Shown: positions 1 through 64,000 of the stretch, in pieces
Numbering within the stretch: the stretch's first letter is position 1
Layout: each line of letters begins with the position of its first letter
Assembly (NCBI RefSeq): GCF_003992125.1
Contig: NZ_RQUY01000003.1
Location: forward strand, 1 to 64,000
Length of the DNA stretch: 64,000 nt
Reading direction: 5' to 3'
From: Veillonella caviae
GTDB lineage: Bacteria; Bacillota; Negativicutes; Veillonellales; Veillonellaceae
Program-made: the position numbers and the translations under genes
The notes under the pieces: model-generated
The model's database searches: none
Told to the model about the DNA's origin: nothing
What the model saw: only the letters and a program-made list of their open reading frames with translations

Positions 1-331
1 TGGAATGAGCTACATATGTCTACAAATTTTCCAACTTATTGGGATTAGTCACACACACTTTTTGTCCTATAACCCTTATTTTATTAAAAGTATAAGTAGT
101 AGAGGAGGTCATAGCTTGTTGTAATATGATAACCAATATTGATAATAAAAGCACTAGTGGAATAATGAGAATTGGATATAAATGATAAATTAAGAATTCT
201 CATTTAATATTATATAAATCTAAAATATTAAATGAAAAGAAATATCAAGAAATGCAGATAGAATCGATATATTATACTGATAGTGGAATTGAAATATGCT
301 AAAATAGGATTAGAGTTTCTATCAGTTTCAT
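1..331. other. AT-rich stretch without a supported gene
   Basis: I see no convincing coding region here. The first 48 bases are open in frame 1 and end in TAG, so they could be the last 15 codons of a gene that starts before the window, but nothing identifies it. The rest is very AT-rich. It holds a perfect 12-bp inverted repeat (200-211 with 224-235, 12-base loop) and an 8-bp inverted repeat (276-283 with 319-326) just upstream of the ferredoxin promoter. Neither is followed by a T-run, so they are not obvious terminators. Confidence 0.5.
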
Positions 332-360
332 TTGACATTATTTTTTAGATGTGTGATAAT
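332..360 (+). promoter_or_regulatory. Sigma-A promoter of the ferredoxin gene
   Basis: TTGACA at 332-337 and GATAAT at 355-360 are separated by 17 bases, close to the housekeeping consensus. Transcription would start near 367, leaving a leader of about 75 bases before the ferredoxin start codon at 441. Confidence 0.75.
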
Positions 361-440
361 GAGAACAGAAGTTGAGGCGTATGTCTCTTTTAAATGATAA
401 TGAAAAGTTTTCTTTTTAATATTTCCTATGGAGGTTTATT

Positions 441-605
441 ATGAGAGTTATTGCTGATGGTTGCATTAAATGTGGTTCTTGCGCATCTGTTTGCCCAGTT
501 TCTGCTATTTCTGAAGGCGAAACTAAATACGAAATCAACGATACTTGCATTGACTGCGGTTCTTGCGAATCCGTTTGCCCAGTGTCTGTAATCTCCGCTG
601 AATAA
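441..605 (+). CDS. 2[4Fe-4S] clostridial-type ferredoxin
   Basis: A 54-residue soluble electron carrier, too short for most ORF filters. It has two copies of the CxxCxxCxxxCP pattern (CIKCGSC..CP near residues 8-19 and CIDCGSC..CP near 38-49), each supplying ligands for low-potential [4Fe-4S] clusters; length and symmetry are typical of the clostridial ferredoxin family. Such proteins shuttle electrons between 2-oxoacid oxidoreductases, hydrogenases and similar enzymes in the cytoplasm. The ATG follows GGAGGT at 430-435. It has its own promoter and terminator, so it is monocistronic. The physiological partner cannot be read from this context. Confidence 0.95.
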   Translation: MRVIADGCIKCGSCASVCPVSAISEGETKYEINDTCIDCGSCESVCPVSVISAE

Positions 606-619
606 TCTAGCAAACCTTT

Positions 620-653
620 AAAGCCAGTAAACCTTGTGTTTACTGGCTTTTTT
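620..653 (+). terminator. Rho-independent terminator after ferredoxin
   Basis: A 13-bp perfect stem (620-632 with 638-650), 5-base loop, ending in a T-run. Confidence 0.9.
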
Positions 654-748
654 GTGTAGACTATAAAGAGGCTATATTGGCATGGAATCTATATAGCTCA
701 TATGTGGATGGAATATAATTTTTATAAATTATAATGGGAGATAGAACT

Positions 749-1186
749 TTGTTTTACGCTATAGTCATTATTTGGTTAGTTTTAGATCAGTGGACTAAAT
801 ATTATGTGATGAATCATTTTATGCTTGGTGAATCTGTACCAGTTATACAAGATGTGTTTCATCTAACCTATATTATTAATCGAGGTGCTGCATTTGGCAT
901 GCTTGCTAATCAGCGATGGGTTTTTCTTGCTGTAGCAGTTTTATTACTCGTTGTGTATGCTATATATAGAAAAAAAGTTAATAATGGACCTTTGTCATTG
1001 CGTATGGGGACTGCTTTATTAATTTCTGGTGCTGTTGGTAATGGTATTGATAGGTATGTATTGCATGGCGTAGTAGATTTTTTTGATATTAGAGTGTGGC
1101 CTATTTTTAACGTTGCCGATATTGGTATTTGTGTAGGGGTCGCTTGTATTGTGTACTATCTACTAACATCCGATAAAGACTTATAA
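749..1186 (+). CDS. lspA: Signal peptidase II (lipoprotein signal peptidase)
   Basis: Membrane aspartyl protease that cuts the signal peptide of prolipoproteins just before the lipid-modified cysteine. The protein is about 145 residues with four hydrophobic segments. The family marks are visible: the N-terminal DQWTK motif, NRGAAFG in the middle, and the two catalytic aspartates in GNGIDR and FNVADIGI. I prefer the TTG at 749: GGGAG at 736-740 is well spaced from it, and it places the first membrane segment right at the N-terminus as in other LspA proteins. The in-frame ATG at 734 (5 residues longer) has no visible ribosome binding site. At least two lipoproteins in this window (4346, 25459) would be its substrates. 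It is followed by an RluA-family gene, a common Firmicutes pairing. Confidence 0.93.
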   Translation: MFYAIVIIWLVLDQWTKYYVMNHFMLGESVPVIQDVFHLTYIINRGAAFGMLANQRWVFLAVAVLLLVVYAIYRKKVNNGPLSLRMGTALLISGAVGNGIDRYVLHGVVDFFDIRVWPIFNVADIGICVGVACIVYYLLTSDKDL

Positions 1187-1252
1187 TTGTGCTAAAGGAA
1201 AAGTAACAATTGTTTCAGAAAACTTATACGGTGTCATATAAAGGAGACATGT

Positions 1253-2170
1253 ATGAATGAATATATAGTAACTGATGAGCATGAAAATCAGCGTTTAGAT
1301 GTATTTTTAGCATCTCAAATGAAGGGGTCTCGCAGTTATATACAGAATTTAATCAAATCTGGTCATGTAACAGTAAATGGTAAATTGGGAAAAGCGAATG
1401 CAAAGCTTTCACAAGGGAGCGCTATTTTAGTAGAGGTACCAGAACCAGAATCTGTTGAGGTATTGCCAGAGGATATCCCTGTAGAATATTTATATGAGGA
1501 CCATGATATTATCATCATTAATAAACCTCGTGGTATGGTGGTGCACCCTGCAGTAGGAAATTATTCGGGTACTTTGGTTAATGCACTGTTGTATCATTGT
1601 AAGGATTTATCTGGTATTAATGGTGAAATTAGGCCAGGTATTGTACATCGTTTAGATAAAGATACGTCAGGTGTGATGATGGCTGCTAAAAATGATGCTG
1701 CTCATGTGGGATTGGCAGAACAGGTGAAAGAGCATTCTGCAAAGCGTAAGTATTTAGCTATTGTGCAAGGGAATATTGTAGAAGAGAAGGGCATTATCAA
1801 AGCACCTATCGGTCGTCATCCTAAAGAGCGTATGAAAATGGCTGTAGTGTTTGAAAATAGCAAGGATGCAGTGACTCATTTTAGCGTACTTGAAAGATAT
1901 GGTTATCATACTCTTGTAGAATGTACATTGGAGACAGGGCGCACTCACCAAATTCGCGTTCATTTTGCTCATATCGGTCATCCTGTTGTGAATGATCCGT
2001 TTTATGGATATCGTCGCATGGATTTTCCTATCGAAGGGCAAGCACTTCATTCATATACATTAGATGTAGTGCATCCTATTACAAATGAGCCTATGCATTT
2101 TGAGGCGCCAATTCCTAAAGATTTTCAAAATTGTATTACTTTTGCTAAAGAATATCGGCGAGGTAAATAA
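1253..2170 (+). CDS. RluA/RluD-family 23S rRNA pseudouridine synthase
   Basis: Isomerises uridine to pseudouridine in RNA, most likely in 23S rRNA given the RluD-like layout. The 305 residues hold an N-terminal S4 RNA-binding domain (about 12-70, RLDVFLAS...VTVNG) and the catalytic domain with the signature HRLDKDTSG near residue 136, where the Asp is the nucleophile. Downstream GRTHQIRVH is also typical of the family. The ATG follows AAGGAG at 1241-1246. It sits between lspA and pyrR, the order seen for ylyB in Bacillus. Which uridines are modified cannot be decided from sequence alone. Confidence 0.92.
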   Translation: MNEYIVTDEHENQRLDVFLASQMKGSRSYIQNLIKSGHVTVNGKLGKANAKLSQGSAILVEVPEPESVEVLPEDIPVEYLYEDHDIIIINKPRGMVVHPAVGNYSGTLVNALLYHCKDLSGINGEIRPGIVHRLDKDTSGVMMAAKNDAAHVGLAEQVKEHSAKRKYLAIVQGNIVEEKGIIKAPIGRHPKERMKMAVVFENSKDAVTHFSVLERYGYHTLVECTLETGRTHQIRVHFAHIGHPVVNDPFYGYRRMDFPIEGQALHSYTLDVVHPITNEPMHFEAPIPKDFQNCITFAKEYRRGK

Positions 2171-2268
2171 TTTATTCTATTATAGTTGGCTTAAGACATT
2201 ATACAAGGAATGTGAGCGTATTAATTGGTATAGTCTTATATTATGATGCTATAGGGGAGGGTGATACT

Positions 2269-2790
2269 ATGGAGACGAAGCGTATTTTACTGGATGCAGA
2301 TGCTATTACACGTGCTATACGTCGTATTAGCCATGAAATATTAGAACGTAATAAGGGTCTTTCTAATGCTGTCATTGTGGGGATTGAGCGCCGCGGTGTT
2401 ATACTAGCTAAGCGCTTACAACAGGAGATAGAGCGCATTGAGGGGGTCTGTATTGATTGTAAATCATTAAATGTGGCTATGTATCGTGATGATCGAGATA
2501 CGCGCCCAAAGGAGGGCGAACCCTGTGATATCGATACTACAGAAAAAACTATTATTCTCGTAGACGATGTATTGTATACAGGGCGTACTATACGGGCTGC
2601 TTTAAATGCATTGATGACAGCTGGACGACCTAAATCTATACAATTAGCTGTATTAGTCGACCGCGGCCATCGTGAATTACCTATTCGCGCTGACTATGTA
2701 GGTAAGAATATTCCTACATCACATTTGGAAAAAGTGCGTGTTCGCGTTACTGAATTGGATGATATAGATAGTGTTACGATTGAACAATAA
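2269..2790 (+). CDS. pyrR: Bifunctional PyrR: pyr mRNA-binding attenuator / uracil phosphoribosyltransferase
   Basis: A 173-residue type I phosphoribosyltransferase-fold protein. In the family it binds UMP and the anti-antiterminator of pyr leader RNAs to cause attenuation, and it can convert uracil plus PRPP to UMP. The PRPP-binding loop is clear (VDDVLYTGRT near residue 100), as is the conserved VDRGHRELPIRADYVGKN region. I start at ATG 2269, behind GGGGAGG at 2254-2260; the longer in-frame opening from 2212 lacks a good site. No pyr biosynthetic gene is adjacent, so it acts in trans here. I did not find a pyr attenuator within the window. Confidence 0.93.
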   Translation: METKRILLDADAITRAIRRISHEILERNKGLSNAVIVGIERRGVILAKRLQQEIERIEGVCIDCKSLNVAMYRDDRDTRPKEGEPCDIDTTEKTIILVDDVLYTGRTIRAALNALMTAGRPKSIQLAVLVDRGHRELPIRADYVGKNIPTSHLEKVRVRVTELDDIDSVTIEQ

Positions 2791-2890
2791 TAACTATTAA
2801 AAGGAAGAATAAGACTTAGAATATATCTAAATTTAATAATAGTAATTGTTTTAGTAGCATATTAATGATTAAAACTATTCTAAGACTCGA

Positions 2891-2939
2891 TATATAAAAA
2901 GCTAGAAACACTTAGTAGGTGCTTCTAGCTTTTTATATA
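2891..2939. terminator. Bidirectional terminator between pyrR and tmcAL
   Basis: A 17-bp perfect inverted repeat (2891-2907 with 2923-2939) with A-rich left and T-rich right arms, so it can end transcription from both convergent genes. It covers the stop codon of tmcAL (2933-2935). Confidence 0.85.
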
Positions 2940-4135
2940 TTAATGTATTGTGGCGAATAAGTGTAATCTATACGCCCTGTACGGTATGATTCGGATTTGA
3001 ACGTATAAGCTTGTAAATCGGTAGCTAATTCATCTAAGCGTAGTAAATCCTTTCCTAGGGATGAAACTATGGATGGTGCTTTAGCCCATTTTTGTATTAA
3101 CGGAATCGAAAGTGTTGCAGCTTTTAACCATTGTCGGCCTCTGTTATTAAAGGCGAGGAGTCGTGCATATTGTGGACCTTCTATATGTGCATGGCGCTGT
3201 AGTTCTTTCGTAATATGCAATGCACCATAGGCTGCCATACGCTGTATTCTTGCATAGGTGTATCGTTTTGTTTTGATATTTTCTTTCACATCAGACCATG
3301 ATGGTTCAGCAGTCATAGTATGCCATCTATGCTCGATGCCTTCTGTAAAATCAGCGAGAGTAGATAAATCTTGAATAGATAATAAACGATGAATACCTAA
3401 TAGTAGATTTTCATATCTTTCGTAGTCTGTATATTTGCCCTGACTTATTATTTCGTTTATGTCAGCGGATATAGCTCTTGGCACATACTCGGAAATACGC
3501 TGCCCTTGTTGTAATGCGTGGCGCAAGGCAGTGCCTGATGGGAGTGCTGCTGTTTGTAATAGGGCATCGTGATGATTGGAAGTACGATGGATGGGAATCC
3601 ATTGAATTTCTGGATAATGACGTGATGCGCTACGTAGATATTCTAAAGCTAAAATAGCGTTAGGTGAATTGGATAAAGTAGAGCCATTTGGTATTACAGA
3701 ATTTAATATTTGCCGTAAGGCAGAGCCATAGGACGCGCCTTTTTGTAGTTCTTTGCGAATAAGAATTTGACATTCCAAGGAATTCATTAAGGCTGCTGCT
3801 TGTTTTAATAAGGGGGAATCATCTACTTCCGTGCCAAAGGAGATGGCATTAATATGTAATGCTTTCATCAAACGAATAGCACCAGTGCTGAAAATTTCTG
3901 CACTACCTAATGAGTAGATGATGGGTAACTCGATGACCACGTCAACACCGCTTAATATGGCCCAGCGAGATCGATCGAATTTACTGAAATACGCCGGCTC
4001 ACCACGTTGTACAAAAGAACCACTCATAATAGCAATGCGAATGGAATCTGGGTGCATAGTATTAAGTTGTTCTAGTTGGTATGCATGCCCTTTGTGAAAG
4101 GGGTTGTACTCTGATATAATGCCGATTGTGTTCAT
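2933..4135 (-). CDS. tmcAL: tRNA(Met) cytidine acetate ligase (TmcAL/YlbM family)
   Basis: Member of the YlbM family, now known as TmcAL, which uses ATP and acetate to make N4-acetylcytidine at the wobble position of elongator tRNA-Met. The 400-residue length fits. The N-terminal nucleotidyltransferase-like motif EYNPFHKGH (about residues 9-17) is diagnostic, followed by MSGSFVQRGEPA. The start is supported by AAAGGA upstream on the reverse strand (near 4145). It is the only gene on the - strand in the window. The substrate matches the family; note that a CAT-anticodon tRNA gene lies at 57685. Confidence 0.9.
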   Translation of the reverse strand: MNTIGIISEYNPFHKGHAYQLEQLNTMHPDSIRIAIMSGSFVQRGEPAYFSKFDRSRWAILSGVDVVIELPIIYSLGSAEIFSTGAIRLMKALHINAISFGTEVDDSPLLKQAAALMNSLECQILIRKELQKGASYGSALRQILNSVIPNGSTLSNSPNAILALEYLRSASRHYPEIQWIPIHRTSNHHDALLQTAALPSGTALRHALQQGQRISEYVPRAISADINEIISQGKYTDYERYENLLLGIHRLLSIQDLSTLADFTEGIEHRWHTMTAEPSWSDVKENIKTKRYTYARIQRMAAYGALHITKELQRHAHIEGPQYARLLAFNNRGRQWLKAATLSIPLIQKWAKAPSIVSSLGKDLLRLDELATDLQAYTFKSESYRTGRIDYTYSPQYINI

Positions 4136-4302
4136 ATATAGTCCTTTCTCTATGTGTTAATTATATACTAGAATATAAATTTTATGTAATTATAAATTGT
4201 TCGTTCGGAATCGTGGGGGATGTAAATTTAGATTATGAATTGAATGAGAATTTATATTTTCTATAAATTATTATGAAAATACTAGAATGGAAGTCTTCAG
4301 AA

Positions 4303-4311
4303 TGGTATAAT
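4303..4311 (+). promoter_or_regulatory. Extended -10 promoter of the lipoprotein-ackA operon
   Basis: TGG directly precedes TATAAT (4306-4311), giving an extended -10 (TGnTATAAT). No good -35 is visible, as expected for such promoters. The start codon of the first gene is 35 bases downstream. Confidence 0.6.
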
Positions 4312-4345
4312 TAACTGTAATTCTGATTTGACAAGAGGTGATTTG

Positions 4346-4909
4346 ATGAAAGTACAAGTAAAACGTAGTCTAATAACAGTCCTCTTAGGTGCCTCATTAT
4401 TAATGATGGCTGGATGTGGAACGCAAAATGTTATGGATACCTATAGTTTTGGTAATCAAGTCATTCATTCTGGTAAGTCTGAGATTACCATTGCATTACC
4501 TTATGAAATGGGGAAATCTCCACAATCTGAAAGTAATGATGGATACCCGATGGATTTATATGGGTCTAACTCGGCTCACATTATGATTCAAGTACAGGCA
4601 TTACAGGCTTTGCCGAATAAGCCGCTGCCAACTGTAGATGATTATGTGAAAGGTAGAGAATCAGAATTTGCTAGCCTTGCTGCTACTATTACAACAGAGC
4701 AGATTGATTTAAATGGTGTGCCAGCTACAAAAATTATGGGCACATTCCCAGGTCAAAACAGACAAAATAGCATTTCTCAATATGTCTTTATTAATGAAGG
4801 GGTATTGTGGAATATAACCTACGTGTATCCAACAGATGATCAAGTAGGTGCTGATATCAGCAAAGAGATTCAAAATAAGATTTACGTTACGCAAAAGAAA
4901 GAGGGTTAA
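4346..4909 (+). CDS. Small lipoprotein of unknown function, upstream of ackA
   Basis: I do not recognise this 187-residue protein. It begins with a basic N-terminus, a hydrophobic segment (about 8-20) and a lipobox MAGC with the lipidated Cys at residue 24, so it should be an exported lipoprotein processed by LspA. The mature part is soluble-looking and alternates short hydrophobic and polar stretches, with VDDYVKGRESEF in the middle and no cysteines I can see beyond the lipobox. The start at ATG 4346 follows AGAGGTG (4334-4340). It is only 3 bases before ackA and surely co-transcribed with it, a curious pairing of an envelope protein with a cytosolic enzyme. Confidence 0.8.
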   Translation: MKVQVKRSLITVLLGASLLMMAGCGTQNVMDTYSFGNQVIHSGKSEITIALPYEMGKSPQSESNDGYPMDLYGSNSAHIMIQVQALQALPNKPLPTVDDYVKGRESEFASLAATITTEQIDLNGVPATKIMGTFPGQNRQNSISQYVFINEGVLWNITYVYPTDDQVGADISKEIQNKIYVTQKKEG

Positions 4910-4912
4910 TCG

Positions 4913-6118
4913 ATGAACGTATTAGTAGTTAACTGCGGTAGTTCTTCCTTGAAATATCAATTACTTGATATGACAAATGAAACTGAATTGGCGAAAGGTT
5001 TATTTGAAAAGATTGGTGATCAAGATGCTATCTTTACTCATAAACGTCCTAACGCAGACAAATTGGAACGCGTTGAACCAATTTTGAACCACAAAGAAGC
5101 ATTGCGCATTTTGCTTGACATTTTGGTAGATGCTGAATTTGGTGTAATTTCTTCTATGGATGAAATCGATGCAGTTGGTCACCGTGTAGTACATGGTGGT
5201 GAAAAATTTGCTGACTCCGTATTGATTACTCCAGCAGTTATGGAAGCATTGGAAGAATGTGCTTCTCTTGCACCTTTGCATAACCCACCAAATATTCAAG
5301 GTATCGAAGCGTGTGAAGCTATTATGCCAAATGTACCGCAAGTTGCTGTGTTTGATACTGCATTCCATCAAACAATGCCTAAAGAAGCTTATATGTATGC
5401 GCTTCCATATTCTTACTACGAAGATTATGGTATTCGTCGTTATGGTTTTCATGGTACATCTCACAAATATGTAGCACAACGTTGTGCAGAATTGATGGGC
5501 AAACACATGTCCGATCTTCGTATCATTACTTGTCACTTAGGTAATGGTTCTTCTGTGGCAGCTATTAAAGGTGGCCGCTCCATTGATACTACTATGGGTT
5601 TCACTCCATTATCCGGTTTGATTATGGGGACTCGTTCTGGTGATATTGACCCTGCTATCGTTCCTTTCTTGATGGACAAAACAGGCATGTCTTATGAAGA
5701 AGTTGATAAAATTATGAACAAGGAGTCCGGTGTACTAGGTATTTCTGGTGTATCTAATGACTTCCGCGTAATCGAAGAAGCTGCTTCTAATGGTAATAAA
5801 CGTGCTCAATTGGCATTGAATATGTTCCATTACAAAGTTCGTCGTGTAATCGGTGCATTTGCAGCCGTTATGGGCGGTGTTGATGCTATCATCTTTACTG
5901 CAGGTATCGGTGAAAACGGTATCGGTAATCGCGATGCTATTTGCAATGGTTTAGAATACCTTGGCACTCGTATTGATGCAGAACGTAACAATGTTCGCGG
6001 TAAAGAACAAGAAATTAGTGTTGAAGGATCTAAAGTAAAAATCTTCGTAATTCCTACAAACGAAGAAATTATGATTGCTCGTGATACAAAACGTATTACT
6101 GGTGCATTGAAAAAATAA
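4913..6118 (+). CDS. ackA: Acetate kinase
   Basis: Cytoplasmic enzyme that converts acetyl phosphate and ADP to acetate and ATP, the energy-yielding last step of acetate fermentation. The 401-residue length is standard. Both ASKHA family signatures are present: NCGSSSLK (about residues 7-14) and the later [19 protein letters not shown] region; HLGNGSS and FTAGIGEN are also conserved. RBS GAGGG lies just before the ATG. Codon use looks more biased than in neighbouring genes, as for a highly expressed protein. The usual partner pta is not adjacent; a strong terminator follows. Confidence 0.98.
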
Positions 6119-6174
6119 TACATAGCACTCATTGTGTTGATATATTTAAGGTGTTATCACCTAGATTAATGTAT

Positions 6175-6211
6175 AAAACCCCGTTTATATGAAAATATAA
6201 ACGGGGTTTTT
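6175..6211 (+). terminator. Terminator after ackA
   Basis: Perfect 16-bp stem (6175-6190 with 6195-6210), GAAA tetraloop, T-rich 3' arm. Confidence 0.93.
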
Positions 6212-6281
6212 AATAAGAGCTATAATTAATGCCAAACATCCTAACATTTGACAAAGAGTTTTTTAGAAATAAAAGCATGAG

Positions 6282-6303
6282 TACATCGAAAACGATGTAT
6301 AAT
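6282..6303 (+). promoter_or_regulatory. Inverted repeat overlapping a TATAAT -10 box
   Basis: A 7-bp inverted repeat (6282-6288 with 6293-6299, 4-base A spacer) runs directly into TATAAT at 6298-6303. An operator over the -10 would block the polymerase, so this may be a repressor site for the 6385-maf operon. No -35 at the expected distance is convincing; a second TATAAT occurs at 6342-6347. The regulator is unknown. Confidence 0.4.
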
Positions 6304-6384
6304 CGTTTGTAAAACATGTAGTTTTTCAGTTACGAATCTTATATAATAAAAATATGCAGAGTCTTAATTGGAAAGGGGTTTTTT

Positions 6385-6987
6385 ATGAATATCGTGTATA
6401 GCGAAACATCAAAGCGTACTCGTAGTGCGGAAATATTGGTCCTTATATTTGTTCTTCTTATTTTGGCTGCGGTAGCTTTCACAAGCTATAGAAGCTATTC
6501 TGTAGGACATATATTGGTGGCGGAATACTTTATTGAATTAGTAGCTCTTATAGTGATTGTAAAACAAGCTGTGAGTCGATATACATATATTTTGACGGAT
6601 TCGGAACTCATCATTGAAGAAAACTCCTTTTTTAGAAAGCGTATTTTCACTGTAACTTATGAGAATATTGATGGTGTGTATAAATTCAATCGAGATATTT
6701 TGACAAATTTACGCTATCGCTACAAGTACCGCAAATGTTCTACCTCAGATGATCGCCCTATTTGGTTCCTTGTATTTTCTATTATAAAAGGTACGAAGGT
6801 GACTTATGGACGGGTTATGCTGAAAGCAGATGATGCATTTTATGAAACATTAGAGTCATTTGTACCTAATCGTATTCGTGTACCCGAAGCAGATGTAGTA
6901 TTTTATGCTACTATTCGTGCAGATGCGGTGAAACATGGGAAAGATGTAAATGAATACTACCAAAGCTTGATTGAACCTAAGGAGTAA
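6385..6987 (+). CDS. Uncharacterised membrane protein, two N-terminal TM segments and possible PH-like domain
   Basis: I do not recognise a named family. The 200-residue protein starts with a short polar stretch, then two hydrophobic segments (about 17-36 and 47-62) and a long cytoplasmic part. The region after the second segment (TYILTDSELIIEEN, then a basic stretch and ENIDGVYKF) resembles the beta-rich layout of bacterial PH-like (YdbS/YcxB type) domains, but this is only a pattern judgement. RBS AAAGGGG lies before the ATG. It ends 2 bases before maf and so shares its transcript. Confidence 0.7.
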   Translation: MNIVYSETSKRTRSAEILVLIFVLLILAAVAFTSYRSYSVGHILVAEYFIELVALIVIVKQAVSRYTYILTDSELIIEENSFFRKRIFTVTYENIDGVYKFNRDILTNLRYRYKYRKCSTSDDRPIWFLVFSIIKGTKVTYGRVMLKADDAFYETLESFVPNRIRVPEADVVFYATIRADAVKHGKDVNEYYQSLIEPKE

Positions 6988-6989
6988 TA

Positions 6990-7556
6990 ATGAGTGGATT
7001 ATATTTAGCTAGTCAATCACCACGTCGTCATGAATTACTTGAGCAAGTGGGAATTAATCATATTGTAGTGAGCAGTTCTTACGAGGAACACAATGTGGTA
7101 GATGTTAATCCTATTGACATGGTAAAAGCTCAAGCTTTAGGTAAAGCGCGACATGCCTGTGGAGTACCTGAAGGAGCCATTGTATTAGGAGCAGATACTA
7201 TTGTTGTTCTCGATGGGGCGGTGCTAGGCAAGCCGAAAAATCAAGAGGATGCAGTTCGTATGTTGAGACAGTTATCGGGGCGACAGCATTCTGTGATTAC
7301 TGGTGTGGCCTTATTGATTAAAGGTCAAGAAATTGTATTCCATAGTGAAACAAAGGTGTATTTTAAAGATTTAGCGGATTTTGAAATTCTCTCTTATGTA
7401 GAGTCTAAGGAGCCTTTGGATAAAGCTGGAGCTTATGGTATTCAAGGTAAAGGCGCTTTGTGGGTAGATAAAATAGAAGGGTCTTATACGAATGTAGTAG
7501 GATTACCGGTAGAACAAGTTTATGAGGAATTGTGCAAAGTATTAGGTGCTAAATAG
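6990..7556 (+). CDS. maf: Maf-family nucleoside triphosphate pyrophosphatase
   Basis: Hydrolyses dTTP/UTP or modified nucleotides to the monophosphate, a house-cleaning role often linked with septum and shape genes. The 188-residue length fits. Conserved marks are SQSPRRHELL at residues 8-17 and GADTIVVLDG near 68, which carries the presumed catalytic Asp, followed by LGKP. The downstream order maf-radC-mreBCD is the classic Firmicutes string. Substrate preference (YhdE versus YceF type) cannot be assigned with certainty from what I see. Confidence 0.94.
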   Translation: MSGLYLASQSPRRHELLEQVGINHIVVSSSYEEHNVVDVNPIDMVKAQALGKARHACGVPEGAIVLGADTIVVLDGAVLGKPKNQEDAVRMLRQLSGRQHSVITGVALLIKGQEIVFHSETKVYFKDLADFEILSYVESKEPLDKAGAYGIQGKGALWVDKIEGSYTNVVGLPVEQVYEELCKVLGAK

Positions 7557-7709
7557 AGTCATATGCATCATATGATAGAATAATATTCTATACATATTGG
7601 TAAGACTTGGTTTATTACATGATAGTTACATGGGTGTTTTGAAGTATAATCTGTAGAACTAGTAGACAAACTGTATATGTAAAATTTCATTGTGTAATGG
7701 AGGCTATAT

Positions 7710-8408
7710 ATGCAAGTTAGAACTGTTAGTGTTAAAGATATGTTACCATTTCAACGGCCGCGAGAAAAATTTCTTGTCGCTGGTCCAGCGTGCATGGCTG
7801 TAGAGGAATTATTAGCTATTTTGCTGCGTACAGGTCTTAAAGGTCAGTCAGCTATTGACTTGGCTAAGACTATTATTGATTCTTTCCCTGATGGAGTATA
7901 TGGATTAAACCGTATGACCGTGGGAAATTTAATTAAAATTAAAGGTATTGGGCGTGATAAGGCGGTCACTATTTGTGCTGCTATTGAATTAGGTCGTCGA
8001 TTAGGGGAATTAAAAATTAAATCTACCTATGAAGATTTTTCACAACCTTATGTGATTGCTCAGTATGTTATGGAACGATTGCGTCATGAAACAGAAGAGC
8101 ATGTATGGGCGGCTATGCTTACATCTCGTAATACCTTGATTCAGATGGAAACCATATCAAAGGGTGGTTTAGCAGCTAGTTTAGTAGAGCAGCGTGCGGT
8201 ATTCCGCAAAGCCATTGCGTGTAATGCAGCAGCCATTATTTTGATACATAATCATCCGTCTGGGGATAGTCGTCCTAGTGATGAAGATATTAAACTAACA
8301 AAATTATTTGTCAGTGCTGGTCAATTTATGGGGATACCTGTGTTGGATCATATTGTTATTGGTGATGGTGAATTTACTAGCTTAAGTGAAATTGGTAAGC
8401 TCAATTAG
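7710..8408 (+). CDS. radC: RadC-family JAB/MPN domain protein
   Basis: A 232-residue member of the RadC family. Despite the name, a role in DNA repair is unproven. The N-terminal half holds a helix-hairpin-helix-like segment (IKIKGIGRDKAVTICAAIE, about 70-90); the C-terminal half carries the JAB metalloprotease signature HNHPSGDSRPSDED, complete with its metal-binding His and Asp. RBS AATGGAGG lies before the ATG. It stands between maf and mreB, as in many Firmicutes. The 150 bases upstream hold two small adjacent palindromes (7559-7575 and 7576-7590) and TATAAT at 7645-7650. Confidence 0.93.
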   Translation: MQVRTVSVKDMLPFQRPREKFLVAGPACMAVEELLAILLRTGLKGQSAIDLAKTIIDSFPDGVYGLNRMTVGNLIKIKGIGRDKAVTICAAIELGRRLGELKIKSTYEDFSQPYVIAQYVMERLRHETEEHVWAAMLTSRNTLIQMETISKGGLAASLVEQRAVFRKAIACNAAAIILIHNHPSGDSRPSDEDIKLTKLFVSAGQFMGIPVLDHIVIGDGEFTSLSEIGKLN

Positions 8409-8489
8409 TAAGTTAAGGTGGAAAGATACACATAAATTTAGTGAAATATGGTAAAATGGAATGATGATGTAATGAAGGAGATTAGCAGT

Positions 8490-9527
8490 ATGAAGTCCAT
8501 TTTACCGTCTTTTGGAAGAGATGTCAGTATTGATATAGGTACATCGATGACTCGTGTTATGGGCGGCACTCGAGAGTCGATGATGAGTGAGCCATCTATT
8601 GTGGCTACAGATACAAAATTAGAAAAGATCGTTGCTGTTGGGGATGATGCGGCCCGTATTGTGCGTCGTATGCCTGATATGTGGCGGTCTTTGTCGCCCT
8701 TACAAGATGGGTTTATCGTTGATTATCGAGTTATGCACACTATGCTTAATTATTTTTTGCATAAAGTTTCGAATGCATTGCGTAGATCTCGCGTGTTAGT
8801 AGGTGTTCCTTGTGGTATGACTGATGTAGCACAACGGGCTATGATGGATGCTGTGATTCAGGCGGGGGCGAGAGAAGTATTTCTTATTGAAAGACCTGTA
8901 GCAGCAGCTATCGGATGTGGTCTACCCATTTTTGCTCCCCGAGGATCTATGGTTATTGATATGGGTGCTGGCACGGTAGATATGGGTATTATATCTTTAG
9001 GTGGTATTGTACATAGCAAAACAATACGATTTGGTGGTACTGATATCGACAAAGCATTGATGCAATATATTAATGAATGCTTTGGACTTCTTGTATCTGA
9101 GCAGACTGTAGAAGATATTAAACATACTGTAGGTACAACGGTTTTACCTGTAGAGGAGCAAGAGTTTTCTTTCACTGGCCGCGATATGACTAGCGGTATT
9201 GTTCGTCGTTCTGTGATTCATCAATCCGAAGTATATCAAGTGATTAGTACCGCCATAGAGGGGTTTCTTGATGCGGTGAATCAAATGATTCGTAATACAG
9301 AACCTGAATTGGTGGCTGATATTATGCAGCACGGTATTGTATTAACTGGTGGCAGTGCACGCTTGGTGGGGATGGCTGAGCGAATTAGTAGTGAAATTGG
9401 CGTTCCTGTAACCATGGCTGATGAACCAGAATTGATGGTAGTGAAAGGTTTATATGGCAGCGCAAAACACATTGTTGAGTTATCTCGATTTATTGTAAAT
9501 ACAAAGGATAGAAAGGGTAGAGCATGA
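8490..9527 (+). CDS. mreB: MreB-family actin homologue, divergent at nucleotide-site residues
   Basis: Bacterial actin that in rods forms membrane filaments steering peptidoglycan synthesis. Start ATG 8490 is chosen for AAGGAG at 8475-8480; the longer opening from 8448 lacks a site. The 345-residue chain keeps the MreB outline: DIGTSMTR (phosphate 1, residue 15 on), LIERP (131-136), DMGAGTVD (phosphate 2, 157-164), VISLGG-like ISLGGI, and GIVLTGGSA (adenosine). Against the textbook sequences I remember, IEEP has become IERP, so Arg135 replaces the presumed catalytic Glu (E131 in Thermotoga MreB), and GGGTTE has become GAGTVD. It may therefore be ATPase-impaired. It overlaps mreC by 4 bases. 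Confidence 0.9.
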   Translation: MKSILPSFGRDVSIDIGTSMTRVMGGTRESMMSEPSIVATDTKLEKIVAVGDDAARIVRRMPDMWRSLSPLQDGFIVDYRVMHTMLNYFLHKVSNALRRSRVLVGVPCGMTDVAQRAMMDAVIQAGAREVFLIERPVAAAIGCGLPIFAPRGSMVIDMGAGTVDMGIISLGGIVHSKTIRFGGTDIDKALMQYINECFGLLVSEQTVEDIKHTVGTTVLPVEEQEFSFTGRDMTSGIVRRSVIHQSEVYQVISTAIEGFLDAVNQMIRNTEPELVADIMQHGIVLTGGSARLVGMAERISSEIGVPVTMADEPELMVVKGLYGSAKHIVELSRFIVNTKDRKGRA

Positions 9528-10441
9528 TTCATTCAGACCGTAAATTGATTGTTTTTGTGGCCGTTAGTTGTATGATTCTCGCTCTTTTAGGATTTGCATG
9601 GAAGCAAAGAACAAGTATTCCTTTCGTTACAGTGACTTTAGAAGAGCTTACAACACCATTTGTTTATGGTTCGGCTCGTGTGCTCAATAATATAACTACT
9701 GGAATCGGTGTTATTGATACAGCGGTTATAGGGGCTTTTACAGATAGTGAAAAAGATAACACCATAGCTACATTGGAACAGAAATTAGCCAATCAAGATG
9801 AAGTGGTGGCAGAAAACATTCGGTTTCGCCAATTATTAAATTATAAGGAATCCCATCCGGAATTTACTATGACTGTAGCAGGGGTTATAACAAAAGATTA
9901 TGGTACCTGGACAAATACTTTTACTATCGATAGAGGTGAAGTGGATGGTATTGAGCCTAATATGGCAGTTGTGGTGCCTAGCGGTGTAGTTGGATTCATT
10001 ACTGATGTATATCCTCATTCAGCACGGGTACAAACCTTTCTTGATCCTCGCAGTGCTATAGGCGTTATTATACAACGTCCAGAATCTAGATTAGCTGGTG
10101 TTGTAAAAGGTGATGGCAATAGACCTAATGAGCCTATTATGGTAAATATTGCTCGTGATGGTGATGTATTGGTGGGAGATAAACTCATTACTTCTGGTTA
10201 TGGTGGTATTTATCCAAAAGGTCTATTGGTAGGAAATGTGACAAATATTGAAAATGACAAAGAGGGTTTTGTAAAAAATGCGACTATAAAACCAACCGTT
10301 GATTTTCATCGATTAGAAGAAGTATTTATTATTACTAGTTCTACTGTACAAAGTCCAGAAAAAGCACCATTAGAACCTAGATTAGTGCCGCAAACGCAGC
10401 GAGATCAAGTGCAAGGTGTGAAAGGGGCTGTAGCGCCATGA
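9524..10441 (+). CDS. mreC: Rod-shape protein MreC
   Basis: Bitopic membrane protein that links MreB filaments to extracytoplasmic PBP2 and activates it. The 305 residues show a single N-terminal TM segment (about 8-26), a predicted coiled coil around 85-110 (LEQKLANQDEVVAENIRF), then the beta-rich MreC domain with the recognisable ITKDYGTWTNTFTIDRG and TSGYGGIYPKGLLVG segments. The C-terminal tail is polar and basic. ATG overlaps the mreB stop, so translation is coupled; mreD starts 4 bases before its own end. Length is in the family's normal range. Confidence 0.95.
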   Translation: MIHSDRKLIVFVAVSCMILALLGFAWKQRTSIPFVTVTLEELTTPFVYGSARVLNNITTGIGVIDTAVIGAFTDSEKDNTIATLEQKLANQDEVVAENIRFRQLLNYKESHPEFTMTVAGVITKDYGTWTNTFTIDRGEVDGIEPNMAVVVPSGVVGFITDVYPHSARVQTFLDPRSAIGVIIQRPESRLAGVVKGDGNRPNEPIMVNIARDGDVLVGDKLITSGYGGIYPKGLLVGNVTNIENDKEGFVKNATIKPTVDFHRLEEVFIITSSTVQSPEKAPLEPRLVPQTQRDQVQGVKGAVAP

Positions 10442-10929
10442 GACGAGTAACCATCTTTTTCATGTGTTGTTTACTATTCTCTATACAAGCTCAAGTATTA
10501 CCTGCTTTATTCCATACCAATTGGCTGCCAAATGCAATTCTCACTACCATTGTAACTATTACCTTATTTAAAGGTCATCAGACTGGACTTATCAGTGCTG
10601 TTATTGGTGGTGGCATACAGGATATTTTAATATCTAATTTTTTTGGACTGCACATCTTTCCTTATGTATTGATTATTTATGCGTTGTCTATAGTGCAACA
10701 TCGTATGTATGAGGAACGGTGGTATTGGACCTGTATATTGGTGGCCATTGCAACTGTTCTAGATGGTTTGATTCGTATTGTTATGATTTCGGCTAGTGGA
10801 GGAGACATATCTTTCTTTGCATATTTATGGTACATGGTATTGCCAACCGTGTTTTGGAATGCCTTCATAGGTGCTGTTATCCATAATATTATGAAATATA
10901 CACAAGAGCGAGAGGATTATATTTGGTAA
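10438..10929 (+). CDS. mreD: Rod-shape protein MreD
   Basis: A 163-residue integral membrane protein with about five hydrophobic segments, matching MreD in length and position. MreD has few conserved residues, so the call rests on size, topology and its place between mreC (4-base overlap) and PBP2 (24-base gap). It is part of the elongation complex at the cytoplasmic membrane. Confidence 0.9.
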   Translation: MRRVTIFFMCCLLFSIQAQVLPALFHTNWLPNAILTTIVTITLFKGHQTGLISAVIGGGIQDILISNFFGLHIFPYVLIIYALSIVQHRMYEERWYWTCILVAIATVLDGLIRIVMISASGGDISFFAYLWYMVLPTVFWNAFIGAVIHNIMKYTQEREDYIW

Positions 10930-10953
10930 TCCATTGATGATGGGAGTTATAAC

Positions 10954-12858
10954 GTGCTTGAAAGTTTATATAAGCGAAAAAAAACGAGTCGCTTTGATGT
11001 GCTCTTTTATATAGTAACGGGGATTTTCATCATTCTTGGTCTTCGTTTATTTGCCATGCAAGTGTTAGAAGGCGGTTATTATCAATCTAAAGCAGAAGGT
11101 AATCGTCTTCGTATGGTACCGATGACTGCTGCTCGTGGTATTATGTATGACCGAAACGGACAAATTTTGGTAGGCTCAAGACCAGCATATACGATTTCTA
11201 TTATGCCTACTGGTAAGCCTTTAGATGAACAGGAATTGGACAAGTTAGCAGAGCTTATCCATAAAAAGCCAGAAGAAATTCAAAAAAAAGTGAATGATCA
11301 TAAACATGGCTATGAACCTATTAGAATTGCTACGGATATTTCCATGGATGTGGTCACAAATGTGGAAGAACATCGACATGAGTTGCCTGGTGTATCTATT
11401 GATGTAGAGCCACTTAGATTTTATCCTTATGAAACGATGGCTTCCCAGTTATTTGGCTATGTTGGGGAAGTTAGCGAAGAAGAATTAGATGAAATTAAAG
11501 ATAAAGATCCTAGCTCGCCCATTAACAGTGGTACAATTTTAGGCCGTGCAGGACTAGAAAAATTATACGATGCGGTGTTGCGTGGCACTGATGGGGGAAA
11601 ACAGTTAGAAGTAGATGCTACAGGTCGGCCTGTAGCAGAGGTGGATCGCAAGAATACTATTCCAGGTTCTAATATTCATTTAACCATTGATGTGAGTATT
11701 CAAAAAGCCGCTGAAGAAGCAGTAGACAAACAATTAAATCAGTTACAGGCTCAAGGCACACCGGCTACAGGCGCTGCCGTAGTAGCATTGGACCCTAATA
11801 CAGGGGCCGTATTGGCCATGGTTAGTGCACCTGAATTTAATCCAAATTGGTTTGCTCGTGGCATTACAACGAAGCAATGGGAACAATTAAATAATGACAA
11901 GGCGCACCCTTTTGAAAATAAGGTAATTGCCGGCGAATACCCACCAGGTTCACCTTTTAAAATCGTTACTGGTGCAGCCGCATTAGATTTAAAAAAAGTT
12001 ACACCAGATGAGATGATTTTCGATAGTGGGAAACATTGGCTCATCGATAAGCGCAATGCAGAAGGAGAAGCATTAGGGTGGCTTAATTTCAATCGTGCTT
12101 TGGCTAAATCAGATAATGTATATTTTTATGAACTAGGCAATCGATTAGGCATTGAAAATATCGATACTTATGCACGGTATTTTGGATTAGGTGAAAAAAC
12201 TGGTATTAACCTTGTAGGAGAGGCAGCGGGCAATGTAGCAAGCCCTGAATATAAGAAAAAGGTATTTGATCAAGAGTGGTACTTAGGGGAAACTTTTGAT
12301 GCTGCTATTGGGCAATCATTCCATTTGGTAACGCCATTGCAAATGGCGGTTCTCCTTAGCCAGGTCGCTAATGGTGGTATTCGTTATGAACCATATGTAG
12401 TGAGTCGCGTGGATCATGCAGACGGGACACCAGCTGAAATTTTTGGACCTAAAAAGTTAGGTGTATTGCCAATTCCCAAAAATGTGATGGATCTTATTCG
12501 TGAAGGTTTACGAGATGTTACTAGTGAGGGTGGTACAGCTGGCGAAGTGTTTAAAGGATTTCCTATAGCTGTTGCAGGTAAAACAGGGACTGCTGAAAAT
12601 GCACATGGCCGAGATCACGGCTGGTTTGTTGCCTATGCTCCATATGATAATCCACGCATTGTGGTAGTAGCCATTGTAGAGCAAGGTGGTTTTGGTGCTG
12701 GTTCAGCAGGTCCTATTGTTCGAGATATATTAGCAGCTTATTTTAATGTGCCACAGCGAGATGTATCTAAACAAGATAATACAACTAATACATCGAAAAC
12801 TGGACAAGGTGGATTTGCCCGTTTACAAAGCAATGATACTACACCTACTAGACGATAA
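10954..12858 (+). CDS. mrdA: Penicillin-binding protein 2 (elongation transpeptidase)
   Basis: Class B PBP that cross-links peptidoglycan during side-wall growth, working with RodA. 634 residues: one N-terminal TM (about 18-36), the PBP dimerisation domain with RGIMYDRNG, and the transpeptidase domain with all three catalytic motifs: SPFK (active Ser near 333), SDN (near 389) and KTGT (near 543). Start is GTG 10954, preceded by GGGAG at 10942-10946. The tail after residue 600 is Thr/Asn-rich and probably disordered. Catalytic motifs are intact, unlike the MreB upstream. Confidence 0.96.
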   Translation: MLESLYKRKKTSRFDVLFYIVTGIFIILGLRLFAMQVLEGGYYQSKAEGNRLRMVPMTAARGIMYDRNGQILVGSRPAYTISIMPTGKPLDEQELDKLAELIHKKPEEIQKKVNDHKHGYEPIRIATDISMDVVTNVEEHRHELPGVSIDVEPLRFYPYETMASQLFGYVGEVSEEELDEIKDKDPSSPINSGTILGRAGLEKLYDAVLRGTDGGKQLEVDATGRPVAEVDRKNTIPGSNIHLTIDVSIQKAAEEAVDKQLNQLQAQGTPATGAAVVALDPNTGAVLAMVSAPEFNPNWFARGITTKQWEQLNNDKAHPFENKVIAGEYPPGSPFKIVTGAAALDLKKVTPDEMIFDSGKHWLIDKRNAEGEALGWLNFNRALAKSDNVYFYELGNRLGIENIDTYARYFGLGEKTGINLVGEAAGNVASPEYKKKVFDQEWYLGETFDAAIGQSFHLVTPLQMAVLLSQVANGGIRYEPYVVSRVDHADGTPAEIFGPKKLGVLPIPKNVMDLIREGLRDVTSEGGTAGEVFKGFPIAVAGKTGTAENAHGRDHGWFVAYAPYDNPRIVVVAIVEQGGFGAGSAGPIVRDILAAYFNVPQRDVSKQDNTTNTSKTGQGGFARLQSNDTTPTRR

Positions 12859-12889
12859 ATACATATAATTTTGGAAGGAATGGAATAAT

Positions 12890-13798
12890 ATGGGGGATAT
12901 AATTGGTCTTGTCTCTGGAAAAGGAGGCGTAGGCAAAACAACAATCACTGCATGCCTAGGGGGTGTGCTTAGTGAACAAGGTTACCGAGTACTTCTCTGT
13001 GATGGTGATTTTGGCCTTCGTGATTTAGATTTAGTGCTAGGGAAAGAAGACGAAGTCCTTTTTGATGCATTGGATGCCATGGCTGATAAAGACTTAACAG
13101 AGGAAGCTATCGTAGAAGTACGTGAATATCTACATCTTTTACCTGCTAATCAACAGATAAGATGGGAAGAGATGGGGCGAAAAAAATACCGTAAATTTGT
13201 CAAACAGTTGGCAGAACGCTATGATTATGTTCTTGTTGATTCACCAGCAGGTATAGGTCGTGGTTTAGAGTCTATTATGGAGTTAGTAGAACGGGTGTTA
13301 ATTATTACCCAGCCATTATGGGTATCCTTGCGGAATGCAGCACGAACTATTCAATTCTGTCGAGATTATGGACATCGAGACTATGCTGTGGTGTTTAATT
13401 CCCTGCATCCTGCAGCGGCTGATTTGAATCTCTATGATATGCTCGATGCATTAGGTGCTGAATATGTAGGTGCTATCTTGCCTTATGAAACCTCTATTGT
13501 AGAAAGCACACAACAAGGTACGCTTATAAATGCTATGTCCAAACAATATAAAGAACTTTTACAACCTGTGGTAGACTATATTACGACTGGTGATGCATGG
13601 GATGAGCAAGATGTGCTAGAACGCTATACAGAGTTAACAACACCTACATCAAAGGAAATTCCTGTTATGTCTACGTTAGCACAGCCTAAAACAACTATAG
13701 CAGATGATACAGCACTTACCTTTACAAATCGCTGGTCTACACAACAACGAGTTATAGATGGGAAGCAAAGTATGTGGCGCCGTAAACGGATGAAGTAG
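12890..13798 (+). CDS. minD: MinD-like P-loop ATPase without adjacent MinC or MinE
   Basis: Deviant Walker A ATPase of the MinD/ParA group. Visible motifs: GKGGVGKTT (residues 10-18), DGDFGLRDLDLVLG (Walker A' region, about 40-53) and DSPAGIGRGLE (Walker B, near 117). MinD forms membrane dimers that recruit MinC to stop FtsZ assembly at wrong sites. The 302 residues exceed the usual 265-270; the extra is a Thr/polar linker and a basic C-terminus ending in SMWRRKRMK rather than the usual amphipathic membrane helix. RBS GGAAGGA at 12873-12879. It sits between PBP2 and rodA, where many Clostridia have minC-minD-minE, but only 31 bases separate it from mrdA and 7 from rodA. Confidence 0.88.
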   Translation: MGDIIGLVSGKGGVGKTTITACLGGVLSEQGYRVLLCDGDFGLRDLDLVLGKEDEVLFDALDAMADKDLTEEAIVEVREYLHLLPANQQIRWEEMGRKKYRKFVKQLAERYDYVLVDSPAGIGRGLESIMELVERVLIITQPLWVSLRNAARTIQFCRDYGHRDYAVVFNSLHPAAADLNLYDMLDALGAEYVGAILPYETSIVESTQQGTLINAMSKQYKELLQPVVDYITTGDAWDEQDVLERYTELTTPTSKEIPVMSTLAQPKTTIADDTALTFTNRWSTQQRVIDGKQSMWRRKRMK

Positions 13799-13805
13799 GT
13801 GTTCT

Positions 13806-14909
13806 ATGGAATTACGAAATTGGCGTCGTTGGGATTGGACTATTATTCTTAGTACACTTTTGTTAGTGTTTTTTGGTATCGTTGCGATAGGTAGTGCAAC
13901 TCATATTAACCAAACTGGATTTCACTTTTCCACATTGGTGGTAAAGCAATTAATCTTCTTTGTTCTTAATGTACTGGTTGTAATAGGTTTACAATTTTTT
14001 GATTATCATAAATTAAAAAATTGGGCAAACGGTATTTACATTATTACAATCTTAATGCTCTTAGCCGTTATTTTTGTTGGTACATCGGCATTGGGGGCAC
14101 AGCGTTGGATTCAATTGGGCCCTATAACGATACAGCCATCAGAATTTTCGAAACTATTGATGATTATTTGTATGGCTAAAATGTTATCCTCACGGTATGA
14201 GCAATTGAATAGCTTCAAGTCTTTATTTATACCTGCTATATATGTAGGCTTTCCTATTCTACTTGTATTTATGCAACCGGATTTGGGGACGTCCTTGGTA
14301 TACATTGCTATATTTATTGGCATGGTGTTTGTATCTGGTATTCACATGCGCTTAGTTCGAATTATGGGGACTGTAGGGACTTTATTGATGCCTTTTGCAT
14401 GGTTTATTTTGAAAGATTACCAAAAACAGCGGATTCTTGTATTTATCAATCCTGATATTGATCCCTTTGGTTCTGGTTATCATATTATTCAGTCTAAAAT
14501 CGCTATTGGCTCTGGCACAATATTGGGGAAAGGTTTATTTAATGGAACACAGAGTCAATTAAATTTCTTGCCAGAAAATCATACAGACTTTATCTTTTCT
14601 GTTATCGGTGAAGAGCTAGGATTTATTGGTTGTAGTATCGTTTTGATGCTTTTGTTTTTACTTATTTATCGCAGTATATCGGTGGCTTATACTTGTAATG
14701 ATAAATTTGGTATGCTCCTCGCTGTGGGCATTGGCAGTATGCTTGCCTTTGAGGTGCTTGTCAACGTTGGCATGACCATGGGGATTATGCCTGTTACAGG
14801 AATTCCATTGCCCTTTATTAGTTATGGTGTTAGTGCATTGACAACGAACATGATTAGCATCGGTATTCTACTAAATATATCTAATCAACGTACAAAATAT
14901 ATGTTTTAA
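13806..14909 (+). CDS. rodA: RodA, SEDS peptidoglycan polymerase
   Basis: Lipid II polymerase of the elongation machine, partner of PBP2. 367 residues with about ten hydrophobic segments. SEDS marks visible are RWIQLGPITIQPSEFSK, MQPDLGTS, NHTDFIFSVIGEELGF and GIPLPFISYG. RodA rather than FtsW is chosen from its place next to mrdA and mreBCD. It begins 7 bases after the MinD-like gene and closes the shape cluster. Confidence 0.94.
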   Translation: MELRNWRRWDWTIILSTLLLVFFGIVAIGSATHINQTGFHFSTLVVKQLIFFVLNVLVVIGLQFFDYHKLKNWANGIYIITILMLLAVIFVGTSALGAQRWIQLGPITIQPSEFSKLLMIICMAKMLSSRYEQLNSFKSLFIPAIYVGFPILLVFMQPDLGTSLVYIAIFIGMVFVSGIHMRLVRIMGTVGTLLMPFAWFILKDYQKQRILVFINPDIDPFGSGYHIIQSKIAIGSGTILGKGLFNGTQSQLNFLPENHTDFIFSVIGEELGFIGCSIVLMLLFLLIYRSISVAYTCNDKFGMLLAVGIGSMLAFEVLVNVGMTMGIMPVTGIPLPFISYGVSALTTNMISIGILLNISNQRTKYMF

Positions 14910-14918
14910 TGATTTTGT

Positions 14919-14988
14919 TAGTGAAAGTATCGTGTATTACCCTGTTATGGTGAACTATGATTAGGGGAATATAGTGGTACTTTCACTA
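14919..14988 (+). repeat. Inverted repeat between rodA and the radical SAM gene
   Basis: Perfect 11-bp arms (14919-14929 with 14978-14988) enclose 48 bases that can pair further (ACCCT near 14939 with AGGG near 14963). No clear T-run follows, so it may be a structured 5' leader of the 15033 gene or a weak terminator of the rodA operon. Confidence 0.45.
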
Positions 14989-15032
14989 TATATTTATAAA
15001 TGAAAGAAGTCTTTCTAAAGGACGGAGGCATT

Positions 15033-16916
15033 ATGATTCAATTGGACACAGCTTGGTTGCAACATGTGCAAAAACCGGCTCGTTATACAGGGGGCGAATG
15101 GAACAGTATCGTTAAAGAACACAATACTGTTGATGTGACCATGGCCCTTGGTTTTCCTGATGTATACGAAGTGGCGATGAGCCATTTAGGGATTAAAATT
15201 TTATATGGTTTAATGAACCGTCGCGATGATGTAGCAGCGGAACGAGTATTTGCGCCATGGCATGATATGGAAGAAGAAATGCGTAAACGCAATATTCCGC
15301 TGTTTTCTCTAGAAACTAAAACGCCTATTAAGGATTTTGATATTTTAGGATTTACCTTGCAATATGAAATGAGCTTTACCAATATTTTAAACATGCTCGA
15401 CTTAGCAGGTATTCCTATGTATGCAAAAGATAGAAATATGGATTTTCCTCTCCTTGTAGCTGGTGGACCCTGTGCTTTTAACGTAGAGCCTATTGCTGAT
15501 TTCTTTGATATCGTATCCCTCGGGGAGTCCGAAGAATGGGGCGATGAATTCGTAGATCTTTTTAAAGCAGAAAAAGCAAAAGGCTTCCCTGGTGGCAAAG
15601 AGGCATTCCTTCGTAAGGTAGCTCAAATTCCAGGCACTTATTGCCCTGCTTTATATGATGTAGCTTATACTGATACAGGTGATTTTAAATCCATTACACC
15701 ACGCTTTGATGATGTGCCAGCGACTATAGAAAAACGCATCGTAGAAGACGTAGAAAATGTATACTTTCCTACAAAACCAGTAGTTCCATTTCTTGATATC
15801 GTTCATGACCGTGCTGTATTGGAATTGTTTCGCGGTTGTACCAGAGGATGCCGTTTCTGCCAAGCAGGCATGCTATATCGACCTGTGCGAGAGCGAACTC
15901 CAGAGCGGTTACTACAAATTGCCAAGGAAACCATTGCTAATACAGGGTATAATGAAATCTCTTTAATGAGTTTAAGTTCTGCAGACTATTCTAAATTACC
16001 AGAATTAGTAGATTTGCTCATGGAAGAATTTAAAGATAAACAAGTTAGTGTTAGCTTGCCGTCCTTGCGTATCGATAGCTTTTCTATTGATATTGCTAAA
16101 AAGGTGCAACAAGTGCGTAAAAGCGGATTAACCTTTGCGCCAGAAGCCGGGTCACAACGGATGAGGGATGTAATTAATAAAGGCGTTAGTGAAGAAGATT
16201 TGTTAGCGGCTTGTACAAATGCATTTAAATCTGGTTGGAATACGGTGAAACTATATTTTATGATGGGTTTGCCTACCGAAACTGATGAGGATTTAGCTGG
16301 TATTGCCGATTTAGCATACAAAGTGCTTGATTTACATCGTGATATTACAGGTAAGAGAAATGGTTCTGTAACGGTAAGTGTATCATTCTTTGTGCCTAAA
16401 ACACACTCTCCTTACCAATGGTATGGACAACAAGATGTGGAAGAAATACATCGTAAACAACGATATTTAAAATCTCTCATCAATAACCGCAATATTTCTT
16501 ATCATTATCATGATGGTTATACTGGCTATATGGAAGCCGCTTTTGCTCGCGGGGATCGTCGTTTATCAGCAGTTCTTGTAGAAGCTTGGAAATTAGGCTG
16601 TAAATTTGATGGTTGGACAGAATATTTCAATTATGAAACATGGCTTACAGCTTTTGAAAATTGCGACTTAGATCCAGCTTATTTTGCACGTCGCACACGC
16701 GATTTTGATGAGCCGTTGCCGTGGGATCATTTGGACTCTACAGTGAGCAAAGCGTTCTTAAAACGAGAATGGGAACAAGCAGTAGAAGCTAATCTCACAG
16801 GAGATTGTCGCCGTGCACCATGTAAGGGATGTAATGTATGCCCAGAGTTAAATACGGCAATTGTTGATTATAAGGAGGGTGGCAGAGTTGAAAAAGTTAC
16901 GTTTGGCCTTAAATAA
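15033..16916 (+). CDS. TIGR03960-type radical SAM protein with B12-binding-like N-domain
   Basis: Large radical SAM protein of unknown reaction. 627 residues from ATG 15033, chosen because GGAGG at 15024-15028 lies before it. The N-terminal part (GFPDVYEVAMSHLGIKILY, about 38-56) resembles a cobalamin-binding fold; the central radical SAM motif is CTRGCRFC (cluster cysteines near 270-277). A C-terminal Cys cluster (CRRAPCKGCNVC) suggests another metal site. The next gene overlaps it and encodes its usual partner. The pair is normally found beside RNase G and L21-L27, as here, hinting at a role in RNA or ribosome modification, but that is inference. Confidence 0.85.
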   Translation: MIQLDTAWLQHVQKPARYTGGEWNSIVKEHNTVDVTMALGFPDVYEVAMSHLGIKILYGLMNRRDDVAAERVFAPWHDMEEEMRKRNIPLFSLETKTPIKDFDILGFTLQYEMSFTNILNMLDLAGIPMYAKDRNMDFPLLVAGGPCAFNVEPIADFFDIVSLGESEEWGDEFVDLFKAEKAKGFPGGKEAFLRKVAQIPGTYCPALYDVAYTDTGDFKSITPRFDDVPATIEKRIVEDVENVYFPTKPVVPFLDIVHDRAVLELFRGCTRGCRFCQAGMLYRPVRERTPERLLQIAKETIANTGYNEISLMSLSSADYSKLPELVDLLMEEFKDKQVSVSLPSLRIDSFSIDIAKKVQQVRKSGLTFAPEAGSQRMRDVINKGVSEEDLLAACTNAFKSGWNTVKLYFMMGLPTETDEDLAGIADLAYKVLDLHRDITGKRNGSVTVSVSFFVPKTHSPYQWYGQQDVEEIHRKQRYLKSLINNRNISYHYHDGYTGYMEAAFARGDRRLSAVLVEAWKLGCKFDGWTEYFNYETWLTAFENCDLDPAYFARRTRDFDEPLPWDHLDSTVSKAFLKREWEQAVEANLTGDCRRAPCKGCNVCPELNTAIVDYKEGGRVEKVTFGLK

Positions 16917-17580
16917 AGGGGAAAAATTACGGTTCTTGTCACACCTTGATTATGCACAAGCGGTAGAACGTATGATTCGCCGCGCTGATATTCGCATGGC
17001 CTATTCTGAAGGATTTAATCCACACATGAAAATCAGTTTTTCATCTGCTCTAGCCTTAGGTGTTACGGCAGCTGCAGAATATATTGATATGGATGTATTA
17101 GAAGAAGATTCTTTAGAATCCATTATGGAACGACTAAATCGCGTAGCACCACCTGGATTAGAGGTATTAGATGGTAAAGAAATGCCTGACAAAGTAAAGA
17201 AAATGATGGCTATTTGTAATTATGCTATCTATGAAGTAACTGGGCCTACGACCGCTGATGTAGAATGGTCGGAATTGTTGAAAACTTTTAACGAAGCTTC
17301 GGAAATTTCTTATGAAAAGATAACACCTAAGAAAACTCGTATTATCGATGTTAAAGAATTTGTGAAAGAGTCGATTACTGCTCATGTAGATGATGGCAAA
17401 GTAACATTGGTGATGGGCATTGGTATTTACCCACAAGGTACTATTAAGCCTAGTGAAGTGTGGAATCTAGGTAAAGATTCCTATAATTGGCCCATCACTA
17501 GCGATTATGAAATTCACCGCCGCGCTATTATGGTTGAAAATGAAGAAGGTCGTTTTACACCATTAGAGATTAATTACTAA
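16888..17580 (+). CDS. TIGR03936/DUF2344 radical SAM-associated protein
   Basis: A 230-residue partner protein to the preceding radical SAM enzyme; the function is unknown. Typical features are the start LRLALNKGEKLRFLSHLDYAQAVERMIRRA-like region (broken here only to note its basic, RNA-binding look) and SEGFNPHMKISFSSALALG near 40. I use the TTG at 16888 because AAGGAGGG (16872-16879) sits 8 bases before it; this makes a 29-base overlap with the upstream gene and tight translational coupling. In some bacteria the two are fused, which supports a joint function. Confidence 0.83.
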   Translation: MKKLRLALNKGEKLRFLSHLDYAQAVERMIRRADIRMAYSEGFNPHMKISFSSALALGVTAAAEYIDMDVLEEDSLESIMERLNRVAPPGLEVLDGKEMPDKVKKMMAICNYAIYEVTGPTTADVEWSELLKTFNEASEISYEKITPKKTRIIDVKEFVKESITAHVDDGKVTLVMGIGIYPQGTIKPSEVWNLGKDSYNWPITSDYEIHRRAIMVENEEGRFTPLEINY

Positions 17581-17698
17581 TATTCACCTTTATCAATTAC
17601 TAGTATCCACGTAGTATATTGATAGTAGTGAAGTGAGCGATATAGATTGAAATAGATAGTAATATTATGTTTCTATGTACATGTTGAAAGGAGGGCCC

Positions 17699-19126
17699 GT
17701 GAATAAGATCTTAGTAAATGTGATGCGGGAAGAAATCCGCATGGCTGTCTTGGACGAACAAGATCGATTAGTGGACTTCGTTCTAGAGCGAACAGATGAT
17801 ACACATATTGCAAACCATATGTTTAAGGGGACTGTTAAAAATGTGGTACCTGGTATGCAAGCCGTATTCGTTGACATTGGGGGCGCACAAAACGCTTATT
17901 TAAATCTACAACAAGGAAAACAGTTAAAAATACTTCGCAATGTGTCGGTAGGACAACAAATTCTAGTACAAGTCATCAAAGAAGAGATGCTTGGCAAAGG
18001 TGCTCGCGTGACCGCCGATGTGAGTTTAGCTGGACGATTTATGGTGTTATTGCCATATTCTGAGGGAATGCATATTTCTAAGAAAATTACTGATGATGCC
18101 ATTCGTCAACGTTTACAAGAACAAGCGGCTCCTTATGTGCGGGAAGGAGCAGGATTTATTATCCGCACTGCTGCTGCAAAGGCTACAGAAGAAGAAATCA
18201 GCAAGGATATGGAATATTTATGGCGCACTTGGCAACATGTGACAAAGCGTTTTAAAGTGGCAAAAAGTGGTACAGATTTGTATAGTGATGCGGATTTTTG
18301 GTTCCGTCTCGTTAGGGATTATGCACATCGCAATGTGAACGAAATTATTGTTGACTCTAAACATGGTATGGCTCGATTAGAAGATTTATTAGGTTCTGGA
18401 CAAGCAGCGTCAAATATACAACTAACCTTACATGATAAGAGCACACCAATTTTTAAAGCGAACCATATTGAACCTCAATTAGAAGAGCTCATTTCCAGAG
18501 ATGTAAATTTGCCATCAGGCGGATCTATTCGCATAGACCATACAGAGGCACTTACCGTATTCGATGTTAATTCAGCGCACTATACGGGGCATTCTGATAA
18601 GGCGGAGGACCTTGCTTTCACAGTGAATAAAGAAGCAGCCTATGAAATTTGTCGTCAATTACGATTGCGAGATATTGGTGGAATTATCATTGTTGATTTT
18701 ATCGACATGAAGGTAAAAGAACATCAACAAGAATTATTGGCTTTACTCGCTCAATTGGCTAAGCAAGACAAAATGAAAACGGTTGTGTGTGGTATCAGCT
18801 CATTAGGTCTTGTGGAAATGACTAGAAAACGAGCTCGTCAAGGATTGCAAACATTGATGTTTGATACATGTCCTCAGTGTGGCGGTACAGGATATATGTT
18901 GTCTGGTCGCACTGTATATATGCAAATTGTACGACGCATTCGAGAGCTATTTAAATCTGGTCGCATTAAATCGAATTTAGAAATCGAAGTGCATCCAGAG
19001 GTGGCGCATTATTTAACAAAATCCGTTTTAGATGATTTAGGGCAGTCCATAGGGCGAACTATTTCCATTTCTGTTAATGAACAAATGAGTCGAGAGGGAT
19101 ACTCATTGATAGCTATGTCGGAGTAA
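17699..19126 (+). CDS. rng: Ribonuclease G (RNase E/G family)
   Basis: Single-strand endoribonuclease for rRNA 5' maturation and mRNA decay. 475 residues starting at GTG 17699, behind AAAGGAGGG. The order is: S1 domain (about 35-115, GTVKNVVPGMQAVFVDIG), RNase H-like and 5' sensor regions, DNase I-like catalytic part with the metal-binding Asp289 (FDVNS) and Asp333 (VDFIDMK), and the Zn-link CPQCGGTG. It is RNase G-sized, with no long degradosome scaffold as in E. coli RNase E. RNase Y is also encoded in this window (51087), so this organism has both decay-initiating endonucleases. Confidence 0.94.
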   Translation: MNKILVNVMREEIRMAVLDEQDRLVDFVLERTDDTHIANHMFKGTVKNVVPGMQAVFVDIGGAQNAYLNLQQGKQLKILRNVSVGQQILVQVIKEEMLGKGARVTADVSLAGRFMVLLPYSEGMHISKKITDDAIRQRLQEQAAPYVREGAGFIIRTAAAKATEEEISKDMEYLWRTWQHVTKRFKVAKSGTDLYSDADFWFRLVRDYAHRNVNEIIVDSKHGMARLEDLLGSGQAASNIQLTLHDKSTPIFKANHIEPQLEELISRDVNLPSGGSIRIDHTEALTVFDVNSAHYTGHSDKAEDLAFTVNKEAAYEICRQLRLRDIGGIIIVDFIDMKVKEHQQELLALLAQLAKQDKMKTVVCGISSLGLVEMTRKRARQGLQTLMFDTCPQCGGTGYMLSGRTVYMQIVRRIRELFKSGRIKSNLEIEVHPEVAHYLTKSVLDDLGQSIGRTISISVNEQMSREGYSLIAMSE

Positions 19127-19156
19127 GCCTGCTGCATAAGGCTTACTCTGTTTTCT
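19123..19156 (+). terminator. Terminator overlapping the rng stop codon
   Basis: 8-bp stem (19123-19130 with 19139-19146) followed by a T-rich run; it covers the TAA of rng. Confidence 0.7.
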
Positions 19157-19235
19157 TGATGGGAATCCTAGTATAGTATGATAAAATTTATTCCAATATA
19201 GTATAAGTACATAGTTTGTTATATAGGTGAGTATC

Positions 19236-19811
19236 GTGTCGATTATAGAAATTATATTAATTAGTATAGGTCTTGCTATGGATGCATTTGGTGTATCTAT
19301 CGGTAAAGGGTTAACCATGCCGAACGGTAGTAATGGTAAAAAAATTGTATTAGCTGCCTTGTTTGGGGTGTTTCAGTTTGTTATGCCGCTTATTGGTTGG
19401 GCCATAGGTCGACAATTTATCGATATTATTGCAGAATTTGATCACTGGATTATTTTTGTCCTCTTAGGATACCTTGGTATTTCCATGATTCGTGAAAGTT
19501 ACAATGATGAAAGCGATGAAGAAGTAGAGAATAATAATTTAGGTTTTGGGGAAATGATGCTTCTGTCTGTAGCAACAAGCCTCGATGCAATGGCGGTAGG
19601 ATTAACTTTTGCTTTTATGGATATCAATGTATGGTTTGCATCTGGTATGATTGGTATCATTACATTTCTTATATCCCTTATCGGTATTTATATGGGGCGT
19701 TTTATGGGCCAATTTGTTGGGCGTTATGCCGAACTCATCGGTGGTGCTGTGTTAATTCTAATCGGCACGAAAATACTAATGCAACACCTAGGTATCATGG
19801 GGGAATTGTAA
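19236..19811 (+). CDS. mntP: Manganese efflux pump MntP
   Basis: Exports Mn(II) across the cytoplasmic membrane. About 191 residues with six hydrophobic segments in two repeats, each holding the MntP signature: GLAMDAFGVSIGKG near the N-terminus and ATSLDAMAVGLTFA in the second half, whose Asp residues line the transport path. Two GTG codons compete; I prefer 19236 because AGGTGAG (19225-19231) is well placed for it, whereas 19227 lies inside that site. I see no convincing yybP-ykoY manganese riboswitch in the roughly 80 bases after the rng terminator. Confidence 0.92.
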   Translation: MSIIEIILISIGLAMDAFGVSIGKGLTMPNGSNGKKIVLAALFGVFQFVMPLIGWAIGRQFIDIIAEFDHWIIFVLLGYLGISMIRESYNDESDEEVENNNLGFGEMMLLSVATSLDAMAVGLTFAFMDINVWFASGMIGIITFLISLIGIYMGRFMGQFVGRYAELIGGAVLILIGTKILMQHLGIMGEL

Positions 19812-19904
19812 TTCTTATGAAAATAATATTTGTTTCTATATATAGGCGGGCTGATGTTTGATCCACCTAGATGTGCTAAATCAAGACGTTTTTGTGGAAT
19901 CTCG

Positions 19905-19933
19905 TTGACATCGCAGGTAAAACAAGGTATACT
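19905..19933 (+). promoter_or_regulatory. Strong promoter of the rplU-prp-rpmA operon
   Basis: TTGACA (19905-19910), 17-base spacer, TATACT (19928-19933). The predicted start near 19940 leaves a leader of about 113 bases before rplU. Confidence 0.85.
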
Positions 19934-19939
19934 ATATCA

Positions 19940-20052
19940 GTATTAGTTCGGTTTGCTGAACTTTGCAATCCGCATGAATCAGGTTTAAACGCCCCGCCAG
20001 TATGGGGTGGGGATACCGTATTCAGCGAGTTCGATAACAAGGAGGTGTTCTC
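19940..20052 (+). ncRNA. Structured rplU leader, probable L21 autoregulatory element
   Basis: Between the promoter and rplU, GGTTTGCTGAA (19951-19961) can pair with TTCAGCGAGTT (20021-20031), an 11-bp helix using some G-U pairs. It encloses a second hairpin (CCCCGCC with GGTGGGG, about 19992-20013). A conserved L21 leader is known in Firmicutes at this position and is thought to bind L21; I assign it by location and foldability, not by matching a covariance model. Confidence 0.55.
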
Positions 20053-20364
20053 ATGTACGCAATTATTAAAACTGGTGGTAAACAATATCGCGTTGCTGAA
20101 GGCGATGTAATTACTATCGAAAAATTGGAAGCAGCTGCTAACGAAGCCGTTACATTCGAAGAAGTTTTGACTGTAGTGAATGATGGTGATGTTAAAGTTG
20201 GCGCTCCTCTTGTAAACGGTGCAAAAGTTACAGGTACTGTTCTTGAACATGGTAAAGGTAAAAAGATTTTAGTTTTCAAATACAAAGCTAAATCTAACTA
20301 CCGCCGTCGTCAAGGTCATCGTCAACCGTTCACAAAAGTTCGTATTGAATCTATCCAAGCATAA
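20053..20364 (+). CDS. rplU: Ribosomal protein bL21
   Basis: Large-subunit protein that binds 23S rRNA near domain I. The 103-residue length is standard, as are the opening [14 protein letters not shown] and the basic C-terminal segment [28 protein letters not shown] precedes the ATG. First gene of the L21-Prp-L27 operon; likely regulated by its structured leader. Confidence 0.98.
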
Positions 20365-20366
20365 TT

Positions 20367-20681
20367 ATGGTTTCCATTGAAATCCAGAGAAATGGTACAA
20401 ACCAAATTGTGGGGGTTCATTTTTCTGGTCATGCAGGATATGATGAACATGGCTATGATATAGTATGTGCTGCAGTATCTGTACTGTCTGCTACAACTAT
20501 ATTAGGACTTACTCAAATTGCGCAGCAAGAAGGTGAGTTTTCTAACGCAGAAGGCCGATGTGATATGGTCCTCTCTGGTACTATTACTCAGAGTAGTCAG
20601 GATTTGTTAAAGACTATGCTTCTTGGACTAGAAGAGATTAGCAAACAATATCCCAAGTTTGTCCAAATACACGAAATATAG
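20367..20681 (+). CDS. prp: Ribosomal-processing cysteine protease Prp
   Basis: Removes the N-terminal extension of L27 in Firmicutes, an essential step in Staphylococcus. 104 residues with the conserved HFSGHAGYDEHGYDIVCAAVS stretch at residues 18-38 (catalytic His22 and Cys34 in my reading). It lies 2 bases after rplU and 12 bases before rpmA, whose product carries the matching cleavage site, which makes the assignment strong. Confidence 0.95.
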   Translation: MVSIEIQRNGTNQIVGVHFSGHAGYDEHGYDIVCAAVSVLSATTILGLTQIAQQEGEFSNAEGRCDMVLSGTITQSSQDLLKTMLLGLEEISKQYPKFVQIHEI

Positions 20682-20693
20682 GAGGTGAACTTC

Positions 20694-20978
20694 ATGTTTA
20701 CTTTTGATTTGCAATTGTTCGCACATAAAAAAGGTGTGTCCAGTACTCGTAATGGTCGTGATAGTGAATCTAAACGTCTTGGTGTTAAATGCCATGATGG
20801 TTCCATCGTAAAAAGCGGTAATATTATCGTTCGTCAACGTGGTACTCACTTCCACCCTGGTACTAACGTAGGTATCGGTAAAGATGATACTTTATTTGCA
20901 CTTGTACCTGGTAAAGTAGCATTTGAACGTGCTGGTCGTTATAACCGTAAAGTTAGCGTTTACCCTGTAGAGGCGTAA
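20694..20978 (+). CDS. rpmA: Ribosomal protein bL27 with cleavable N-terminal extension
   Basis: L27 reaches the peptidyl-transferase centre with its N-terminus. The 94-residue precursor begins MFTFDLQLF followed by AHKKG; in the Firmicutes pattern Prp cuts after the Phe, exposing the mature AHKKG end. The ATG at 20694 follows GGAGGTG. The remaining sequence ([23 protein letters not shown]) is typical of L27. A strong terminator ends the operon, so obgE, often next, is not in the same transcript here. Confidence 0.97.
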
Positions 20979-20989
20979 CTTTTCTTATT

Positions 20990-21019
20990 AATCCCTAGTG
21001 GTTTCCACTAGGGATTTTT
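20990..21019 (+). terminator. Terminator of the rplU-prp-rpmA operon
   Basis: 12-bp perfect stem (20990-21001 with 21005-21016), TTT loop, T-run. Confidence 0.92.
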
Positions 21020-21036
21020 GTGTATAGGAGGTAGAA

Positions 21037-21684
21037 ATGTTAACACTGAGTAATATATCCTATCAAGTGGGGAGTAAATCTATCCTTCATGATATATCAC
21101 TTACAGTTAATGCAGGTGATTATATCACTATAGTGGGCCCTTCAGGGAGTGGCAAGAGTACATTGCTGAAATTGTGCAGTGATTTGATTAGCCCTACAGA
21201 AGGGTGTATTTTATTTAATGGTCAATTCGTAACAGATATTGCACCAGAAATATATAGACAAGCGGTAGGGTATTGCTTTCAACGACCTTATTTATTTGCT
21301 AAAACGGTGCGTCGCAATATTTATTTTCCTTATGATATTCGTAATTTGCAGCCTAATGAAATGCGAATTAAAGAACTGTTTGATTTGTTAGAAATGCCGT
21401 TATCCTATATGGATAGAAGAAATGATGAATTGTCAGGTGGCGAAATGCAACGTATTTGTTTGATACGTAGTTTATTGTTTCCACCGAAACTACTCTTACT
21501 TGATGAAGTAACATCTGCCTTAGATCCTCGTAATACTGAAATTGTTGAATCTGTTATTGAACGATTACATACATCTGGGATTACTATTTTGTCCATTACT
21601 CATAATGAAGCGCAAAGCTTACGATGCGCGAACCGACGCATTACTATGGTGAATGGTAGTATTGATAAAGAGGAGATTTTATAA
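21037..21684 (+). CDS. fetA: ABC ATPase of a FetAB/YbbLM-type iron exporter
   Basis: A 215-residue ATP-binding subunit: Walker A GPSGSGKST (about residues 33-41), signature LSGGEMQR (about 128-135), Walker B LLLLDEVTSALD. In E. coli the FetAB (YbbLM) pair exports iron and protects against peroxide stress. The assignment to this type comes from the permease gene that overlaps its stop codon by one base. RBS GGAGG at 21028-21032. Confidence 0.85.
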   Translation: MLTLSNISYQVGSKSILHDISLTVNAGDYITIVGPSGSGKSTLLKLCSDLISPTEGCILFNGQFVTDIAPEIYRQAVGYCFQRPYLFAKTVRRNIYFPYDIRNLQPNEMRIKELFDLLEMPLSYMDRRNDELSGGEMQRICLIRSLLFPPKLLLLDEVTSALDPRNTEIVESVIERLHTSGITILSITHNEAQSLRCANRRITMVNGSIDKEEIL

Positions 21685-22448
21685 TGCAAACATTTCATGC
21701 TATTTCCTTTGAATCACTTTTGCTTGCATCAGCTCTAGTACTCATTAGTATTTTCGTATCGTATCGACAAGAATTAAAACTAGAAAAAGAAATATTTATC
21801 AGTGCTCTTCGCGCCACCATTCAATTATTTGTAGTAGGTTATATTTTAGAGTATATTTTTGGCAGTGAAAGTGTTGTTTTCACATTAGGTTTATTAGGTG
21901 TTATGGCTTATAATGCATCCTATAATGCGGCAAAACGTGGTAAAGGGGTACCTAATGGGTTGTGGATTTCTTGCTTCGCTATTACTGTAGGTGCTTTCAT
22001 TACCTTGAGCATTCTTATAGCTTCTGGCATTTTAGAGTTTACTGCATATCAAATGATTCCTGTTGGCGGTATGGTCATTAGTGGTGCCATGGTAGCACTT
22101 GGTTTATGTTATCGTCAAATGTTGTCGAATTTTGATTTACGTCGTCAAGAAATAGAAATTAAATTAGCTCTTGGGGCCACCCCTAAACAGGCATCTAAAG
22201 CTATTATTCGAGATGTGGTGAAAACAGGTTTACAGCCAACTATAGATTCTGCCAAAACTTTGGGAATTGTGTCATTACCGGGTATGATGACGGGACTTAT
22301 ATTGGCAGGTATGCCACCAGTAGAAGCTGTAAAATACCAAGTTATGGTTACCTTCATGTCTTTATCTACCATATCTATTTCCTGTTTTATTGGCTGTTAT
22401 TTAGCATATAAAGAATTTTATAATAAACGAAATCAACTCATTAAATAA
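21684..22448 (+). CDS. fetB: FetB/YbbM-family membrane permease
   Basis: 254-residue integral membrane protein with about seven hydrophobic segments, of the UPF0014 (FetB) family. The diagnostic C-terminal half has ELKL..ALGATPKQA and SLPGMMTGLILAGMPPVEAVKYQ. The start overlaps the fetA stop, so the two are translated together as an exporter, probably for Fe(II). A strong terminator follows, separating it from the iron importer operon. Confidence 0.87.
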   Translation: MQTFHAISFESLLLASALVLISIFVSYRQELKLEKEIFISALRATIQLFVVGYILEYIFGSESVVFTLGLLGVMAYNASYNAAKRGKGVPNGLWISCFAITVGAFITLSILIASGILEFTAYQMIPVGGMVISGAMVALGLCYRQMLSNFDLRRQEIEIKLALGATPKQASKAIIRDVVKTGLQPTIDSAKTLGIVSLPGMMTGLILAGMPPVEAVKYQVMVTFMSLSTISISCFIGCYLAYKEFYNKRNQLIK

Positions 22449-22464
22449 GCGATGGAATCCTATC

Positions 22465-22505
22465 AAGGGCATGATTATAAGACTTTTATTATAATCATGC
22501 CTTTT
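22465..22505 (+). terminator. Terminator after fetB
   Basis: 13-bp perfect stem (22468-22480 with 22489-22501) extended by A-T/G-U pairs, ending in TTTT. Confidence 0.88.
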
Positions 22506-22547
22506 GCGTTTGCTGTTGTAGAGGTAATACGAATAGAATGCAACTCA

Positions 22548-22587
22548 TTGTCAGAAAACATTGCCAATAATGATATTCATTGTTATT
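22548..22587 (+). promoter_or_regulatory. Promoter with Fur-box-like operator for the iron ABC importer
   Basis: TTGTCA (22548-22553), 17-base spacer, TGATAT (22571-22576). Overlapping the -10, 22566-22587 reads ATAATGATATTCATT with flanking A/T, an almost perfect palindrome close to the Fur consensus GATAATGATAATCATTATC. Fur is encoded at 33441. The position fits repression under iron sufficiency. Confidence 0.72.
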
Positions 22588-22625
22588 ATAAGAAAGGTAA
22601 ATTGTTATTTGATAAAGGAGTTGCT

Positions 22626-23636
22626 ATGAGAAACAATTCTCGATTGTCATACCTGACTAAAACTGGTATGGGCGTATTAGCGCTTATTGTATTAGGGGTA
22701 GCTGCACTGGCGTCACTCTATATTGGGGTACGATATATTAGTGTGCATGAAATAATGTATTCCATTATTAATTATAATCCATCTAATGTAAATGAAATGG
22801 TTGTCCAATCACTTCGTGTGCCGCGTATGTTGGCAGCAATTATCGTAGGGGTTAGTTTTGCTATATCTGGTGCATTAATGCAAGGTGTTACTAATAATCC
22901 TATGGCTAGTCCGTCTGTTTTAGGAATTACCTCTGGGGCTAGCTTTGGTCTTGCTATAGGTATGATTTTATTTCCACAATTATCATTAAATGGTAGCATT
23001 ATTTTTTCCTTTTTAGGTTCTGCATTAGCAACTATTTGTATTTTAGCATTGGCTAAACGCGTTGGTGGCAAGGCGACTCCTGTATATCTTGCCTTGGCAG
23101 GGACGGCTATTAGTGCAGTATTTACAGCAGTCACTCATATGTTGGTCGTATTTTTCCAAGTAGCTCAAGAATTAAGTTTTTGGACTGCTGGAGGTATTAG
23201 TGGTGTACGGATGGAGCAAATTATTCTAGCACTACCTTGGACTATTGTAGGGGTACTCATTGCTATGTATATATCTAAATCTGTTACACTACTTAGTTTT
23301 GGTGAAGAGGTGGCCATTGGTCTTGGTAGTAACTTAGGTCGTGTACGTGCGTTAGCTGGGGTGACTGTGTTAATCTTGAGTGGCTCTGCCGTAGCCTTGG
23401 CGGGTCCTATAGGATTTATTGGACTTGTCATTCCTCATATTACGAGAAAATTAGTGGGCGTTGACTATCGATTTGTCATTCCTTTCTCTGGCTTGTTTGG
23501 TGCTGTTCTCGTTATGCTAGCAGATATATTAGCTCGTGTTGTAAATCCTCCTTTTGAAACACCATTAGGGGCTATTACGGCAATCGTAGGTGTTCCGTTC
23601 TTTATCTATTTAGCAAATAGAAAGGGAGGTAAATAA
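22626..23636 (+). CDS. FecCD-type permease of an iron-chelate ABC importer
   Basis: 336-residue BtuC/FecCD-family permease with about ten hydrophobic segments. Family marks include LRVPRMLAAIIVGVSFAISGALMQG (shown in part), NNPMASPSVLGITSGASFG and the later GFIGLVIPHITR, which contacts the ATPase. Start at ATG 22626, behind AAAGGAG; the reading frame is open further back to 22452 but runs through the fetB terminator and the promoter. First gene of a four-gene operon. The substrate is probably a ferric siderophore or haem, given the Fur-like site; vitamin B12 is not excluded. Confidence 0.88.
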   Translation: MRNNSRLSYLTKTGMGVLALIVLGVAALASLYIGVRYISVHEIMYSIINYNPSNVNEMVVQSLRVPRMLAAIIVGVSFAISGALMQGVTNNPMASPSVLGITSGASFGLAIGMILFPQLSLNGSIIFSFLGSALATICILALAKRVGGKATPVYLALAGTAISAVFTAVTHMLVVFFQVAQELSFWTAGGISGVRMEQIILALPWTIVGVLIAMYISKSVTLLSFGEEVAIGLGSNLGRVRALAGVTVLILSGSAVALAGPIGFIGLVIPHITRKLVGVDYRFVIPFSGLFGAVLVMLADILARVVNPPFETPLGAITAIVGVPFFIYLANRKGGK

Positions 23637-23637
23637 T

Positions 23638-24636
23638 ATGAAACAACGCTTTTACACATACCTCCTAATACTAAGTATTATTTTACTTATATGTATGTAT
23701 GGACATTTACACACCGGTTTTAGTGATATGTCTACAGCTGATTTGCTCCGCATCCTCTTAGGTGGTGGTTCAGATGTAGAGAATTTAACAGTATTTGATT
23801 TCCGTTTAGTAAGAACTATTTTAGCTGTATTTATCGGTATTGGGCTTGCTTTGTCTGGGGCTATATTCCAAACTATTTCTCGCAATGAATTAGCCAGTCC
23901 CAGTTTGCTTGGTGTCAATGCTGGTGCAGGGCTCGGCGTAGTGTTGCTCGTTTTCTATACTGGGTCTACCACGTCTTTGGGAATTTGGACATTGCCATTG
24001 GTGGCTGTTATTGGTGCTACTGTTGCAGCATTGCTTATTTATTTTTTGTCTTATAGAGGTTCTGCTACGATATCTCCATATCGATTGATTTTAACAGGTA
24101 TTTCCATGAGTGCTGGTTTTCATGCCATTCAGATAGTATTAGTAACTCGTTTAGATCCCAATAAATTTTACCTTGTTAATACATGGACTATCGGAACTAT
24201 TTCCGGTAATAGCTGGTCTCATGTATGGTTATTGGTGCCAATCGTTATTGTATTAGGTTTATTCCTATATGCTAGGTATATGGAATTAAACTTATTAGCA
24301 TTGGCGGATGAAACGGCTATTGGCTTAGGTGTAAAAATTAATCGCACTCGTTTTCTCTATCTTATCGTAGCCGTATTATTAGCTGCTTTTTGTGTTGCTG
24401 TTGGTGGTAGCATTGGCTTTGTAGGGTTGATTTCGCCTCATATTGCACGTCGATTAATTGGTGCGGATCATTCTTATTTCTTGCCATTAACGGCTCTTAT
24501 TGGTGCTATTTTAGTAGTTGGATCTGACTGGATTGGTCGCGCTATTATTGCTCCAGATGAAATCTTATTAGGTATTATCATCTCTCTTATTGGGGCACCA
24601 TATTTTTTATACATATTGGCTAAAACGAAATTGTAG
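23638..24636 (+). CDS. Second FecCD-type permease of the iron-chelate importer
   Basis: 332-residue permease starting one base after the upstream stop. Same family features: VRTILAVFIGIGLALSGAIFQ, NELASPSLLGVNAGAG and GFVGLISPHIARRL. Two different permeases next to each other normally form a heterodimeric channel, as in FecCD or FhuB-type systems; BtuC systems are usually homodimeric, so this favours iron-chelate transport. Confidence 0.88.
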   Translation: MKQRFYTYLLILSIILLICMYGHLHTGFSDMSTADLLRILLGGGSDVENLTVFDFRLVRTILAVFIGIGLALSGAIFQTISRNELASPSLLGVNAGAGLGVVLLVFYTGSTTSLGIWTLPLVAVIGATVAALLIYFLSYRGSATISPYRLILTGISMSAGFHAIQIVLVTRLDPNKFYLVNTWTIGTISGNSWSHVWLLVPIVIVLGLFLYARYMELNLLALADETAIGLGVKINRTRFLYLIVAVLLAAFCVAVGGSIGFVGLISPHIARRLIGADHSYFLPLTALIGAILVVGSDWIGRAIIAPDEILLGIIISLIGAPYFLYILAKTKL

Positions 24637-24647
24637 AGGTAATATAG

Positions 24648-25457
24648 ATGCAATTAGAAGTTAAAAATTTAACTGCCGGTTACGGTGATACAAAAATTAT
24701 AGAAAATTTGAATCTTACCATTCCAGAAGGTAAGGTGACGGCTCTTATTGGTGCTAATGGTTGTGGTAAATCAACATTGCTAAAGACTATATGTCGTATC
24801 ATTCCATTTATGGGCGGAGAAGTGTTGCTTGATGGTAAACGTATTGATTCTTATGATACGCGTCAGTTAGCGAAACAGATGGCTATTTTGCCACAAAATC
24901 CAACAGCACCGGGTGAATTGACAGTTCGTGAACTCGTCATGTATGGTCGTGCTCCGCATCAAGGCAAATTATTTGCTCGCTCTACAAAAGAAGATAAAGA
25001 GATAGTTGAGTGGGCATTGAAAGAAACGGACTTGTTAGAATTTGCTGATCGTGGTATTAATAATATGTCTGGTGGTCAACGTCAACGTGCTTGGATTGCT
25101 ATGGCGATTGCACAAAATACAGATATTTTATTCCTCGATGAACCGACTAGCTTTCTCGATGTATCTCATCAAATGGATGTGCTTCATTTAGTAGAACATT
25201 TAAATAAAAAATATAATAAAACTATTATTATGGTTATTCATGAATTAAATGAAGCGGCTCGTTTTGCTGATTATCTTGTGGCCATGAAAAAGGGATGCAT
25301 CATGTATGAAGGTACGCCACATGAAATTTTTCACAATGATATGTTAATGGATGTATTTGGTATTGATTCTCATATTATGAATGACCCGAGAACCAATCGC
25401 CCGTTTTGTATTCCCTATTCTGTGAAAGCTATAAACCATGATGTGGGTGAGGTGTAA
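24648..25457 (+). CDS. ABC ATPase of the iron-chelate importer
   Basis: 269-residue FecE/FhuC-like subunit. Walker A GANGCGKST (about residues 36-44), the Q-loop ILPQNPTAP, signature MSGGQRQRAWIAMA, Walker B ILFLDEPTSFLD and the H-loop VIHELNEA are all intact. It is placed between the permeases and the binding protein and ends one base before the next start codon. Confidence 0.92.
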   Translation: MQLEVKNLTAGYGDTKIIENLNLTIPEGKVTALIGANGCGKSTLLKTICRIIPFMGGEVLLDGKRIDSYDTRQLAKQMAILPQNPTAPGELTVRELVMYGRAPHQGKLFARSTKEDKEIVEWALKETDLLEFADRGINNMSGGQRQRAWIAMAIAQNTDILFLDEPTSFLDVSHQMDVLHLVEHLNKKYNKTIIMVIHELNEAARFADYLVAMKKGCIMYEGTPHEIFHNDMLMDVFGIDSHIMNDPRTNRPFCIPYSVKAINHDVGEV

Positions 25458-25458
25458 T

Positions 25459-26547
25459 ATGAATCGTACACTAATAGCGTTAGCTTTGGGCATCATTACT
25501 GCACTAGGCCTAACAGGGTGCGGCGTACAGCAACAGGCTGTGACACATGATGAAATTATGAGCCAATTGCCAGATAAAACAAAAGCTTCACTAGAACGTT
25601 CTAATGACCCTAAAGAGATTGATAAAGAGTTTAGGAAACGTTTTGAAGCTACTCAAAAAACAGCGCATAACATCGTTCAACAAGACGGTGATACCATTAT
25701 GGTAAAACATCAGTTGGGTACTACGGTGATGCCAAAAGAACATAAACGTATCGTTGTTATTCGCGCTGAGGATCCTATGATTGCCTTAGATGAGCCATTT
25801 ATTGCGGCTAGTTATAATGATAAAAGTTATCTTTATAAAGACTTGGTAGCACGTAATGTACAACATATCAGTATTAATGATGAAACAAAAGCCATTAATT
25901 ATGAACAAGTACAAGCGTTGAAACCAGATTTAATTATCATGCGTGATTCTTATGGTCAAGGTGCTTATGATGCATTGAGCAAAATTGCACCGACCATTAC
26001 GGTCAATGTCAATAAAGAAGAAGTGGCTCTCCTTAGCATCGCCTATGCCTTGGGAGTACCTGAAAAAGGGGAAATGCGTTTAAAAGCTTATTATGACCAT
26101 GCTAAGCAAATAAGAATAGCGTTAGCGGATCGTATGAATAGTGAAACAACAGCAGTATTGCGTATATTAAATAAAGAAATTCGTCTTTACTCTTATTTGC
26201 GCAGCGATATGACATCATTTATGGCAGAATTATTGAATATTAAACCGGCAGATATGGTATTGGAAAGTGAATTAAATGCTTCTAATCATGCTATATCCTT
26301 AGAACGATTACCTGACCTCGATGCAGGGTATCTCGTAGTTACTGCTGGTTATGGTTCTACATCATCTAATAACTCTAATATTGCCATGGAACGCTTAACG
26401 AATATGGAAAAGGATGATTTGTGGAAAAATCTTACTGCCGTAAAAGAAAAACATGTACTTCTTGTAGATAGCTCCTTGTGGTTAGCTCATGGCATTATAG
26501 CTAAAGAGTTAGCTATGGACGATTTATATAATGCGTGGGGAAAATAG
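25459..26547 (+). CDS. Iron-chelate-binding lipoprotein of the ABC importer
   Basis: 362-residue periplasmic-type binding protein. It has a signal sequence with lipobox LTGC (Cys at residue 21), then a charged helical stretch (about 30-75), then the class III (FecB/BtuF) fold beginning near KRIVVIRAEDPMIALD, with YEQVQALKPDLIIM as a typical motif. It should be lipid-anchored outside the cytoplasmic membrane. Start ATG 25459 is used; the opening from 25438 overlaps the ATPase. Ligand unknown. Terminator follows at once. Confidence 0.87.
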   Translation: MNRTLIALALGIITALGLTGCGVQQQAVTHDEIMSQLPDKTKASLERSNDPKEIDKEFRKRFEATQKTAHNIVQQDGDTIMVKHQLGTTVMPKEHKRIVVIRAEDPMIALDEPFIAASYNDKSYLYKDLVARNVQHISINDETKAINYEQVQALKPDLIIMRDSYGQGAYDALSKIAPTITVNVNKEEVALLSIAYALGVPEKGEMRLKAYYDHAKQIRIALADRMNSETTAVLRILNKEIRLYSYLRSDMTSFMAELLNIKPADMVLESELNASNHAISLERLPDLDAGYLVVTAGYGSTSSNNSNIAMERLTNMEKDDLWKNLTAVKEKHVLLVDSSLWLAHGIIAKELAMDDLYNAWGK

Positions 26548-26551
26548 AATT

Positions 26552-26595
26552 AACAATCTCTCTGTAGACCTGTTCTATAGGGAGATTGTTTTTTG
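26552..26595 (+). terminator. Terminator of the iron importer operon
   Basis: 17-bp stem (26552-26568 with 26574-26590, two G-U pairs) and a TTTTTT run. Confidence 0.9.
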
Positions 26596-26727
26596 TGCAA
26601 ATATAAAATGTTAAAATAGCAAATGACTTCCCATAACTGCAGGGGAATTCCCATGACTTTTAGTAGGAATAGTGGTATACTAAATTTTATAAAACATATT
26701 ACCATCTATTGGTATTACATATATTCA

Positions 26728-26746
26728 CCGCCAAAGGGCGGTGGTT
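26728..26746 (+). repeat. Short GC-rich hairpin upstream of hydG
   Basis: CACCGCC and GGGCGGTG pair around a 3-4 base A loop, about 20 bases before the hydG start. It is unusually GC-rich for its surroundings and could modulate translation or be an RNA end. Confidence 0.4.
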
Positions 26747-26766
26747 AAAGAATTGAGGTAAGTACT

Positions 26767-28185
26767 ATGTATGATGTAACATCTTCTAAGGCAGAGGAAT
26801 TTATTTCTCATAATGAGATTTTAGAAACTCTTGCCTATGCAGAGGCAAACAAAGAAAATAGAGAGTTGCTAGATGAAATTTTAGCAAAAGCGGCTACTTT
26901 CAAAGGACTAAATCATAGAGAAGCAGCGGTATTGCTAGAATGTCCATTGCCAGAATATAAGGAAAAACTATTTGCCTTAGCGAAAGAAATTAAAAAAGCT
27001 ATTTATGGAGATCGTATTGTATTATTCGCTCCATTATATTTGTCTAATTACTGTATTAATGGATGTGTCTATTGTCCGTACCACTCTAAGAATCGCGACA
27101 TTAAACGCAAAAAATTGACACAGGACCAAATTCGTGAAGAAGTTATTGCATTAGAAGCAATGGGACATAAACGTATCGTTATCGAATCTGGTGAAGATCC
27201 GTTGAATAATCCTTTGGAGTACATTCTTGAATCTATTAAAACCATTTATAGCATTAAAAACAAGAATGGCGAGATTCGTCGTGTTAATGTTAATATTGCG
27301 GCATGTTCCGTAGAGGATTACAAAAAATTACACGAAGCGGGAATTGGAACCTATACATTATTTCAAGAAACATACAATAAAGAGAACTATGAAGCGCTCC
27401 ATCCAACAGGTCCTAAGAGCGATTATGCGTACCATACAGAAGCGATGGATCGTGCTATGCAAGGTGGTATCGATGACGTAGGCATCGGTGTATTGTATGG
27501 GCTGGAGCATTATAAATATGATTTTGTAGGGCTATTGATGCATGCAGAACATTTAGAAGCCGTATATGGCGTAGGTCCTCATACTATTAGCGTACCTCGT
27601 ATTTGTCCTGCTGATGATATAGATGTAGACGATTTCAGTAATGCTGTGCCTGATGATGTGTTTGAAAAAATTGTGGCGCTCATTCGCGTATCTGCGCCCT
27701 ATGCAGGTATGATTATGTCTACTCGTGAAACTCAGGAAATGCGTGAACGTGGTTTGGCATTGGGTATCTCTCAAATTAGTGGTGGTTCTCGTACAAGCGT
27801 AGGTGGATATAAAGAAGAGGAAAAGCCAGAGGACAATTCAGCACAATTTGATCGTAGTGATACACGTACATTAGATGAAATTGTAGATTGGTTATTAGAT
27901 TTAGGCTATGTACCGAGTTTCTGTACTGCATGTTACCGTGCAGGTCGAACAGGTGATAGATTTATGGCATTAGCTAAATCAGGGCAAATTCATAACTGCT
28001 GTCAACCAAATGCGTTAATGACATTGAATGAGTATATTATGGATTACGGCAATGAAAAGACAAAAGCTCATGGTGCAAAGGTCATTGAAAATCAATTAGA
28101 AAACATTAAAAATGATCTCGTTAAAGAGCGGGCTCGCAAATATATTTCTCAAATGGAAAATGGGGAACGGGACTTCCGATTTTAA
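26767..28185 (+). CDS. hydG: [FeFe]-hydrogenase maturase HydG (radical SAM)
   Basis: Splits tyrosine to p-cresol, CO and cyanide and builds the Fe(CO)(CN) units of the H-cluster of [FeFe] hydrogenases. The 472-residue length fits. The radical SAM cluster motif is CINGCVYC (Cys96, Cys100, Cys103); the C-terminal auxiliary cluster site is CTACYRAGRTGDRF...NCC, which is specific to HydG and separates it from the thiamine enzyme ThiH. RBS GAGGTAAG before the ATG. HydE and HydF are not adjacent, nor is any [FeFe] hydrogenase gene. The gene stands alone between two terminators. Confidence 0.93.
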   Translation: MYDVTSSKAEEFISHNEILETLAYAEANKENRELLDEILAKAATFKGLNHREAAVLLECPLPEYKEKLFALAKEIKKAIYGDRIVLFAPLYLSNYCINGCVYCPYHSKNRDIKRKKLTQDQIREEVIALEAMGHKRIVIESGEDPLNNPLEYILESIKTIYSIKNKNGEIRRVNVNIAACSVEDYKKLHEAGIGTYTLFQETYNKENYEALHPTGPKSDYAYHTEAMDRAMQGGIDDVGIGVLYGLEHYKYDFVGLLMHAEHLEAVYGVGPHTISVPRICPADDIDVDDFSNAVPDDVFEKIVALIRVSAPYAGMIMSTRETQEMRERGLALGISQISGGSRTSVGGYKEEEKPEDNSAQFDRSDTRTLDEIVDWLLDLGYVPSFCTACYRAGRTGDRFMALAKSGQIHNCCQPNALMTLNEYIMDYGNEKTKAHGAKVIENQLENIKNDLVKERARKYISQMENGERDFRF

Positions 28186-28188
28186 TTT

Positions 28189-28232
28189 AAAAGCATCTCT
28201 TATATGATAATGATAATAAGAGATGCTTTTTT
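28189..28232 (+). terminator. Terminator after hydG
   Basis: 15-bp perfect stem (28189-28203 with 28216-28230) and T-run. The loop reads ATGATAATGATA, resembling a Fur half-site repeat. Confidence 0.9.
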
Positions 28233-28302
28233 GTTGAGAAAAATATATTGAAAGATTATAAATTAAATAGAACAAGTGCTTTATTAATAAGGTTGTGTAG
28301 TG

Positions 28303-28337
28303 TATAATAAAGTGAATTGATAATGATAATGATTAGG
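28303..28337 (+). promoter_or_regulatory. Putative promoter and GATAAT-repeat (Fur-like) site before recJ
   Basis: TATAAT at 28303-28308 is followed by three tandem GATAAT-type hexamers (28319-28336: GATAAT, GATAAT, GATTAG), an arrangement known to bind Fur in other bacteria. No clear -35 is visible. The site would lie just after the start of transcription. Iron control of recJ would be unusual, so this is tentative. Confidence 0.4.
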
Positions 28338-28415
28338 AAGAGTTAGATGATATTGATTATAAACTAACTCATAGAAAATTTAGAAGTATAGATAAATATA
28401 ATAACTGAGGTTTTC

Positions 28416-30395
28416 ATGATTAAGAAAAAAAGATGGCGTATTGAGCCATCCCATAGCGAACAAGAAAGTGTCTTAATCCGTGAGCTCGGCGTAAATCCCA
28501 TTGTAGCTAAATTGATGGTTAATCGTCATATCGATATAGAAGAGGGGCGACGTTTTCTTGAAGGTTCTTTACAGGATTTGTTAGACCCCTTTACATTAAA
28601 AGATATGGACAAAGCAGTGAATCTTGTACAAAATGCTGTAGGAGAACAACAACCTATCGTAGTCTACGGTGATTATGATGTGGATGGCATTACGGCTACA
28701 TCGTTAATGTATCGCTTCCTAACAAAAATAGGTGCTAATGTATCATATTATATACCTGAACGTCAGAGTGAAGGGTATGGTCTCAATTTAGAAGCCTTAG
28801 AGCATCTTATTGAACAAGGAACATCATTAATCATTACGGTTGACTGTGGTATTAGCTCATATGATATCGTGAATGCTGTAAAAGAGCGTGTAGACATAAT
28901 TATTACAGATCATCATACTGCACCTGAATATATTCCGCCAGCAAAGGCCGTAATCAATCACAAGCAAAAAGATTGCCCATATAAAGATAAAAATTTGTCC
29001 GGTGTAGGGGTTGCTTTTAAATTGTGTCAAGCTATATATCTTCGACAATGTGGTGAATGGTACTTAGATGATTTAGATATTGTCGCCTTAGGTACCGTGG
29101 CGGATGTAGTGCCACTAGTAGGGGAAAACCGAATCATCGTACAAGCAGGTTTAAAAAAGATGAATGAGCAACCTAATTTAGGAATTCACAAGCTTATCGA
29201 TGTATCTGGACTTAGGGACAAGACCATTACTGCAGGTCATATTGGATTTACATTGGCTCCCCGATTAAATGCAGCCGGTCGCGTCACACACGCTACGCGT
29301 GCTGTAGAGTTACTTATTAGTAGAGATAGTGATGAGGCTGAGGCGATTGCAGCAGAATTACAAGAAACGAATATGGAACGTCAGGAAATCGAACGGACTA
29401 TTCATGAACAAGCTCGACAACAGGTGGCTAGCCAAGGACATTTGGCGGACTATGTGACCATAGTAGCCGACGAAGCTTGGCATCCAGGTGTTATCGGTAT
29501 CGTAGCATCTCGTTTAGTGGAAGAGTTTTATAAACCTACGTTAGTGATTAGTATTCGTGATGGTATAGGCAAAGGTTCGTGTCGTAGTATTGATGGGGTT
29601 AATATCTATGATGCATTGAAATCTTGCGAAGATATGCTAATTCAATTCGGAGGACATTCGGCTGCTGCTGGATTTAGCATCGATGCTAATCGTATAGATG
29701 AACTACGTAGAAGAATGACAGACTATTGTAAAGCAACTGTATCCGACGATGAATATACGCCGGTTGTCTCCGTAGATGCTGCATTGTTGGCAGATGACAT
29801 TGATATAGATATTATTGACCGCATATCTGCGCTAGAACCGTATGGTATGGGAAATAGTACACCAATCTTTGCCATTATGGATGTAACAGTTCAAGATATC
29901 ATGCTTATGGGGCAATTGAAAAATCACTGCAAGATTGTATTGGAAACGGCTAGTGGGACTCTAGATGCTATCGCGTGGAATCGACCAGAATTATTCCGAA
30001 ATATATTTCAAGGAATGAATGTGAAAGTTGCTTTCACATTACAAAAAAATGAATGGCAAGGATTTGTATCACCACAATTGATGATTCAAGATATAGAGCC
30101 TATTGTAGATGAGCAAATTCGTCTTACTACGGAGGGGCTGCGCGCTATTTATAGTATTGTTCGTCAATCGTTGCGTGGTGGATTACGGTCCATGTATTAT
30201 GTAGAACAAGATATATTGCGTCATAAACCAATTGATCAAAATGGCAGCTCTGCATTAATGGCTATCGACGTATTTAAAGAGCTAGGTATTATTAGTGAAG
30301 AAGTTAATGATATTGGTCAAAATATGTTACGGTGGAATGTTATCGATGGTCAATTAGATTTGACTACATCAGTTACATTTTTAACATATAGCTAA
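28416..30395 (+). CDS. recJ: Single-strand-DNA-specific exonuclease RecJ
   Basis: 5'-3' exonuclease for recombination and repair. 659 residues with the DHH phosphoesterase motifs in order: VYGDYDVDG (about 81-89), TVDCGIS, TDHHT (about 163-167), and the DHHA1 motif FGGHSAAAGFSI near 410. OB-fold and C-terminal parts follow. It is shorter than Bacillus RecJ because the extra C-terminal domain is reduced. It precedes rsh, as in many Firmicutes, though apt, commonly between them, is absent. Confidence 0.95.
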   Translation: MIKKKRWRIEPSHSEQESVLIRELGVNPIVAKLMVNRHIDIEEGRRFLEGSLQDLLDPFTLKDMDKAVNLVQNAVGEQQPIVVYGDYDVDGITATSLMYRFLTKIGANVSYYIPERQSEGYGLNLEALEHLIEQGTSLIITVDCGISSYDIVNAVKERVDIIITDHHTAPEYIPPAKAVINHKQKDCPYKDKNLSGVGVAFKLCQAIYLRQCGEWYLDDLDIVALGTVADVVPLVGENRIIVQAGLKKMNEQPNLGIHKLIDVSGLRDKTITAGHIGFTLAPRLNAAGRVTHATRAVELLISRDSDEAEAIAAELQETNMERQEIERTIHEQARQQVASQGHLADYVTIVADEAWHPGVIGIVASRLVEEFYKPTLVISIRDGIGKGSCRSIDGVNIYDALKSCEDMLIQFGGHSAAAGFSIDANRIDELRRRMTDYCKATVSDDEYTPVVSVDAALLADDIDIDIIDRISALEPYGMGNSTPIFAIMDVTVQDIMLMGQLKNHCKIVLETASGTLDAIAWNRPELFRNIFQGMNVKVAFTLQKNEWQGFVSPQLMIQDIEPIVDEQIRLTTEGLRAIYSIVRQSLRGGLRSMYYVEQDILRHKPIDQNGSSALMAIDVFKELGIISEEVNDIGQNMLRWNVIDGQLDLTTSVTFLTYS

Positions 30396-30506
30396 TAAAT
30401 GTGTGTTATTCGTCTTGCATATTAGCTTGCTATGAACCGAATTATATCTTTTGATATAGAATCAAAATAGAAGCACATTATACAAATATAATAGGGAGGT
30501 GATACC

Positions 30507-32747
30507 ATGACGACTGTAAACGAAGTAGGCAAAGCTTTAGTTGAACAATCAGGGTTTAACCGAGATAAAGCGCTAAAGGAATTTATGGATTATATTCATA
30601 CTTATTTGCATGATGAAGAATGCGACCTTGTTATGAAGGCTTTCAACATTGCTGAAAAAGCCCATGAAGGGCAGTTTAGAGCCTCTGGTGAACCGTATAT
30701 TATGCATCCTTTAGCGGTGGCAGAAATTCTTGCACATTTGCAAATTGACCATATTACATTGATGGCAGCATTGCTTCATGATGTGGTGGAAGATACGGAA
30801 TATACAAAAGAAGATATTGAGGAATTATTTGGTTCTGAAGTGGCGTTTCTTGTGGATGGCGTTACGAAATTAAATCAATTTCAATATGAAACTAAAGAAG
30901 ATCGGCAGATGGAAAATTATCGCAAGATGATTTTAGCTATGGCCAAAGATGTACGCGTAGTGGTTATCAAATTAGGTGATCGTTTACACAATATGAGAAC
31001 CTTGAAACATATGCGTAGTGATAAACAAAAACGCATTGCTAAAGAAACGCTAGAAATCTTTGCACCATTGGCTCATCGACTTGGTATTTTCAATGTGAAA
31101 TGGGAGCTAGAGGATTTATCGTTTCGTTATTTAGAGCCAGACAAGTACTACGATTTAGTAGACCAAATGAAGCAAAAACGACAGGCCCGTGAGGATATCA
31201 TCAATGATACGATGAAGCAATTGACGAAGGCCCTTGAGGAGGCTCATGTTAAGGCTGATATCAAAGGACGACCGAAGCATTTTTATAGCATTTATAAAAA
31301 AATGAAAAAAGATAATCGAGATTTGTCTCAAATTTATGATTTGCTTGCTGTTCGAGTTATCGTTGATTCTGTGCCTGATTGTTATGCGGTCCTCGGTATT
31401 GCTCATAGTTTATGGAAACCGTTACCATATCGCTTTAAAGATTATATTTCTATGCCGAAATCAAATATGTATCAATCTTTGCATACAACCGTTATTGGTA
31501 CTATGGGGCAGCCTGTAGAAATCCAAATCCGTACATGGGAAATGCATCGCATTTCAGAATATGGTGTAGCTGCTCACTGGCGTTATAAAGAAGGTAACAA
31601 GCATGGGGACAAAGATTTTGACCAAAAGGTAGCATGGCTTCGACAAGTTCTTGAATGGCAGGATACGAGCAATCCTACAGAACTAGTAAATGCATTGAAG
31701 TTAGATGTGTTTTCAGGGGAAGTTTTCGTATTTACGCCTAAAGGAGATGTCGTAAAATTACCGATTGGTTCGGTACCGCTTGATTTTGCATACCGCGTAC
31801 ATACTGATGTAGGTCATCGTTGTGTAGGTGCTAAAGTAAATGGCAAAATCGTACCGCTTGATTACACCTTACAAAATGGAGATATTGTTGATATTATTAC
31901 GTCTAAAAATGGAAAACCATCTTTAGACTGGCTAAATATCGTAGGTTCTTCTGAATCGAAGAGCAAAATCCGCAATTGGTTTAAACGAGAAAATAAAGAA
32001 GAAAATATTGAAAAAGGCTTGGAAGCCCTCGAAAAAGAAGCGAAGCGTCTCAATTATAATTGGAAAGAATTGTGTGCAGATGATCGCATTTCGCAAGTTA
32101 CCAAAATGCTTAATAGTGGCACTAATGAGGAATTATTTGCTGCCTGTGGCTATGGGGGGATTCCTGTTAGCACCGTACTGCTTCGATTAGTAGAGCTATA
32201 TAAAAAATCGAAAGATTTGGATGATTCTAAAAAGACTACAGAACAAATCATAGAAAAGCTAAAAGTGCAAGGTGCTAAAAAATCTAAAAATGGCACAGGC
32301 GTTCTTGTAAAAGGTGAAGCTGGCGTAATGGTGCGGATGGCTAAATGTTGTAATCCTGTACCTGGTGATGATATTATCGGCTATATTACGAGAGGCCGTG
32401 GCGTTTCTATACATCGTAGCGATTGTTCTAGTATGGGGCATAGTCCAGAGGATTTGGAACGTATGATAGAAGTATCCTGGGATGAATCTTCTGGCGAATC
32501 ATTCCATGTAGGTATTGATATTCAAGCTTATGATCGATCGGGCATTCTCATGGAAGTAATGGCGGTGTTGTCAGAATTGAAAATCACCATTACCAATATG
32601 AATGCTAAGGTTATTGAAGATACAAAAAATGTAAATATAAATGTTGTGGTGGAAATCAGAGATATATCGCAGCTAGATTTTGTTATGACGAAATTGCGCC
32701 GTATTAGAGAAGTTTATACTGTGCAACGCAGTAAAGGAGGTGCGTAG
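30507..32747 (+). CDS. rel: Bifunctional (p)ppGpp synthetase/hydrolase (Rel/RSH)
   Basis: Makes and degrades the stringent-response alarmone. 746 residues with the full long-RSH layout: HD hydrolase domain (about 35-190; HDVVEDTEYT intact, so hydrolysis is likely active), synthetase domain (about 240-360; RFKDYISMPKSNMYQSLHT), TGS domain (about 395-460, VFTPKGDVVKLP), conserved-cysteine region (KCCNPVPGD near 615) and C-terminal ACT domain. RBS GGGAGGTGAT precedes the ATG. One base overlaps the next gene. Confidence 0.96.
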   Translation: MTTVNEVGKALVEQSGFNRDKALKEFMDYIHTYLHDEECDLVMKAFNIAEKAHEGQFRASGEPYIMHPLAVAEILAHLQIDHITLMAALLHDVVEDTEYTKEDIEELFGSEVAFLVDGVTKLNQFQYETKEDRQMENYRKMILAMAKDVRVVVIKLGDRLHNMRTLKHMRSDKQKRIAKETLEIFAPLAHRLGIFNVKWELEDLSFRYLEPDKYYDLVDQMKQKRQAREDIINDTMKQLTKALEEAHVKADIKGRPKHFYSIYKKMKKDNRDLSQIYDLLAVRVIVDSVPDCYAVLGIAHSLWKPLPYRFKDYISMPKSNMYQSLHTTVIGTMGQPVEIQIRTWEMHRISEYGVAAHWRYKEGNKHGDKDFDQKVAWLRQVLEWQDTSNPTELVNALKLDVFSGEVFVFTPKGDVVKLPIGSVPLDFAYRVHTDVGHRCVGAKVNGKIVPLDYTLQNGDIVDIITSKNGKPSLDWLNIVGSSESKSKIRNWFKRENKEENIEKGLEALEKEAKRLNYNWKELCADDRISQVTKMLNSGTNEELFAACGYGGIPVSTVLLRLVELYKKSKDLDDSKKTTEQIIEKLKVQGAKKSKNGTGVLVKGEAGVMVRMAKCCNPVPGDDIIGYITRGRGVSIHRSDCSSMGHSPEDLERMIEVSWDESSGESFHVGIDIQAYDRSGILMEVMAVLSELKITITNMNAKVIEDTKNVNINVVVEIRDISQLDFVMTKLRRIREVYTVQRSKGGA

Positions 32748-33388
32748 TGGAAACATCAAAATTAGTACTTATGCGTATGCCATTAGGCCCATTAGGAACG
32801 AATTGCTATGTCATAGGTGATAAAGTCGTGGGCGAAGCACTCATTATAGACCCTGCTACAGCCGAAGTATTAAAAGCCTTGAAAAAACATGATTTACAAC
32901 CAAAGGCTATATTGCTTACTCACGGTCATGGAGATCATATTGGCGGGGTCCAAGATATTGTGAATCAATATGATGTGCCTATTTATATTCATCGCAATGA
33001 CGTGCCTTATTTATCAGACCCTGAACTAAATCTTAGTGCCTATAGTAATCCTACACAGATTACGGTGACGGGTACCATTAAAGAGGTGGTGTCTGGTGAT
33101 CATATTATATGTGGTACTATTGACTTGACAGTGTATGAAACACCGGGTCATACGCCAGGCGGTGTATGTTATTACACGCCAGGTTTAGTGTTTGCAGGTG
33201 ATACATTATTTAATCAATCCATTGGCCGTACCGATTTTATAAATGGTGATTATGATACATTATTGGAATCCATAAAAAACCAATTATATACATTACCAGA
33301 CGAGACCATGGTGTATCCTGGACATGGTCCAGAAACACAAATTGGATTTGAAAAAGAATATAATCCATTTGTGGTAGGTAATTTATAG
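32747..33388 (+). CDS. Metallo-beta-lactamase-fold hydrolase, glyoxalase II-like
   Basis: 213-residue MBL-fold protein with the zinc motif THGHGDHIGG (about residues 58-67) and the later metal ligands in TPGHTPGG, FAGDTLF and YPGHGPET. Such proteins are often annotated as hydroxyacylglutathione hydrolase, but the real substrate in rsh-linked members is unknown. Start is GTG 32747, whose first base is the last base of the rsh stop; AAAGGAGGTG at 32733-32742 supports it. The dtd gene often found here is missing. Confidence 0.88.
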   Translation: METSKLVLMRMPLGPLGTNCYVIGDKVVGEALIIDPATAEVLKALKKHDLQPKAILLTHGHGDHIGGVQDIVNQYDVPIYIHRNDVPYLSDPELNLSAYSNPTQITVTGTIKEVVSGDHIICGTIDLTVYETPGHTPGGVCYYTPGLVFAGDTLFNQSIGRTDFINGDYDTLLESIKNQLYTLPDETMVYPGHGPETQIGFEKEYNPFVVGNL

Positions 33389-33440
33389 GATTTGTGATAG
33401 AACGAAATCCTTAGATGTATTTAGTAAGAAAGGGAATACT

Positions 33441-33929
33441 ATGAATACAACATTAGAAACATTAAAAGAGCGTATTAAAGATAAAAAATATAAATTAACT
33501 ACACAACGTCAAACTATTTTACAAGCTTTTATTACTGCAGAAGAAAACCATTTAAGTGCAGAAGATGTGTATATACTCGTTAAAGAAGTAGCACCTGATA
33601 TCGGTTTGGCTACCATTTACCGCACATTAGATTTGTTCACTGAATTAGATTTGTTAAAACGCCTTGATTTTGGTGACGGTCGGAATCGTTATGAGTTAAA
33701 TGATGAAGAATTTGCTCATTTCCATCATCATTTGATTTGTGTAAAATGTGGAAAAGTATCTGAATTTGAAGATGATATGTTGGAAACATTGGAATCTATT
33801 ATTGCGAAAAAATTAAATTTCCGCACTGTGGATCACCAATTAAAAGTGTATGGTTACTGTAGCGATTGCCAGCAACATATGACGCCAGCAGAACTTGAGA
33901 AATTGGATAAAATGACTCATCATGCTTAA
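33441..33929 (+). CDS. fur: Fur-family metal-dependent repressor, probably Fur
   Basis: 162-residue regulator: N-terminal winged helix (about 10-90; LTTQRQTILQAF and ATIYRTLDLF), then the metal-binding HFHHHLIC motif and two CxxC pairs (CVKCG, CSDC) for structural zinc. Fur is favoured over PerR or Zur by the iron context (Fur-box-like sites at 22566 and 28319, overlapping hemZ), but family members are hard to tell apart by eye. I see no Fur box in its own 52-base upstream gap. Confidence 0.88.
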   Translation: MNTTLETLKERIKDKKYKLTTQRQTILQAFITAEENHLSAEDVYILVKEVAPDIGLATIYRTLDLFTELDLLKRLDFGDGRNRYELNDEEFAHFHHHLICVKCGKVSEFEDDMLETLESIIAKKLNFRTVDHQLKVYGYCSDCQQHMTPAELEKLDKMTHHA

Positions 33930-35349
33930 TGGATATCATTATAAAGGGCCATTGCCACTCGGTTCGGTAGTGGCCCATAATTGTGGCGCAGCGGGGCTTT
34001 TTTCCGATGCAGTAAATCCTGATGTAGTGCTAGATGCCGTAGAGAATGGCGATTCTTATGTACTTTCAGTTCGCGTTGATGGCATAGAACGTACATTTAC
34101 AGGGGCTATTACGTCCTTAGGACGTCGTCATATAGGGCAAGCATTGCTCGTATTCCTCAGAGAACTACAAGGATTACCATCCTATAATGAATGGGGGACT
34201 ATGGTGGGCGTGCGGCCTACGAAATTGTTACACAAATACATAGATACATATGGATCTGTAGAGGAAGCAACTCGTCACATTAGGGACGAGTTTTCTGTAT
34301 CTATGGAAAAACTTGATACCTTGGCTGCAATCGGTGTTTATCAACGACCTTTTGTTGAGGTTGGTGATGATCGTGATGTGAGTATTTATTGTGGAATCCC
34401 TTTTTGTGAAACCCGCTGTGTGTATTGTTCTTTTCCTTATGGACTGTATCAACAATACCCCCAGCAAGACTTATTTATTAATACATTGATGATGGATATA
34501 GATGATATGGTTAGCTTGTGTGAAAGCTACGGTCTTAATGTAAAAACATTATATATGGGTGGTGGTACGCCTACCATCTTAGATAATGATAGTTTTGACA
34601 CAGTGTTACGTGGATTATCTCGCATAGTTCCAAAAGGTCGTGAGTTTACTGTAGAAGCAGGCCGACCCGATTCAGTGACAAAAGAAAAAATTAAATCCAT
34701 GGAGTCTTGTCATGTGAATCGAATCAGTATTAATCCTCAAACTATGGATGATATTATTTTGCGCGCCATTGGTAGGGGCCATACGGTACAAGATATTGAT
34801 GATATGTATCGCTATGTCAGAAAATATACAAAATTAGCGGTTAATATGGATTTTATTGCTGGATTGCCTCATCAACAGATGATTCATATGGTAGATAATA
34901 TGGATTACATTTGTCAGAATTTACCTGAAAATGTTACAATTCATACGTTAGCAATTAAACGGGGGAGTCCTTTATATGATTTACAGATGCAAGAACATGT
35001 ACCGAATGAGTCTCTTGTAAGAGACATGGTACAATATGCAAAGGAGCGATTAGAAGTAGCTGGGTATGTACCATATTACTTATATCGCCAACAGTATATG
35101 AAAGGTCAATTAGAAAATATAGGATACACCTTACCCGGTAAAGCCTGCGAATATAATATTAATATAATGGAAGAGCGCCAAACGATTATGTCTATCGGGC
35201 CAGGTAGTTCATCAAAATGGATGCGTGCACCATTATTTAGACAGAAGAAACAACACATGCCGAAAGATGTAGACGTGTATAATGCAACGATACAGTCTTT
35301 ACTAAACAAACGGCATGCATTATGTGACTCATTTTGGGAGGTTCAGTGA
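33922..35349 (+). CDS. hemZ: HemZ-type coproporphyrinogen dehydrogenase-like radical SAM protein
   Basis: 475-residue protein of the HemN/HemZ group. The radical SAM motif is CETRCVYC (near residues 161-168) within GIPFCETRCVYCSF; MGGGTPT and GLPHQ are further family marks. An N-terminal domain of about 150 residues before the radical SAM core is typical for HemZ. Whether it is a true coproporphyrinogen oxidase or has another role is unsettled for HemZ proteins. It overlaps fur by 8 bases and hisS by one, so iron regulation and haem metabolism are translationally coupled. Confidence 0.88.
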   Translation: MLNGYHYKGPLPLGSVVAHNCGAAGLFSDAVNPDVVLDAVENGDSYVLSVRVDGIERTFTGAITSLGRRHIGQALLVFLRELQGLPSYNEWGTMVGVRPTKLLHKYIDTYGSVEEATRHIRDEFSVSMEKLDTLAAIGVYQRPFVEVGDDRDVSIYCGIPFCETRCVYCSFPYGLYQQYPQQDLFINTLMMDIDDMVSLCESYGLNVKTLYMGGGTPTILDNDSFDTVLRGLSRIVPKGREFTVEAGRPDSVTKEKIKSMESCHVNRISINPQTMDDIILRAIGRGHTVQDIDDMYRYVRKYTKLAVNMDFIAGLPHQQMIHMVDNMDYICQNLPENVTIHTLAIKRGSPLYDLQMQEHVPNESLVRDMVQYAKERLEVAGYVPYYLYRQQYMKGQLENIGYTLPGKACEYNINIMEERQTIMSIGPGSSSKWMRAPLFRQKKQHMPKDVDVYNATIQSLLNKRHALCDSFWEVQ

Positions 35350-36620
35350 TGGCGATTAGAAAACCAAGAGGTACACAAGATTTTTTGCCAGAACAAATCG
35401 TAAACTGGCATTTTATTGAAGGTCGTATGCGTGATATTTGTAAAGCCTATGGCTTTAATGAAATCCGTACACCTGTATTTGAAGATACTAAATTATTTCT
35501 TCGTGGTATTGGTGAAACTACGGATGTAGTATCAAAAGAAATGTATACATTCTCCACCGGCGATGATAAGGAGCAAAGTTATACATTGCGACCAGAAAAT
35601 ACAGCATCTGCAGTACGCGCTTATTTAGAAAATAAAGTATATGGCAAAGAAGCGTTAACGAAATGGTATTACATGGGCTCCATGTTCCGCCACGATAAAC
35701 CACAAGCCGGTCGCTATCGTGAATTCCATCAATTTGGAGCGGAAGTATTAGGTTCTCAATCGCCTGTAGTAGATAGTGAAGTTGTTTGTATGGTAGTGCA
35801 ATTATTAAAAGATTTCGGTCTTACAGAGCTTAACGTAGAGGTGAACTCTGTAGGATGTCCTACATGCCGCCCTGCATATCGACAAAAACTAATCGAGTTC
35901 TTTGAGCCTAAAAAAGAACAGTTGTGCTCTGATTGCCAAGAGCGTTTATACAAAAATCCATTGCGCATTTTAGATTGCAAAAATGAAACATGTAAAGCAT
36001 TGTCCGTAGGGGCTCCTGAAATTCATGAACATCTTTGCGAAGAATGTCACGATCATTTTGAAGAATTAAAATCATTGCTCAATGCAGCGAATATTCAATA
36101 TAATTTGAACCCTCGTTTGGTACGCGGCTTAGATTACTATACAAAGACTGCCTTTGAAGTACAATATACACCATTAGGTGCTCAAAGTGCTGTAGCCGGT
36201 GGTGGTCGTTATGATGGTCTCGTAGAGGAACTCGATGGTCCACACACACCTGCTATTGGCTTTGCTATGGGGATGGAACGTTTGTTGTTGGCTTTAGAAA
36301 AACAAAATCTTTTGCCTGAATCTGTTATTGAACCATCTGTATTTGTGGTGGCCCTCGGCGATGCGGCGAAGGTGGAAGCTTTCAAAATTTGTCAAACCCT
36401 TAGAAATGACTACGTTACCGTAGAAATGGATGGACAAGGGAAAAGCATGAAGGCACAATTAAAATATGCTAACAAAATTAATGCGAAATATGTTATCATA
36501 TTGGGTGATGATGAATTAGCAAATAAACAAGCTATTATTCGTTTTATGGAAACAAGTGAACAAGAAACAGTAGCGTTAGAATCTGTTTCTGAACGTATAA
36601 CTTCGTTGGTGAAAGGATGA
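35349..36620 (+). CDS. hisS: Histidyl-tRNA synthetase
   Basis: Class II synthetase charging tRNA-His. 423 residues. Motif 1 region (IRTPVFEDTKLFLRGIGETTDVV, partly quoted), motif 2 (FRHDKPQAGRYREFHQFG) and the histidine-specific LVRGLDYYTKTAFEV are intact; the C-terminal anticodon-binding domain follows from about residue 330. A cysteine-rich insert (CPTCRP, CSDCQ, CEECH) between 177 and 230 suggests a zinc site, as in some HisRS. Start ATG 35349 overlaps the hemZ stop and follows GGGAGG. Confidence 0.97.
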   Translation: MAIRKPRGTQDFLPEQIVNWHFIEGRMRDICKAYGFNEIRTPVFEDTKLFLRGIGETTDVVSKEMYTFSTGDDKEQSYTLRPENTASAVRAYLENKVYGKEALTKWYYMGSMFRHDKPQAGRYREFHQFGAEVLGSQSPVVDSEVVCMVVQLLKDFGLTELNVEVNSVGCPTCRPAYRQKLIEFFEPKKEQLCSDCQERLYKNPLRILDCKNETCKALSVGAPEIHEHLCEECHDHFEELKSLLNAANIQYNLNPRLVRGLDYYTKTAFEVQYTPLGAQSAVAGGGRYDGLVEELDGPHTPAIGFAMGMERLLLALEKQNLLPESVIEPSVFVVALGDAAKVEAFKICQTLRNDYVTVEMDGQGKSMKAQLKYANKINAKYVIILGDDELANKQAIIRFMETSEQETVALESVSERITSLVKG

Positions 36621-36628
36621 CAATTAGA

Positions 36629-38425
36629 ATGGAAACAATGCAAGGCTTGCACCGTACACACGGTTGTGGCACTATTTCTGAAGCAGAAATAGGTAAAGAG
36701 GTAGTATTATGTGGTTGGGTAGAACGTCGTCGTGACCATGGTGGTTTGATTTTCTTGGATTTACGCGATCGTTCTGGCGTAGTTCAAGTTGTAGCGTCCC
36801 CAGATCACAATGTGGAATCGTTCCACAAAGCAGAAGATGTACGTAATGAATACGTTCTTTGCGTGCGCGGTAAAATTACAAAACGCGATGAATCTGCTGT
36901 AAATCCTAACTTGCCTACAGGGGCTTATGAAATGTATTGTGAAGAACTTCGCGTGTTAAATACGGCGAAAACCCCTCCATTCTACATTCAAGATGATATC
37001 GATGTAGATGAAAATATTCGTTTAAAATATCGTTATCTCGATTTACGTCGCCCAGAAATGCAACGCAATTTGATTTTGCGTCACAAAGTGACAAAAGCAA
37101 TGCGCGATTTCTTTGATAGTCGCGATTTCTTGGAAATTGAAACTCCAATGCTTACTAAATCTACACCAGAAGGGGCTCGCGATTACCTCGTTCCATCTCG
37201 TGTAAATGCTGGTACATTCTATGCACTGCCACAATCTCCACAAATTTTTAAACAAATTTTGATGGTTGCAGGCTATGAAAAATATTTCCAAATTGTCCGT
37301 TGCTTCCGAGATGAAGATTTGCGCGCCGATCGTCAACCTGAGTTCACTCAATTGGACTTGGAAATGAGCTTTGTAGACGAAGAAGATATGTACGCATTAT
37401 TGGAGCAAATGATTGCTGATGTATTCAAAGCTGCATTAGGTAAAGATATCCCTTTGCCAATGCCTCGCATTACTTGGGACGAAGCAATGGATAAATATGG
37501 TTCTGATAAACCAGATCTTCGTTTCGGTATGGAATTTACCGATGTTACAGATCTTGTAAAAGATACTGAATTTAAAGTATTCCGATCTGTTATTGACAAT
37601 GGTGGCGTTGTCAAAGGCATCGTTGTGCCTGGCGATGCAGGCATTCCTCGTCGTGAATTAGACGATTTAGTAGAATATGTAAATCGTTATGGTGCAAAAG
37701 GTTTGGCTTGGGCTTGCTTCAATGAAGATGGATCCATCAAATCTCAAATTATGAAATTCTTAGGCGAAGATACGATTAAAAATATAGGCGCTAAAATGGA
37801 TGCAAAACCTGGTGATCTTGTATTGATGATTGCTGATAAACCTGCTGTTGTGGCACGTGCTCTCGGTGAATTGCGCCTTGAAATGGCTCGTCGTATGAAC
37901 ATGATTGACCAAGATAAATTAGCTTTTACATGGGTTACTGATTTCCCTATGTTCGAATACAATGAAGATGAAAAACGCTATGTTGCGATGCACCATCCGT
38001 TCACTATGCCACGTCGTGAAGACCTTGATAAATTACAATCCGACCCTGGTAGCGTAAAAGCTATCGCTTATGATATGGTATTGAATGGTGTCGAAATTGG
38101 TGGCGGTTCTTTGCGGATTTATCAATCTGACGTACAAGAAAAAGTATTTGCTGCTATTGGTTTATCAGAGGAAGAGGCAAAATCTAAGTTTGGTTTTATG
38201 CTTGATGCATTCCAATACGGTGCACCACCTCATGCAGGCTGTGCATTTGGTTTGGATCGTCTTGTTATGTTGATGGCAAAACGCCAATCTATTCGCGACG
38301 TAATTGCATTCCCTAAAACACAATCTGCATCTGATGTTATGAGCCAAGCTCCATCAGAAGTAGAACCTAAACAATTAAAAGAATTACATATTAAAACAGA
38401 TGTAGAAAAAGAAAAACTCGTTTAA
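36629..38425 (+). CDS. aspS: Aspartyl-tRNA synthetase
   Basis: Class IIb synthetase, about 598 residues, bacterial type with the GAD insertion domain. N-terminal OB-fold anticodon domain (about 15-105), then the catalytic core with RYLDLRRP, FRDEDLRADRQPEFTQ and the C-terminal GFGLDR-like AFGLDRLVMLM motif. The ATG at 36629 has AAAGGA 12 bases upstream; ATG 36617, overlapping hisS by 4, is possible. The wide bacterial AspRS may also charge tRNA-Asn; whether it is discriminating cannot be read here. Followed by 6S RNA. Confidence 0.96.
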   Translation: METMQGLHRTHGCGTISEAEIGKEVVLCGWVERRRDHGGLIFLDLRDRSGVVQVVASPDHNVESFHKAEDVRNEYVLCVRGKITKRDESAVNPNLPTGAYEMYCEELRVLNTAKTPPFYIQDDIDVDENIRLKYRYLDLRRPEMQRNLILRHKVTKAMRDFFDSRDFLEIETPMLTKSTPEGARDYLVPSRVNAGTFYALPQSPQIFKQILMVAGYEKYFQIVRCFRDEDLRADRQPEFTQLDLEMSFVDEEDMYALLEQMIADVFKAALGKDIPLPMPRITWDEAMDKYGSDKPDLRFGMEFTDVTDLVKDTEFKVFRSVIDNGGVVKGIVVPGDAGIPRRELDDLVEYVNRYGAKGLAWACFNEDGSIKSQIMKFLGEDTIKNIGAKMDAKPGDLVLMIADKPAVVARALGELRLEMARRMNMIDQDKLAFTWVTDFPMFEYNEDEKRYVAMHHPFTMPRREDLDKLQSDPGSVKAIAYDMVLNGVEIGGGSLRIYQSDVQEKVFAAIGLSEEEAKSKFGFMLDAFQYGAPPHAGCAFGLDRLVMLMAKRQSIRDVIAFPKTQSASDVMSQAPSEVEPKQLKELHIKTDVEKEKLV

Positions 38426-38486
38426 TCTAAAGTGGTGTATACCACAAATAGTCCGCAAGAATTTGCATTTTCATAAATGTCAAGTC

Positions 38487-38515
38487 TTGAAAATAACGAA
38501 TCTTTTTGATACTAT
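38487..38515 (+). promoter_or_regulatory. Promoter of 6S RNA
   Basis: TTGAAA (38487-38492), 17-base spacer, TACTAT (38510-38515); start expected near 38522. Confidence 0.7.
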
Positions 38516-38521
38516 TTATGT

Positions 38522-38702
38522 ATAAGATATCCCTGCCATGTGCGTGTGATATCGCAGTTTTGAGCCAACACTTTTACTTCGGGAGTCCGGTCTCTCGTCT
38601 GAACGTTACGCCCTTTGGGGACAACTGCAGGATGAGGAGGACACCCACCTGCCAACGCAGGATCAAAACGCGGTACATTACGGCATGGTGGGGCTTTTTA
38701 TA
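38522..38702 (+). ncRNA. ssrS: 6S RNA
   Basis: About 180 nt. 6S RNA binds the sigma-A RNA polymerase holoenzyme by mimicking an open promoter. The ends can pair (ATCCCTGCC near 38529 with GGCATGGTGGGG near 38682), and the middle holds the typical TTCGGGAGTCCGGTCTCTC, CGCCCTTTGGGGAC and GGTACATTACGGCATGGTGGGGC blocks. It lies between aspS and rarA, the same neighbourhood as Bacillus bsrA. Ends are estimates from the promoter and the closing helix. Confidence 0.85.
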
Positions 38703-38705
38703 TAG

Positions 38706-38749
38706 AAAAACCTGAAGCTTTGGTATGTGTATACCAAGGTTTTCTTTTG
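38706..38749 (+). terminator. Terminator after 6S RNA
   Basis: Stem TTGGTAT/ATACCAA (38720-38726, 38731-38737) extended by AAAACC/GGTTTT across a bulge, then a T-rich run. Confidence 0.7.
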
Positions 38750-38891
38750 TTTGAAATAGTTATTTATCATTATGTATCTATTAAATCGATATTATTGGGA
38801 GATAGGTCGTTGATTTCATGTGCTAATAGTAGTCTAATGGTTTAGTGGATAGTAATATCTATTGGTAGCATAGCGTTTTGGAGGTGATATG
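38750..38891. other. Gap between 6S RNA terminator and rarA
   Basis: Only AT-rich sequence and, at its end, the GGAGGTG site of rarA. I see no gene. Confidence 0.5.
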
Positions 38892-40196
38892 ATGGATAGT
38901 TTATTTGATGCTTTACCTACAAATCGATACGAACCTCTACCGGTCCGTATGCGGCCGACTCAACTAGATCATTTTTTTGGTCAAGAAAAAGCAGTAGGAA
39001 AGGGAACCTTTTTGCGTGCCATGGTAGAGAAGGATACTGTACCATCTATGTTATTCTATGGTCCTTGTGGCATCGGAAAAACCACATTAGCTGGCATTAT
39101 TGCAAAGGTTAGTAATAGTTATTTTGTCAATCTCAATGCTACCAATGCAGGCATCGGTGAATTGCGCAATATTATAGAAGATGCACGTAAACGCGTTCGG
39201 TCTTTACAACAACGAACTATTTTATTCCTCGATGAAATTCATCGTTTTAACAAAAGTCAACAAGATGTACTGCTACCTTGTGTAGAAGATGGCACCATTA
39301 TTTTGATTGGGGCTACTACAGAAAACCCATTTTTTGAAGTAAATCGCCCATTGTTATCACGGCTTCGATTGATTACATTAGAAGCGTTAACGCCAAAGGC
39401 AATTGGACAAATCTTAACTCGCGCTTTAACAGATTGTGAAATCGGCTTGGGTGATAGGGAACTCACTATGTCTGATGAGGTAAAAGAAGATATAGGGATC
39501 TTTGTAAATGGTGATGGGCGAATGGCTCTCAATATTTTAGAGCAAGCAGCCGCTATGGTGCCTGATAAAGGGACTATCACACTAGAGGTTATGGAAAAAG
39601 TAGTAGGTCGTCGCATTTACACATACGATAAAAAAGGCGATAGTCATTATGACACTATATCTGCTTTTATTAAAAGCATGCGCGGTTCTGATGTACAAGC
39701 TACTCTTCATTATTTAGCGCGTATGATTGAGGCTGGTGAAGATCCTAACTTTATTGCGCGCCGTATCGTCATTTGTGCCGCCGAAGATGTAGGTTTAGCC
39801 GATCCGCAAGCGCTCATATTAGCCAATGCAGCAGCACAGGCAGCCCATATGGTTGGTTTCCCTGAAGCTCGTATTATTTTGTCGGAAGCTGCTTGTTATG
39901 TAGCTTTAGCCCCTAAAAGTAATTCTGCTTATGTCGGCATTGACGCTGCTATATCTGATGTGCGTCACAAAGAGTGCGGTGCGATACCGGAGCATTTACG
40001 AGATAGCCATTATAGTGGAGCTACTAAGCTTGGGTATGGGCTGACTTATAAATACGTCCATAACTATCCTAATGGATATGTAGAGCAACAATATTTGCCA
40101 GACTCATTAAGAGGGGTTACCTATTACGAAGGAATTCGTAGAGGTCGAGAAGCGACCTTGTTAGAGAATTGGGAACAACATAGAAATGGTAAATAG
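38892..40196 (+). CDS. rarA: RarA/MgsA replication-associated recombination ATPase
   Basis: AAA+ protein related to clamp loaders that acts at stalled forks. About 434 residues. Walker A GPCGIGKTT (about 57-65), Walker B FLDEIHRF, sensor 1 GATTENPFFEVN, and the C-terminal MgsA domain with ARRIVICAAEDVGLADP. Two ATGs are adjacent (38889 and 38892); the second has the better 7-base spacing from GGAGG at 38880-38884. Aspartyl-tRNA synthetase, 6S RNA and rarA form a conserved order. Confidence 0.94.
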   Translation: MDSLFDALPTNRYEPLPVRMRPTQLDHFFGQEKAVGKGTFLRAMVEKDTVPSMLFYGPCGIGKTTLAGIIAKVSNSYFVNLNATNAGIGELRNIIEDARKRVRSLQQRTILFLDEIHRFNKSQQDVLLPCVEDGTIILIGATTENPFFEVNRPLLSRLRLITLEALTPKAIGQILTRALTDCEIGLGDRELTMSDEVKEDIGIFVNGDGRMALNILEQAAAMVPDKGTITLEVMEKVVGRRIYTYDKKGDSHYDTISAFIKSMRGSDVQATLHYLARMIEAGEDPNFIARRIVICAAEDVGLADPQALILANAAAQAAHMVGFPEARIILSEAACYVALAPKSNSAYVGIDAAISDVRHKECGAIPEHLRDSHYSGATKLGYGLTYKYVHNYPNGYVEQQYLPDSLRGVTYYEGIRRGREATLLENWEQHRNGK

Positions 40197-40273
40197 ACCC
40201 CCTCTTTATGGTATAATATAATGATAAGTTAATTGCAGTATTTAGTTTTTATAGTAAGGGGTATTATTGAGTT

Positions 40274-43066
40274 ATGGCAGAAGAAAAAAAGACTTCTTCC
40301 CGAGGTCGCAAACCGCGTAAAAAGCGTGCCACACCGGTTCCTCAAAAAGAGGGGTTCTCCCTTCGCAATGAGGTAAAAGGTCTTATTATTATCGGCTTTG
40401 CCATTTTAGCATTATTAGGGTATTTTGGTTTAGACCTAGGTATCGTCGGGGATATTTTAACGGGCATATTCCGCTATGGATTTGGCTTTGGGGGCTTTAT
40501 TCCATGCTTAGCGTTATTATGGTTAGGATGGCGCTTATTATATAGCGGTTTATTTATGTCTGTTACAAAACGTGGTGTTGTTGTTACAATCTTCTATGCT
40601 TTGTTGATAACATTGGTGCCCTTGTGGCGTGTACCTGTAGGAGCCGAATTAGATACTACACGATTAGCTGGCGAAGGTGGTGTAGTTGGCGGTATGTTAG
40701 CCACCTTTTTTCGGTCCTTATTTGGTGAAATTGGTGCTATTTTAGTAGTTGTTGTATTAATGCTCTGCTGTGGTATTATCATTACTCGTCTATCGTTACG
40801 CAGTGGGTTACGTAAGGCAGCAGACAAAACACAAGTAGGCTTCGATATGGCTAGAGAAGTGGCTGCCGAAAAGGTAGCTGTAGCAAAAGAGGTTATCGAA
40901 GATTGGGCGGAACAGCGCAAAGAAGCAGCGCAACGTAAAGCTTACGACCGTGAAAAAGATATGCGTTTTTCTAATGCTGCAGAAGAAGCTGTGGAAACTT
41001 TAGTGGACCGTGGCATCATCGATGATAGTGATGAATTTAAAGTTACCCCTATAGATACAAGAAGGCCATCATCATTTAAAGAGTTAGCTGAAATCGAAGG
41101 GCGTAATCGTGCAGCGGAACAATTAGCCAATCGCTCCATGACATCAGGTGATGCTGATATAACCGATGAGAAATTTAATGTTGGTGATAATACTAACGCT
41201 AATGCTAAATCTCGTTGGATATTAGACGATTCTGATGATATATATGAAGAAGATGATTCTAATTCTTTCGATAATTCTTCAAGTGATGTAAATAAAGATT
41301 TTGATGAACACCTTGTTGATATAGAAAGCGTGGAATCTGATAACTCTGTGTCACTATCTGGAGATATAAATCATTCAAATATTAGCAGTACAGATCATAC
41401 AATGGACAATTCTAAATCTTATTCCTATCGTCCACTAGCTATGGAAAATATCGAAACAGATCATGTGGCTCGTCTTAATGCTGTACCTGGTACTGGATCC
41501 GCAGCTAGTAATGAAAGCTCCGGTACAGGTTTAACAGGTATGGGAATTAATGTTCCATCCTTGGCTAGTACTGCAGAAGATACGGCGCAAGTAGCGGTAT
41601 CTAAAGAGGGACAAATTCATCGAACTTATGATAGACCATATCACTTCCCAAGCTTAGACCTTTTAGCGAAAGGGGAGGAGGGAAGCAATAATAACGAAGA
41701 AGTGGCGTATAATGCGATGCGCCTTGAAGAAGTATTAGCTAGTTTTGGTATTTCTGCAAAGGTTGTGAATGCTACACAAGGTCCTACAGTAACGCGTTAT
41801 GAAATTGAACCAGCTCAAGGTGTTAAGGTAAGCCGCATCGTTAATTTAACAGATGATATCGCTCTTAACTTAGCAGCCCAACATATTCGTATGGAAGCAC
41901 CGATACCAGGTAAATCTGCTATCGGTATCGAAGTGCCAAATACAAAAACATCGGCGGTACATCTTAGGGATGTCCTTGATTGTAATGATTTTAAAGAGGC
42001 TCGTGGCGGTATTCCCGTTGGTCTTGGCAAAGATATTGCAGGTAAACCTGTCATCACAGATCTTGCTAAAATGCCTCATTTATTAGTGGCTGGTACAACT
42101 GGGTCTGGGAAATCTGTATGTGTGAATACATTGATTTCCAGTATTCTTTTTAGTCGGAAACCAGAAGAGGTAAAACTATTACTTATTGACCCTAAAATGG
42201 TTGAATTATCTATTTACAATGGTATCCCACATTTGATGGCACCTGTTGTGACAGATATGAAAAAAGCCGCTGCCGTATTGCGTTGGGCGGTGCGTGAAAT
42301 GGAAGCTCGTTACAAAGCCTTTGCTGCATCGGGCAAGCGAGATATTAAAAGCTATAATGAAGCTCATCCTAAAGAGGCTATGCCTCTTATCGTCCTCATT
42401 ATCGACGAATTGGCAGACCTTATGATGACGGCACCAGATGATATTGAGGAATCCATTAGTCGTTTAGCACAGATGGCACGGGCAGCTGGTATCCACATGG
42501 TATTGGCTACACAACGTCCGTCTGTTAACGTTATTACTGGTTCTATTAAAGCGAACGTACCGAGCCGTATTTCTTTTGCGGTAGGTTCTCAAATTGATTC
42601 CCGTACTATTCTTGATATGGCAGGTGCTGAAAAACTTCTCGGTAAAGGTGATATGCTATTTGCTCCAATTGGAGCCAATAAGCCGATTCGTGTGCAAGGT
42701 GCTTTTATCTCTGATGATGAAGTAGAACATCTCGTTGAATTTGTAAAAAAACAACGAGAACCTGAATATGATGATACGGTAACTGCAGAAGCTGATAAAG
42801 ATACAGAGAAAGAGGAAACTGGCGAAGATAATGGTGAATGGGATGAACTCTTAGAAAGAGCTGTTAATCTTGTTATGGAATCGAATCAAGCTTCTGTATC
42901 AATGTTACAACGTCGTTTCCGTATTGGGTATACTCGGGCAGGACGCTTGATTGATACTATGGAGGATTTAAAAATCGTCGGTCCTAATGTGGGCAGTAAA
43001 GCACGAGAAATTTTAATGACTCCAGAACAGGTGAAATTGCGCTATTTCCCTGATTCAGAGGAGTAG
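40274..43066 (+). CDS. ftsK: DNA translocase FtsK/SpoIIIE
   Basis: Septal motor that pumps chromosome ends during division. 930 residues: N-terminal basic tail, four membrane segments (about 32-185), a charged and then highly acidic, Ser/Asp/Asn-rich linker (about 185-450), the RecA-like motor (Walker A GTTGSGKS at 607-614, Walker B LIVLIIDELADLM near 710) and a C-terminal winged-helix gamma domain (about 860-925) that reads KOPS-like sequences. The ATG has only a distant AAGGGG; an in-frame stop lies 6 bases before it, so no longer start exists. Next gene is 12 bases on. Confidence 0.96.
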   Translation: MAEEKKTSSRGRKPRKKRATPVPQKEGFSLRNEVKGLIIIGFAILALLGYFGLDLGIVGDILTGIFRYGFGFGGFIPCLALLWLGWRLLYSGLFMSVTKRGVVVTIFYALLITLVPLWRVPVGAELDTTRLAGEGGVVGGMLATFFRSLFGEIGAILVVVVLMLCCGIIITRLSLRSGLRKAADKTQVGFDMAREVAAEKVAVAKEVIEDWAEQRKEAAQRKAYDREKDMRFSNAAEEAVETLVDRGIIDDSDEFKVTPIDTRRPSSFKELAEIEGRNRAAEQLANRSMTSGDADITDEKFNVGDNTNANAKSRWILDDSDDIYEEDDSNSFDNSSSDVNKDFDEHLVDIESVESDNSVSLSGDINHSNISSTDHTMDNSKSYSYRPLAMENIETDHVARLNAVPGTGSAASNESSGTGLTGMGINVPSLASTAEDTAQVAVSKEGQIHRTYDRPYHFPSLDLLAKGEEGSNNNEEVAYNAMRLEEVLASFGISAKVVNATQGPTVTRYEIEPAQGVKVSRIVNLTDDIALNLAAQHIRMEAPIPGKSAIGIEVPNTKTSAVHLRDVLDCNDFKEARGGIPVGLGKDIAGKPVITDLAKMPHLLVAGTTGSGKSVCVNTLISSILFSRKPEEVKLLLIDPKMVELSIYNGIPHLMAPVVTDMKKAAAVLRWAVREMEARYKAFAASGKRDIKSYNEAHPKEAMPLIVLIIDELADLMMTAPDDIEESISRLAQMARAAGIHMVLATQRPSVNVITGSIKANVPSRISFAVGSQIDSRTILDMAGAEKLLGKGDMLFAPIGANKPIRVQGAFISDDEVEHLVEFVKKQREPEYDDTVTAEADKDTEKEETGEDNGEWDELLERAVNLVMESNQASVSMLQRRFRIGYTRAGRLIDTMEDLKIVGPNVGSKAREILMTPEQVKLRYFPDSEE

Positions 43067-43078
43067 AAGGGAGGACCT

Positions 43079-43531
43079 GTGGCTGCACTAGGCGAAGAAT
43101 TGCGAAGGGAACGGGTCCGTAGGAACCTTACCTTCAAAGATGTAGAACAAGTACTACATATTAAAACGACTTATTTAGAAGCTATCGAAGATGGCAATTT
43201 TTCCGTTATTCCTGGTCGCGTATATGCTAAGGGGTTTATTCGTAATTATGGCAACTATTTAGGTCTTGATGGGGATAGATTGGTCAAAGAATATCAATGT
43301 GTTGTGGGGGAAGTCGATACTTTCACAGTACGACCTATTATGAGACAAAAAAAAGAATCCATCATTGGTGACGTGCAATCGGAATATTTAGAACATCGTA
43401 CGGCTAAACCGCGTATGTCTTTAGAAACTCGGCAAGTAAAGAGGCAGCGTTCCATTGAACAAGAACGCATTATCTTAGCAGTCATTGCCGTATGTATGAG
43501 TATATTTTTAATTTGGTTATTTCTATTTTAA
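43079..43531 (+). CDS. RodZ-like HTH membrane protein, no extracytoplasmic domain
   Basis: 150 residues: N-terminal Cro/CI-like helix-turn-helix (about 5-70; LGEELRRERVRRNLTFKDVEQ and PGRVYAKGFIRNYG), a basic linker (about 85-125) and a single C-terminal membrane segment (about 128-150) that runs to the end. In rods RodZ links MreB to the cell wall through a periplasmic domain after the TM; here that domain is missing altogether, making it tail-anchored. Start GTG 43079, RBS AAGGGAGG. It directly follows ftsK, like ymfM in Bacillus. pgsA, often next, is absent. Confidence 0.82.
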   Translation: MAALGEELRRERVRRNLTFKDVEQVLHIKTTYLEAIEDGNFSVIPGRVYAKGFIRNYGNYLGLDGDRLVKEYQCVVGEVDTFTVRPIMRQKKESIIGDVQSEYLEHRTAKPRMSLETRQVKRQRSIEQERIILAVIAVCMSIFLIWLFLF

Positions 43532-43666
43532 TTAGTTTATTAGTTAATTTTATTTATGAGAACAGTATTAGACAATTGTTCGTTAATCCTTCATTGTAGC
43601 CATGTGTGCGTTATTTGATGAGGGATCTGTTATATCTTGATTTACATCTACAAGGACGGTTTGTTA
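43532..43666. other. Gap between the RodZ-like gene and ygiQ
   Basis: AT-rich, no gene or clear terminator seen. Confidence 0.5.
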
Positions 43667-45514
43667 ATGAATACATTTTTAGTGACTGAACGGTCAGATA
43701 TGGAGAAACGGGGCTGGACCGAGCTTGACTTTGTCCTTATCAGTGGTGATGCTTATGTGGATCATCCATCCTTTGCAGCTGCTGTTATTGGCCGATATTT
43801 AGAGTCTAAGGGGTATCGTGTAGGCATTATTGACCAACCGGATTGGAATGATGTAAATGCATTTAAAAAGCTAGGCAAACCTCGATTAGCATCTTTAGTA
43901 ACTGCTGGTAATCTAGATTCTATGCTTAATAAATTTACAGCAGCCAAAAAAGTTCGGCGGGAAGATGACTACTCTCCTGGAGGTGAGTCTGGTCATCGGC
44001 CAGATCGTGCTACTCTTGTATATGCCAATCGAATGAAGGAAGCGTATCGTGATGTACCTCTTATTATTGGTGGTATTGAAGCATCGTTGAGAAGATTTGG
44101 ACATTACGATTACTGGTCGGATACGGTACGTCGATCGATTTTGGTGGATTCAAAGGCAGATGTGCTCATTTACGGAATGGGAGAATTACAAATTATAGAA
44201 TTAGCTGACGCTCTTGATGCAGGTCGATTTGAAAGTGCCTTGCCAGATATCCGAGGTATTTGCTACATGTCTAAGGATTTACCTGATGCTCCTCATGTTG
44301 TCTGTCCTTCTTATGAAAAAATCAAGGTCGATAAGCTCGCATTTGCCGATGCATTTCGTATTCAATATGATGAGCAAGACCCACATTATGGGAAAATCGT
44401 TGTACAGCAACATGGGGACCGATACATGGTGCAAAATACACCAGCATTACCACTTACACAAGAGGAAATGGATGGTGTGTATAATTTGCCTTATACTCGC
44501 ACGTGGCATCCTAAATATGATGTTAAGGGTGGAGTTCCTGCCCTTAGTGAAGTGCAATTTAGTCTTGTTAGTCAGCGTGGGTGTTTTGGTAGTTGTTCAT
44601 TCTGTGCTATTACAAATCATCAAGGGCGTATTATTCAAAATCGTAGTCATGAATCATTGATTAGAGAAGCTGAAGTGATGATTAAAATGGATAATTTTAA
44701 AGGGTATATCCATGATGTGGGAGGTCCAACGGCAAACTTTCGCCATTTAGCTTGCGACAAACAAGCAAAATATGGCGCATGTAAAGGTAAAACTTGTGCG
44801 GCCCCTGTGCCATGTGAAAATCTAAATACCGATCATAGCGATTATGTATCCTTGCTGCGTAAATTACGCAAGTTGAAAGGTGTTAAAAAGGTTTTTGTTC
44901 GCTCTGGTTTACGGTACGACTATGTATTAGCTGATAATAATAAAGCCTTTGTGAAGGAATTATGTGAGCATCATGTGAGCGGTCAGTTAAAGATAGCACC
45001 AGAACACATTTCTAATCGTGTTACAACTATGATGGGAAAAGCTGGTAAAGAAGCATTTCTCACTTTTAAAAAATGGTTTGAAGACGCTAATCACCAATTA
45101 GGTAAAAAGCAATACTTAGTACCATATTTTATGAGTTCTCATCCAGGGTGTACTTTAGATGATGCTATCGAATTAGCGGAGTTTTTACGAGATCAACATA
45201 TGTATCCTGAACAGGTGCAGGATTTTATTCCTACACCGGGCAGCTTATCAACATGTATGTATTATACAGGTATTAATCCATTAGATGGTACATCGGTGTA
45301 CGTTGCTAAAAAAGGGCGAGATAAAGCTAAGCAGCGTGCCCTTATGCAGTATAAAAATATTGAGAATTATGACCTTGTAAAAGAAGCTCTCATTGAAGGT
45401 AATCGTCGAGATTTAATTGGTTTTGGTCCGAAATGTTTAATTCCACCGCGCCCTATTGGAAGGGCAAAAGTAGGTAGACGAGCTGTATCGAGTCCTAAAA
45501 GGAGATATAGATAA
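43667..45514 (+). CDS. YgiQ-family radical SAM protein
   Basis: 615 residues (UPF0313). N-terminal domain begins FVLISGDAYVDHPSFA, typical of the family, and the radical SAM motif is CFGSCSFC (near residues 306-313), preceded by QRG. A second Cys group (ACKGKTCAAPVPC) is also conserved. Reaction unknown. The ATG 43667 follows AAGGA at 43652-43656; TTG 43637 and 43661 are poorer. Overlaps the next gene by one base. Confidence 0.9.
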   Translation: MNTFLVTERSDMEKRGWTELDFVLISGDAYVDHPSFAAAVIGRYLESKGYRVGIIDQPDWNDVNAFKKLGKPRLASLVTAGNLDSMLNKFTAAKKVRREDDYSPGGESGHRPDRATLVYANRMKEAYRDVPLIIGGIEASLRRFGHYDYWSDTVRRSILVDSKADVLIYGMGELQIIELADALDAGRFESALPDIRGICYMSKDLPDAPHVVCPSYEKIKVDKLAFADAFRIQYDEQDPHYGKIVVQQHGDRYMVQNTPALPLTQEEMDGVYNLPYTRTWHPKYDVKGGVPALSEVQFSLVSQRGCFGSCSFCAITNHQGRIIQNRSHESLIREAEVMIKMDNFKGYIHDVGGPTANFRHLACDKQAKYGACKGKTCAAPVPCENLNTDHSDYVSLLRKLRKLKGVKKVFVRSGLRYDYVLADNNKAFVKELCEHHVSGQLKIAPEHISNRVTTMMGKAGKEAFLTFKKWFEDANHQLGKKQYLVPYFMSSHPGCTLDDAIELAEFLRDQHMYPEQVQDFIPTPGSLSTCMYYTGINPLDGTSVYVAKKGRDKAKQRALMQYKNIENYDLVKEALIEGNRRDLIGFGPKCLIPPRPIGRAKVGRRAVSSPKRRYR

Positions 45515-46551
45515 TGAAACGCTGGATGGCATTTAGTGTATTATCGCTTTTTATTATCGCTATGCTAAGCTATGGCATTTTTTATTATCACGAAGAGCAA
45601 GTAGAGCGAGCAAAAGTGCCTATTAAAGGGGAAATTACGGTTTATACCGATTTGCCTAATAATTTGACAACTCTCTTAGCGGATAAGTATTTAGAAGAGC
45701 GTAATGTAAAAGTTACTATATTGCCTCTTACAGAGGAACAGATGACACAACGTGTTAACTCTAGTTTAGCTGATACATCAGGTGATATAGTACTTACATC
45801 GGAAGATAATCTCGTTATGGGGGCACAAAAAGATAAATTTTTGCCCGTTGTAAATGAGCGTATTGATGAAGTATTAGATACGTTAAAAGACGTTAACGGA
45901 TATTGGGTAGGCTTATGGTATGATCCAGTGGTATTCGTACAGCATGACAGTTTTTATAATGAAATGGGCCGTTATATTACCACTTGGAACTCCTTACAAA
46001 AACCAGGTGATTGGCGAGTTGTAATGACAGATTTTGTAGCGTCTCAAAATGCAGCTAATTTGCTTTACAATATGGTGGAATATAAAGGTGAGCCAGAGGC
46101 ATTATCTTATTTGCTCGCATTAAAACCACATATAATGCAACATGCTAAATTTTTATCTACACCGATTCGTTTGACAGCACTAGGTGAATCAGATATTGGA
46201 ATTGGAAATTTATCTGATGCACAGCAATATGTGCGTCATTCGTACCCTGTTAAAATTATTTACCCTGGTGATGGTACGTCATATTATGTAACGGGTGCGG
46301 CTGTTCAAAAAAATTCTAAACATAAAACTGAAAGCATCGAATTTATTACATGGTTATTATCCGCAGATACGGCTAAATATATGAAGGATAATAATTTTGC
46401 CTATATATTCACGAATCCAGAGGTGGTAGAACCATTAGATTCTCTTGGTCGCAGCCTCGTGCTATGGCCTATTAATGGCGGTTATACATTAGAGGGTAAA
46501 CAATTGCTATTAAATCATTGGGTGAGCCAAGTTCGTTTTCGCCGAGAATAA
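45514..46551 (+). CDS. Orphan extracellular solute-binding protein (class II, iron-type-like)
   Basis: 345-residue periplasmic-binding-type protein. An N-terminal hydrophobic segment (about 6-26) has no lipobox and no obvious cleavage site, so it may stay as a membrane anchor. The mature part opens with ITVYTDLPNNLTTLLADKY, like FbpA/AfuA ferric- or phosphonate-binding proteins, and ends with ITWLLSADTAKYMKDNN, also typical. No permease or ATPase is near; it is translationally coupled to the YgiQ gene. Ligand unknown; it may work with a transporter elsewhere or be a sensor. Confidence 0.75.
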   Translation: MKRWMAFSVLSLFIIAMLSYGIFYYHEEQVERAKVPIKGEITVYTDLPNNLTTLLADKYLEERNVKVTILPLTEEQMTQRVNSSLADTSGDIVLTSEDNLVMGAQKDKFLPVVNERIDEVLDTLKDVNGYWVGLWYDPVVFVQHDSFYNEMGRYITTWNSLQKPGDWRVVMTDFVASQNAANLLYNMVEYKGEPEALSYLLALKPHIMQHAKFLSTPIRLTALGESDIGIGNLSDAQQYVRHSYPVKIIYPGDGTSYYVTGAAVQKNSKHKTESIEFITWLLSADTAKYMKDNNFAYIFTNPEVVEPLDSLGRSLVLWPINGGYTLEGKQLLLNHWVSQVRFRRE

Positions 46552-46681
46552 TAGGTTTCTACCGAGATAGATATATTGTAAAATTTAGATATCATATATG
46601 CGCGCCCTGTAAGCAGAGGAATTACATGATAATTAATGAATATGATTTTAGTTATAGAGGTAAAAATAGAAAGGAAATAGA

Positions 46682-48031
46682 ATGTCCAAATTGCTAGGAT
46701 ATATTAGCCTAGGTTGTGCTAAAAATTTGGTAGACACAGAGGTTATGCTCGGTCTATTAAAGGATAATGGATATGCCATTACCGAAAATTTAAGTGAAGC
46801 TGATTTAATCGTTATTAATACATGTACTTTTATAGAAAAGGCGAAAGTTGAGTCTATTAATACGATTCTAGAGGCTGCTCAATACAAAGACATTGGTCGT
46901 TGCAAAGGTCTTATCGTAGCAGGATGCTTGAGCCAACAATATCAAGATGAGTTATTTACAGAAATTCCAGAAATTGATGCCCTCATCGGTACTGGTGCAT
47001 GGGATCAAATTATGGTCGCTGTAGATGCTATCGAACATGGTAATCGCAGCTGTATCATGGAAAACATTACGAATATCTATGATGAAAGAATGCCTCGTAT
47101 TCAAACGACACCTCGTTATAGTGCATATGTAAAAATTGCAGAAGGATGTAATAATGGATGTACATTTTGCATCATTCCTAAGGTGCGCGGCGCTTTTAGA
47201 AGTCGTACCATTGAATCTATTAAAACAGAAGTAGAGCGCTTAGCTACATCTGGTGTTAAAGAAATCGTTCTTATTGCCCAAGATACAACGAGTTATGGCA
47301 TCGACTTAAATGATGGTAAGCCATTACTCACTACATTGCTCAAGGAATTGACTACTGTGGAGGGCATCGAATGGATTCGCATGCTCTACTTATATCCAAC
47401 TTTCTTTAGCGGTGAGTTATTAGATATCATCGTTAATGAACCGAAATTATGTAAATATGTAGATATTCCATTGCAACATGTGAATAATGATATTTTAAAA
47501 CAAATGAATCGTCGTGATTCTCGTGAAGATATCGAACGCTTGCTGAAAACAATTAGAAATGCGCCAACCCATGTTACATTGCGCACATCTATTATCGTAG
47601 GATTTCCTGGGGAAACAGATGAACAATTTGCGGAACTTTGTGAATTTGTAAAAGATATAAAATTTGATAATATGGGGGTATTTACATACTCTCAAGAAGA
47701 GGGGACTGTCGCAGGGGCTCGTGAGGATCAAGTGCCAGAAGAGGTAAAAGAAGAGCGCTACCATACATTGATGTCTATTCAGGCGGCTATTTCAGAAGAA
47801 AATAATCGTGAATTAGAAGGGTCTATTGACTATGCTATGGTAGAAGAACTAGAAGAAGGGGATCACAATACTGTGCTTGCTAAAGGTCGATTAAAATCCC
47901 AAGCCCCAGATGTAGATGGTAGTATGTATATCGAAGACTGTGGCAATCGGTTAAAACCTGGTGATATCATTAAGGTTCAAGTAAATCAAGGATTTGCTTA
48001 TGATGTAGTGGCTACCATTGTAGAGGACTAA
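46682..48031 (+). CDS. rimO: Ribosomal protein S12 methylthiotransferase RimO
   Basis: Radical SAM enzyme that adds a methylthio group to an Asp of ribosomal protein S12. 449 residues: N-terminal MTTase domain with three cluster cysteines (SLGCAKN, NTCTFI, AGCLSQ), radical SAM CNNGCTFC (near 152-159) and C-terminal TRAM domain. RimO is favoured over MiaB by SLGCAKNLVDTE. RBS AAAGGAAA. 18 bases separate it from cinA. Confidence 0.94.
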   Translation: MSKLLGYISLGCAKNLVDTEVMLGLLKDNGYAITENLSEADLIVINTCTFIEKAKVESINTILEAAQYKDIGRCKGLIVAGCLSQQYQDELFTEIPEIDALIGTGAWDQIMVAVDAIEHGNRSCIMENITNIYDERMPRIQTTPRYSAYVKIAEGCNNGCTFCIIPKVRGAFRSRTIESIKTEVERLATSGVKEIVLIAQDTTSYGIDLNDGKPLLTTLLKELTTVEGIEWIRMLYLYPTFFSGELLDIIVNEPKLCKYVDIPLQHVNNDILKQMNRRDSREDIERLLKTIRNAPTHVTLRTSIIVGFPGETDEQFAELCEFVKDIKFDNMGVFTYSQEEGTVAGAREDQVPEEVKEERYHTLMSIQAAISEENNRELEGSIDYAMVEELEEGDHNTVLAKGRLKSQAPDVDGSMYIEDCGNRLKPGDIIKVQVNQGFAYDVVATIVED

Positions 48032-48049
48032 TGGTACAGGAGGTATACG

Positions 48050-49297
48050 ATGATTGTAGAATTAATCTCTACGGGTTCTGAATTACTTCTAGGTGATACG
48101 ATAAATACAAATGTATCTTGGCTTGCCAAGGAATTAAATAAACTAGGATATACTGTTGCTTATCAGACTGTGGTGGGTGATAATTACGAGCGCATGGCGG
48201 AGGTATTTTCCAAGGCTGCATCGCGGGCTGATATTGTTATTTCTACTGGTGGACTAGGACCTACACAAGGTGATATTACACGACAAGTGCTAGCTAATGC
48301 TATTGATAAAGATATTGTCTTTAATGAGTTGGCTATGGAGGAAGTAAAACGTTTTTTTAAACGTGTTAATCGCCCTATGCCTGATGCTAGTCGCCGTGAA
48401 GCACTGTTGCCAGAAGGATCAGAGGTATTGCACAATCCTGTAGGTGTTGCTCCAGGTGTGGTGACTGTAGCCGATGATATTACATTCGTTTTATTACCAG
48501 GGCCTCCTGGTGAAATGAAAGGTATGTTTACTGAAAGTTTAGTGCCTTATTTACAAAATCGATTTGGAGTGCAAGGAGTTGTAACCTCCTATCGATATGG
48601 TGTGTATGATATTCGAGAAATCGATTTAGAAGAACGATTAATGGATCTTATCAAATCCCAATCGAATCCAACTATTGCATTACTTATTAAAAAAGGGTAT
48701 ATCGAAGTACGCATTACTGCAAAAGCCAATACTCGAGAAGAAGCTGATATTTTGTTGCAACCATGGGATACTATAATTCGTAAACGATTAGGTGCGCAGA
48801 TAGGTCGAGATTTGACTATATCTATGGAGGATACATTAGGGGCTACTTTAAAAGAGGTAAAAGGGTCCATTAGTACTGCTGAATCTTGTACAGCTGGTTT
48901 AGTGGGCAAATTGTTAACTAATGTGAGTGGTAGTAGTGATTATTATAGGGGTGGCATTATATCTTATAGTGATGATATAAAACATCGAATGTTAGGTATA
49001 TCTCAGGATATGCTTGATACCTACGGCGCTGTTAGTGAGCAGGTAGCAAAAGCTATGGCAGAAGGCGCTCGTAAGGTTATTAATACTACCTATGCTGTAT
49101 CTACTACAGGTATTGCTGGCCCTGGTGGTGGTAGTGTAGAAAAACCTGTAGGCCTTGTATGGTTTGGTATTGCAGGACCAAAAGGCACGGTGGCACATAA
49201 AGCTAATTTAATTGGCAATCGAGAAGGTATTAGACAGAGTGCAGCAGAGTTGGCACTATATTATATGAATCTATATATTCAAGAAACGAGGATGTAA
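48050..49297 (+). CDS. cinA: CinA-like protein (NMN deamidase domain)
   Basis: 415 residues. N-terminal MoCF/molybdopterin-binding-like domain (about 1-170; [15 protein letters not shown] and [14 protein letters not shown]) linked to ADP-ribose pyrophosphatase activity in some members, and a C-terminal nicotinamide-nucleotide deamidase domain (about 250-410; [12 protein letters not shown] and TGIAGPGGG). It precedes recA by one base, a classical pairing. RBS AGGAGG at 48039-48044. Confidence 0.95.
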
Positions 49298-49298
49298 A

Positions 49299-50339
49299 AT
49301 GGCTCAAGATGGTAGACAAACAGCGTTAGATAACGCGTTAAAACAAATTGAAAAAGATTTTGGTAAAGGTGCCATCATGCGCCTTGGTGAAGCCGCAGAT
49401 CGTATGAATGTGGCTGTAATTTCTTCTGGGTCCCTTGCTATAGACTTGGCTGTTGGTGTAGGGGGATTCCCTCGTGGCCGTGTAATTGAAATTTACGGAC
49501 CAGAATCTTCTGGTAAAACTACCGTAGCATTACATGCTGTAGCGGAAGCACAAAAACAAGGCGGCATTGCTGCTTTCATCGATGCAGAACACGCTATGGA
49601 TCCTGTATATGCCCGTAATTTAGGTGTAGATATTAATAATCTATTAATTTCTCAACCAGATAATGGTGAACAAGCATTAGAAATCACTGAAGCTCTTGTT
49701 CGCAGTGGTGCTGTAGATATTGTCGTCGTTGATTCCGTTGCAGCATTGGTACCAAAAGCGGAAATTGAAGGTGAAATGGGCGATGCTCAAGTAGGCCTTC
49801 ATGCTCGTTTGATGAGTAAAGCTTTGCGTAAATTGACAGGGACTATTAATAAAACCAATACAGTAGTTATTTTTATTAATCAATTACGTGAAAAAGTGGG
49901 CGTCATGTTTGGTAATCCTGAAACGACAACTGGTGGTCGTGCGCTTAAATTCTATTCCTCCGTACGTCTTGATGTACGTAAAGGAGAATTGATTAAATTG
50001 AATAATGAAAATGTAGGTGCTCGCACTAAAGTAAAAATTGTTAAAAATAAAGTGGCTCCACCATTTAAAACGGCTGAATTCGATTTGATGTATGGCAAGG
50101 GGATTTCCAAAGAAGGCACCCTCATTGATATCGGTACTAATATGGAAATTATCAAGAAATCTGGTGCATGGTATTCCTATAATGGGGATCGTATGGGTCA
50201 AGGTAAAGAAGCAGCTAAACAGTTTTTACACGATAACCCACAAGTATCTGAAGAAATTGAACGCATCATTCGCGACACATTGGCAGCTGAGCCAGAAGCA
50301 TTAGATGTAGTAGGCGAAGAAGTATTTGAAGAAGAATAA
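49299..50339 (+). CDS. recA: Recombinase RecA
   Basis: 346 residues. Walker [10 protein letters not shown] (about 66-74), [12 protein letters not shown], and the loop region [23 protein letters not shown] are intact; C-terminal acidic tail EEVFEEE. Catalyses strand exchange and SOS induction. I see no obvious LexA/DinR box upstream because only one base separates it from cinA. A terminator follows immediately. Confidence 0.98.
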
Positions 50340-50340
50340 G

Positions 50341-50367
50341 AAAAGGGCTACATGGTAGCCCTTTTTT
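50341..50367 (+). terminator. Terminator between recA and recX
   Basis: 11-bp perfect stem (50341-50351 with 50355-50365), T-run; it begins one base after the recA stop and ends 16 bases before recX, so read-through would reduce recX relative to recA. Confidence 0.85.
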
Positions 50368-50383
50368 GTCAGTTGAGGTTAGT

Positions 50384-50863
50384 ATGAGTAATAATTTAGT
50401 GCGTGAATCTAGTAGCACTATGTTTTCTGAAGAGGAAAAACATAAGGCCTTAGAGCAAGCGTATCGATTTTTGGCACAACGCTTCTTGAGCGCTTTTGAA
50501 CTGCGACAAAAGATGAAACGTAAACAAATCGATAATGATCTTATTGATTATGTGGAGGAGCGACTTATCTACTATGATTACATTAACGATGAGCGTTTAT
50601 CGCATCAAGTGTTACGATATTTAATGGAGGAACAGAAGTACGGCACTTTTATGATTAAACAAAAAATGAAGTTGCGCGGCTTAGATGTGCCATTAGATAT
50701 TAATAGTTACGATGAACTAAGTGCTGGATTTCGTGTAACTGAGAAGAAATATGGTGCTACATTAGGAAAGATTTCTAAACTGAAGGTTATGAATTTTTTG
50801 AAGAATAGAGGCTTTTCTATGAGTACTATATCGCAAATTTGCCGCGAATTTTATAGTGACTAA
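50384..50863 (+). CDS. recX: RecX regulator of RecA
   Basis: 159 residues of three-helix repeats; the family pattern is seen in AYRFLAQRFLSAFELRQKMKR and YDYINDERLSHQVLRYL. RecX caps RecA filaments. ATG 50384 follows GAGGT (50375-50379). The recA terminator just upstream matches the low RecX:RecA ratio usual in bacteria. Confidence 0.88.
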   Translation: MSNNLVRESSSTMFSEEEKHKALEQAYRFLAQRFLSAFELRQKMKRKQIDNDLIDYVEERLIYYDYINDERLSHQVLRYLMEEQKYGTFMIKQKMKLRGLDVPLDINSYDELSAGFRVTEKKYGATLGKISKLKVMNFLKNRGFSMSTISQICREFYSD

Positions 50864-50946
50864 AACTTCGTAAATATATATTCAAATAGAATAGAAATAC
50901 ATTTATGTATCTCGTTTTAGCTAGTTTTAAAGGTCTATACAAACCC

Positions 50947-50970
50947 CGCCCGTTCTTGACAGAACGGGCG
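50947..50970 (+). repeat. Perfect GC-rich hairpin between recX and rny
   Basis: 10-bp perfect stem CGCCCGTTCT/AGAACGGGCG (50947-50956 with 50961-50970), TGAC loop. No T-run follows on either strand, so it is not a normal terminator; it may be a structured part of the rny leader. Confidence 0.55.
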
Positions 50971-51086
50971 TTCAAGTCTAAAATTAATATAGCCAAACTA
51001 AACATTTTTTTAGTAGGTCTTTTCATTTGGTATATAAATCAGGAACAATGGGTGTGGTACCCGTACTAGAATCTTAGGAGGTGAGA

Positions 51087-52625
51087 GTGATTTTAGAATA
51101 TAGTCTAATTGCAGTGGTAATGGTACTGATTGGACTAGGGGTAGGCTATTTTTTACGAAAAAATATTGCTGAAGGAAAACTGAATCAAGCTGAGCAAGAA
51201 GCTGCACGTATCGTCGCAAATGGTGAACGTATGGCTGAGTCTAAAAAGAAAGAAGCTTTATTAGAAGCAAAAGAAGAAATTCATAAGCTTCGTTCCGATG
51301 TGGATCGAGAAAATAAAGAACGTCGTTCTGAATTACAACGTTTAGAGCGCCGTATTCTTCAAAAAGAAGAATCTTTAGATAAAAAATTAGACAATATTGA
51401 GCACAAAGAGGAAGCTTTACATCGCAAAGAAGCTGACTTAGTCCAAAACCAAGCAAAGGTTGAGGCTTTGTATGATAAGCAAATGGCAGAATTGGAACGT
51501 ATTTCTGGGATGACTTTTGATGAGGCTCGGAATATTTTGCTTACAAATGTGGAACAAGAGATTCGTCATGAAACAGCTATTATGGTTAAAGAAATGGAAC
51601 AGCAAGCGAAAGACGATGCAGAGAAAAAAGCAAAGGAGATTATTTCCAGTGCTATTCAACGTTGTGCTGCTGACCATGTGGCAGAAACAACTGTTTCTGT
51701 TGTGGCTTTACCTAATGACGAAATGAAAGGTCGTATTATCGGTCGTGAGGGTCGAAATATTCGTGCTCTTGAAACATTGACTGGTATTGATCTTATTATT
51801 GATGATACACCAGAAGCAGTTATTTTATCTGGTTTTGATCCTATTCGACGTGAAGTAGCGCGTATCGCTTTGGAAAAATTAATCGTCGATGGGCGTATCC
51901 ATCCAGCTCGAATTGAAGAGATGGTGGCAAAAGCGCGTAAAGAGGTAGACCAAACGATTAAAGAAGCTGGCGAACAAGCAACTTTTGAAGCTGATGTTCA
52001 TGGCTTACATCCTGAAATTGTAAAAATTTTAGGTCGTTTGAAATACCGTACTAGTTATGGTCAAAATGTGTTAAAACATTCTATTGAAGTATCCCACTTG
52101 GCAGGCTTAATGGCAGCGGAACTTGGTTGTGACGTAACATTGGCTAAACGAGGTGGTTTAATCCATGATATTGGTAAGGCGTTAGATCGTGAAATCGAAG
52201 GGTCTCACGTTGAAATCGGCGTTGATGTAGCACGTAAATATCGTGAAAGTGCGGCTGTAATCAATTGTATTGGTGCTCATCATGGTGATGAAGAATTCCA
52301 AACTGTTGAAGCTGTTCTTGTCGCCGCCGCTGATGCCATTTCGGCAGCTCGTCCAGGAGCCCGCAGAGAAACGTTAGAAAATTATTTGAAACGTTTAGCA
52401 AAATTAGAAGAAATTGCTGAATCTTTTGACGGCGTTGAAAAATGTTTTGCTATTCAAGCAGGTCGCGAAATTCGAGTTGTTGTAAAACCGGATAAGATTG
52501 ATGAAGCTGAATCTACATTGCTTGTTCGAGATATTGTAAAACGCATTGAATCTGAATTAGAATACCCAGGTCAAATCAAGGTTGTTATCATTCGTGAAAC
52601 ACGCGTTGTAGATTACGCAAAATAA
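51087..52625 (+). CDS. rny: Ribonuclease Y
   Basis: Membrane-anchored endoribonuclease that starts mRNA decay. About 512 residues: N-terminal TM (about 5-22), long coiled coil (25-200), KH domain with [12 protein letters not shown] (near 213), HD domain ([17 protein letters not shown] and GLIHDIGKA). Start GTG 51087 is 5 bases behind TAGGAGGT; the GTG at 51081 lies inside that site. RNase G is also present at 17699. Confidence 0.96.
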
Positions 52626-52642
52626 GCGTATTGTATAATATA

Positions 52643-52676
52643 AATAATAGGCTGCAATTTATTGCAGCCTATTATT
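52643..52676 (+). terminator. Terminator after rny
   Basis: 15-bp perfect stem (52643-52657 with 52662-52676), 4-base loop; the T-run is weak and contained in the 3' arm. Confidence 0.65.
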
Positions 52677-52968
52677 ATCGTTAGTTAATAGTATGTTCTA
52701 GTAAACACATGTAACTATTAGTGGACTATTCATATGCATATAGTTATATATAAATTTATTTGCAATTAATGGAAAATCATTATTTATATATTGATTATCC
52801 ACAAAAAGGATTTTACAGAGTTTTATCGAATATAGAATTATAGAAGAGCGTTTATTAGCATTTTATTGTTGGAATATGAATATCTTTAATATTAGAAATG
52901 CTATAGGTTGTACTCGTTAATTCATCTATAGTTGTATAGTCGATAAAAACGTAAGGAGGTGTTATGAT
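52677..52968. other. Gap upstream of dnaG with one perfect DnaA box
   Basis: AT-rich. The sequence TTATCCACA at 52795-52803 is a perfect DnaA box, but I find only one, so this is not an origin. At the end is the AAGGAGGTG site of dnaG. No gene is visible. Confidence 0.5.
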
Positions 52969-54726
52969 ATGAGCCGATATTTTGATAATGAGTTAATCGA
53001 ACGAATAAAGGATGCCAATGATATCGTATCTATCGTATCAGAACACGTAGCGTTAAAGAAAAAGGGCAAAAATTATTGGGGTTGCTGTCCTTTTCATAAT
53101 GAAAAAACACCGTCCTTTAGCGTAGCTCCAGAAAAAGGTTTTTATTACTGCTTTGGTTGTCATGCATCAGGGAATTCAATTAAATTCCTCATGGAAATAG
53201 AAGGTATTAGCTTTGTAGAGGCCTTAGAAAAACTTGCCAATCGCGCTAATATTCCCTTGCCAGAGGCGAAATTGTCTCCAGCGGTGCGAGCTCGTGAAGA
53301 ACATCGTAAAAAATTATATGAAGCATCCGAACTGGCAGCTAAATTTTTCCACAATTGTTTGCTCCAAACATCTATGGGCAAGGTAGGCCTTGAATATTTG
53401 AAAAAACGAGGTCTCACGGATGAAACCATTAATAATTTTAGATTAGGATTTGCCCCTGATGGGTGGGATCGATTATACAAGGCATTCAAAGAACGTGGTA
53501 TAGAAGAATCAATCCTTATAGAATTGAATTTGGTTCGGAAAAATGATAAAGGTGGAGTGTATGATTTTTTCCGCAATCGAATTATGTTTCCTATTATGGA
53601 TGGAAAGGGGCGGGTCGTTGGTTTTGGCGGTCGCGTCATGGATGACAGTACACCGAAATATTTAAATTCGCCGGAATCGCAAATTTTTGAAAAAGGTAAA
53701 ATTCTATTTGCTTTTGACAAGGCGTACAAGTCCATACGAGAGTCGAAACAAGCTATCCTTGTAGAAGGTTATATGGATGTCATTTCTGCCCATAATAAAG
53801 GGATTACCAATGTAGTGGCATCTTTGGGAACTGCTTATACGCAAGACCATGGACATATTTTAATGCGTCAAGCAGAGGAAATCATCCTTGCTTATGATAT
53901 GGATGGTGCCGGACGTCAAGCTGCAACTAGGGCTATTGAGCTATTGCAAAATACGGACTTTAAGGTCCGTGTTTTAGCTATGCCAGATGGAAAAGACCCT
54001 GATGATTATATTAGGAATCATGGGCCAGAAGCATTTAGAAAACTCGTTGATAGTGCGGTGAAGCCTTTTGACTATTTGCTTAGTGAATCATTAATTAAAT
54101 ATGATATCAATGAATCGGAAGGCAAACAGGCGGTTATGGAAGCAGTATTTCCATTTATCGCCAATATTCATAATCAAACAGTTCGCGATGATGCATTAAA
54201 AGCGTTAGCATTGCCATTATGGCTCGACAACAGTACTATCTACAGATATTTTAGAAGTTACATCAGAAAAGGGAATATAGAATTAGTTAGCGAATCACAA
54301 TCTGTTCCGAAAACAATTGTATCAGGCGATGAAGATCATTTAATGGCCCTTGCCATTAATGATAACAAGGTATTACAAGATATTGTTAATTATTTGCCTT
54401 TAGAGGACTTTCAAAATATTCAATATCGGGGTATAATAGAAAAGATATACACCTTATTTATCACATCAGGTCAAATGCAAGGCGAGTCTATTGGCGAGGT
54501 GCTAACACCTGAAGAATATGAAATTTATACGAGACTTATGATGCTTGATGTGAAAGAGGCAGTGCCTGTACTTATCCGCAAGATACGACTTCATTCGTTG
54601 CGAGAACAATATAAAATGCATTCAATTATGGCGGATCAGTTAAAACGTGCAGGAGATTCGACATTTATTAGCGAATTACATAAGTGTCAGGAAATACAAA
54701 GTCTAATTAGAGAATGGTCTAAGTAG
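52969..54726 (+). CDS. dnaG: DNA primase
   Basis: Makes RNA primers for replication. 585 residues: N-terminal zinc finger ([12 protein letters not shown] and CFGC, about 40-65), TOPRIM catalytic domain with [10 protein letters not shown] (about 262) and [11 protein letters not shown] (about 308), and a C-terminal helicase-binding domain. Start ATG 52969 behind AAGGAGGTG. Followed after 20 bases by rpoD, the classic macromolecular-synthesis pair. Confidence 0.97.
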
Positions 54727-54746
54727 TAGTAATAAAGGAGAGCGTT

Positions 54747-55904
54747 GTGGCTAAGAAAGTACAAAAAAGTCAAATAGAGGAGATTGTGGAACAACTTCTT
54801 GAAAAAGGCCGAAAAAACGGTGTGTTGACACAATCGGAAATTTCAGATGCTCTTCATGAGCAAGCTGAACTAACTGCAGAGCAATTAGACGATATTTATA
54901 CGACCTTTGGTAAACTCAATATCGATGTAGTGGCTGATTTAGATGTAACTGTTGAGGATGATCTTGATTCAGACGATACAGATGATGAGGATGAGTCTTC
55001 AGAAAAAAATATATCCATCGATCTTAGCATTGACGCTGGTGTCAATATTGATGATCCAGTTCGTATGTATTTGAAAGAAATCGGTCGTGTACCATTACTT
55101 TCAGCAGATGAGGAAATCGTATTAGCAAAACAAATTGAAGCTGGTGCTAAAGAGGATGCTACATATAAAGAAATTCAGCTTAGTAAAAAGGCTAAGAAGA
55201 AATTGGTAGATGCGAATTTGCGCCTTGTTGTAAGTATTGCTAAACGCTATGTTGGTAGAGGCATGCTTTTCTTGGATTTGATTCAAGAAGGTAATTTAGG
55301 TCTTATTAAAGCAGTAGATAAATTTGATTATACAAAAGGTTATAAATTTTCTACTTATGCAACATGGTGGATTCGCCAAGCTATTACGCGTGCTATTGCG
55401 GACCAAGCGAGAACTATTCGTATCCCTGTTCATATGGTGGAAACAATCAATAAATTGATTCGTATTTCTCGTCAATTGTTACAAGATAAAGGGCGAGAAC
55501 CATTGCCAGAAGAAATTGCGGAAGGCATGGGGATTACTGTAGAACGTGTTCGGGAAATTCAAAAAATTGCACAAGAGCCTGTATCTTTGGAAACGCCAAT
55601 CGGTGAAGAGGAAGATTCCCATTTGGGGGACTTCATCGAAGATCAAGATGCGATTGCTCCAGATGATGCGGCAAGCTACATCTTGTTGCAAGAACAAATC
55701 GAGGACGTATTTACATGTTTGACAGATCGAGAACAGCAAGTTCTCATTTTGCGTTTCGGTTTAAAAGACGGTAAACCTCGTACATTGGAAGAGGTAGGTC
55801 AATATTTCAATGTAACACGGGAACGTATCCGCCAAATCGAAGGTAAAGCGTTAACGAAATTACGCAATCGTGGGAAACGCGATAAAATTAAAGATTTCTT
55901 ATAA
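54747..55904 (+). CDS. rpoD: Housekeeping sigma factor (SigA/RpoD)
   Basis: 385-residue group 1 sigma factor. Region 1.1 (about 1-75) ends in an acidic stretch [13 protein letters not shown]; regions 1.2-2.4 include [32 protein letters not shown] (in part) and [10 protein letters not shown]; region 4.2 is [10 protein letters not shown]. The promoters listed here with TTGACA/TATAAT fit it. GTG start behind AAAGGAGAG. Confidence 0.98.
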
Positions 55905-55911
55905 GATATTT

Positions 55912-55975
55912 AATCCAGTCCTCTATACCTGTTGTGGAGATACTCCATAGTTTGCTGTAGAGAACTGGATTTTTT
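55912..55975 (+). terminator. Terminator after rpoD
   Basis: Long branched stem: AATCCAGT with ACTGGATT (55912-55919, 55964-55971), CTCTA with TAGAG, and an inner hairpin TGGAG/CTCCA; T-run at the end. Confidence 0.88.
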
Positions 55976-55987
55976 GTTCGTCTTAGA

Positions 55988-56005
55988 TGTATCATAGATG
56001 ATACA
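55988..56005. promoter_or_regulatory. 18-bp palindrome upstream of the queD operon
   Basis: TGTATCAT and ATGATACA (55988-55995, 55998-56005) form a perfect inverted repeat with a 2-base centre. TATAAT occurs at 56041-56046 downstream. It has the look of a dimeric repressor site. No preQ1 riboswitch motif is visible. Confidence 0.45.
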
Positions 56006-56091
56006 GTACTTTCATAGAAAACTGATAAAATATTAGCTAATATAATAGTACAATATATGATGATATAGTATTAAAGGATATGGGAGATTAT

Positions 56092-56430
56092 ATGTATACA
56101 GTAACAAAGCGCCTAGAAATTAGTGCATCTCATCAATTAACATTAGATTACCCTAGCAAATGTCAACATTTACACGGACATAATTGGATTGTCACTGTTC
56201 ACGCGCGTAGTGAAACATTAGATCATAATGGGATGGTTATTGATTTCACTATCATTAAAGAAAAAATTCACGGTCGCCTTGATCACCAACATATCAATGA
56301 TGTAATGGGTGATATCAATCCTACGGCAGAAAATATGGCAAAATGGATTGCAGACCAACTAGGGCCTAAATGTTTCAAGGTGGAAGTGCAAGAATCGGAA
56401 GGAAATGTGGCTATCTATGAACGTAGTTGA
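56092..56430 (+). CDS. queD: 6-carboxytetrahydropterin synthase QueD
   Basis: Second step of queuosine precursor synthesis: dihydroneopterin triphosphate to carboxytetrahydropterin. About 112 residues with the zinc-binding His in SASHQL and HLHGHNW, and the catalytic ESEGNVAIYE near the C-terminus. ATG 56092 has GGGAG 5 bases before; ATG 56080 is possible. queE starts 14 bases before its stop, and folE follows, so the three form the front end of the queuosine pathway. Confidence 0.92.
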   Translation: MYTVTKRLEISASHQLTLDYPSKCQHLHGHNWIVTVHARSETLDHNGMVIDFTIIKEKIHGRLDHQHINDVMGDINPTAENMAKWIADQLGPKCFKVEVQESEGNVAIYERS

Positions 56431-57067
56431 ACTATTCAGCTCTATTGATGGAGAAGGTCGCCGACAAGGTTTATTAACTACATTTTTACGACTTCATGAT
56501 TGCAATATTCGTTGCTCCTATTGTGATACTTTGTACAGTTATGGACCTAATAGTACTTTTGAAAATATCAATGTACAAGATGTTGCAAACCGAATTGAAG
56601 AATTAGGCAATTATCGTATTACCATTACTGGAGGCGAACCACTGTTGCAAGAAGTAGAAGTAATTGAGCTCATTGATGAATTGGCAAAGCGCAATGAAAA
56701 CTACGATATAAATATTGAAACGAATGGGACTATTGTGCCTAGCTTTCATAGGCCTAATACATGGTTTACTTATGACTATAAAACGCCGTCATCATTGGCA
56801 GAGGAATATGTTGATGTAGATATATTTAAAGTGGCTACTGAACGAGATATTATAAAGTTTGTAGTTGGCTCTTTAGAGGATTTAGATGCTATGCGTCGCG
56901 TTATCGTTACATATCCTACGAAGGGGCAAATTTATGTATCTCCAGTATGGGGGCGTATAGAAGGCTCTACTATTATTGATTATATGCAAGCATACAATTT
57001 ACAAGACGTTCGGTTCCAATTGCAAATTCATAAATTTATTTGGGACCCTAATGCGAAAGGAGTGTAA
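56417..57067 (+). CDS. queE: 7-carboxy-7-deazaguanine synthase QueE
   Basis: Radical SAM enzyme that makes carboxydeazaguanine from the QueD product. 216 residues; motif CNIRCSYCDT near residue 30, plus SIDGEGRRQG at the N-terminus and TGGEPLLQ, all typical. ATG 56417 lies in the end of queD. Next is folE after 1 base. queC, the following enzyme, is not in the window. Confidence 0.94.
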   Translation: MNVVELFSSIDGEGRRQGLLTTFLRLHDCNIRCSYCDTLYSYGPNSTFENINVQDVANRIEELGNYRITITGGEPLLQEVEVIELIDELAKRNENYDINIETNGTIVPSFHRPNTWFTYDYKTPSSLAEEYVDVDIFKVATERDIIKFVVGSLEDLDAMRRVIVTYPTKGQIYVSPVWGRIEGSTIIDYMQAYNLQDVRFQLQIHKFIWDPNAKGV

Positions 57068-57068
57068 T

Positions 57069-57632
57069 ATGGATACCGAAAAAATTGAAAGTTTAGTATA
57101 CCAATTGCTAGAAGCATTAGGTGAAGACCCTAATCGTGAAGGTCTGGTAGAAACGCCGAAACGGGTAGCTCAAATGATGTCTGAAATATACGAAGGTATC
57201 CAATATACAAATCAAGATATTGCGAATATGTTTGGAAAAACCTTTGCGGTAGATACGAACCAAATGGTAGTAGTGAAAGATATTACTTGTTTTTCACATT
57301 GTGAGCATCATATGGCCTTAATGTATGATATGAGTGTTTCTGTTGGGTATATTCCAAAAGGGCAAGTGATTGGCTTGTCCAAAATTCCTCGCATTGCTGA
57401 AATGTGTTGTAAACGACTGCAATTACAAGAGAAAATTGGTGAAGATATTGCTGAGGTTATTTCCTTGGCTACTGGGTCTAATGATGTTATCGTACATATT
57501 ACAGCTTCTCATAGTTGTATGAGTGCGCGAGGCATTAAATCTACGGACAGTAAGACTACAACTTTAGCCACTAAAGGTGTATTTAATGATGATGCTATGA
57601 TTCAACGATTTATATTAATGATGCAATCGTAA
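57069..57632 (+). CDS. folE: GTP cyclohydrolase I FolE
   Basis: Converts GTP to dihydroneopterin triphosphate, entry to both folate and queuosine routes. 187 residues; motifs DPNREGLVETPKRVA, the zinc-binding CFSHCEHHM and the C-terminal SCMSARGI are intact. Its place after queDE suggests that it feeds queuosine synthesis. RBS AAAGGAG before the ATG. Confidence 0.95.
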   Translation: MDTEKIESLVYQLLEALGEDPNREGLVETPKRVAQMMSEIYEGIQYTNQDIANMFGKTFAVDTNQMVVVKDITCFSHCEHHMALMYDMSVSVGYIPKGQVIGLSKIPRIAEMCCKRLQLQEKIGEDIAEVISLATGSNDVIVHITASHSCMSARGIKSTDSKTTTLATKGVFNDDAMIQRFILMMQS

Positions 57633-57662
57633 TTGACGAAACCCATCGATATACAGTATAAT
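57633..57662 (+). promoter_or_regulatory. Promoter of the CAT-anticodon tRNA
   Basis: TTGACG (57633-57638), 18-base spacer, TATAAT (57657-57662). It begins directly after the folE stop. Confidence 0.78.
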
Positions 57663-57684
57663 AATTGAGCAAGTTACTAACTAT

Positions 57685-57759
57685 GGGCCTATAGCTCAGG
57701 GGTAGAGCAACCGGCTCATAACCGGTCGGTCCCTGGTTCGATCCCAGGTGGGCCCACCA
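57685..57759 (+). tRNA. tRNA with CAT anticodon, Met or Ile2
   Basis: 75 nt with the CCA encoded. Acceptor GGGCCTA/TGGGCCC, D arm GCTC/GAGC, anticodon arm ACCGG/CCGGT with loop CTCATAA, T arm CCTGG/CCAGG with TTCGATC. A normal G1-C72 pair excludes initiator tRNA. Pairs C4-G69 and C5-G68 match what I recall as TilS identity elements in E. coli tRNA-Ile2, so lysidine-modified Ile2 is a real alternative to elongator Met. Confidence 0.93.
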
Positions 57760-57780
57760 AACTTGTATCAATATGGATTA

Positions 57781-57807
57781 AACCTGCTCCTTGGGGGCAG
57801 GTTTTTT
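57781..57807 (+). terminator. Terminator after the tRNA
   Basis: AACCTGC with GCAGGTT (57781-57787, 57797-57803), then T-run. Confidence 0.88.
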
Positions 57808-57917
57808 GTTATAATAAGGACAATATATCTTATGAGCCTGTTCTATAAGGAAATTATCTGCGTTAATACGCCTTTATATGTATATGATATAACTATTAGA
57901 TAGTATACGAGGTAATT

Positions 57918-58688
57918 ATGAAACCGAAAATTATGATGAATCGTTTAGAAGCGGTCTTTTCTATAGTGCCTACTGCAGATTCTATTGCAGATATAGGCAC
58001 AGATCACGGCTACTTAGCTGTAGAACTCATCTCTCGAGGTAAAGCCAAACGCGTTGTTGCAGGGGATGTGCATAAAGGTCCATTGGAATCAGCTAAGTCT
58101 TATGTGGACAGCTGTGGACTTAGTCATGTTATTGACTGTCGCTTAGGGGATGGTCTTAAGATGACCGAAAAAGGTGAATTAAACGGCGCCATTTGTTGTG
58201 GTATGGGTGGATTTTTAATGCGTAATATTGTGAAATCCGGTCCGGAGCTTCTAGAATTTTATGTATTACAACCACAAAATGGACAAGCCGAATTGCGTCA
58301 ATATATGGTTGCCAATGGATATGAAATCGTTAAGGAAATCATCGTCCGTGATATGGGTAAATTATATACTGCATTTTTAGCGGTGCGCCAAAATGTGCTC
58401 AGTCAATATGGATATATTAAAGAAGAGATATATAGTGGTGCCGAGCATGCTACAAACTCTAGCATGCTAGTGGTTGCTGATATATATCATAATTTAGATT
58501 GTAATTCTATTCTGTGGTCTGTAGGTGCTTTGTTGGCTGCAGAGAAACCGGATTTATGGACAGACTATATTGACTATCTAATATATCAACGACAATGTGC
58601 TTTAGATGGTATGACAGAGTCGTTAGCACATACAGAGAAATATCGAGTTATTAAGAAGGAAATCCTAGAATTAGAGACGTTACGTTGA
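57918..58688 (+). CDS. trmK: tRNA (adenine-22-N1)-methyltransferase TrmK
   Basis: SAM-dependent methyltransferase for m1A22 in tRNA. 256 residues; motif I DIGTDHGYLAVEL (about 22-34) and GMGGFLMRNIV (about 94-104) are typical of the YqfN/TrmK family. Located after rpoD and next to nif3 as in Bacillus. The ATG follows GAGGTAAT. Confidence 0.92.
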   Translation: MKPKIMMNRLEAVFSIVPTADSIADIGTDHGYLAVELISRGKAKRVVAGDVHKGPLESAKSYVDSCGLSHVIDCRLGDGLKMTEKGELNGAICCGMGGFLMRNIVKSGPELLEFYVLQPQNGQAELRQYMVANGYEIVKEIIVRDMGKLYTAFLAVRQNVLSQYGYIKEEIYSGAEHATNSSMLVVADIYHNLDCNSILWSVGALLAAEKPDLWTDYIDYLIYQRQCALDGMTESLAHTEKYRVIKKEILELETLR

Positions 58689-58698
58689 AGGAGGTCTT

Positions 58699-59811
58699 AT
58701 GATTACTGTTAATGATATTATAAAAACTATAGAAACATTGGCGCCGAAACATTACGCTGAATCTTGGGATAATGTAGGGCTTATGGTGGGGACTGTAGGT
58801 GGCATTGTAAATAAAGTCATTACTACCTTAGATATAACTCCAGAAGTTATCGATTTTGCTATTCATGAGAAAGCACAGCTGATCATCAGTCATCATCCGT
58901 TTATTTTCAAAGGATTGAAATCTATTAATCTTGATTCCGTTCAAGGATCGATGATTGAGCGTTTAATTAAACACAATATTGCGGTATATAGTGCACATAC
59001 AAATTTAGACATTGCTGATGGTGGATTAAATGACATGTTAGCTCGACGTCTTGGTTTACAAGATATCCGTGGTTTTGTTCCGTTAGGTTCTGACATGATG
59101 TATAAAATAACTACTTTCGTTCCTGAAAGCTCTGCAGCCGCTGTTCGGTCTGCTATGGCTGAAGCTGGTGCAGGACGTATTGGTAATTATGATTGTTGCA
59201 GTTTTAGTTATGTTGGGGAAGGTCGTTTTAAAGGCAACGCTAATGCTAATCCTACCATTGGTAATATTGGTACCTTAGAAGTGGTTCAAGAGGTAGCTGT
59301 ACAAGTCATTGTTGAGGAGAAAATGTTATCACAAGTTCTAATGGCTATGAAAGAGGTACATCCTTACGAAGAAGTAGCATATGATGTGGTGGCTTTGGCG
59401 GAACCTGGATGTGGACGTACATTAGGCCGTGTTGGGATATTGCCAGAGGCTATGGATGTTGATGTATTCTGTGACTATGTACAAGAATGTTTACCTCATA
59501 GCCAATTGCGTTTTGGCGGTGTTAAAAAAGAGCTTATTAAGACTATCGCTCTTTGTTCTGGTGCAGGAGCGAGTTTTTTGAAACAAGCTACTGTGGCAGA
59601 TGCATATATCACAGGCGATGTGAAGTACCATGATGCACAATTGGCAAAAGAGCTAGGCGTATTCATCGTTGATGCAGGTCATTTTGGAACTGAAGAAATT
59701 GTAGCAGATGGTTTAGCCCAATATCTTTTGGAACAAGCAGAATTGCAAGCGTGGAACATTCAAATTCTACCGTTCCATGAGCAAGAAGACTTCTTTTTTA
59801 CAGTTCCGTGA
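58699..59811 (+). CDS. Nif3-like dinuclear metal centre protein
   Basis: 370 residues, YqfO type: two Nif3/NGG1p halves with an inserted PII-like domain (about 130-230). Metal-binding HHPFIF (near 66) and SAHTNLD in the first half and DAGHFGTE in the second. GTP cyclohydrolase-like (type 2) activity has been proposed for the family but the function is unsettled. Ten bases after trmK; shared transcript. Confidence 0.9.
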   Translation: MITVNDIIKTIETLAPKHYAESWDNVGLMVGTVGGIVNKVITTLDITPEVIDFAIHEKAQLIISHHPFIFKGLKSINLDSVQGSMIERLIKHNIAVYSAHTNLDIADGGLNDMLARRLGLQDIRGFVPLGSDMMYKITTFVPESSAAAVRSAMAEAGAGRIGNYDCCSFSYVGEGRFKGNANANPTIGNIGTLEVVQEVAVQVIVEEKMLSQVLMAMKEVHPYEEVAYDVVALAEPGCGRTLGRVGILPEAMDVDVFCDYVQECLPHSQLRFGGVKKELIKTIALCSGAGASFLKQATVADAYITGDVKYHDAQLAKELGVFIVDAGHFGTEEIVADGLAQYLLEQAELQAWNIQILPFHEQEDFFFTVP

Positions 59812-59830
59812 GTAAGAAGATTTCTTTTCC

Positions 59831-59860
59831 TTGCATACTATCCGTGAGCTATGATAAACT
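59831..59860 (+). promoter_or_regulatory. Promoter of RNase P RNA
   Basis: TTGCAT (59831-59836), 18-base spacer, TAAACT (59855-59860). Confidence 0.6.
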
Positions 59861-59865
59861 AAATT

Positions 59866-60218
59866 GAAGCAAGTATGAAAGACGGTTGCGAGTCCATTGG
59901 ATTCGAGGAAAGTCCGAGCTCCATAGGGCAGGATGCCAGATAACGTCTGGCGAGGGTGACCTTAGGGAAAGTGCCATAGAAAAGGAAACCGCCACATGAG
60001 TGGTAAGGGTGGAAAGGTGAGGTAAGAGCTCACCAGCAGTCTGGTAACAGGCTGGCTTGGTAAACCCCATCCGGAGCAAGACCGAATAGAAAAGGGTTAA
60101 GGGTGGTCCCGCCTACCTTTCGGGTTGTGTCGCTCGAGCGTGCAGGCGACTGTACGCCTAGAAAGATAATCGTCACCGCGCAAGCGGAACAGAACTCGGC
60201 TTAATGATTGCTTGCTTC
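59866..60218 (+). ncRNA. rnpB: RNase P RNA, A-type
   Basis: Catalytic RNA that trims tRNA 5' ends. About 353 nt. Ends pair (GAAGCAAG 59866-59873 with CTTGCTTC 60211-60218). The conserved core GAGGAAAGTCCGAGCTCC is at 59905-59922; CCATAGGGCAGGATGCCAG, GGTAAACCCCATCCGGAGCAAG and CAGAACTCGGCTTA follow as in E. coli. This ancestral A-type layout differs from the B-type RNA of Bacillus. Confidence 0.95.
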
Positions 60219-60260
60219 TTATTCTATTAATGATACATTCCATATATAAAGGAGAACTTA

Positions 60261-60593
60261 ATGGCTATTACTGCGATTACAAGCGTAGAAGAATTTGATC
60301 AATTAGTACTCGGTTCCAAGGAATTAGTTATTGTAGATTTTTGGGCAGGCTGGTGTGAACCTTGTACAGTAATGCGCCCAGAAGTAGAAGCAGTAGCTGA
60401 AAAATTAGATGGTAAAGTAAAATTTTTCAGTGTTGATGCGGAAGATAAAACATTGCGTCCTATTTTATTAAAAGAAGATGTAGAAGGCATTCCTTCCATG
60501 GTATTTTTTAAGGACGGCAAACTACTTGATCGATTAGCAGGTTATAAAAAAGCAGACGTATTAGAATCTTTGATTAAGGAAGTTATTAAGTAA
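60261..60593 (+). CDS. Thioredoxin with CEPC active site
   Basis: 110 residues with the thioredoxin fold: FWAGWCEPC (Cys32 and Cys35), then a cis-Pro region GIPSMVFF and the closing GYKKADV. The normal active site is CGPC; Glu in place of Gly should change redox potential or pKa. No signal peptide, so cytoplasmic. RBS AAAGGAGAA precedes the ATG. It may be a specialised reductase rather than the main thioredoxin. No thioredoxin reductase is adjacent. Confidence 0.9.
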   Translation: MAITAITSVEEFDQLVLGSKELVIVDFWAGWCEPCTVMRPEVEAVAEKLDGKVKFFSVDAEDKTLRPILLKEDVEGIPSMVFFKDGKLLDRLAGYKKADVLESLIKEVIK

Positions 60594-60992
60594 AATAGTT
60601 TTACAATCATGGATGTTTATATTTGACTTATATATATGCATTGGCTTTGTGACTGTGTAGTAAATTTAGATTTTCACTATATAATTAATACAAAAGCATA
60701 TTTAAGAATACTAGATCTTATGTAGATTGCAATGGTGCAATACAATATTAGGTCTAGTATTTTATTTTTGTTGTTGCTAGTTATCATTTTAAGTAATGAT
60801 ATGTATATTACAACAAGCTATATTTATACTAGTAGATACATGTCTATATAAAAATATTCTATACAGGGGGATGCGTTTAGTGTGGTCTTATACAATATAA
60901 AATGATATAATATATTGATACGATAGTAGTTATTATGTAGTTTAAGTAGTGATATAAATTACTCCAAAGTTGTTGTAAGGAGGCTGTATTCC
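60594..60992. other. 400-base gap before the hydrogenase operon
   Basis: No gene seen. It contains an imperfect terminator (60706-60770) and, after it, very AT-rich sequence with several TATA-like boxes (for example near 60908) that probably hold the hydrogenase promoter. I looked for an FNR site (TTGAT-N4-ATCAA) and saw only half-sites. Confidence 0.5.
60706..60770 (+). terminator. Probable terminator in the gap after the thioredoxin gene
   Basis: AATACTAGA with TCTAGTATT-like arms (starting at 60706 and ending near 60763) enclosing a small ATTGCA/TGCAAT hairpin, followed by a T-rich run. Confidence 0.55.
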
Positions 60993-62132
60993 GTGAAAAA
61001 TCGTGTGAACAGTTTATGGACGCTCTTCCAAGAAAGACGTCTAAGTCGACGTACATTTATGAAGTCTTGCATTGCGTTGACCGCAATTTTAGGCTTGCCA
61101 CCAACTATGCTAGACTCAGTGGTAAAAGCTGCTGAAACTACAGAATTGCCAACGGTGATTTGGCTTCATGGTCATGAATGTACTGGTTGTAGTGAAGCTT
61201 TTATTCGTTCTTCGTCGCCATTTACATCTGATGTAATTTTAAATATGATTTCTTTAGAGTATGATGATACATTGGCTGCTGCTTCTGGCGAACCATTAGA
61301 AGAGCATCTTCACAAAATCATTACTGAGAAATCAGGTAAATACATTTTAGCTGTTGAAGGTGGAGTGCCACTTGATGACGATGGTGTTTACTGTACCGTA
61401 GGTGGCCGTACTTTCAAAGAGTCCCTTAAAGAATGTGCTAAGGGTGCAGCGGCTATCATCGAATATGGCTCCTGCGCATCTTGGGGTGGTATCCAAGCGG
61501 CAAAACCAAATCCAACGAATACAGTGTCTGTATCCAGTGTTGTATCTGGTAAACCAATTATTAAAGTGCCTGGCTGCCCTCCAATTCCAGAGGTTATGAC
61601 TGGCGTAGTTATGCACTATGCATTATTTGGTCAAATTCCTCCATTAGACTCTCAAGGTCGACCTAAACAGTTTTATGGTAACCGCATTCACGATACATGC
61701 TATCGTCGCGCATTTTTCGATTCCGGCTTATTTGTAGAAAAATTCGATGATGATGCATCTAAAGCAGGTTGGTGCCTATACAAAGTAGGTTGCCGTGGAC
61801 CTCAAACTTACAACTCTTGTGGTAATTTACGTTGGTGGAATGGTTTATCCTATCCTATCCAATCCGGTCACGGCTGTATTGGCTGTTCTGAAAAAGGATT
61901 TTGGGATAATGACGTATTCTATAAACGCTTACCAGACATTCCATTAGCTAATACAATTACAACGGCTGACACAGTAGGTACTGTGGCAGCTTTCACAGCA
62001 ACTGGTGCAGTTATTGTCCATGGTGCAGCAACCCTTGCGCGTAATAAATACAATGATATTCAAGAGGAAAAACGCTTGAAAGAACAAGGATTGTGGGATG
62101 AAGCTAAGCATAATAATGGAGGACGTCATTAA
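60993..62132 (+). CDS. [NiFe] hydrogenase small subunit (Tat-exported)
   Basis: Electron-transfer subunit with three Fe-S clusters for a periplasm-facing uptake hydrogenase. 379 residues from GTG 60993 (RBS AAGGAGG). Twin-arginine signal SRRTFMK at 18-24, cleavage near AA47; proximal-cluster ligands start with CTGC (Cys63, Cys66) and continue in EYGSC and PGCPP; later HDTC, GWCLYKVGC and CGNLRWW...GCIGC serve the distal and medial clusters. A hydrophobic segment near the C-terminus (about 325-345) should anchor it. It lacks the extra proximal cysteines of O2-tolerant enzymes, so it resembles E. coli Hyb-type more than Hya. Confidence 0.95.
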   Translation: MKNRVNSLWTLFQERRLSRRTFMKSCIALTAILGLPPTMLDSVVKAAETTELPTVIWLHGHECTGCSEAFIRSSSPFTSDVILNMISLEYDDTLAAASGEPLEEHLHKIITEKSGKYILAVEGGVPLDDDGVYCTVGGRTFKESLKECAKGAAAIIEYGSCASWGGIQAAKPNPTNTVSVSSVVSGKPIIKVPGCPPIPEVMTGVVMHYALFGQIPPLDSQGRPKQFYGNRIHDTCYRRAFFDSGLFVEKFDDDASKAGWCLYKVGCRGPQTYNSCGNLRWWNGLSYPIQSGHGCIGCSEKGFWDNDVFYKRLPDIPLANTITTADTVGTVAAFTATGAVIVHGAATLARNKYNDIQEEKRLKEQGLWDEAKHNNGGRH

Positions 62133-64000
62133 TGAAACGTGTAGTAGTAGATCCAATCTCTCGTATTGAAGGACATTTACGAGTAGAAATTAAAGTGGAC
62201 GAAGCCACTGGTAAAGTGGAAGACGCTTTATCATCCGGTACCGCATGGCGCGGCATCGAACTGGTTGCGAAAAACCGCGACCCTCGTGATTTGTGGGCAT
62301 TTGTGCAACGTATTTGTGGTGTATGCACTACAACTCATGCACTAGCAGCATTGCGTGCAGTAGAAGATGCATTGGGTATTCAAATTCCTAAAAATGCAAA
62401 CTATATCCGTAATATTATGCATAGCTCTTTGGACGTACATGACCATATTGTCCATTTTTATCATTTGCATGCTCTTGATTGGGTAAGCCCTGTGGCAGCA
62501 TTGAATGCAGACCCTGCTAAAACAGCACAATTGCAAAATGATGCATTGGCTACGTATAATGTAGTTGGATTGGAACCAGAAGAAACACAATCTACTGATT
62601 CTGCATATCCAAAGGAATTTCCAAAAGCTACTACTGCATACTATACAGCAGTTCAACAAAAGGTTAAAAAAATCGTTGAATCCGGCCAATTAGGAATTTT
62701 TTCTGCACAATGGTGGGACCATCCCGACTATGAATTATTGCCACCAGAAGTACATTTGATGGCCGTAGCACATTATTTGAATATCTTGGATCGCCAACGT
62801 GACATCGTAGTGCCTCACGTAGTATTTGGAGGTAAAAACCCACATCCACATTACATCGTAGGTGGTATGCCATGTTCCATTTCTATGGATGATATGAATG
62901 CCCCTGTGAATACACAACGTTTAGCTGCTGTGGAGCAATCCATTGCATTGGCAAAAGATTTAGTTAACTATTTCTACTTGCCAGATTTGCTCGCTATCGG
63001 CAAAATTTACGTTGAAAAAGGTATGGTCGACGGAGGAGGCCTTGCGAAAAAACGCGTTATGTCCTATGGAGATTACCCAGATGAACCGTACAGTGGTATT
63101 ACCGATGGTGATTACCATAAAAAGGTTATCGTTCGTTCTAATGGTGTAGTTGAAAACTTTGGTCTTGGCGTTGATAAAGCCACCTTTGTTCCATTAGAAG
63201 GTAAAGATTTCATGGATCCCCAATACCTTAGTGAAGAAGTGGATCATTCTTGGTTCGCATATCCAACTGGTGATAAAACCTTGCATCCTATCGATGGTGT
63301 TACAGAACCTCAATTCACAGGTCCTAAAACAGGGACAAAAGAAAAATGGGAATACCTTGATGAAGATAATAAATATTCTTGGATCAAATCTCCAACTTTC
63401 AAAGGCAACACTGCTGAAGTGGGACCGTTGGCAAAATATATCGTTGTGTACACTAAGGTAAAACAAGGTATCATCACTGACCCGACATGGGCGGAATCCA
63501 TGATGGTTCGCCAAATAGATACAGTAAGTCAAGTGCTCGGTGTACCTGCTCACGTTTGGATGACAACGATGGTAGGTCGTACAGCATGCCGTGGTTTAGA
63601 TGCACAAGTAGCAGCTAATATTAGCCAATACTTCTTTAATAAGTTGGTAACAAATATTAAAAATGGCGATACTGCTGTGGCAGACACTGCTAAATTTGAC
63701 CCTAATACATGGCCAGCAGAGGCAAAAGGCGTTGGTATTTTAGATGCACCTCGTGGCGGCTTAGGTCATTGGATTCATATCAAAGATGGTCGTTCCGCAA
63801 ACTATCAATGTATTGTGCCTTCTACATGGAATGCATGTCCAAAAACTGCTGCCAATGAACATGGTGCATACGAAGATGCTATGATTAATACAAATGTAAA
63901 AATAGCGGATAAGCCATTGGAAATTTTGAAAGTTATCCATTCCTTTGACCCATGTTTGGCATGTGCTACTCATTTATACAATAAAAAAGGTGAGAAAATC
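62132..64000 (+). CDS. [NiFe] hydrogenase large subunit (3' end outside the window)
   Basis: Catalytic subunit, open for 623 codons to the window edge. N-terminal L1 motif RICGVC (Cys62, Cys65) and C-terminal L2 motif DPCLACATH (Cys608, Cys611, His614) supply the four Ni-Fe ligands. RIEGHLR at the start is typical. The endopeptidase should cut after His614, so the tail LYNKKGEKI and the few residues beyond the edge are removed on maturation; only the last codons are missing. ATG overlaps the small-subunit stop by one base, and it is exported with that subunit through Tat. Maturation genes (hyp) and a cytochrome b subunit would be expected just downstream. Confidence 0.95.
   Translation, partial: MKRVVVDPISRIEGHLRVEIKVDEATGKVEDALSSGTAWRGIELVAKNRDPRDLWAFVQRICGVCTTTHALAALRAVEDALGIQIPKNANYIRNIMHSSLDVHDHIVHFYHLHALDWVSPVAALNADPAKTAQLQNDALATYNVVGLEPEETQSTDSAYPKEFPKATTAYYTAVQQKVKKIVESGQLGIFSAQWWDHPDYELLPPEVHLMAVAHYLNILDRQRDIVVPHVVFGGKNPHPHYIVGGMPCSISMDDMNAPVNTQRLAAVEQSIALAKDLVNYFYLPDLLAIGKIYVEKGMVDGGGLAKKRVMSYGDYPDEPYSGITDGDYHKKVIVRSNGVVENFGLGVDKATFVPLEGKDFMDPQYLSEEVDHSWFAYPTGDKTLHPIDGVTEPQFTGPKTGTKEKWEYLDEDNKYSWIKSPTFKGNTAEVGPLAKYIVVYTKVKQGIITDPTWAESMMVRQIDTVSQVLGVPAHVWMTTMVGRTACRGLDAQVAANISQYFFNKLVTNIKNGDTAVADTAKFDPNTWPAEAKGVGILDAPRGGLGHWIHIKDGRSANYQCIVPSTWNACPKTAANEHGAYEDAMINTNVKIADKPLEILKVIHSFDPCLACATHLYNKKGEKI

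Follow-up and report, generated by a model that had tools for sequence, protein, structure and literature searches.

A conserved, operon-borne MreB without the catalytic glutamate in Veillonella and other coccoid Negativicutes

Introduction

Veillonella, Megasphaera and Acidaminococcus are cocci, and Dialister consists of short rods or coccobacilli; the members of Veillonella's order are mostly round. The origin of cocci is usually ascribed to the loss of MreB and of lateral wall synthesis (PMC12203958), and the purpose of ATP hydrolysis by MreB has itself been called ambiguous (PMC9195046). The locus described here, in a 64,000-nucleotide stretch of a Veillonella caviae contig (hereafter the window), holds an mreB gene whose product carries Arg where the glutamate presumed to activate the hydrolytic water is expected, and it raises the question of what such a protein does and why a coccus keeps it. 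Sequence comparison confirmed the substitution and showed that it extends far beyond one genome: the altered catalytic column occurs naturally in cocci, in an MreB that is conserved there. The papers searched on MreB of Veillonella, Megasphaera, Acidaminococcus or Dialister yielded no description of an operon MreB without this Glu.

The gene and its operon

The gene heads an operon with the order mreB-mreC-mreD-mrdA(PBP2)-minD-like-rodA, laid out as follows (window positions).

8475-8480, + strand: good ribosome-binding site AAGGAG, preceding the ATG at 8490
8490-9527, + strand: operon-borne MreB paralogue without the catalytic Glu, 345 aa by translation
9524-10441, + strand: mreC, starting inside the mreB stop
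10438-10929, + strand: mreD, starting inside the mreC stop
10954-12858, + strand: mrdA (PBP2), TIGR03423 607.9 bits
12890-13798, + strand: MinD-like ATPase
13806-14909, + strand: rodA, TIGR02210 411.6 bits

The Met at 8490 is a start common to genus members in the alignment, and mreC adjoins the operon mreB copy in all members of the order that were read. Overlapping stops and starts at the mreB/mreC and mreC/mreD junctions make the co-transcription that a first-pass annotation of the sequence had claimed likely. The product matched almost the whole of the MreB/Mbl family profile (PF06723, 324.7 bits with a cut-off of 27; NF010539, 331.7 with a cut-off of 293), scored 303.8 on TIGR00904, which is under the cut-off of 365.75 for that model, and aligned over nearly its full length with solved MreB structures at E-values of 1e-66 to 1e-69. 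Its close relatives, which support the assignment of the organism to Veillonella, are all from that genus, namely V. tobetsuensis (81%), V. atypica (80%), V. agrestimuris (77%) and V. parvula SKV38 (72%).

The catalytic glutamate is replaced

Three stretches of the protein were located.

8532-8555, + strand: phosphate-1 loop DIGTSMTR, residues 15-22 (canonical DLGTANT)
8883-8897, + strand: LIERP, residues 132-136, with the R135 codon AGA at 8892-8894 in the catalytic Glu column (T. maritima E131, C. crescentus E140)
8958-8981, + strand: phosphate-2 loop DMGAGTVD, residues 157-164, with T162 and D164 matching C. crescentus T167 and E169

Alignment with the solved structures paired R135 with T. 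maritima E131 and with C. crescentus E140, so the first-pass annotation was right to put Arg at the presumed catalytic Glu. The attacking water in the C. crescentus MreB filament is held by E140 together with T167 (PMC4051119), and the E...T-x-[D/E] hydrolysis motif defined by Takahashi et al. is kept in 95.8% of 4832 non-Spiroplasma MreBs (PMC9597168). This motif is incomplete in the operon MreB, with Glu changed to Arg and with T162 and D164 retained; the protein is thus an MreB by homology that lacks the sequence mark of an active-ATPase MreB. Translation likewise gave the altered phosphate-1 loop that had been reported. The phosphate-2 loop does read GAGTVD as described, but the change lies mostly outside the proposed catalytic residues: because T162 and D164 are kept and V163 stands in for a residue outside the published motif, the difference carries little weight, and we rejected it as an independent sign of inactivity.

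Among the 14 distinct Veillonella operon copies the column holds R in 11, T in two and A in one, and the Arg codon alternates between AGA and CGN. A substitution that is lineage-wide and whose Arg codons switch is not a sequencing error or the product of chance, and a single-strain quirk was rejected on the same grounds. A shifted alignment masking a Glu was also rejected, as the motif is ungapped in several independent alignments. A structure model of the operon MreB built from eight sequences (the window and seven Veillonella) reached a mean pLDDT of 42.5, too poor for use.

Loss of the glutamate spans the order

The first-pass annotation had proposed an alignment of Negativicutes MreBs at the column of T. 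maritima E131, and there Glu occurs in none of the 56 distinct mreC-linked MreBs from the four sampled families of Veillonellales, as against all 33 distinct operon copies from the other Negativicutes sampled, Acidaminococcus excluded. The replacing residue varies by lineage, with T, A and S in the non-Veillonella members of Veillonella's own family, T in 17 copies from family f3, A, S or V in family f2, and R in three copies from family f4; we presume f2 to be Dialister-like and f3 Megasphaera-like, the family names of f2, f3 and f4 having been assigned with knowledge of GTDB. In the wider phylum, Glu was found in 29 of the best 30 MreB matches, a sample biased to high scorers whose thirtieth member was not readable by the motif pattern and has the phosphate-2 loop GGGTSE. 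The Veillonellales operon MreBs lacking Glu formed one clade with a support of 99 in a tree from which the catalytic columns were masked and f4 was left out.

A further loss lies outside the order. One genome (G112, genus g40, family f16) encodes a 237-residue glutaconate CoA-transferase stretch identical to PDB 1POI, which we take to be the A. fermentans protein and g40 hence to be Acidaminococcus. In this genus the operon MreBs of five out of seven genomes have EAP or EGP at the motif and those of the other two have EEP, and the remainder of f16 retains EEP. A common origin of the losses in Acidaminococcus and Veillonellales was rejected (p-AU 0.004), and the tree implies at least five changes in the Glu column when second copies are included, the catalytic columns being masked in both analyses. 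A catalytically altered operon MreB has evolved at least twice, in cocci.

Glu loss follows coccoid lineages, Veillonellales and independently Acidaminococcus, and two lineages are a small number on which to base a claim about shape. The first-pass annotation had seen in the protein an intermediate in the loss of rod shape, should the organism be a coccus such as Veillonella, and this part did not hold up as well: the loss is less an intermediate than an old state, order-wide and kept by selection rather than a step to gene loss.

The altered gene is under purifying selection

Pairs of Veillonella operon copies gave dN/dS values of 0.008-0.082 (median 0.033), which is strong purifying selection. 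Values for the second MreB copy of Veillonella were mostly lower (median 0.012 over eight comparable pairs), and those of the Dialister-like and Acidaminococcus operon copies (0.07-0.18) indicate looser selection. Columns conserved at 90% or more number 122 in the Veillonellaceae operon copies versus 115 in canonical MreB (61 sequences). With intact frames and low dN/dS a pseudogene was rejected, in agreement with the first-pass annotation.

A related idea is that the gene is a decaying leftover, kept only through its frame coupling to mreC and mreD. Branches leading to operon copies do exceed canonical branches in length, above all in the Dialister-like and f4 genomes, and the Glu column drifts among R, T, A and S. 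Yet selection acts on the whole protein (dN/dS near 0.03), frames are intact in all genomes matched and the Veillonella Arg is conserved through codon changes, and we regard such decay, already disfavoured, as very improbable.

About a dozen columns that are near-invariant in the 61 canonical MreBs are flipped in the Veillonellaceae operon copies, E140 among them, and these bear on whether the operon MreB could still be an active ATPase in which Glu134 or some other residue substitutes for the lost Glu. Veillonella does keep E134, the motif's first acidic residue, together with T162 and D164. However, canonical MreBs already have an acidic neighbour beside the catalytic Glu (LIEEP, LIDEP), this neighbour is gone in Dialister-like copies (LISAP), no compensating acidic change appeared among the flipped columns, and the water contact was assigned to the second acidic residue in the C. 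crescentus structures (PMC4051119), all of which leaves continued activity doubtful.

A second MreB keeps the complete motif

Each of the 14 Veillonella genomes carries, besides the operon mreB, a second MreB, missed by the first-pass annotation, that adjoins murA and whose LIEEP and GGGTTD make up an intact E...T-x-D site. Because this copy is present in every Veillonella genome, the cell is not deprived of an ATPase-competent MreB. In the genome studied here it (L001 1006-2496, G000:C10) has a basic N-terminal extension within a 496-aa frame, the frames in the genus running from 394 to 496 aa.

Second copies elsewhere are more varied. Those of the Dialister-like family f2 (L088, L090-L093) have Gln at the catalytic column and S or N at the column of C. 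crescentus E169; Gln (Q137) is the residue that actin uses at the catalytic column. In f4 (L094-L097) the catalytic Glu is absent from both MreB copies, with the operon copies reading DRG beside a disrupted phosphate-2 loop and the single second copy that was read having SGT and GAGKTD. Glu is also gone from the Acidaminococcus second copies L162, L163 and L165 (EGP), which may leave these cells without any MreB whose motif is complete.

Membrane loop, filament interfaces and RodZ

Two further features of the window are also altered.

8766-8792, + strand: membrane-insertion loop region VSNALRRSR, lacking two residues relative to the canonical loop and with Arg for the second hydrophobic residue (compared with C. 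crescentus F102/V103)
43079-43531, + strand: RodZ-like protein with HTH_25, a linker and a C-terminal hydrophobic segment, without RodZ_C; a likely partner

The membrane loop of C. crescentus MreB is formed by F102 and V103 (PMC4051119). This hydrophobic loop is not conserved in the operon MreB: two residues are deleted, and each of the 14 distinct Veillonella copies carries Arg at the second hydrophobic position. Across the operon copies of the order, the loop has lost two residues in Veillonellaceae and f3 and one in f2 and f4, and the place of its second hydrophobic residue is taken by R, G, S, Q, H, T or A. The filament interface gave a different picture: V118, mutation of which breaks protofilament pairing in C. 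crescentus (PMC4051119), is Val in all 56 operon copies, this being the sole column checked for antiparallel double filaments.

RodZ is cut short in the order. Searches for RodZ_C gave no match in the seven genomes sampled from the order and a match in all three from outside it, and a RodZ-type HTH was found in all ten, within frames of 141-157 aa inside the order versus 246-506 aa outside. The RodZ-like protein of the window stops just after its C-terminal hydrophobic segment, and its gene lies downstream of ftsK/spoIIIE. MinC was not found in the sampled genomes of families f1, f3, f4 or f16 (f2 was outside this sample), and the MinD-like gene at 12890-13798 persists in the mre operon all the same. 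A review describes V. parvula as having no homologue of any characterised Z-ring placement system.

A probable role beside the second MreB

We propose that the operon MreB is a retained pseudo-ATPase, a static subunit or adaptor beside an ATPase-competent paralogue, and put the probability of this reading, drawn from sequence, at about 0.58. In Veillonellaceae the protein probably still binds nucleotide and can probably still join MreB-type protofilaments, its ATP hydrolysis is predicted to be very slow or absent, and membrane insertion by way of the customary hydrophobic loop is not expected. Most likely it would sit in the Rod complex alongside MreC, MreD, PBP2, RodA and the truncated RodZ, as a subunit or adaptor that is stable and does not cycle, with ATPase-driven turnover presumably supplied by the second, murA-linked MreB.

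Analogy suggests that stable or scaffold-like filaments are the most plausible consequence of Glu loss, as the first-pass annotation had also supposed. Spiroplasma MreB3, with natural changes to the motif, shows very low or slow Pi release, and its filaments have been proposed to be stable (PMC9597168). MamK-E143A filaments are static (PMC5059902), and those of ScMreB5-E134A have impaired dynamics, with disassembly not seen (PMC9195046). The ScMreB5-E134A protein also polymerised and bundled worse than wild type (PMC9195046), so Glu loss need not give more stable filaments. In E. coli, mreB(E143A) is carried as a viable A22-resistant allele, and loss of the catalytic Glu can thus be tolerable.

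It is also conceivable, if unlikely, that the operon MreB never polymerises in cells and instead restrains elongation as a monomeric adaptor or as a capping or regulatory subunit on canonical MreB or on MreC/RodZ. Glu, phosphate-1 loop and membrane loop are all changed, and one Spiroplasma MreB is known to regulate the filaments of another (PMC12337190). Moreover, not even the glycine-rich phosphate-2 loop survives in Dialister-like and f4 copies (e.g. GRDVTD), and at the intra-filament column of C. crescentus S283 most Dialister-like copies carry E or D, an S283D mutant of the C. crescentus protein yielding monomers (PMC4051119). In Veillonellaceae, by contrast, the tested interface columns are canonical (V118, and at S283 an A that many canonical copies share) and T162 and D164 are retained.

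Cell shape and comparison with known systems

The mreBCD genes and two MreBs are retained in whole families, and PBP2 and RodA as well in this genome. A broader and more speculative proposal, which we think has a lesser chance of being right, is that rods may have evolved into cocci repeatedly by losing ATPase activity in the operon MreB and keeping a canonical paralogue, with the dead MreB selected as an adaptor of the Rod complex or a static brake on it. If true, cocci such as Veillonella would retain a rewired elongation machine instead of losing it. The locus offers a natural experiment on the purpose of MreB ATP hydrolysis, with the catalytic residue altered, the membrane loop gone and RodZ cut short, and genetics works in V. 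parvula SKV38. Strict conservation of the altered protein beside a second MreB elsewhere in the genome makes it testable why cocci retain machinery for rod shape.

Among known systems, the canonical MreBs of E. coli, C. crescentus and T. maritima are alike in family, mreB-mreC-mreD order, near full-length alignment and V118; unlike them, the operon copy is without the catalytic Glu, its phosphate-1 loop is altered, its membrane loop is shortened and a second, canonical MreB is present. B. subtilis likewise holds paralogous MreBs in one cell (Mbl and MreBH), but these are canonical, unlike the Veillonella pair in which one member lacks the catalytic residue and the other adjoins murA. Spiroplasma MreB3 is similarly a natural paralogue changed at the hydrolysis motif alongside ATPase-competent paralogues, with the motif D, K, S/T in a wall-less helical bacterium (PMC9597168), whereas the window MreB has R/T/D, only Glu being lost (R/T/A at that column in the genus), and belongs to an mre operon in a walled coccus. 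The equivalent Glu is also lost in ScMreB5-E134A and MamK-E143A, but those are laboratory mutants (PMC9195046, PMC5059902), and the Veillonella state is natural and selected.
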